Assembly (NCBI GenBank): GCA_024689285.1
Contig: JAILDR010000242.1
Location: 1 to 5,385, forward strand
DNA: 5,385 nucleotides
Direction: 5' to 3'
Source of the DNA: Bacteroidales bacterium
GTDB lineage: Bacteria > Bacteroidota > Bacteroidia > Bacteroidales > F082
Part shown: positions 1 to 5,385 of the stretch, in pieces
How the letters are laid out: the number at the start of each line of letters is the position of its first letter
Position numbering within the stretch: the first letter of the stretch is position 1
The notes under the pieces: model-generated
The model's database searches: none
What the model was told of the DNA's origin: nothing
The model's input: only the letters and a program-made list of their open reading frames with translations
Program-made: the position numbers and the translations under genes

Positions 1-141
1 ATGGCCACGGAAGATGTTACCCGTCATGAACTTGGTGGGCGGCATGTACTTCAGCGTGGCTTTGGGGAAGATTTCTCTTGTCATTTGTGCTTGGGCGAGT
101 TCCAAAAGGAATCCGTTCTCAAGCATCGGGTCCATCTCGAA
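1..141. repeat. Perfect 141-bp terminal inverted repeat, left end
   Basis: Bases 1-141 are the exact reverse complement of 5245-5385; the first mismatch is at 142 (a against g). The repeat lies inside kamD coding sequence. The length equals the largest default k-mer of a common metagenome assembler (MEGAHIT, 141). That suggests the contig was cut where two kamD copies become identical, not a biological replicon end. Confidence 0.95.
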
Positions 142-1158
142 AGCGTGACCCAGACCCATCTGCTCCTCGGGCAGACCGGCGATGAGAGCCAGCTGTTCGT
201 TGATGAGGTCGGAGGCCAACACGGTGTGGGCGGCTTCCACGGCATCGGCGGTGGTCAGATAGTTGTCCTCACCCGTGTTGATGATGACGCCGGCGAAACC
301 GTTGATGATACGGCTCATGTATTGGTCGATCAGCGTACGCTGCATGTTGATGTCGCGGAACAGGATGCCGTAGAGAGCATCGTTCAGCATGACATCGAGG
401 CCTTCGAAAGCACCCATGATGGCGATTTCAGGCATGCAGAGACCTGAGCAGTAGTTGCAGAGGCGAATGTAACGGCCTTGCTCCTCACCCACTTCGTCGA
501 GGGCCTTACGCATGATGCGGAAGTTCTCCTGCGTGGCGAAGGTGCCACCGAAGCCCTCTGTTGTAGCGCCGTAAGGCACATAGTCCAAAAGGCTCTGACC
601 CGTGGTGCGGATCACAGCGATGACATCGGCACCTTGACGGGCACCGGCTTGGGCTTGCACCACGTCTTCGTAGATGTTACCGGTAGCAACAATAATATAA
701 AGGTAAGGCTTAGGGCCTTCTCCGATGGTTTCGAGATAATGTTCACGGCGGGCGCGGCGGGCACGAATGCGGGCCATGCTCTCGTCGATGACGGGTTGCA
801 GCGTGGCAGCAATTTGTTTCTGGTCGCGGGTGACGACCTTAGTGATGTCGAGTTCACCTTTGGCCACTTTCTCAGCAATCTCTTGCGGTTTCAGTCCCGT
901 CTGAATCATGGCGTTAGCGATGAAAAACAGGATGCCCTCACCGAGCACGCCTTTGTCCTTGATGGCGTCGACGACCACATTGGGCAGCGGAACTTCGCTT
1001 TCGTCCACTCCGTCGATGCCCAACAGTCGGGCGAGGGTGCGCTCCACAGCCACGGTGGTGTATTGCTCGCAGAAGGCCTGCACCTCGTCAGCGATGTTCT
1101 TCGCCAGCCCACGGGCATACTCCACTTTCTTAAAATCAAGTCCTAATTTACTTTCCAT
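1..1158 (-). CDS. kamD: Lysine 5,6-aminomutase alpha subunit, left copy, 3'-truncated by window edge
   Basis: This is the large subunit of the cytoplasmic adenosylcobalamin/PLP-dependent mutase that moves the terminal amino group of D-lysine or L-beta-lysine to the neighbouring carbon during lysine fermentation. The small subunit KamE, not in the window, carries the B12 site. Reading from the ATG at 1158, 386 codons are open with no stop. The family is about 516 residues, so the C-terminal quarter lies outside. Family-typical stretches include GIDGVDE near residue 48, IVATGNIYEDV near 156, TTGQSLLDYVPYGATTEGF near 185, NYCSGLCMPE near 235 and PPTKFMTGNIFRGH at the edge. It differs from the right copy at nine residues, all within the first 133; residues 134-386 are identical. 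The many silent differences indicate purifying selection. No Shine-Dalgarno box precedes the start; the leader is A-rich. Assignment rests on remembered KamD sequence and is strong. Confidence 0.93.
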   Translation of the reverse strand, partial: MESKLGLDFKKVEYARGLAKNIADEVQAFCEQYTTVAVERTLARLLGIDGVDESEVPLPNVVVDAIKDKGVLGEGILFFIANAMIQTGLKPQEIAEKVAKGELDITKVVTRDQKQIAATLQPVIDESMARIRARRARREHYLETIGEGPKPYLYIIVATGNIYEDVVQAQAGARQGADVIAVIRTTGQSLLDYVPYGATTEGFGGTFATQENFRIMRKALDEVGEEQGRYIRLCNYCSGLCMPEIAIMGAFEGLDVMLNDALYGILFRDINMQRTLIDQYMSRIINGFAGVIINTGEDNYLTTADAVEAAHTVLASDLINEQLALIAGLPEEQMGLGHAFEMDPMLENGFLLELAQAQMTREIFPKATLKYMPPTKFMTGNIFRGH

Positions 1159-1167
1159 ATTTTTCGT

Positions 1168-1202
1168 TTATGTTGTTTAAATAATTGATTTATTGTTCGT
1201 TA
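1168..1202 (-). promoter_or_regulatory. 35-bp conserved block upstream of left kamD
   Basis: Read on the minus strand, this runs from TAACGAACAATAAATC to AAACAACATAA and matches 4186-4220 at every base. Its first three bases are also the stop codon of the LRR/T9SS gene, so the cargo boundary falls exactly here. It contains a near-palindrome, TAAATCAATTATTTA (1178-1192, one mismatched pair). Nine bases separate it from the kamD ATG. No clear Bacteroidetes -33/-7 promoter is seen. It may be an operator, a leader determinant or a processing site; the role is inferred from conservation only. Confidence 0.5.
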
Positions 1203-2195
1203 ATTCTTTATTATCTGTTTTGTAACCACTCCAGAAGGGGTAATCACCTTTAATATATAAGTGCCTGCTTCTTGTGTCGACAGGTCAATCACATTTTCTT
1301 TAGTTTCTTTTACCAACTGCCCAATAGCATTGAAAACTTGTACTTTAGCATGATAAACTCCCTCAATTCTCAGATAGTCCGTTACAGGATTTGGATAGCA
1401 TGAAACCGTGATGTCATCTATTGAATACTCGTCAGTGAATAAGGTGCAGTCCTCTACGAAATTGGTAAATTCATTCCAAAATTCAGTGTTTTGATACAAT
1501 TCTATAGTATTGCATGGAACATATACTGGAATGCCTTTGGGGACATATCTAAAACTTGAGTATTGGCAAATTGGCGGCGTAGCACGATCGATAGTAATAG
1601 AATCTAAGCCAGTACAATTTGAAAATGCTTCGAAGCTAATTTCCTCCACTCCCGATCCCAAATAAAGATAGTTGAGTCCAACACAAGTGTAAAAAGACCA
1701 CGATCCGATACTTCTTACCGAGTTTGGAATATAGACAGCCGTTAATGCTGTATTCCATTCAAATGCTCTAGAGCCTATAGTCTGTAGATAATCTGGCAAA
1801 TGTAATTCTCCTATTAAAGACACATGTGTATCAGAGGCAAATGCCCCATCTCCGATTGAGATGATACTATTAGGGAAGATTACAGATGATAGATTGCAAG
1901 CATTAAACGCATTGTCTCCTATATTGACGACCGTATAATCCTCACCATTGTATTGCACTTTTTCTGGAATAACTAAATCACCTGAAGGTGCTGTCACTTC
2001 ATAATAATAGGTGTACCATTGGTAATATCCAGAATTAAAATACTCTGCATAAGTCAACTCGACATTTTTTTCATTTTCGCTGAGGATGTTGTAATACAAA
2101 GTTTGTCCCGATTCGCAAACTGCTGTAAAGTCGTATGCAAAACTATTGGCGAAAAATCCAAGCAAACAAACTATTGTAAAAAGGAACTTCTTCAT
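1200..2195 (-). CDS. Secreted BspA-like leucine-rich-repeat protein with T9SS type A sorting domain
   Basis: This is a predicted surface or secreted protein of 331 residues. An N-terminal signal peptide (MKKFLFTIVCLLGFFANSFA, likely cleaved before YDF) is followed by a Tyr-rich stretch to about residue 80. Residues about 88-205 hold five BspA/TpLRR-type repeats with the cores IGDNAF, IGDGAF, IGSRAF, IGSWSF and ISFEAF. Residues about 266-331 form a type IX secretion C-terminal domain (CYPNPV near the start, EAGTYILKV, ending KQIIKN). Such domains direct export across the outer membrane in Bacteroidetes; BspA-like LRRs often mediate adhesion. An in-frame TTG at 2222, 8 bases after a GGAGG box, would add nine residues (MINLLKINK) and matches the leader of the right-arm cargo gene. 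I chose the ATG at 2195 because TTG starts are rare in this phylum. It lies between the kamC tail and kamD, an odd place for a surface protein. The ligand is unknown. Confidence 0.88.
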   Translation of the reverse strand: MKKFLFTIVCLLGFFANSFAYDFTAVCESGQTLYYNILSENEKNVELTYAEYFNSGYYQWYTYYYEVTAPSGDLVIPEKVQYNGEDYTVVNIGDNAFNACNLSSVIFPNSIISIGDGAFASDTHVSLIGELHLPDYLQTIGSRAFEWNTALTAVYIPNSVRSIGSWSFYTCVGLNYLYLGSGVEEISFEAFSNCTGLDSITIDRATPPICQYSSFRYVPKGIPVYVPCNTIELYQNTEFWNEFTNFVEDCTLFTDEYSIDDITVSCYPNPVTDYLRIEGVYHAKVQVFNAIGQLVKETKENVIDLSTQEAGTYILKVITPSGVVTKQIIKN

Positions 2196-2230
2196 TTTGT
2201 TGATTTTTAATAAGTTAATCAATTCAGTAT

Positions 2231-2235
2231 CCTCC
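2231..2235 (-). promoter_or_regulatory. GGAGG box at the end of left kamC, before the LRR gene
   Basis: On the minus strand GGAGG lies 8 bases before an in-frame TTG at 2222 and 35 bases before the ATG at 2195. In the right arm the matching position is an ATG at 3647. The TTG may be a decayed or weak start. Confidence 0.5.
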
Positions 2236-2254
2236 TTTCACATTTTCCAAGGGG

Positions 2255-2266
2255 GTCGAATTCGAC
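2255..2266. repeat. GAATTC-centred palindrome in left kamC tail
   Basis: The 12-base perfect palindrome GTCGAATTCGAC lies within the codons for SNST. It occupies the same place, just after ATTATG, as the palindrome TGGCGAATTCGCCA in the right copy. The T:A pair here is G:C there, so the symmetry survives a paired change. Confidence 0.6.
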
Positions 2267-2375
2267 ATAATTAGAATGTTTCTCGCCTCGGCAATCCACT
2301 CCTTATCAATCCCCAAACTCTCGGCGATATTCAGCGCCTCGTGCGGCACTTCGCCGTCTTGCACCTCGACGAGTT

Positions 2376-2392
2376 CGTAGTCCATCGAGAAG
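2376..2392. other. Fold-back junction between the two kamC arms
   Basis: To the left, minus-strand kamC begins at MDYELVE (2385). To the right, plus-strand kamC is readable from about 2381 (SIEKGLSSF). The arms therefore meet head to head with a few shared bases around TCCATCGAG, consistent with a microhomology join. The two partners are cut at different codons: the left lacks the Walker B and H-loop segment retained on the right. Neither arm has a start codon or recognisable promoter here. Confidence 0.7.
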
Positions 2393-2752
2393 GGGCTGTC
2401 TTCGTTTGCCGCAGAGATGAAGAACATCGATGCCGTCATCAAGGCATCGCGCGAAAACAGAAAGATAGTGGCGTTGATTGACGAGCCGGCCCGCACCACC
2501 AACCCCACCGAAGGCACCGCTTTGGTGTCGGCCTTAGTGAAGGTGTTGAGGGGCGACAATGTGAGCCTCGTCATGACCACGCATTACGATATAGAGCCGA
2601 CCGATGCCCGTTGCCTCCGCGTGAAGGGCTTCGAGAACGGCACGATGAACTACTCGCTCGTCGAGGTGCAAGACGGCGAAGTGCCACATGAGGCCTTGAA
2701 TATCGCCGAGAGTTTGGGGATTGATAAGGAGTGGATTGAAACGGCGAGAGCG

Positions 2753-2786
2753 TTTTTAATTATGGCGAATTCGCCACAATTAAAAA
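2753..2786. repeat. 34-bp near-perfect palindrome in right kamC tail
   Basis: The core TGGCGAATTCGCCA (2763-2776) is extended by TTTTTAATT (2753-2761) and its complement AATTAAAAA (2778-2786), with one mismatched pair (2762/2777). It lies in coding sequence for the KamC C-terminus and abuts the next palindrome, sharing three A residues. Confidence 0.7.
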
Positions 2787-2809
2787 CCCCCTCGAATTCG
2801 AGGGGGTTT
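2784..2809. terminator. 26-bp perfect palindrome, terminator- or attenuator-like hairpin
   Basis: An 11-bp stem (AAACCCCCTCG with its complement) has an AATT loop centred on GAATTC. In the plus direction only three T residues follow. In the minus direction the run is TTTTTAATT, better for an intrinsic terminator, yet no minus-strand gene ends here. It sits inside the last codons of kamC, 34 bases before the KilA-N ATG, so on the kamC transcript it could act as an attenuator or stability hairpin. The left arm lacks it. Confidence 0.45.
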
Positions 2810-2830
2810 AGGAACCTCGTTGAAAAGGAA

Positions 2831-2835
2831 GGAGG
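2831..2835 (+). promoter_or_regulatory. GGAGG ribosome-binding site of the KilA-N gene
   Basis: GGAGG lies in the last codons of kamC, 8 bases before the ATG at 2844. It decides that start over the in-frame TTG at 2820. The same box and the same 8-base spacing recur before the next gene and in the left arm. Strong Shine-Dalgarno sites are uncommon in Bacteroidetes. Confidence 0.65.
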
Positions 2836-2843
2836 AAAATAAT

Positions 2844-3650
2844 ATGGCAAAGATTCTGGTTCAAGATACAAGCATAACGATACTTTCAATTGAGAGCAAG
2901 GATTATATCTCTTTGACTGATATTGCAAAGTTCAAGACAGATGATACTTTTATTGCCGTTTGTAACTGGATGCGTAATAGGAATACCATTGAGTATTTGG
3001 GTATCTGGGAATCTTTATACAATCCAAGTTTTAACCCTATCGAATTCGATAGGTTTAGAATTGAAGCAGGGTTAAATGCCTTTACCATGTCTCCAAAGAA
3101 ATGGATAGAAGCGACTGGTGCCATTGGAATAGTAAGTAAATCTGGAAGATACGGAGGTACATTTGCCCACAAAGACATTGCCTTCAAGTTTGCCAGTTGG
3201 ATTTCGGTTGAGTTTGAGTTGTATGTTGCTAAGGAATTCCAACGCCTAAAAGAAGAAGAACAAAAGCAAATCGGTTGGTCGGTGAAAAGGGAGTTGGCGA
3301 AGATAAACTACCATATCCACACGGATGCCATTAAGGAGAATCTTGTTCCAGAAGAGATTGACCGTTATCATGCCTCTTTGATTTACGCCAACGAAGCCGA
3401 TGTGCTGAATGTGGCCTTGTTTGGTGTGACCGCGAAGGAATGGCGCGATGCTAACCCTGACATGAAAGGCAACATCCGTGATTATGCCAACATCAACCAA
3501 CTGATTTGCCTCTCGAATATGGAAAACCTCAATGCGGTCTTCATTAATAAAGGTATGCCGCAGCGGGAGAGACTGATTGAACTGAACAAAATCGCCATTC
3601 AGCAGATGAAGGTGCTGGAGGGCGTTGAAGAAAGGAGGATGCTGAAATGA
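2844..3650 (+). CDS. KilA-N domain protein
   Basis: This encodes 268 residues from ATG 2844 to TGA 3648-3650. Residues about 5-135 form a KilA-N domain, a putative DNA-binding fold common in phages and mobile elements. Recognisable blocks are DYISLTDIAKF, WMRNRNTIEYLGIWE, NPIEFDRFRIEAGLNAF, PKKWIEATGAIGI, SGRYGGTFAHKDIAF and FASWISVEFELY, ending EFQRLKEEE. The C-terminal half (GWSVKRELAKINYHIHTDAI and onward) resembles the conserved tail often found with this domain in Bacteroidetes, of unknown role. It starts one base after the kamC stop and its own stop overlaps the next ATG (ATGA), so it is embedded in the operon. The left arm has no equivalent, which points to insertion here or loss there. 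It could be a stray phage-derived regulator; the DNA target and function are unknown. Confidence 0.9.
   Translation: MAKILVQDTSITILSIESKDYISLTDIAKFKTDDTFIAVCNWMRNRNTIEYLGIWESLYNPSFNPIEFDRFRIEAGLNAFTMSPKKWIEATGAIGIVSKSGRYGGTFAHKDIAFKFASWISVEFELYVAKEFQRLKEEEQKQIGWSVKRELAKINYHIHTDAIKENLVPEEIDRYHASLIYANEADVLNVALFGVTAKEWRDANPDMKGNIRDYANINQLICLSNMENLNAVFINKGMPQRERLIELNKIAIQQMKVLEGVEERRMLK
3634..3638 (+). promoter_or_regulatory. GGAGG ribosome-binding site of the small secreted-protein gene
   Basis: It lies in the end of the KilA-N gene, 8 bases before the overlapping ATG at 3647. The surrounding GAAAGGAGGAT is identical to the left arm at the kamC-LRR boundary (2229-2239, minus strand). It supports 3647 as the start over the in-frame ATG at 3674. 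Confidence 0.6.
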
Positions 3651-4162
3651 TTAAACATTTGAATATCAATAAAATGAAAAAACTTATTACTTTACTGGTA
3701 TTAACGATAGCAACGATTGTTAGTGCTAATGCACAAGAATATAGATTGTATAAGACTCAAAACTACCATAATCAACTTCGACTAAACACGAGGACTGGTA
3801 GAGTTGAACAAATACAAGATGATGGTCAAAGTTGGCAAGTTGTATTTGACCTTGAACCACAAGAAGAATATACAAATAGATTTCGTTTGTATGAAACACA
3901 AAACATATGGACTTTTATTGAGCTTGATACATTCACGGGTAGGCTATGGCAAGTCCAATTTAGTGTAGAAGGAGCGGAATATAGAACATTCTTCACCATT
4001 AATCAAAAGTATCTGGCTGTTCCTGAAAACAAGAGTATCTTTACAATACAGCCTCTTACAAGTATGTTTCAATACTATTTGATGAACGAATATACTGGTG
4101 AAATGTGGAAATTTCAATGGAGTACAAAAGGTGATGACTATAGATGGATTGAAAAAATGTAA
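3647..4162 (+). CDS. Small secreted protein with three internal repeats
   Basis: This encodes 171 residues from ATG 3647; the in-frame ATG at 3674 would give 162. Both leave a signal peptide, MKKLITLLVLTIATIVSANA, with likely cleavage before QEYRLY. No T9SS tail or lipobox is seen, so periplasmic or secreted location is inferred. The mature part is three tandem units of about 37 residues (about 32-68, 79-116 and 131-168) built on a pattern like FRLYxTQN, a hydrophobic strand, TxTGRxWQVQ and GxxYR. The middle unit is the clearest (LYETQNIWTFIELDTFTGRLWQVQ is split by the pattern). The third has drifted (FTIQPLTSM, YTGEMWKFQW). The short aromatic repeats look like beta-strand units. The start overlaps the KilA-N stop, suggesting coupling. 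I recall similar small proteins from Bacteroidales but know no function. Confidence 0.85.
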   Translation: MIKHLNINKMKKLITLLVLTIATIVSANAQEYRLYKTQNYHNQLRLNTRTGRVEQIQDDGQSWQVVFDLEPQEEYTNRFRLYETQNIWTFIELDTFTGRLWQVQFSVEGAEYRTFFTINQKYLAVPENKSIFTIQPLTSMFQYYLMNEYTGEMWKFQWSTKGDDYRWIEKM

Positions 4163-4227
4163 AATATAGTCAATTCGAGTATAAATAACGAACAATAAAT
4201 CAATTATTTAAACAACATAAGTAGTAT
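4163..4227. other. Intergenic region before right kamD
   Basis: These 65 bases contain a 23-base AT-rich, cargo-specific stretch, the 35-base block shared with the left arm, and a 7-base spacer. No terminator hairpin is seen after the secreted-protein gene, so read-through into kamD is plausible. Confidence 0.5.
4186..4220 (+). promoter_or_regulatory. 35-bp conserved block upstream of right kamD
   Basis: This is identical to the block upstream of left kamD, although the genes before it are unrelated. It begins 23 bases after the stop of the small secreted-protein gene and ends 7 bases before the kamD ATG. The AT-rich near-palindrome is at 4196-4210. The spacer between block and ATG differs between arms in sequence and length (9 against 7 bases), so the identity is local to the block. 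Confidence 0.5.
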
Positions 4228-5385
4228 ATGGAAAGTAAATTAGGACTTGATTTTAAGAAAGTGGAGTATGCGAGGGGACTGGCGAAAAACATCGCTGACG
4301 ATGTGCAGGCCTTCTGCGAGCAATACACCACGGTGGCCGTGGAGCGCACCCTCGCCCGACTGATGGGCATCGACGGGGTGGACGAAAGCGATGTGCCGCT
4401 GCCCAATGTAGTGGTGGACGCCATCAAGGACAAAGGCGTGCTCGGCGAGGGCATCCTGTTCTTCATCGCCAACGCCATGATCCAAACGGACCTCAACCCG
4501 CAACAAATCGCCGAGAAGGTGGCCAAAGGCGAACTCGACATCACCAAGGTGGTGACGCGCGACCAGAAACAGATTGCCGCCACGCTGCAACCCGTCATCG
4601 ACGAGAGCCTGACGCGCATCCGCACCCGCCGCGCCCGCCGCGAGCATTACCTTGAGACCATCGGCGAAGGCCCCAAGCCATACCTTTATATTATTGTGGC
4701 TACGGGTAACATCTACGAGGATGTGGTGCAAGCCCAAGCCGGTGCCCGTCAGGGAGCCGATGTCATCGCTGTGATCCGTACCACGGGTCAGAGCCTTTTG
4801 GACTATGTGCCTTACGGCGCCACCACCGAGGGCTTTGGCGGTACCTTTGCCACCCAGGAGAACTTCCGCATCATGCGTAAGGCCCTCGACGAAGTGGGAG
4901 AGGAGCAAGGCCGTTATATCCGCCTCTGCAACTACTGCTCTGGTCTCTGCATGCCCGAGATCGCCATCATGGGCGCTTTCGAAGGCCTCGATGTCATGCT
5001 GAACGACGCCCTCTACGGCATCCTGTTCCGCGACATCAACATGCAACGCACGCTGATTGACCAATACATGAGCCGTATCATCAATGGCTTCGCTGGTGTC
5101 ATCATCAATACCGGTGAGGACAACTACCTGACCACCGCCGATGCTGTGGAAGCTGCACACACCGTGTTGGCCTCCGACCTCATCAACGAACAGCTGGCCC
5201 TTATTGCCGGTCTGCCTGAAGAGCAGATGGGTCTGGGTCACGCCTTCGAGATGGACCCGATGCTTGAGAACGGATTCCTTTTGGAACTCGCCCAAGCACA
5301 AATGACAAGAGAAATCTTCCCCAAAGCCACGCTGAAGTACATGCCGCCCACCAAGTTCATGACGGGTAACATCTTCCGTGGCCAT
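4228..5385 (+). CDS. kamD: Lysine 5,6-aminomutase alpha subunit, right copy, 3'-truncated by window edge
   Basis: This is a second copy of the aminomutase large subunit, open for 386 codons from the ATG at 4228 to the last base and cut at the same residue (GNIFRGH) as the left copy. It shows the same landmarks: GIDGVDESDVPLPN near 48, TTGQSLLDYVPYGATTEGF near 185 and INTGEDNYLTTADA near 293. Relative to the left copy it carries D25, M46, D55, D88, N90, Q93, L128, T129 and T133 (left: E, L, E, G, K, E, M, A, A). The first 44 bases are identical between copies; then differences begin, 12 in the first 180 bases by eye. It starts 65 bases after the stop of the small secreted-protein gene and has no Shine-Dalgarno box. 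The two copies are either diverged paralogues in one genome or homologues from two related strains. The sequence does not decide which. Confidence 0.93.
   Translation, partial: MESKLGLDFKKVEYARGLAKNIADDVQAFCEQYTTVAVERTLARLMGIDGVDESDVPLPNVVVDAIKDKGVLGEGILFFIANAMIQTDLNPQQIAEKVAKGELDITKVVTRDQKQIAATLQPVIDESLTRIRTRRARREHYLETIGEGPKPYLYIIVATGNIYEDVVQAQAGARQGADVIAVIRTTGQSLLDYVPYGATTEGFGGTFATQENFRIMRKALDEVGEEQGRYIRLCNYCSGLCMPEIAIMGAFEGLDVMLNDALYGILFRDINMQRTLIDQYMSRIINGFAGVIINTGEDNYLTTADAVEAAHTVLASDLINEQLALIAGLPEEQMGLGHAFEMDPMLENGFLLELAQAQMTREIFPKATLKYMPPTKFMTGNIFRGH
5245..5385. repeat. Perfect 141-bp terminal inverted repeat, right end
   Basis: This is the partner of the repeat at 1-141, within the last 47 codons of the right kamD fragment. 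The copies diverge at once on the inner side of this block, at silent positions, and are identical up to the window edge. Confidence 0.95.

Follow-up and report, generated by a model that had tools for sequence, protein, structure and literature searches.

The window, which is the whole stretch of 5,385 nucleotides analysed, most probably represents a complete metagenome contig, whose source is a Bacteroidales population resembling those of the rumen MAGs that it matches. We consider it, with good confidence, to be a fold-back chimera whose ends are stopped at an assembler k-mer, and which exposes a single operon slot in two states. Its mirror form is very probably an artefact of assembly and copying that glues two versions of one operon together, and the two arms, judged from their sequences, are very probably two alleles rather than an inverted duplication. 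The variable cargo between kamC and kamD is real.

A sequence-only reading had described two arms running outward from about position 2385, each with a kamC tail, cargo, a conserved block and kamD. This layout is confirmed, and the position given for the centre is correct, as homology to relatives changes over at positions 2379-2389. The kamD gene (lysine 5,6-aminomutase alpha; Lys-AminoMut_A, PF09043) occupies positions 1-1158 on the minus strand of the left arm (E = 1.7e-209) and positions 4228-5385 on the plus strand of the right arm (E = 1.5e-209), and the 3' end of each allele is cut by the contig end. The regions 1-1160 and 4226-5385 are 92% complementary over 1160 nt. The kamC 3' ends (left allele, 2224-2387, minus strand; right allele, 2379-2842, plus strand) are cut at the junction, and the copies at 2256-2387 and 2643-2773 are 83% (144 nt) to 86% (130 nt) identical. 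The close likeness of kamC and kamD between the arms is as had been claimed, and a conserved 38-nt leader lies before kamD in both arms (1168-1205 and 4183-4220, 97% identical). The cargo, also described as unrelated, is indeed so. The left arm encodes an LRR_5 protein with a T9SS sorting tail (TIGR04183; 1200-2195, minus strand), and the right arm encodes a KilA-N protein of 268 aa (2844-3650, plus strand) followed by a protein of 171 aa (3647-4162, plus strand), which has no Pfam family and has an N terminus that looks signal-like by eye. The KilA-N stop and the start of this last gene share 4 nt. A start/leader of 52 nt is common to both cargo genes (2188-2239 and 3630-3681, 81% identical), and its left copy apparently retains the final codons of a KilA-N gene that has been lost.

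Positions 1-141 are the exact reverse complement of positions 5245-5385, and the 142nd nucleotide differs. Beyond this region, 93 differences separate the arms up to position 1160, 86 of them at third codon positions. The region of the terminal 141-mer is held by 16 of the 22 relative loci compared, each of which differs from it at 15-21 positions. The default largest k of MEGAHIT is 141, and four Bacteroidales records (L032, L048, L062 and L068) among the 80 loci kept have k141_ contig names. The terminal repeat is thus exactly one assembler k in length, and such names occur in the same taxon, as expected for a k-mer-end artefact. Both ends would enter one 141-mer of kamD, at which a de Bruijn assembler operating at k = 141 would be forced to stop. 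An extended-data legend of the CheckV paper ascribes terminal direct repeats one k-mer long to assemblers (PMC8116208). The ends of the window are likewise identical and one assembler k-mer long, but they are inverted rather than direct, probably because the graph path comes back to one node from the opposite strand. The inverted-terminal-repeat rule given there for closed genomes is at least 20 bp (PMC8116208), and a mirror contig such as this, which has exact inverted ends and encodes KilA-N, would pass this rule when treated as viral, even though it is bacterial chromosome. A real element with inverted terminal repeats, or a virus, is rejected for the window because no viral family besides KilA-N was seen. 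The junction 35-mer has no match in viral_contigs, the kamD search of viral_contigs gives 36 pattern stretches with no relative among them, and the search of phages with the whole window gives 5 records, in which every match lies over KilA-N.

The centre of the window (2379-2389) is an inverted join inside kamC, between sites that are 263 nt apart in genome G130. The short homology at the join is an exact AGT within an 8-of-9 match, when G130 stands in for the left allele. G130 alone matches positions 2292-2381 in the inverted orientation (90 nt exact) and positions 2402-2502 (101 nt exact) and 2537-2653 (117 nt exact) in the direct orientation. This result indicates that one allele can supply the fold-back, and that most of 2292-2653 could derive from a single allele like that of G130, although the arms differ. 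In a study of multiple displacement amplification (PMC1855051), more than 85% of chimeras were inverted with an intervening deletion, and more than 70% of chimeras showed 2-21 nt of complementarity. The window has the same features, namely an inverted join, an intervening deletion, sites much less than 10 kb apart and a short complementarity within this range, but differs from the fold-back chimeras described there in that its arms carry different alleles. Near 2385, a strand leaving one kamC would have been joined via the short homology to the kamC site 263 nt upstream, possibly on a single G130-like kamC, and the path would then have shifted, inside the conserved loop, to a second allele, giving arms that differ. 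The origin of the join is probably in vitro. An assembler overlap at the centre is rejected, because too few exact letters are shared. Two observations count against a chimera. A simple fold-back of one molecule should give two identical arms, whereas those of the window differ by 8% in kamD and 14-17% in kamC, such that an allele switch would be required. In addition, the unbranched join means that the true kamC upstream either is less abundant than the chimera or was not sampled, and neither is usual for a library that has not been amplified.

The earlier reading left a choice between an inverted duplication, with arms that diverged or gained different cargo, and a joining of operons from two related strains. 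The latter is favoured, because the ends lie in one 141-mer and both kamC copies are cut at their 5' side, while kamC is read whole in six relatives (446-494 aa). A real head-to-head inverted duplication in one genome, generated by a fold-back replication error in kamC and followed by divergence and different cargo, is highly improbable. It would fit a join between two places of one gene with an imperfect short inverted match, as in fold-back duplications, and a centre that the assembler passes without a branch, and the identity of the arm ends could be due to gene conversion. However, it would leave both kamC copies broken, it is at odds with a shared end of exactly 141 nt, and in none of the 59 family genomes (of 173) with a match to the junction does a match extend across it. 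A search for genomes with two kam operons, as the earlier reading proposed, finds a single kamD match at E <= 1e-100 in 54 out of 55 genomes. The arms also differ mutually about as much as they differ from relatives of other species, as the left kamD is 88.5-90.9% and the right kamD 89.9-94.4% identical to the 15 relatives whose match covers 1157 nt. The exception is G130, in which kamC lies on two contigs, as a duplication might predict, but kamD gives one match; one of these contigs (C11) starts inside KilA-N, and either a mixed bin or a second kam operon may account for this arrangement. Two partial kamD pieces are seen on two contigs in G075. A direct joining of two strains' molecules at kamC, either physically or by assembly and without a single-molecule fold-back, is improbable as well. 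The best kamC relatives do differ between the left tail (G110, 96% over 132 nt) and the right part (G130 and G118, 96% over 398 nt), as such a join would require, but a chance intermolecular join rarely strikes the same gene 263 nt away, and the exact letters AGT, as judged by G130, fall short of what a k-mer overlap in an assembler needs. The difference in cargo was correctly noted, but such variation is normal at this locus and does not result from the inversion.

The arms display two states of a slot that varies in relatives. NCBIfam equivalogs identify KamC and lysine 5,6-aminomutase alpha on one relative locus (L002) and the beta subunit on another (L133), indicating an operon in which the KamC reactivase gene is followed by those for the alpha and beta subunits, of which the window holds parts only. 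The gap between kamC and kamD, which is approximate because it is measured from the last matched kamC base, is 42-78 bp in 11 and more than 400 bp in 34 of the 45 genomes whose kamC and kamD matches share a contig, and in this Bacteroidales family the slot is either about 42-78 bp or 0.4-5 kb. It contains KilA-N, AIPR/AbiU, GmrSD-like, YhcG and T9SS-secreted genes, and three of the nine slot proteins scanned have no Pfam family. The left LRR gene is 99.5% identical to positions 3599-4594 of locus L125 of genome G115 (5 mismatches in 996 nt), whereas the flanks of this genome are less alike (kamC tail, 87.8%; kamD, 90.9%). Between species, the left cargo is thus far closer in sequence than the DNA on either side of it. 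The population would carry exchangeable genes between the reactivase gene kamC and kamD, with the DNA-binding KilA-N gene and the overlapping cargo gene as the right-arm state, and with the secreted LRR/T9SS gene alone, probably after loss of KilA-N, as the left-arm state. Recombination would take place at the conserved leaders. A lysine-fermentation operon is thus host to a hot spot where genes for secreted proteins and defence candidates are swapped.

The KilA-N protein of the right arm scores 74.9 bits against PF04383 (E = 5.5e-21), for which the gathering score is 23.8, and matches the PADLOC profile PDC-S22 over residues 3-265, which is most of the protein (E = 4.1e-132). PDC-S22 is a candidate phage-defence model only, which one paper in the literature searched names, in a co-occurrence list, and at least 8000 candidates match this family at E <= 0.001. 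Residues 6-137 match only profile positions 3-106, indicating an insertion of about 28 residues within the KilA-N domain, and this insertion probably contains the palindrome described below. The KilA-N/APSES DNA-binding domain (Mbp1, PCG2) is among the closest known systems. The structural model (pLDDT 90.7) gives no Foldseek match at E <= 0.001. Its comparison with DdrC of Deinococcus radiodurans gives an rmsd of 14.6, suggesting that the domains are placed differently; the match to DdrC, which is not found by sequence, may be generic because the C-terminal part is helical.

A palindrome centred on GAATTC lies in frame within the KilA-N gene (3030-3059, plus strand; 13 of 15 pairs, with a perfect core at 3036-3053). 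It encodes residues 63-72, mostly within helix 65-74 of the model. Most KilA-N genes of the PDC-S22 type examined have such a palindrome at one codon site, one per gene where present, with GAATTC at the centre in 51 of 55 members of a first set and 36 of 50 of a second. The arms co-vary across Bacteroidota, Gammaproteobacteria and phages, exceeding a codon-shuffle null, so that the symmetry is kept across phyla and phages despite changes of letters. Three measures (paired cells, cells changed on both sides, covariation score) are above the shuffles (0 of 500 as high), but two others (pairs with a change on both sides, further pair types) are not. The level of p < 0.005 is not reached in 6 of the 55 and 10 of the 50; L305, L306 and L308 have no palindrome excess (p = 0.3-0.4), and the EF site is missing in L206. 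Of the 29 loci L147-L175, 22 have a GAATTC palindrome of at least 12 nt inside KilA-N, and seven (L147, L149, L157, L165, L172, L174 and L175) do not; the second KilA-N copies L140, L141 and L145 also lack it. In 296 genomes, the palindrome pattern is in or beside KilA-N genes or their remnants in 22 of the 23 loci fetched, the exceptions being L216 and copies at the kamC 3' end. In the window, such copies are a palindrome of 12 nt at the 3' end of kamC in the left arm (2255-2266), which belongs to repeat family D1, a 34-nt palindrome with one mismatched pair in the 3' extension of the right kamC (2753-2786), which folds as a hairpin, and a third with the arms AAACCCCCTC and GAGGGGGTTT (2784-2809), recognized by sequence reading and folding.

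These palindromes may be explained in several ways. We tentatively propose that, in KilA-N genes of the PDC-S22 type, the helix codons of the DNA-binding domain contain the DNA site which the encoded protein itself recognizes. In the kam slot the palindrome varies together with the DNA-binding domain, and four cassettes of reader plus site would circulate before a constant C-terminal domain, upstream of exchangeable secreted and defence-type cargo. Because reader and site are one DNA stretch, a single recombination would swap both, much like the swapping of specificity domains in restriction systems. If true, this proposal would open a direct way to study what the members of this large, uncharacterized family do. 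Selection as an mRNA hairpin for attenuation or translation control, rather than as a DNA site, is about as likely. Four stretches folded give strong RNA hairpins (z = -3.8 to -8.6), and the arms remain complementary where the centre changes (L174 and L149; L282, L255 and L237). However, the frequency of GAATTC at the centre speaks against a hairpin, and the varying pairs 4-11 show 6 G-U against 15 A-C departures among 576 cells, with no preference for wobble (48 of the 50 distinct 30-mers of the second set, omitting the clear negatives L305 and L306). It is doubtful that the palindrome is a selfish in-frame element once inserted into KilA-N genes. Rickettsia palindromic elements are dyad-symmetric DNA inside open reading frames, with the same element in many unrelated genes. 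The extra kamC copies, in another frame, and the insertion in the KilA-N domain, if it contains the palindrome, would agree with such an origin, but the KilA-N palindrome is mostly confined to one gene family and one fixed site rather than dispersed, and its arms change in step, unlike a frozen insertion. PARCELs (PMC2996958) likewise have dyad symmetry inside open reading frames, but form tandem arrays of 25-residue repeats, which the single, covarying KilA-N site does not.

The two sets overlap, as 10 of the 48 sequences of the second set are also among the 34 of the first (72 distinct in total), and the second is not wholly independent. In the first set, one of 56 regions was left unscored, and 15 of 113 tblastn hits were dropped for lack of the anchor motif. 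The dropped hits include genes, such as L150, L151, L142 and L168, that do show palindromes.

The window (5385 nt) reads outward from approximately position 2385 on both strands, as the sequence-only reading claimed, in the order kamC 3' part, cargo (the genes in the variable slot between kamC and kamD), leader and kamD 5' part. The claim that kamD closely matches between the arms is likewise confirmed, because the two copies are 92% complementary over 1160 nt; both match Pfam PF09043. Of their 93 differences, 86 are located at third codon positions, and the kamD arms are therefore, as judged from this codon bias, two selected alleles and not noise. In relative locus L002, NCBIfam equivalogs identify the lysine 5,6-aminomutase alpha subunit as well as KamC ('lysine 5,6-aminomutase reactivase ATPase'); the beta subunit is identified in locus L133.

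The left and right kamC pieces represent opposite strands of one gene in relatives, where whole-read kamC is 446-494 aa (six relatives), and they are 263 nt apart in relative genome G130. At the join, the window reads GAGTTCGTAGT, which resembles the left site, and then AGTCCATCGAGAAG, which resembles the right site; with G130 as reference, the microhomology consists of the exact shared letters AGT inside an 8-of-9 match. The head-to-head arrangement noted earlier is present in the window. Among the matches listed for the 59 genomes that match the 517-nt centre, out of 173 family genomes searched, none crosses the join. Of the 55 genomes that kamD matches at E<=1e-100, 54 give a single match. 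G130 contains kamC copies on two contigs, C39 (locus L119) and C11 (locus L136), either because the bin is mixed or because there are two operons. The mirror itself is very probably not a real genome feature. One study on amplified DNA reports that more than 85% of the chimeras are inverted with an intervening deletion and that 2-21 nt complementarity is present at more than 70% of the joins (PMC1855051), and the window's join shares the form of these inverted chimeras. The window's arms differ from each other, however, which is puzzling for an inverted chimera. The single kamC of G130 on C39 exactly matches window positions 2292-2381 in inverted and 2402-2502 and 2537-2653 in direct orientation, indicating that one allele can supply the fold-back; the assembly path could then pass into another allele within the conserved loop.

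The first and last 141 nt of the window are exact reverse complements, and nucleotide 142 differs. This terminal region is present in 16 of 22 relative loci compared, with 15-21 positions differing there. The default largest k of MEGAHIT is 141. Among the 80 best of 586 loci, some Bacteroidales records have contig names beginning with k141_. A contig starting and stopping in the same k-mer would be the expected product of a de Bruijn graph where two alleles merge. An extended-data legend of the CheckV paper describes direct terminal repeats with lengths equal to assembler k-mers (PMC8116208).

The palindrome, a GAATTC-centred dyad with covarying arms that lies in frame within KilA-N genes of bacteria and phages, is located at window positions 3030-3059 (+), with further copies at 2753-2809, at the kamC 3' end; it is also present in loci L148, L166, L251, L283 and others. 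Plasmid copies of Xenorhabdus and of Aeromonas have it, as does a Streptococcus satellite phage. Perfect palindromes of at least 16 nt number 64 in 22 loci of the window's group (159 kb), 61 of them centred on GAATTC, as compared to two in one first-order random copy, whereas other kamD loci (1.16 Mb) contain 34 as compared to 19 in random sequence, with three centred on GAATTC. Of the 173 family genomes, 21 contain the pattern CCCTCGAATTCGAGGG, with 0 in the control: it lies within a KilA-N gene away from kam in four (G036, G051, G136 and G154) and inside the kam-slot KilA-N gene in G091, and in the remaining 16 all sites follow the kamC match at a downstream distance of no more than 500 bases. 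When the middle is left free (TTTAAN6CGAATTCGN6TTAAA), a search of 296 Bacteroidota genomes gives 26 sites, spread over 23 genomes, with 0 in the control. In 22 of 23 such loci fetched, the site is inside or next to a KilA-N gene or a remnant of one; the free N6 stretches are complementary at five or more of six positions in 21 of the 23 loci and at four in two. Not every KilA-N gene has a palindrome: one of at least 12 nt centred on GAATTC is found inside KilA-N in 22 of the 29 loci L147-L175. Locus L216 carries the pattern at 1501-1530 without any KilA-N match, adjoining a gene that is presumably DinD-like.

When synonymous codons are shuffled by the gene's own usage and 15 pairs around the centre are scored, 55 KilA-N regions give a median of 14 complementary pairs against a shuffle mean of 8.8, with p<0.005 in 49. 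In 34 distinct 30-mers, 96.1% of cells pair, where shuffles give 78.0% and slid controls 27-60%, and covariation is 0.517 as compared to 0.175, a value reached by none of 500 shuffles; two further measures on these 30-mers are not above shuffles. A later set of 80 IMG/VR contigs, with 50 distinct 30-mers of which 10 are shared with the first set, gives a median of 13 as compared to 8.4, with 40 of the 50 at p<0.005. These results indicate at the sequence level that the KilA-N palindrome is not a codon accident. A literature search on KilA-N palindromes, inverted repeats in coding sequence and autoregulation, which covered few subscription papers, yielded no description among the papers listed, and to the limit of these searches a covarying coding palindrome is undescribed.

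The leading mechanism for the palindrome, although of low probability, is that it is a putative DNA site of the protein that it helps to encode, in which case block exchange would keep reader and site matched. An mRNA hairpin is one alternative, and it would allow what is seen in the arms, which remain complementary where the centre changes. In the varying pairs 4-11, read as mRNA, the 576 cells include 6 departures of the G-U and 15 of the A-C type (72 distinct 30-mers, two clear-negative 30-mers being left out). Wobble tolerance is thus not apparent, which would point to DNA. Another alternative is that the palindrome is a domesticated palindromic insertion.

The slot itself is real, and as a hot spot it belongs to a kind already known. 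Among 45 genomes with both matches on one contig, 11 have a kamC-kamD gap of 42-78 bp and 34 have one of 424-5049 bp, the gap being counted from the last matched kamC base and hence approximate. Scans of slot proteins identify KilA-N, AIPR or AbiU (G068), GmrSD-like (G081) and YhcG/DUF1016 (loci L010 and L012) families, with ORFs similar to the last seen by eye in G101, G103, G119 and G068; three of the nine proteins of one scan set have no family match. T9SS-tailed slot proteins are present in G115 (two) and L012 (one). The LRR/T9SS gene of the left arm (window 1200-2195) differs from that of G115, another species (locus L125, 3599-4594), by 5 mismatches in 996 nt (99.5% identity), whereas the flanks are only 87.8% (kamC tail) and 90.9% (kamD) identical; the cargo has therefore moved independently of the flanking genes. 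L125 2451-6517, with three consecutive T9SS-tailed cargo genes between KilA-N and kamD, is an array of cassettes; the middle gene is followed by 52 nt that match the kamD leader of the window at 100% identity. The KilA-N remnant is only about 100 nt in G110, G113 and G068, and the left arm retains apparent last codons of KilA-N, so that its state looks like KilA-N loss. Of the 17 slots with an ORF after the KilA-N end, 14 show a 4-nt overlap between the KilA-N stop and the next start (own ORF calls, by eye), the exceptions being G118, G097 and G002. Two gene pairs of L002 (1783-3137 and 14532-15976), one of them ahead of kamC, overlap by 4 nt in the same layout as KilA-N and cargo; the first gene of each is one that we take to be RhuM-like, and the second has a signal-like start. 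In a Parabacteroides record (L197, 1501-2307), a KilA-N gene of the same type stands alone directly after ybeY, inserted between ordinary genes.
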